Positions 1-12,418 of a stretch of DNA of 12,418 bases are shown piece after piece (the stretch's first letter is position 1; every line of letters starts with the position of its first letter). Under the pieces are notes generated by a model, which saw nothing but the letters and a program-made list of their open reading frames with translations, was not told the origin of the DNA and made no database searches. The translations under genes and the position numbers were made by a program. The stretch is from Gemmatimonadota bacterium (GTDB lineage: Bacteria > 4572-55 > J002): assembly GCA_003697105.1 (NCBI GenBank), contig RFFQ01000154.1:1-12418 (forward strand), read 5' to 3'.

Positions 1-59
1 AGTAAAATCATCTCCACCACTATTGTACCTCCCATTTATTAGCTGAAAAGGGTAACTTG

Positions 60-908
60 ATGCGAAAAATCCGCATGGTCGCCCCTTATTTTGGTACGAA
101 ACCGGTCTGGTTTCCGGCATTTTATTACTCCTGCGCCATGAATCCGACAATAGATTGGCTCTTTTTTGTGGATTTTGAAATCCCTACAACAAAATACCCT
201 AACATTCAGTTTGAAACCTCAACTATCGACGAGTTTAATCAATTCGCCAGTCAAAAACTCAACCTTCACATCCAAAAAGAACCGTGGCCTCTGGTGGATC
301 TGAAACCCGCTCACGGTGTCATATTTGAAGAGTACCTTAACGGATATGATTTTTGGGGACATTTTGATATTGATCTGGTCTGGGGCAATATCCGCAACTT
401 TATCACGGACGATATGCTGGATTATTACCATATCATTACGACACGCCGTGATGAAATTGCGGGTCATTTTACGATATACCGGAATATTCCGGAAATCAAT
501 CACCTGTTTGAGCAAGAACCTGATTATAAAACGCATCTGACCCAACCCACCGGAAGTCAATTTGACGAACTCATCATGACAAATTTACTAAATCAATTGG
601 GTAAAAAAGACGGCTACCAATGGCTGAATGTTTCTTGGTCAGACCCGGAACGTGTTGCCGGTCTGGTTGATCTGCGCCGCCACCCCTATGGCTGGCAGTG
701 GAAAAATGGTGATATTTACCATAACGGAAGGCTCTCCGATAAAATGTACGTTCATTTTTTGGAGTGGAAACAGAGCATCCACCATATTGATTTTGAAACT
801 GGAGACCATCCTCCCATGTTCACCATTGAGCCGACCGGAATCTACCTCAAAAGCCCTTTCCGCTTGGCTATAGAACGGGGGCTACGCGCCTGGAGGTCAA
901 TCAGGTAA
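60..908 (+). CDS. DUF6625 family protein, glycosyltransferase-like
   Basis: A 282-residue soluble protein with no signal peptide or membrane helix. It matches, from memory, the DUF6625 family found in polysaccharide gene clusters: an early APYFG block (residues 8-12), an LKPAHG block (81-86), then EYLNGYDFWGHFDID (91-105) and the GHFTIYRN block (135-142). The D103-x-D105 pair looks like the metal and nucleotide-sugar binding DxD of GT-A fold glycosyltransferases; that catalytic role is an inference, since I know of no assigned reaction for the family. I chose ATG at 60 because AGGG at 49-52 lies 7 nt upstream; an in-frame TTG at 57 is possible but less well spaced. The gene is convergent with the nickel permease gene and separated from it by a strong terminator. 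It may be the last gene of a unit entering from the left. Family assignment fairly sure; enzymatic activity not. Confidence 0.8.
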   Translation: MRKIRMVAPYFGTKPVWFPAFYYSCAMNPTIDWLFFVDFEIPTTKYPNIQFETSTIDEFNQFASQKLNLHIQKEPWPLVDLKPAHGVIFEEYLNGYDFWGHFDIDLVWGNIRNFITDDMLDYYHIITTRRDEIAGHFTIYRNIPEINHLFEQEPDYKTHLTQPTGSQFDELIMTNLLNQLGKKDGYQWLNVSWSDPERVAGLVDLRRHPYGWQWKNGDIYHNGRLSDKMYVHFLEWKQSIHHIDFETGDHPPMFTIEPTGIYLKSPFRLAIERGLRAWRSIR

Positions 909-930
909 CACCGTTGCCATCCAACGAAAA

Positions 931-962
931 ACGCCTGAGAGGCAATCATGTCTCTCAGGCGT
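931..962. terminator. Bidirectional intrinsic terminator
   Basis: A perfect 11-bp inverted repeat (arm ACGCCTGAGAG at 931-941, complement at 952-962) closes a 10-nt loop. It lies 22 bp after the stop of the rightward DUF6625 gene and 25 bp beyond the stop of the leftward permease gene. On the minus strand the stem is followed by TTTTCGTT; on the plus strand by GGTTATTT. It can therefore end transcription of both convergent genes, better for the leftward one judging by the T-run. Confidence 0.85.
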
Positions 963-987
963 GGTTATTTCCGGTCTGGAAAAGGAC

Positions 988-1662
988 TTACAACGAGGCA
1001 GTAATCCAGAAAAGCCCGACCCCAATGGCAAGCACTGCAAAACCGCCCAACACCCGATTGTACACTTGAGTTGTCACGGCAAATCGCTGGGTTAGGAAGC
1101 CGATCAGGTAGGAAAAAAAACTCATTGCTACAATCGAGCCGAGACCATACGCAACTACATAGCCAATCGAAGCGAACCGGCTGGGTAGCATCAATGCTGG
1201 TAAGACGCCGATCAGGTGTGAACTGCCCGCCAAACCGTGTAAAACACCGATTCCCAAAGGGGCATGGGCGTGATGGTGTGCCGCGTGGGAGTGGTCTCTT
1301 TTGGCATTTTCATGGGTATGAAAATGAACATGGGTATCCCCATCATGTGCATGCGCGTGAGCGTGAATTTTATGCCGGAACGCTTGGCGCAGTCCCCAAA
1401 GACCGACAGCGATAAGTACAATCCCGACCAATCGCTCACTCCATGAGGAGAGCAATTCCACTGGGATCAGTTCCCGCATTAGGAAAAACAGAATCCCGAT
1501 AACCCAAACACCCCCGGTATGCCCAATCCCCCACAATAAACCGGTCTGCCAACTATGTTGCGGCTTTTCGGCGGCAAATGGAGCAACCGCCGCCAAGTGA
1601 TCCGGTCCGGAAACTACGTGTAAAATACCGGCTAAAAATCCGGTTAAACTGCTAAAAATCAT
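988..1662 (-). CDS. Nickel permease with His-rich loop (NicO/UreH-like)
   Basis: A 224-residue polytopic membrane protein with about six helices. The first carries HVVSGPDH (residues 15-22), which resembles the His/Asp metal-selectivity signature of nickel/cobalt permeases. The second has GIGHTGG (45-51) and the fourth HGLAGSSH (142-149). The loop between helices three and four holds 15 histidines within residues 97-133, typical of Ni/Co carriers. Databases often label such proteins as UreH-like or TauE-like exporters. As the third gene after sodN and sodX it most likely imports nickel for the dismutase; direction and substrate are inferred. ATG at 1662 is chosen because GGAGG (1675-1671) sits 8 nt upstream. 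The longer ATG at 1677, which abuts the sodX stop, has no Shine-Dalgarno. The 16-nt gap to sodX implies co-transcription. Confidence 0.82.
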   Translation of the reverse strand: MIFSSLTGFLAGILHVVSGPDHLAAVAPFAAEKPQHSWQTGLLWGIGHTGGVWVIGILFFLMRELIPVELLSSWSERLVGIVLIAVGLWGLRQAFRHKIHAHAHAHDGDTHVHFHTHENAKRDHSHAAHHHAHAPLGIGVLHGLAGSSHLIGVLPALMLPSRFASIGYVVAYGLGSIVAMSFFSYLIGFLTQRFAVTTQVYNRVLGGFAVLAIGVGLFWITASL

Positions 1663-1677
1663 AAATGAGTCCTCCAT

Positions 1678-2028
1678 CTAACCAAAACGGCAGGTGACTT
1701 TACCAATGATAAAATCGCCGGGAACCGCACCAAAATGGCGGCTATCGGTGCTTTCAGCCGGATTATCTCCCTGAATAAAATAGGTATTCTGCGGGCTAAT
1801 GGTGGTAATTCGTTTGATGATTTTCTGGTGGGGATTACGGGGATGCACCGCGACAACGAGATCACCGGCTTGGGGTGGATGCTTTCGATACGCGGCAGGA
1901 TTCACCAGTACTTCATCACCCGGTTTGAGGAGCGGGAGCATTGACGAGCCGGTCACCCGTAACCGCTCCCGCTTTTTAATGATCCAAAGCCCCAATTCCC
2001 AGAGATTCACCTCCGGAAGTTGAGCCAT
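1678..2028 (-). CDS. sodX: Nickel-type superoxide dismutase maturation protease
   Basis: A 116-residue S24/S26-type peptidase related to signal peptidase I. It removes the leader of Ni-SOD so that the amino-terminal histidine can bind nickel. Visible motifs are GSSMLP (residues 27-32) with the probable catalytic Ser29, IIKRI (70-74) with the probable general-base Lys72, and GDNP...DSRHFG (88-100), the conserved last box. No clear membrane anchor is present, unlike exported-protein signal peptidases, which fits cytoplasmic processing. It starts 12 nt after the sodN stop. Three tandem in-frame ATGs (2034, 2031, 2028) are available; the third is chosen because GAGGG at 2040-2036 lies 7 nt before it. 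Identity is strengthened greatly by adjacency to sodN. Confidence 0.92.
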   Translation of the reverse strand: MAQLPEVNLWELGLWIIKKRERLRVTGSSMLPLLKPGDEVLVNPAAYRKHPPQAGDLVVAVHPRNPHQKIIKRITTISPQNTYFIQGDNPAESTDSRHFGAVPGDFIIGKVTCRFG

Positions 2029-2040
2029 CATCATACCCTC

Positions 2041-2520
2041 TTAACTGGCGGTATACCACGTAATGTCACGATTTTTTGTTGACCAGAAAATGTCATGGAT
2101 TTCTTTGATAACATCCATCAATTCCTGCGCATGCTCTAAATTAACTTCCACTTTGCAGGCGGAGCACAACTTTGCGGCTTTCCAAAACAGGTCATGAAGG
2201 TTCGGATGTGCTTCCAGATGCGGCGGTTTAAAGTAATCTGTCCACAGTACCAGCAACTCTGTTTTTGCCAGATGCGCCTGCTCTTCTTTAATGGCAACGT
2301 AACGGGCAAAGGTGTTGTGATATTTTACGTACGCCTCTTTATCACTGGGATCCGGGACTTCCAATGCCAAAATCTTTTTGGTCATTGAGAGGACAGCTTC
2401 CGCCGCAATCCGGGCAGAAGCGGGGTCATAAACACCACAAGGTCCGTCGCAGTGGGCGCTCACCGTTGCGGTTGCCGGAGAAAACGACTTGATAAATTGA
2501 GTTAATGCTTTGATTACCAT
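2041..2520 (-). CDS. sodN: Nickel superoxide dismutase precursor
   Basis: Converts superoxide to oxygen and hydrogen peroxide with a nickel ion held by the amino-terminal hook. The 159-residue precursor carries the diagnostic hook HCDGPCGVY at 23-31, so processing before His23 gives a mature protein of 137 residues with ligands His1, Cys2 and Cys6. The 22-residue basic leader ends in TVSA and is longer than the 14 residues of Streptomyces SodN. LWTDYFKPPH (92-101) is the conserved core helix segment. Two second-shell residues of the Streptomyces enzyme, Glu17 and Arg47, align here with Ala and Gln. An extra CSAC pair lies at 119-122. ATG at 2520 has AAAGGAG 9 nt upstream; an in-frame GTG at 2523 is an alternative. 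First gene of the sodN-sodX-permease operon. Confidence 0.96.
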   Translation of the reverse strand: MVIKALTQFIKSFSPATATVSAHCDGPCGVYDPASARIAAEAVLSMTKKILALEVPDPSDKEAYVKYHNTFARYVAIKEEQAHLAKTELLVLWTDYFKPPHLEAHPNLHDLFWKAAKLCSACKVEVNLEHAQELMDVIKEIHDIFWSTKNRDITWYTAS

Positions 2521-2570
2521 CACACAAAACTCCTTTCTAAAATGAGATGAACCGAAAAAATCTTTTAATT

Positions 2571-2600
2571 TTAATATTTTTGAGATATGTCATATCTCAA
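2571..2600 (-). promoter_or_regulatory. Candidate sodN promoter
   Basis: On the minus strand TTGAGA (2600-2595) and TATTAA (2576-2571) are separated by 18 nt, giving a sigma-70-like site with a start about 45 nt upstream of sodN. A second possible -35, TTGACT at 2637-2632, has only a poor -10 (CATTTT at 2614-2609). Both are guesses by eye. Confidence 0.45.
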
Positions 2601-2601
2601 A
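2579..2601. promoter_or_regulatory. Perfect 23-bp palindrome, probable operator of sodN
   Basis: Two perfect 11-bp arms (TTTGAGATATG and its complement) surround one T at 2590. The site contains the candidate -35 and most of the -10/-35 spacer, so a dimeric repressor bound here would block the promoter. It is too tight to be an RNA hairpin, having a 1-nt loop, and it is not followed by a T-run for leftward transcription. The regulator is unknown. A Fur-family nickel sensor (Nur-like) or another metal regulator is plausible from context, but the sequence does not match the Nur or NikR consensus as I know them. Confidence 0.65.
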
Positions 2602-2679
2602 CGGGTTTAAAATGGATAATCTGTACAAAAAAGTCAAGTTTAAAAACCTTGTGAAAGTACCCCCCGCGTATTATACTCG

Positions 2680-3063
2680 TCACGCAAGGGCAAAAATGCC
2701 TTCAATCTCGATCCGCACATCTTTTGGCAGTCTTGAAACTTCTACCGCCGATCGTGCCGGCGGATTCTCTGTGAAATACTCGGCATAAATTCCGTTAACT
2801 GTGGCAAAGTCATTCATATCTTTAAGGAAAACGGTAATTTTAATCGCCTGTGCCAAAGAAGCGCCGGCGGCTTCCACTACCCCTTTCAAATTCTCCAAAA
2901 CTTGGCGGGTTTGTCCTTCAATGTCATCCGCGGTAATCACCCCCGTTTTGGGGTCAAGGGCTATCTGCCCGGCGGTAAATAGCAGATCACCCCAAACTAC
3001 ACCCTGACTGTAAGGCCCAATTGCCGCTGGCGCATTTTCGGTAGCAATAATTTTTTTAGACAT
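2680..3063 (-). CDS. ridA: RidA family enamine/imine deaminase
   Basis: A 127-residue protein of normal length for the YjgF/YER057c/UK114 family. RidA hydrolyses reactive enamines and imines, such as 2-aminoacrylate released by PLP enzymes, to keto acids in the cytoplasm as a trimer. Seen here are the AIGPYSQ block (14-20), the [10 protein letters not shown] block (29-38), [10 protein letters not shown] (100-109) with the substrate-binding Arg104, and the carboxy-terminal IEIEGIFA with Glu121 in the place of the conserved Glu120 of E. coli RidA. GGGAGG (3074-3069) lies 5 nt before the ATG. It is divergent from tsaB with 26 bp between starts, and lies upstream of sodN on the same strand with no convincing terminator between them, so some read-through into the nickel operon is possible. 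Confidence 0.95.
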
Positions 3064-3089
3064 TTTAACCTCCCAATAGAAAAGAGCTT

Positions 3090-3809
3090 ATGAAAATTCT
3101 CGCAATTGATACGTCAACCTCACGTGCTGGGGTCGCTTTGGTACAACCTACCACAGTCGATGCACTCTGTCAACTGGAATTCGGTAACCGGCACGGGGAA
3201 CATCTGCTGGATTTGATCGATTTTGTATTATCATCGGCGGGGCAATCCATCACCGGTGTGGACGGCTTCGCTGTTGTCACAGGTCCCGGTTCGTTCACGG
3301 GTTTGCGGATCGGGATCAGTGTCGTGAAAGGGCTCGCTTTTGCGGCTCAGAAGCCTGTGGTTACGGCAACTTCGCTAGAAGTGATCGCCACGATAGCCGC
3401 CTACCAATCAACGCCGGTGTGTCCTATGCTGAACGCCCGGCGAAAAGAGGTCTATACCGCCCTGTATGATTGTACGGGAGCATTACCCCAACCCCTTTCC
3501 GAGGTGACGGTCATCGCACCGGAGCAGTGGTTGGAACAGTTGGCGGCACAACGTGAACCTATTTTATTTTGCGGGGATGGCGCAATACATTATGCAAACC
3601 AAATTGATGCCATTTTAGGGGATAACGGAATGGTCTTACCGCTCCATTTACAACATGGATGCGCATCGGGCTTGGGGTACATCGGCTTGCAAAAATTAGA
3701 ACAAGGTAACATTGAAGATTTACACACGTTTGAGCCCCTCTACATCCGCCCGCCAGATGCCAAATTACCGGGGGTATCACCGGTTTTCACCGCCCGTACC
3801 CGCCAGTAG
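3090..3809 (+). CDS. tsaB: tRNA t6A biosynthesis protein TsaB
   Basis: A 239-residue cytoplasmic protein of the ASKHA fold. TsaB dimerises with TsaD and, with TsaE, transfers the threonylcarbamoyl group to A37 of ANN-decoding tRNAs. The start KILAIDTSTSRAGVAL, the RHGEHLLDLID segment (34-44), GPGSFTGLRIG (65-75) and ARRKEVYTALY are characteristic. The length matches the family. The ATG at 3090 has only a weak AAAGAG (3081-3086) 3 nt upstream, yet conserved residues begin at once, so this start is secure. It is not beside tsaE, tsaD or rimI as in many genomes. Its start faces ridA across 26 bp, too little for two independent promoters. No clear terminator follows on the plus strand. Confidence 0.95.
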   Translation: MKILAIDTSTSRAGVALVQPTTVDALCQLEFGNRHGEHLLDLIDFVLSSAGQSITGVDGFAVVTGPGSFTGLRIGISVVKGLAFAAQKPVVTATSLEVIATIAAYQSTPVCPMLNARRKEVYTALYDCTGALPQPLSEVTVIAPEQWLEQLAAQREPILFCGDGAIHYANQIDAILGDNGMVLPLHLQHGCASGLGYIGLQKLEQGNIEDLHTFEPLYIRPPDAKLPGVSPVFTARTRQ

Positions 3810-4055
3810 CAATACACACCCGCCCATTTGGAAGGCATAAAAAAAGAGCCATTGAGGAATAGAGCCATTCGTGAATGTAAAAATCCCCGCCATAATGCGG
3901 ATTTGCGGGCTACCGGTTATTGCGCGAACTACTATCCCCAAAAATTTTGTCAGCACATGCAAGGGTCGTGGGTTGCCTTTGACAGGCTCAGGCAGCAGCG
4001 GGTAGGCGGAGCAGTTCTACTTCCAATTCGCCATAAACCCGCGTTCTCATCTTAC
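3810..4055. other. Non-coding interval after tsaB
   Basis: This stretch lies between the stop of tsaB and the terminator of the leftward response regulator. Open frames cross it on both strands, but none has a Shine-Dalgarno or a family I recognise. It includes a short direct repeat AGAGCCATT at 3845-3853 and 3861-3869, and the repeat-like motif at 3976-3992. No tRNA or structured RNA was recognised. Confidence 0.5.
3976..3992. repeat. Motif resembling a common dispersed genomic repeat
   Basis: CCTTTGACAGGCTCAGG differs at one base from CCTTCGACAGGCTCAGG, a motif I recall as scattered through intergenic regions of many bacterial genomes. Only this one copy was noticed in the window, so calling it a repeat rests on recollection. 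Confidence 0.35.
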
Positions 4056-4089
4056 AAAAAAACCGCATCCAATTTTGTATTGGATGCGG
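4056..4089 (-). terminator. Intrinsic terminator of the sensor/response-regulator genes
   Basis: A perfect 11-bp stem (CCGCATCCAAT at 4063-4073 with its complement at 4079-4089) encloses a 5-nt loop and, on the minus strand, is followed directly by seven T residues (complement of 4056-4062). It stands 27 bp past the stop of the response regulator. It is an almost ideal leftward terminator. Confidence 0.92.
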
Positions 4090-4116
4090 GTCTGAGCAGC
4101 TTATCCATTCTCGGGT

Positions 4117-4608
4117 TCAAATTTCTTTCTCTTTTTCGCTAATTTCCTTTAAGCGGCTGCGGACTTGGTTCATTTTAGAAACTTGTTCATAATGTTGCAC
4201 TGCTTTGTGGATCACTTGCACCAGTTCCATCGTACTGCCCGATTTTTCAAAATAGGCATACGGTTTATACTTTTTACGGAGTTGCATTTTTTCCGAGAGA
4301 CCCTCAAAACCGGAAAAGAAAATGATCGGTACATCCGGGTAATTTTCTTTAATTTTCTGATAGACTTCAAACCCATCCATGCCCGGCATTTTCACGTCCA
4401 ACACCACCGTTTCGGTTGTCTGATCCACCGTCCTGACGCCGTCTTCCCCATTTTCACACAGTTTCACCCGGTATTTATCCCGCAAGACCAGATTCAGCGT
4501 ATCCCGAATCACGGAATCATCATCAATGATAACCACTAGGGGTTTTTCTTTACCGGCCTCCGGCTTATGGATCCGTCTAGGGGGACGCACTCGTACCCGT
4601 CGTTCCAC
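4117..4608 (-). CDS. Single-domain response regulator
   Basis: A 163-residue protein with one CheY-like receiver domain (about 23-140) and no output domain. The acidic pocket is Asp29-Asp30-Asp31, the phospho-acceptor is Asp71 in LDVKMPGMDG, the switch residue is Ser99 in IIFFSG, and the conserved lysine is Lys122 in FEKSG. All catalytic positions are present, so it should be phosphorylated. A 22-residue Arg/Pro-rich tail precedes the domain, and a charged helix (about 139-163) that may form a coiled coil follows it. The start is GTG at 4608, set by AAGGAG (4620-4615) 6 nt upstream. It follows the giant kinase on the same strand after 141 nt; the kinase has no receiver of its own, so this protein is its likely phosphotransfer partner. 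With no DNA-binding domain it must act by protein contact or relay. Confidence 0.9.
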   Translation of the reverse strand: MERRVRVRPPRRIHKPEAGKEKPLVVIIDDDSVIRDTLNLVLRDKYRVKLCENGEDGVRTVDQTTETVVLDVKMPGMDGFEVYQKIKENYPDVPIIFFSGFEGLSEKMQLRKKYKPYAYFEKSGSTMELVQVIHKAVQHYEQVSKMNQVRSRLKEISEKEKEI

Positions 4609-4687
4609 GATATGCTCCTTCGGTTAAATGGTTTTAGGTGCCGGGTTATCCATGTTTCACTCCGGCGCAAAAGGTAAGCCCGGCATA

Positions 4688-4716
4688 AATAAATATTCAT
4701 TGAAGGCGATTGTCAA
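4688..4716 (-). promoter_or_regulatory. Candidate promoter of the response regulator gene
   Basis: On the minus strand a consensus TTGACA (4716-4711) is followed after 17 nt by TTTATT (4693-4688), placing a start near 4681 and a leader of about 70 nt. It sits in the 141-nt gap after the kinase gene and suggests that the regulator can be made independently of the 5.3-kb kinase transcript. Confidence 0.5.
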
Positions 4717-4749
4717 TATATCTTCCAGGCACCGGTCTGGCGGAGGTGG

Positions 4750-7700
4750 CTACTCCATCCCTTTTCCTGGTAATCTGAGGGTCACAGTCGTGCCGGCGCC
4801 TTCCGTGCTGTGGATGGAAATGGTTCCATTGTGCTCTTTTACTAAGCGATGTACGGTGGAGAGTCCCAATCCCTTACCGTGGACTCCTTTTGTTGTAAAG
4901 AAGGGTTCAAGAGCATGTTGCAGCGTTTCTGGGGACATACCGCCCCCATTATCCTCAAATTGGATTTCGATCTGCGAGTCTTCTTTTTTCATGCGGACGG
5001 TAATGGTTGGGTCTGGTTGGTTCTCCAGCGCTTGGATCGAATTGTTGAGTAGGTTGGTAAACATCTGTCCCATCAGGCCGCTAGTTGAAATAATTTCGAT
5101 AGGCTCGGTCTCGAAGGCTTCCACAACCCTAATCCGCTCTAATTTAGGGGCGTGGATACGGACGGTTTCACGTAAGACTTCACAGAGATTAATGGTGCCT
5201 AACCGGCGACTTTTTTCACCGACTAAGCCTTGTAGATCGCGGACGACGGTCAACCCTCGCTGGCTGGCGGCTTTGATCAGTTCCGCGGCTTGTTGCAGAG
5301 AATTCCACCGGTGATTCCATTCATCTAAATATTGTTGTAATTTTAGTCCTTCCTGATCGGTTTCCCAGCATTCCCAAATCACATCTTCTGCTAATTTTGG
5401 TGCATTTAGAATATGCTCTAAGGGTCCAATAATGCCGCCAAATGCGTTGTTCAGTTCATGGGAGACCATGCCTGCCATCTCGCCCAGTGTGGCGGAGCGC
5501 TCGGTATCCAGCAACTGTTGGGTACGCTCTCGTACTTTTGCCTCTAAGCTGGCGTAAAGGTTTGAATTTTCAATAGAGATGGCAATTTGGGATGAGAGCA
5601 GGTTCAACACTTCCAGCCGTTCACTGGTGAAGGCGCCCTCCGTGAGATTGTTCTCCAGATAGAGCAAGCCGGTGACGCGATTCCGGTGGAGGATCGGTGT
5701 GCATAAAATCGATTTAGGCTGGTGATGTTGGAGGTACTCATCATTTGCAAACCGGTGGTCTCGGGTGGCGTTATGCAATACAACGGGTGTTTTGGTGCGA
5801 ATGACATATTGGATTATCGCCGGGGATATTTGGGGTGAAAGTTCCAGCGGCATGGCGCCGGTTAGGTTGATGGTGTCAGAATCCGCTAATTTTTCGACCT
5901 CGATCACCCACTGTCCTTCTCGTTGCAGTACCAAAAATCCTTTTTGTGCTCCAGCATTTTCCAATACGGTTTTCATTAGGGTTTTCAGGAGCTTATCACG
6001 AACAATCTCCCCGGAGATTGCTTGCGATGCCCGCATTACAGCCATCAAGTCGATAATTGCCGTACCCCCTTGCGTAGTTTGCATACTGGTCGTGATGGTC
6101 AACGTGGTTCCGGTATCATCTATTTCGGCTTTTTGGCGTTCGGGTTTGGTAATCAAATTGTCGTAACGTGTTTCCAGATGCCGTAACTTCCCATCGGCGC
6201 CCCATTTGCGATAGGCATAATGTGCTTCGGTCATGTACACGCGAGCAATTTCCTCAAAACCTCGGCGACGGTAAAAGTGTGCCGCACGCTCATTGGCAAT
6301 GGCTTCAATATGAGTTAACGTCTTTTCTTGGGCGGTCGTTATTACCTGTTTATACAGGTTCATGGCTTCTGTATCATCTCCCTGCAACTGTGCTATTTCC
6401 GCGCTGACGAGTTGGTACATATGGCTTACATTCATTGGGGCAACGTCACTCCACCGTTTTAACTTTTGTTGTTGCCGGGTCAGCGTCTTCCAGTAGGTTT
6501 GTTGTTCGGCGTGGGCGGCTTGCGGGTACAACGCCGCTAGGGTTAACGCATAGTAAAAACAATGATCTACAATCACCGCTTGGCTCAAGAGCAATTCCTC
6601 AATGTTTGCGGAGGCTTGCGCGACCGCCAATGCTTGTGGATACTCCTCAAAAATAACCAGTTGCTGTAATTTGTAAGTATAATAAACTTGCAGGGGAACA
6701 TCCATACCCAAATCGATCATTTTCTGAACAGCCTGATTCTCATCAAAATCCTTGTTGGACATGCTGGTCAAGGATTCCGTCAAGCCTTGCAGTGCCATGA
6801 TCGAACTACGGATAATGCGTAGAATGGTGATGCCCACTTCATTTTTGGAGTGTTGGATAAAATCGGCGTGTTCTGCCCATCGTTTTTGGATGTTATTCAG
6901 ATTTTCTCCTAGCAAGGTGCGGGTAAATAACTCAAAATACACGGCGAGCCGGGCATAAATCACGTCACCGGATTCCAGCCCAACTTGTTGTGCCCGTAGC
7001 AGATGATCCAATGCTTCATGGAGCGGGTCTTGCCAATGTTTGATAAAAATAGCAAAGAGGGCATTCAACTTGGCATCCAATTCTACATTTTGGAATTTCG
7101 CATTGAGTTCCAGTGCCATCCGTCCGAACTCATATCCAGTTTTCAACTCACCTAAACGTCCGGCAACGATCATCGCATAAAAAATATACGCATTGGGCGA
7201 CACTCGTGCGTTGCCGTATTTGAGCGACATCCGGATCATTTCCAAAACTACAACCGCCATTAATCCTTTGTTCACATAATAGGTGGGGGTTACCAGATTG
7301 GATAGCATCTGCATGATCGCCAAATGGTGGGGATTCGTCATTTCCGGTAAGTTGACGAGATCGGTAATCCGGCGTCCCCCTAACCCCAGCTTTACTTTGC
7401 CGAATTCTAGCAAAATTTTGGCTTTATTCGGCGTTTGAGAGATATGGACACCGAGTTCGTTTAAGCCCTTCAGACCACACTCAATTGCGGCTTGATATTG
7501 GCTGAGGTTGGTATGCAGTTCACATTTAATCCGGTAAATTTGGGCTTTTTCGTCTCCGGTTCGGGCATTGGATAGCAGGAGTTCAAAGTGGCTTTCTGCC
7601 TGCTCGTACTGGGTGGAAAGGTATTCGCATTGGGCTTGTTCCCGATAAATTTCAAAGGTTAGGGCATATTTTTGGTGCCAGGGGTCTGGGGGAAGCAATT

Positions 7701-10029
7701 CAGTGGCGATCTCCAAAAACGTTACTGCCGTTTCATAAGCGGTTGAGGCTTTTGCTTTTTTAGCCGCACTTAAATTCAGGTATGCCAATTCACTGCGTTC
7801 GCGCGCTGTAGATAGCAACGCCCGTCCCTGGTTCAGATGGTTGATAATCTCAAACAGCCGTTCTTCTCGTGCCTCGCGGGAGAGTGTTTTTTGCAAAACC
7901 TGCCCGATCTGGAGATGAATGAGTCGTTGCTCCTCTTCGGGGATGAGAGAAGATGCCGCCTCCTGCACTCTGGCATGTAAGAATTTGAACCGGTACGCCT
8001 CGGGTGAGCTTATTTCCACCGTATCACCGGTTTCAGTGCCGCTAAATCCAAAGTCAGTCATCGGCACGATCAACCCGCTGGTGATGCTTACTTTAAGGTC
8101 GGCTAAACATTCCGACGGCGGTTGGGCTGAAATTTCACCCAGCAGTTTTAGATCGAAAAAATTACCGATACAAGCGGCGTATTTCAAAATACGTTGGGTT
8201 TTTTCCGGCAGTTGGTGAATTTTATCGACCATCAATTGCACCACATTATCGGTAATTTGCAACGCCTGAATGGGTGCCAAATCCCATTTCCACTGCCCGG
8301 TGCGATGATCGAACTGGATCAAGTTGTGCTGGTGGGCTGTCTGCAAAAACTCATGGATAAAAAAAGGATTACCATTGGTTTTTTGGAGGAGCACCCTTGC
8401 CAAGTCCTGTGCGGGGTTCATCTCGCAGCGGAACGTATCCTTGACCAGCCGGATAATATCCGCTTCCTGAAACGGGTGCAGGTGCAGTTCGTGGACGGGG
8501 ATTCCGGCGGTTTTCAATTCAGCCATGCTCTTAAAGAGGGGATGGTCGCTGTTGACTTCATCAGAGCGATAACTACCGATCACCAGTAGATGGGCGGTCT
8601 CAGGGTGATCCAGCAGGTGTTCCATCAATTTTAGCGAGGGTGTATCTGCCCATTCCAGATTATCCAAAAAGATGACCAGCGGATGGTCGGCATCGGCAAA
8701 TGCCCGGATAAATTCTTGAAATACCCGGTTAAATCGATTTTGGGCTTCGGCGGGGGGGAGTTCCGGCACGGGGGGTTGCTCCCCGATGATGGCAGCCACT
8801 TCTGGGATAACATCGATAACCAACTGCCCGTTCTTCCCCAGTTTATCTTGTAATGCTCGCTTCCAAAAGAGGACCTGTTCATCGGCTTCGGCTAAAATCT
8901 GATTGATGAGACCCTGAAAGGCGGTAACCCAACCCCCGAAAGGGGTGTTCTGGCTGAGGGGGTCAAAGTGGCTGGTTAGGTAATATCCGCGTTGTTGGAT
9001 GACCGGTTTCTGAATTTCGTGAATGAGCGAGCTTTTCCCCACCCCGGCATTGCCGGTGACCAACACAAGTTCAGCGTCTCCCTGCCGGATGCGGTCAAAA
9101 GCGGCGAGTAAGGCGTTTAGCTCGTTCTCCCGCCCGTACAATCGTTGGGAAAGTTGAAATTTGTCGGAAACATCGTGATGACCGGGTTCAAAATCCGCAA
9201 TTGTGCGGGTTTTTTCCCATTGCCGCAGGCAGGTTTCCAAGTCCGCTTTGAGTCCAAAGGCACTCTGGTACCGGTCTTCTGCGGTTTTTGCCAGCAGTTT
9301 CATCACCACGTTGGAAACCGCTTGGGGAATCCGTTCATTTAACTGGTGGGGTAACGGAGGCTGTTTGGCAATGTGGGCATGGATCAACTCCATGGGATCG
9401 GTGGTTTGAAACGGCAACCAACCCACCAGCATTTCGTAAAAGGTGACTCCTAGCGAATAAAAATCAGAACGATAATCAATAGACCGGTTCATTCGTCCGG
9501 TCTGCTCCGGTGACATGTAGGCAAGCGTGCCTTCTAACCGTCCCACATTTGCCGCTTGGATGCCGGAAAGTTTCGTTGAGATACCAAAATCGGTAATTTT
9601 GACAATCTCTTTTTCCAGATTGACGATGATATTGTGCGGTTTGATATCTTTATGGATAATATTATGGTGATGAAGCCCGCCTAAGGTCTCGGCGAGGCAA
9701 ATGGCAATTTTGAGGAAAGTTGGGAGATCGATCCGCTGGGCATCCATCACATGTTTCAAGGAGTCCCCATTAAAATCTTCCAAGATGAGTGCCAACCGGC
9801 TTTTATATTTTTCCAGGGCTAATGGCTTGACAACGCCCTCCAAATCAAGGTCTTTGATGATGTCATGTTCATGTTTTAAGCGTGCCAGTTCTGCCGGAGT
9901 GGGATGATCCGCTTTGAGAACTTTGATAATCACCGGCAGGTCGTCAACCTGACGCTTACCGCGATAGATCACCGTATTCACACCTTTGTAAATTAGGGTA
10001 TCAATGGTGTATCCATCAATTGAGATCAT
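4750..10029 (-). CDS. Giant Ser/Thr kinase-AAA ATPase-GAF-sensor histidine kinase
   Basis: A 1759-residue cytoplasmic multidomain sensor. Residues 1 to about 270 form a Ser/Thr kinase: Lys36 (VIIK), Glu54, HKDIKPHN (126-133, non-RD, catalytic Asp128), DFG (147-149) and an SPE in place of APE. The glycine loop is degenerate, as in related fusions. About 305-640 is an AAA/NACHT-like ATPase with Walker A GNAGVGKS (Lys332) and Walker B IFLDN (Asp456). About 700-1300 is a helical TPR-like solenoid. About 1330-1490 is a GAF domain, then a short coiled linker and a histidine kinase with SHELNN (phospho-acceptor His1524), N-box NLLNNSIQA (1659-1667), DNGGG and GKGLGLS. It matches the trifunctional kinase/ATP-binding/histidine kinase architecture of cyanobacteria and a few other phyla. 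ATG at 10029 is chosen because AGGAG (10039-10035) lies 5 nt upstream; a TTG at 10056 would lengthen it without support. No transmembrane helix is seen, so the signal is probably cytoplasmic. Confidence 0.93.
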   Translation of the reverse strand: MISIDGYTIDTLIYKGVNTVIYRGKRQVDDLPVIIKVLKADHPTPAELARLKHEHDIIKDLDLEGVVKPLALEKYKSRLALILEDFNGDSLKHVMDAQRIDLPTFLKIAICLAETLGGLHHHNIIHKDIKPHNIIVNLEKEIVKITDFGISTKLSGIQAANVGRLEGTLAYMSPEQTGRMNRSIDYRSDFYSLGVTFYEMLVGWLPFQTTDPMELIHAHIAKQPPLPHQLNERIPQAVSNVVMKLLAKTAEDRYQSAFGLKADLETCLRQWEKTRTIADFEPGHHDVSDKFQLSQRLYGRENELNALLAAFDRIRQGDAELVLVTGNAGVGKSSLIHEIQKPVIQQRGYYLTSHFDPLSQNTPFGGWVTAFQGLINQILAEADEQVLFWKRALQDKLGKNGQLVIDVIPEVAAIIGEQPPVPELPPAEAQNRFNRVFQEFIRAFADADHPLVIFLDNLEWADTPSLKLMEHLLDHPETAHLLVIGSYRSDEVNSDHPLFKSMAELKTAGIPVHELHLHPFQEADIIRLVKDTFRCEMNPAQDLARVLLQKTNGNPFFIHEFLQTAHQHNLIQFDHRTGQWKWDLAPIQALQITDNVVQLMVDKIHQLPEKTQRILKYAACIGNFFDLKLLGEISAQPPSECLADLKVSITSGLIVPMTDFGFSGTETGDTVEISSPEAYRFKFLHARVQEAASSLIPEEEQRLIHLQIGQVLQKTLSREAREERLFEIINHLNQGRALLSTARERSELAYLNLSAAKKAKASTAYETAVTFLEIATELLPPDPWHQKYALTFEIYREQAQCEYLSTQYEQAESHFELLLSNARTGDEKAQIYRIKCELHTNLSQYQAAIECGLKGLNELGVHISQTPNKAKILLEFGKVKLGLGGRRITDLVNLPEMTNPHHLAIMQMLSNLVTPTYYVNKGLMAVVVLEMIRMSLKYGNARVSPNAYIFYAMIVAGRLGELKTGYEFGRMALELNAKFQNVELDAKLNALFAIFIKHWQDPLHEALDHLLRAQQVGLESGDVIYARLAVYFELFTRTLLGENLNNIQKRWAEHADFIQHSKNEVGITILRIIRSSIMALQGLTESLTSMSNKDFDENQAVQKMIDLGMDVPLQVYYTYKLQQLVIFEEYPQALAVAQASANIEELLLSQAVIVDHCFYYALTLAALYPQAAHAEQQTYWKTLTRQQQKLKRWSDVAPMNVSHMYQLVSAEIAQLQGDDTEAMNLYKQVITTAQEKTLTHIEAIANERAAHFYRRRGFEEIARVYMTEAHYAYRKWGADGKLRHLETRYDNLITKPERQKAEIDDTGTTLTITTSMQTTQGGTAIIDLMAVMRASQAISGEIVRDKLLKTLMKTVLENAGAQKGFLVLQREGQWVIEVEKLADSDTINLTGAMPLELSPQISPAIIQYVIRTKTPVVLHNATRDHRFANDEYLQHHQPKSILCTPILHRNRVTGLLYLENNLTEGAFTSERLEVLNLLSSQIAISIENSNLYASLEAKVRERTQQLLDTERSATLGEMAGMVSHELNNAFGGIIGPLEHILNAPKLAEDVIWECWETDQEGLKLQQYLDEWNHRWNSLQQAAELIKAASQRGLTVVRDLQGLVGEKSRRLGTINLCEVLRETVRIHAPKLERIRVVEAFETEPIEIISTSGLMGQMFTNLLNNSIQALENQPDPTITVRMKKEDSQIEIQFEDNGGGMSPETLQHALEPFFTTKGVHGKGLGLSTVHRLVKEHNGTISIHSTEGAGTTVTLRLPGKGME

Positions 10030-10088
10030 GAACACTCCTAATCTGATGTGTTCCAAACCGGAGAATATAATGTCACAACGAAAATTTC

Positions 10089-10117
10089 ATCATACAAGAT
10101 AACGCCTCAAAAGTCCA
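10089..10117 (-). promoter_or_regulatory. Candidate promoter of the giant kinase gene
   Basis: On the minus strand TGGACT (10117-10112) and TATGAT (10094-10089) are 17 nt apart, predicting a start near 10082 and a leader of about 50 nt. It lies in the 149-nt gap after the GtrA gene, where no terminator was found, so read-through from the glycosyltransferase genes may also reach the kinase. Confidence 0.45.
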
Positions 10118-10178
10118 CCAAAAAGTGAAGCGAATTTGATACCTGATTCCGGGCAAGCGCCGTCAAAACACAGGAAAT

Positions 10179-10580
10179 TTAGGTGGCGGTTCGGAATGTC
10201 CAAAAATGATTGGCAGTAAAATTAAGCATCATCCCGAGTCCAATCCCGATCCCTTTTGCCACAAATGGATTCATTCCCCAATGACGAGTCAGTGACCACA
10301 GTACCAGCATATCGGTTGATGCCGCCACGAAACTGGTGATGAAGTTATAGCGTACCAAACGACCCCAAAAGGAATACTTTCCGGTATCACGGCGATCCCG
10401 CCAGGTCCAGCAATCGTTAAGAAGAAAATTGGTGATGATCGAGACTTCAATTGCAATCGGGTTGGCAACCAGATCGTACAGTCCCAGCGGGATGTGAAGC
10501 AACCAAAACATCCCCATGTTGACCCCCACACCACTTGCTCCCACAATACTAAATTTCAGAAATCGTTGTATAGAAAACAT
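10179..10580 (-). CDS. GtrA family membrane protein
   Basis: A 133-residue protein with four predicted membrane helices and the family's paired signatures NFLLNDCWTWR (51-61) after helix two and NFTANHFWTFR (120-130) at the end. Founding members are thought to flip polyprenyl-phosphate-linked sugars (bactoprenol-glucose in O-antigen modification) across the inner membrane; many members are assigned only by homology. The start ATG lies 2 nt after the stop of the preceding glycosyltransferase gene and has no good Shine-Dalgarno, which points to translational coupling. The pairing with a GT39-type transferase fits supply of a lipid-linked sugar to an enzyme that works on the outer face of the membrane. 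The specific sugar is unknown. Confidence 0.9.
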   Translation of the reverse strand: MFSIQRFLKFSIVGASGVGVNMGMFWLLHIPLGLYDLVANPIAIEVSIITNFLLNDCWTWRDRRDTGKYSFWGRLVRYNFITSFVAASTDMLVLWSLTRHWGMNPFVAKGIGIGLGMMLNFTANHFWTFRTAT

Positions 10581-10582
10581 GC

Positions 10583-12145
10583 TTAACGTTCCCGTTGGGG
10601 GGGTAATCCCCGGTAATGATAACAGCGATAAATGGTAAACCGGCGAAACAGTTTATGGTGATGGATGATGTCGAGCTGGTCAATCTGTTCGATCCGCTCA
10701 AATACGGGTTCAATTTGCTTTCGTTGCCACGACCGGAGCGGCGAGGCATTGCTGGTGACTAATAGGGCATCTTTCCCTTTAATGCGCTCTAGATCGTTCC
10801 AAAAAGTATATTGTAGCCCTTTGCCGCCGTAAATGTTGGCGGAATAGGTCTCCAGATGCGGATTGGTGTAATACGTGATTTGGGTGGGTATTTTATATTC
10901 CGTGCTGAACACAAAACTGCCCGGCGGCATTTGGGAGCGCAATTCGGTAATGCGCTGTGCCAGTTGCTCCCAGCCAGTCCAGGTGTCGCCTTTGCGCAGA
11001 GGAAGAATCGGGTACAGCGGAAGCACATGGGCGATTACGGTCAGGGTGGCGGCAAGGGTGATGGCGGCAACCGTCCATTTGCGGTACGTTGAAGCGCGTT
11101 CCGGTTTCTGGGCGAACTTCTCTGCCCACAGTAGAGCCAACGCCACTATCAAGGTGATGTAGCTGGGCGCAAGCCAATTCATTTTGACCAAACTCTGGAA
11201 ACTGATTAGGGTAAATAGGGCGATCATCGGCAGGGAAAAGCTGATCAAAAAGCGAAATTGGGTTGCCCGATATGCAAACCCAGAATTTTCGGCGTGCGCA
11301 AATGCCCGCCGCGTACCTTGATAGAGCGCGTACAGACAGCCCGCAAAAATTAATGGCGTGACCAGAGCGGTCTGAGAACCTAGCAATTGCCCGAAATAAT
11401 GCGGCTTAAACCGGAACCACGATTTTGCCCGATCCGCCGATTGAAACAGAAATGATGCCCACTCGTGCTGGTAATTCCAGATCAGCACCGGACTAAAAAT
11501 CAACAAGGATAATACTACGGCAAGGTAGGGTTCTTTACGCCGGAACCAGTGCCTTTGAGCCGGTTCCCAGATCAGGAACAGCAGAGTACCGATCACCAAA
11601 AAAATCGCACTGTATTTGCTGATCATCGCTGCTCCCAACCCAAAACCTGCCAAATACCACCATACCCCAGTTTGGGTATGTGCTAACTTAAACACGGCAA
11701 AGAGGGTCAACATCCAGAAAAAAAGTAGGGGCACATCTGGGGTAATGATCGTGGTTCCAATGGAAAATAAAAGGGTTACATTGACCGTGACAATGGTGTA
11801 AAACGCGATCTTTTCCGCCCGTTCCGGTTGTCCGGTGCTAAGGAGGGCTATCTCGCGGGTCAACAGATAGAGCAACACGGTAAAACCCGTTGCATATATC
11901 ACACAGCCCAACCGGATCCAGAAGGGTGAATCTCCTCCGATAGCCGTGAATAACGCAATCGTCCATGCGGCGGCGGGCGGATGATCAAAATAACTCAGTG
12001 CCAGATGTTTGGCATACTTCCAATAGTAGGCTTCCTGCGGGACAATTGGCGGAAAGTTGATGTAAATCAACCGGATCAGTGCCATGAAGGCAATAAAAAG
12101 CCATGCGTTGAGGCGGTAGTAAGATAACCGGTTTAGAGATAGCAT
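10583..12145 (-). CDS. GT39-like (ArnT/PMT type) membrane glycosyltransferase
   Basis: A 520-residue integral membrane protein with about ten to eleven helices and a carboxy-terminal soluble domain (about 400-520). The first outer loop carries PQEAYYW (36-42) followed by YFDHPP (52-57), the signature of the ArnT/PMT-related GT39/GT83 superfamily, which transfers sugars from polyprenyl phosphates to glycolipids or proteins on the outer face of the cytoplasmic membrane. The acidic residue usual before the Glu is Gln37 here, so Glu38 is the likely catalytic acid of this subgroup. The soluble tail (NIYGGKGLQYTFWNDL) matches homologues. A purine-rich AAAGGGA about 8 nt before the ATG at 12145 supports the start. 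It is coupled to the downstream GtrA gene. Donor sugar and acceptor cannot be read from sequence. Confidence 0.9.
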   Translation of the reverse strand: MLSLNRLSYYRLNAWLFIAFMALIRLIYINFPPIVPQEAYYWKYAKHLALSYFDHPPAAAWTIALFTAIGGDSPFWIRLGCVIYATGFTVLLYLLTREIALLSTGQPERAEKIAFYTIVTVNVTLLFSIGTTIITPDVPLLFFWMLTLFAVFKLAHTQTGVWWYLAGFGLGAAMISKYSAIFLVIGTLLFLIWEPAQRHWFRRKEPYLAVVLSLLIFSPVLIWNYQHEWASFLFQSADRAKSWFRFKPHYFGQLLGSQTALVTPLIFAGCLYALYQGTRRAFAHAENSGFAYRATQFRFLISFSLPMIALFTLISFQSLVKMNWLAPSYITLIVALALLWAEKFAQKPERASTYRKWTVAAITLAATLTVIAHVLPLYPILPLRKGDTWTGWEQLAQRITELRSQMPPGSFVFSTEYKIPTQITYYTNPHLETYSANIYGGKGLQYTFWNDLERIKGKDALLVTSNASPLRSWQRKQIEPVFERIEQIDQLDIIHHHKLFRRFTIYRCYHYRGLPPQRER

Positions 12146-12418
12146 ATCAAAGTCCCTTTATTCAAAATGGCGAAGTTGTGCCTCGAAGGTCAGTAAATCA
12201 TCACAGCAAGAACGACTGAGTATCGACGATACTCCATCCCACGCCCCCAACGGGCGAAAAAATAAGACGAAACCTCACAATTCCGGCTAAAATTAGCTGG
12301 AAAAGATAATGAATTTATTCTGTCTTATCACCTGACCTGTGAGAATTTTCTTTTTAGGTCGGTATTTTTGTGTTAAATAATGGGATAACCCTTTTCATAC
12401 TAACCAAATTAGCAAGAG
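12146..12418. other. Non-coding region upstream of the glycosyltransferase gene
   Basis: No convincing gene lies in these 273 bp. The right part (from about 12270) is AT-richer. It holds a perfect 8-bp-arm palindrome (12218-12234), a near-perfect inverted repeat (12283-12300, one G/T mismatch) and a GC hairpin (12242-12256) without a T-run on its 3' side for rightward reading. I could not settle on a promoter for the leftward gene. Confidence 0.5.
12218..12234. promoter_or_regulatory. 17-bp palindrome upstream of the GT39 gene
   Basis: Arms GAGTATCG (12218-12225) and CGATACTC (12227-12234) flank one A. It lies 73-89 bp before the glycosyltransferase start, a position suited to an operator. 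No regulator is known and chance is not excluded. Confidence 0.4.

Follow-up and report, generated by a model that had tools for sequence, protein, structure and literature searches.

The nickel superoxide dismutase operon of a Gemmatimonadota bacterium carries a predicted Fe-S regulon operator and, separately, a perfect palindrome

We analysed a stretch of 12,418 nucleotides from a Gemmatimonadota bacterium (contig RFFQ01000154.1, hereafter the window) and identified, upstream of its nickel superoxide dismutase gene sodN, a 24-bp box through which the sodN operon would belong to the Fe-S regulon of an IscR/RisR-like regulator; judged from sequence comparison, we put the probability of this reading at about three in four. 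The assignment follows from the sharing of the box with Fe-S assembly operons of the same genome and with rrf2-sufB operons of Acidobacteriota that encode a homologous Rrf2 protein. sodN would probably be switched on upon Fe-S cluster damage or iron shortage. A 23-bp perfect palindrome in the same intergenic region, which the original prediction had taken for the regulatory site, appears to be a separate element.

The sodN operon and its surroundings

The genes are ordered ridA, sodN, sodX, and a gene for a His-rich membrane protein, all on the minus strand (Table 1). The original prediction of a Ni-SOD/nickel-permease operon holds for sodN and sodX, which match their respective TIGR families; the "nickel permease" is plausible but unconfirmed, since the DsbD_2 match is weak and so is the match to PRK10019 (RcnA), which falls below the cut-off. 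The window shows no evident DNA-binding regulator; the closest candidate is a response regulator at 4117-4608. Close to it, at 4750-10056, the sequence reads as a 1768-aa hybrid protein, with an N-terminal part resembling serine/threonine kinases and a C-terminal part resembling histidine kinases.

Table 1. Features of the sodN region and sites of the 24-bp box in the genome (positions in the window)
Feature	Position	Strand	Evidence or remark
His-rich membrane protein, probable Ni/Co transporter	988..1677	-	Pfam DsbD_2 1e-8; His-rich loop in sequence
sodX, Ni-SOD maturation protease	1678..2034	-	TIGR02754 7e-28
sodN, nickel superoxide dismutase, nickel hook HCDGPCGVYDPAS	2041..2523	-	Pfam Sod_Ni 1e-48; TIGR02753 9e-59
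Alternative promoter P2: TTGAGA (2600-2595), 16 nt, AATATT (2578-2573)	2573..2600	-	consensus scan alone
Palindrome TTTGAGATATGTCATATCTCAAA	2579..2601		about +1 to +23 of the predicted P1 transcript
-10 of P1, CATTTT	2609..2614	-	weak (3/6); 17-nt spacing common to other regulon promoters
Predicted operator AAACTTGAC-TTTTTT-GTACAGATT	2618..2641	-	9-6-9 imperfect palindrome; shared box; candidate site of the suf-linked Rrf2 (IscR/RisR-like) regulator
-35 of P1, TTGACT	2632..2637	-	inside the operator; same register at all own-genome sites, 17 nt to -10
ridA (Rid family)	2680..3063	-	TIGR00004; upstream of sodN, bounds the intergenic region
Box sites: suf, rSAM-nifS-iscA, yugP-grpE-dnaJ, sodN, mrp/apbC			0-1 mismatch to consensus

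A 24-bp box shared with Fe-S assembly operons

With the 200 nt of the sodN promoter region as query, the genome yielded two other matches (E 9e-6 and 1e-4), located before sufB and before a radical SAM-nifS-iscA operon; the part that aligns is the box, not the palindrome. Pattern searches with the box found five sites at 0-1 mismatch in 4.18 Mb, all of them upstream of genes (Table 1), including the Fe-S assembly operons headed by sufB, the rSAM-nifS-iscA operon, and mrp; the yugP-grpE-dnaJ site belongs to a gene for a YugP-like peptidase that is clustered with grpE-dnaJ. At two mismatches there are two more sites, one intragenic and the other before tandem tpx genes. The latter, AATCTTGACTTAGGTGTACCGTTT (C160:10726-10749), is a weaker copy some 80 nt ahead of a tandem pair of thiol peroxidase genes; tpx is probably among the genes preceded by the box. 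The sufB promoter (1470-1540 of its locus) contains tandem boxes, AATCTGTACTTTTTTGTATATTTT and AATCTTGACTTTTTTGTATAGATT, the upstream one being weaker, which suggests cooperative autoregulation of the suf-rrf2 operon. All the sites found have N6 spacing, around a core of GAC-N6-GTA. At every promoter in this genome a TTGACY -35 element (TTGACT in the case of sodN) falls within the box, and a hexamer resembling a -10 element follows after 17 nt.

The suf operon consists of sufB-C-D-S-U, a DUF59-type gene, and a bacilliredoxin gene, and its last gene, on contig C88, encodes an Rrf2-family protein of 165 aa. This protein scores above the family cut-offs (115 bits for PF02082; 109 against a cut-off of 73 for TIGR00738) and has the cysteines C93, C103, and C110, which are aligned in 9 out of 9 Rrf2 proteins compared. 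We do not call it IscR, because its score against the IscR equivalog TIGR02010 is far below the cut-off (74 against 207.55 bits) and the histidine expected as fourth ligand, three residues after the last cysteine, is missing (residue 113 is an arginine). Four other Rrf2 proteins are encoded in the genome (two on contig C24, one on C106, and one on C15), each with the three cysteines; the one on C15 adjoins hydrogenase maturation (hyp) genes.

Among 44 other genomes searched, the closest homologues of the suf-linked Rrf2 protein are four Acidobacteriota proteins (39-44% identical) encoded beside sufB. The pattern AATCTTGA(C/T)-N6-GTAANGATT was found upstream of the rrf2-sufB operon in all four, and in these genomes it also precedes nfu (in three genomes), erpA/sufA, cysK, and a bacilliredoxin gene; the reversed pattern, used as a control, had no match in those genomes. 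That one operator and one type of regulator occur together in two phyla is our chief evidence for the box at sodN being a working Rrf2 operator. At the sodN genes of other phyla, no box stood above noise: the best scores of the position weight matrix were 17.9, compared with 29.7-37.5 at the sites of this genome (14.0 and 20.8-28.6 in a second version), and positions were inconsistent, so we treated these matches as noise, and the control of sodN is read from one genome. At three Acidobacteriota loci, sodN appears from the sequence to lie directly after a 2Fe-2S ferredoxin-like gene.

The palindrome downstream of the box

The arms TTTGAGATATG and CATATCTCAAA, each of 11 bp, flank a central T. 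Rereading of the sequence upheld the perfect 23-bp symmetry (11 out of 11 positions complementary, zero mismatches) and the placement in the sodN regulatory region, between ridA and sodN; only the start had been given 8 bp too early, at 2571 instead of 2579. When the 156-nt sequence between ridA and sodN was shuffled 3000 times with dinucleotides preserved, 4 shuffles had arms of at least 11 bp with a gap of at most 5, so the palindrome is locally improbable by chance; across thousands of intergenic regions, a few comparable ones are expected by chance.

The scan for further copies proposed with the original prediction returned this single site at up to 3 mismatches in the 4.18-Mb genome. A regulon defined by the palindrome was rejected, with matches to its 17-bp core at 2-3 mismatches lying nearly all within genes. 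Nor was the palindrome seen in any of 80 regions upstream of sodN in other phyla (sodN 58-78% identical over the best segment), and sodN was not found in the second of the two genomes that make up the phylum here. An intrinsic terminator of ridA was also rejected, because no U-run follows the palindrome on either strand. A probable terminator is seen elsewhere in the window, at 4062-4089, where another inverted repeat (11-bp arms, 5-nt centre) lies between convergent genes.

As RNA, a 31-nt piece with the palindrome folds into a hairpin whose stem has 10 bp and whose loop has 3 nt (-8.7 kcal/mol, z -4.9); taken as a whole, the leader is not more stably folded than its shuffles (z -0.27 and -0.37). 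Rfam gave no match in the leader at E up to 1, by which a known leader RNA was ruled out. A third copy of the half-site core (TGAGAT, plus strand) occurs in the leader at 2544-2549; it would allow an alternative pairing of the 5′ arm near the ribosome binding site, or it may be chance.

The expected transcription start of P1, predicted from the promoter sequence, is at about 2602-2608, which would put the palindrome at about +1 to +23. The original prediction had the palindrome covering the candidate -35 element and spacer of the sodN promoter. This is true of the alternative promoter P2, whose TTGAGA-16-AATATT pair overlaps it, but the best-supported promoter and operator (2641-2618) lie 17-40 bp upstream.

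Candidate nickel regulators were searched for in the genome (96.85% complete). NikR_C was not found, and the one FUR-family protein (contig C6) is probably Zur and not Nur, since its gene is beside a predicted zinc ABC transporter (znuA/znuC-like genes). The repeat upstream of this FUR gene, TTGCAACTAAGTTGCAA, is of the TTGCAACTNAGTTGCAA type, unlike the palindrome, and is likely a Zur box. By inspection, the 156-nt intergenic sequence lacks the Nur box tTGCaa-N5-ttGCAA (PMC3919588), and the palindrome does not resemble it, as had been noted originally. Control of the palindrome by Fur, Nur, or NikR was rejected on these grounds, and the sodN regulatory region is not explained by Nur or NikR.

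Alternative explanations

The box might be a strong promoter sequence that the operons have in common and no operator at all, since it contains the -35 element and most of the spacer. We regard this as highly improbable: conservation begins 4 nt before the -35 element, continues across the spacer, and shows a partial dyad, the targets are functionally coherent, and the same box stands at homologous rrf2-suf operons of another phylum. The model originally put forward, with P2 as the main sodN promoter under a new nickel or superoxide regulator, is very unlikely as well. P2 does score 9/12 against the consensus in the pattern scan, slightly above P1; but it is the P1 region that holds the box conserved at several operons, -35 element included, and a candidate nickel regulator was not found. 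Nor is the palindrome supported as the mark of an undescribed nickel or superoxide regulator: it has a single genomic copy, the better-supported site upstream would belong to the Fe-S regulon, and the window has no evident DNA-binding regulator. Such a regulator may still exist. We also count some observations against membership in the Fe-S regulon, namely the poor -10 element of sodN (3 out of 6 positions), the slightly better score of P2, the four other Rrf2 proteins, and the want of a box above noise at the sodN genes of other phyla.

For the palindrome itself, we weakly favour a hairpin that stabilizes the 5′ end of the mRNA, because it would be the first structured element of the transcript if P1 is used; this is a tentative choice, less than an even bet. 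The E. coli ompA leader is an example of such a 5′-terminal stabilizing hairpin. The likeness consists in a stem-loop near the mRNA 5′ end (here predicted); the stem here is AU-rich and weak (-8.7 kcal/mol). RNA cannot form the G-C pair nearest the centre of the palindrome, and this by itself slightly favours a role as DNA over a hairpin; the unremarkable folding of the leader as a whole also counts against the hairpin. The palindrome could be the operator of a second dimeric regulator that represses at +1 to +23 of P1 or over the -35 element of P2 and adds a nickel or redox signal to Fe-S control; the perfect dyad (innermost pair included), its low local chance probability, and the overlap with P2 would fit. 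We consider this unlikely, given the single genomic site at up to 3 mismatches with looser core matches nearly all within genes, the failure to find NikR, a sole Fur protein that appears to be Zur, and no evident adjacent regulator gene other than a response regulator. Slightly less likely again is that the palindrome has no function and is an inverted repeat that arose by chance, or one in decay, in an AT-rich leader: the full set of intergenic regions should contain a few palindromes of this kind (the shuffles concern this region alone), and the orthologue upstream regions of other phyla do not have it, but the leader is short, the palindrome comes directly after a predicted promoter, and its symmetry is perfect across 11 bp. 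The weights we attach to these three readings are judgements and were not computed. The fuller scenario, in which a perhaps transferred, iron-free Ni-SOD came under the Fe-S regulator while the palindrome serves as the operator of an undescribed second regulator, allowing the promoter to combine Fe-S status with nickel or redox state, seems improbable to us.

Proposed mechanism and relation to known systems

According to the Fe-S regulon reading, the sodN-sodX-transporter operon would be transcribed from P1, whose -35 element is inside the operator AAACTTGAC-N6-GTACAGATT, and the operator would be read by the IscR/RisR-like Rrf2-family regulator encoded at the end of the suf operon. A cluster-loaded dimer of this protein would cover the -35 element and repress; superoxide or iron shortage would strip the cluster and lift the repression, leading to joint production of Fe-S assembly proteins, the Mrp carrier, thiol peroxidases, chaperones, and the iron-free Ni-SOD. 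The palindrome, at about +1 to +23, would be an element apart from this system.

This scheme of repression and derepression is drawn by analogy with RisR of M. xanthus, a member of the IS6 group of Rrf2 proteins that regulates suf and isc and whose operator overlaps the -35/-10 region; in the authors' model, superoxide generators or iron chelators relieve repression (PMC9973013). The two systems would have in common an Rrf2 regulator of suf/isc and a promoter-overlapping site, and differ in the core, which is related but is GAC-N7-GTC over the RisR promoters (PMC9973013) and GAC-N6-GTA in a 9-6-9 box here, where the RisR core was not recovered. A Ni-SOD target is not seen in the accessible part of that article. 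Caulobacter IscR has the cysteines C95, C105, and C112 (PMC11475020), with the same spacing as C93, C103, and C110 here. For this IscR, a putative site in front of sodB and a binding peak between alkB and dnaK are reported, which parallel the sodN and grpE-dnaJ sites, so there is precedent for both superoxide dismutase and chaperone targets. The suf-linked protein shares the Rrf2 fold and the three cluster cysteines with E. coli and Caulobacter IscR, and differs from them in the missing fourth-ligand histidine, the score below the equivalog cut-off, and the operator. Our literature search found no paper treating sodN and IscR together in substance, nor did it turn up a Ni-SOD target.

Ni-SOD control is known mainly from nickel sensing by Nur in Streptomyces. 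Nur is a Fur-family nickel sensor that controls sodN and sodF through the box cited above (PMC3919588); it likewise regulates a Ni-SOD gene, but no Nur-like protein was found in this genome. If the Fe-S regulon reading is true, an iron-independent superoxide dismutase would be made exactly when iron-sulfur clusters fail, a logic unlike that of nickel sensing by Nur. The comparisons also suggest that a 24-bp operator of the type AATCTTGAC-N6-GTAANGATT is common to the suf-linked Rrf2 group of two phyla, which would make regulon prediction possible in uncultured lineages.
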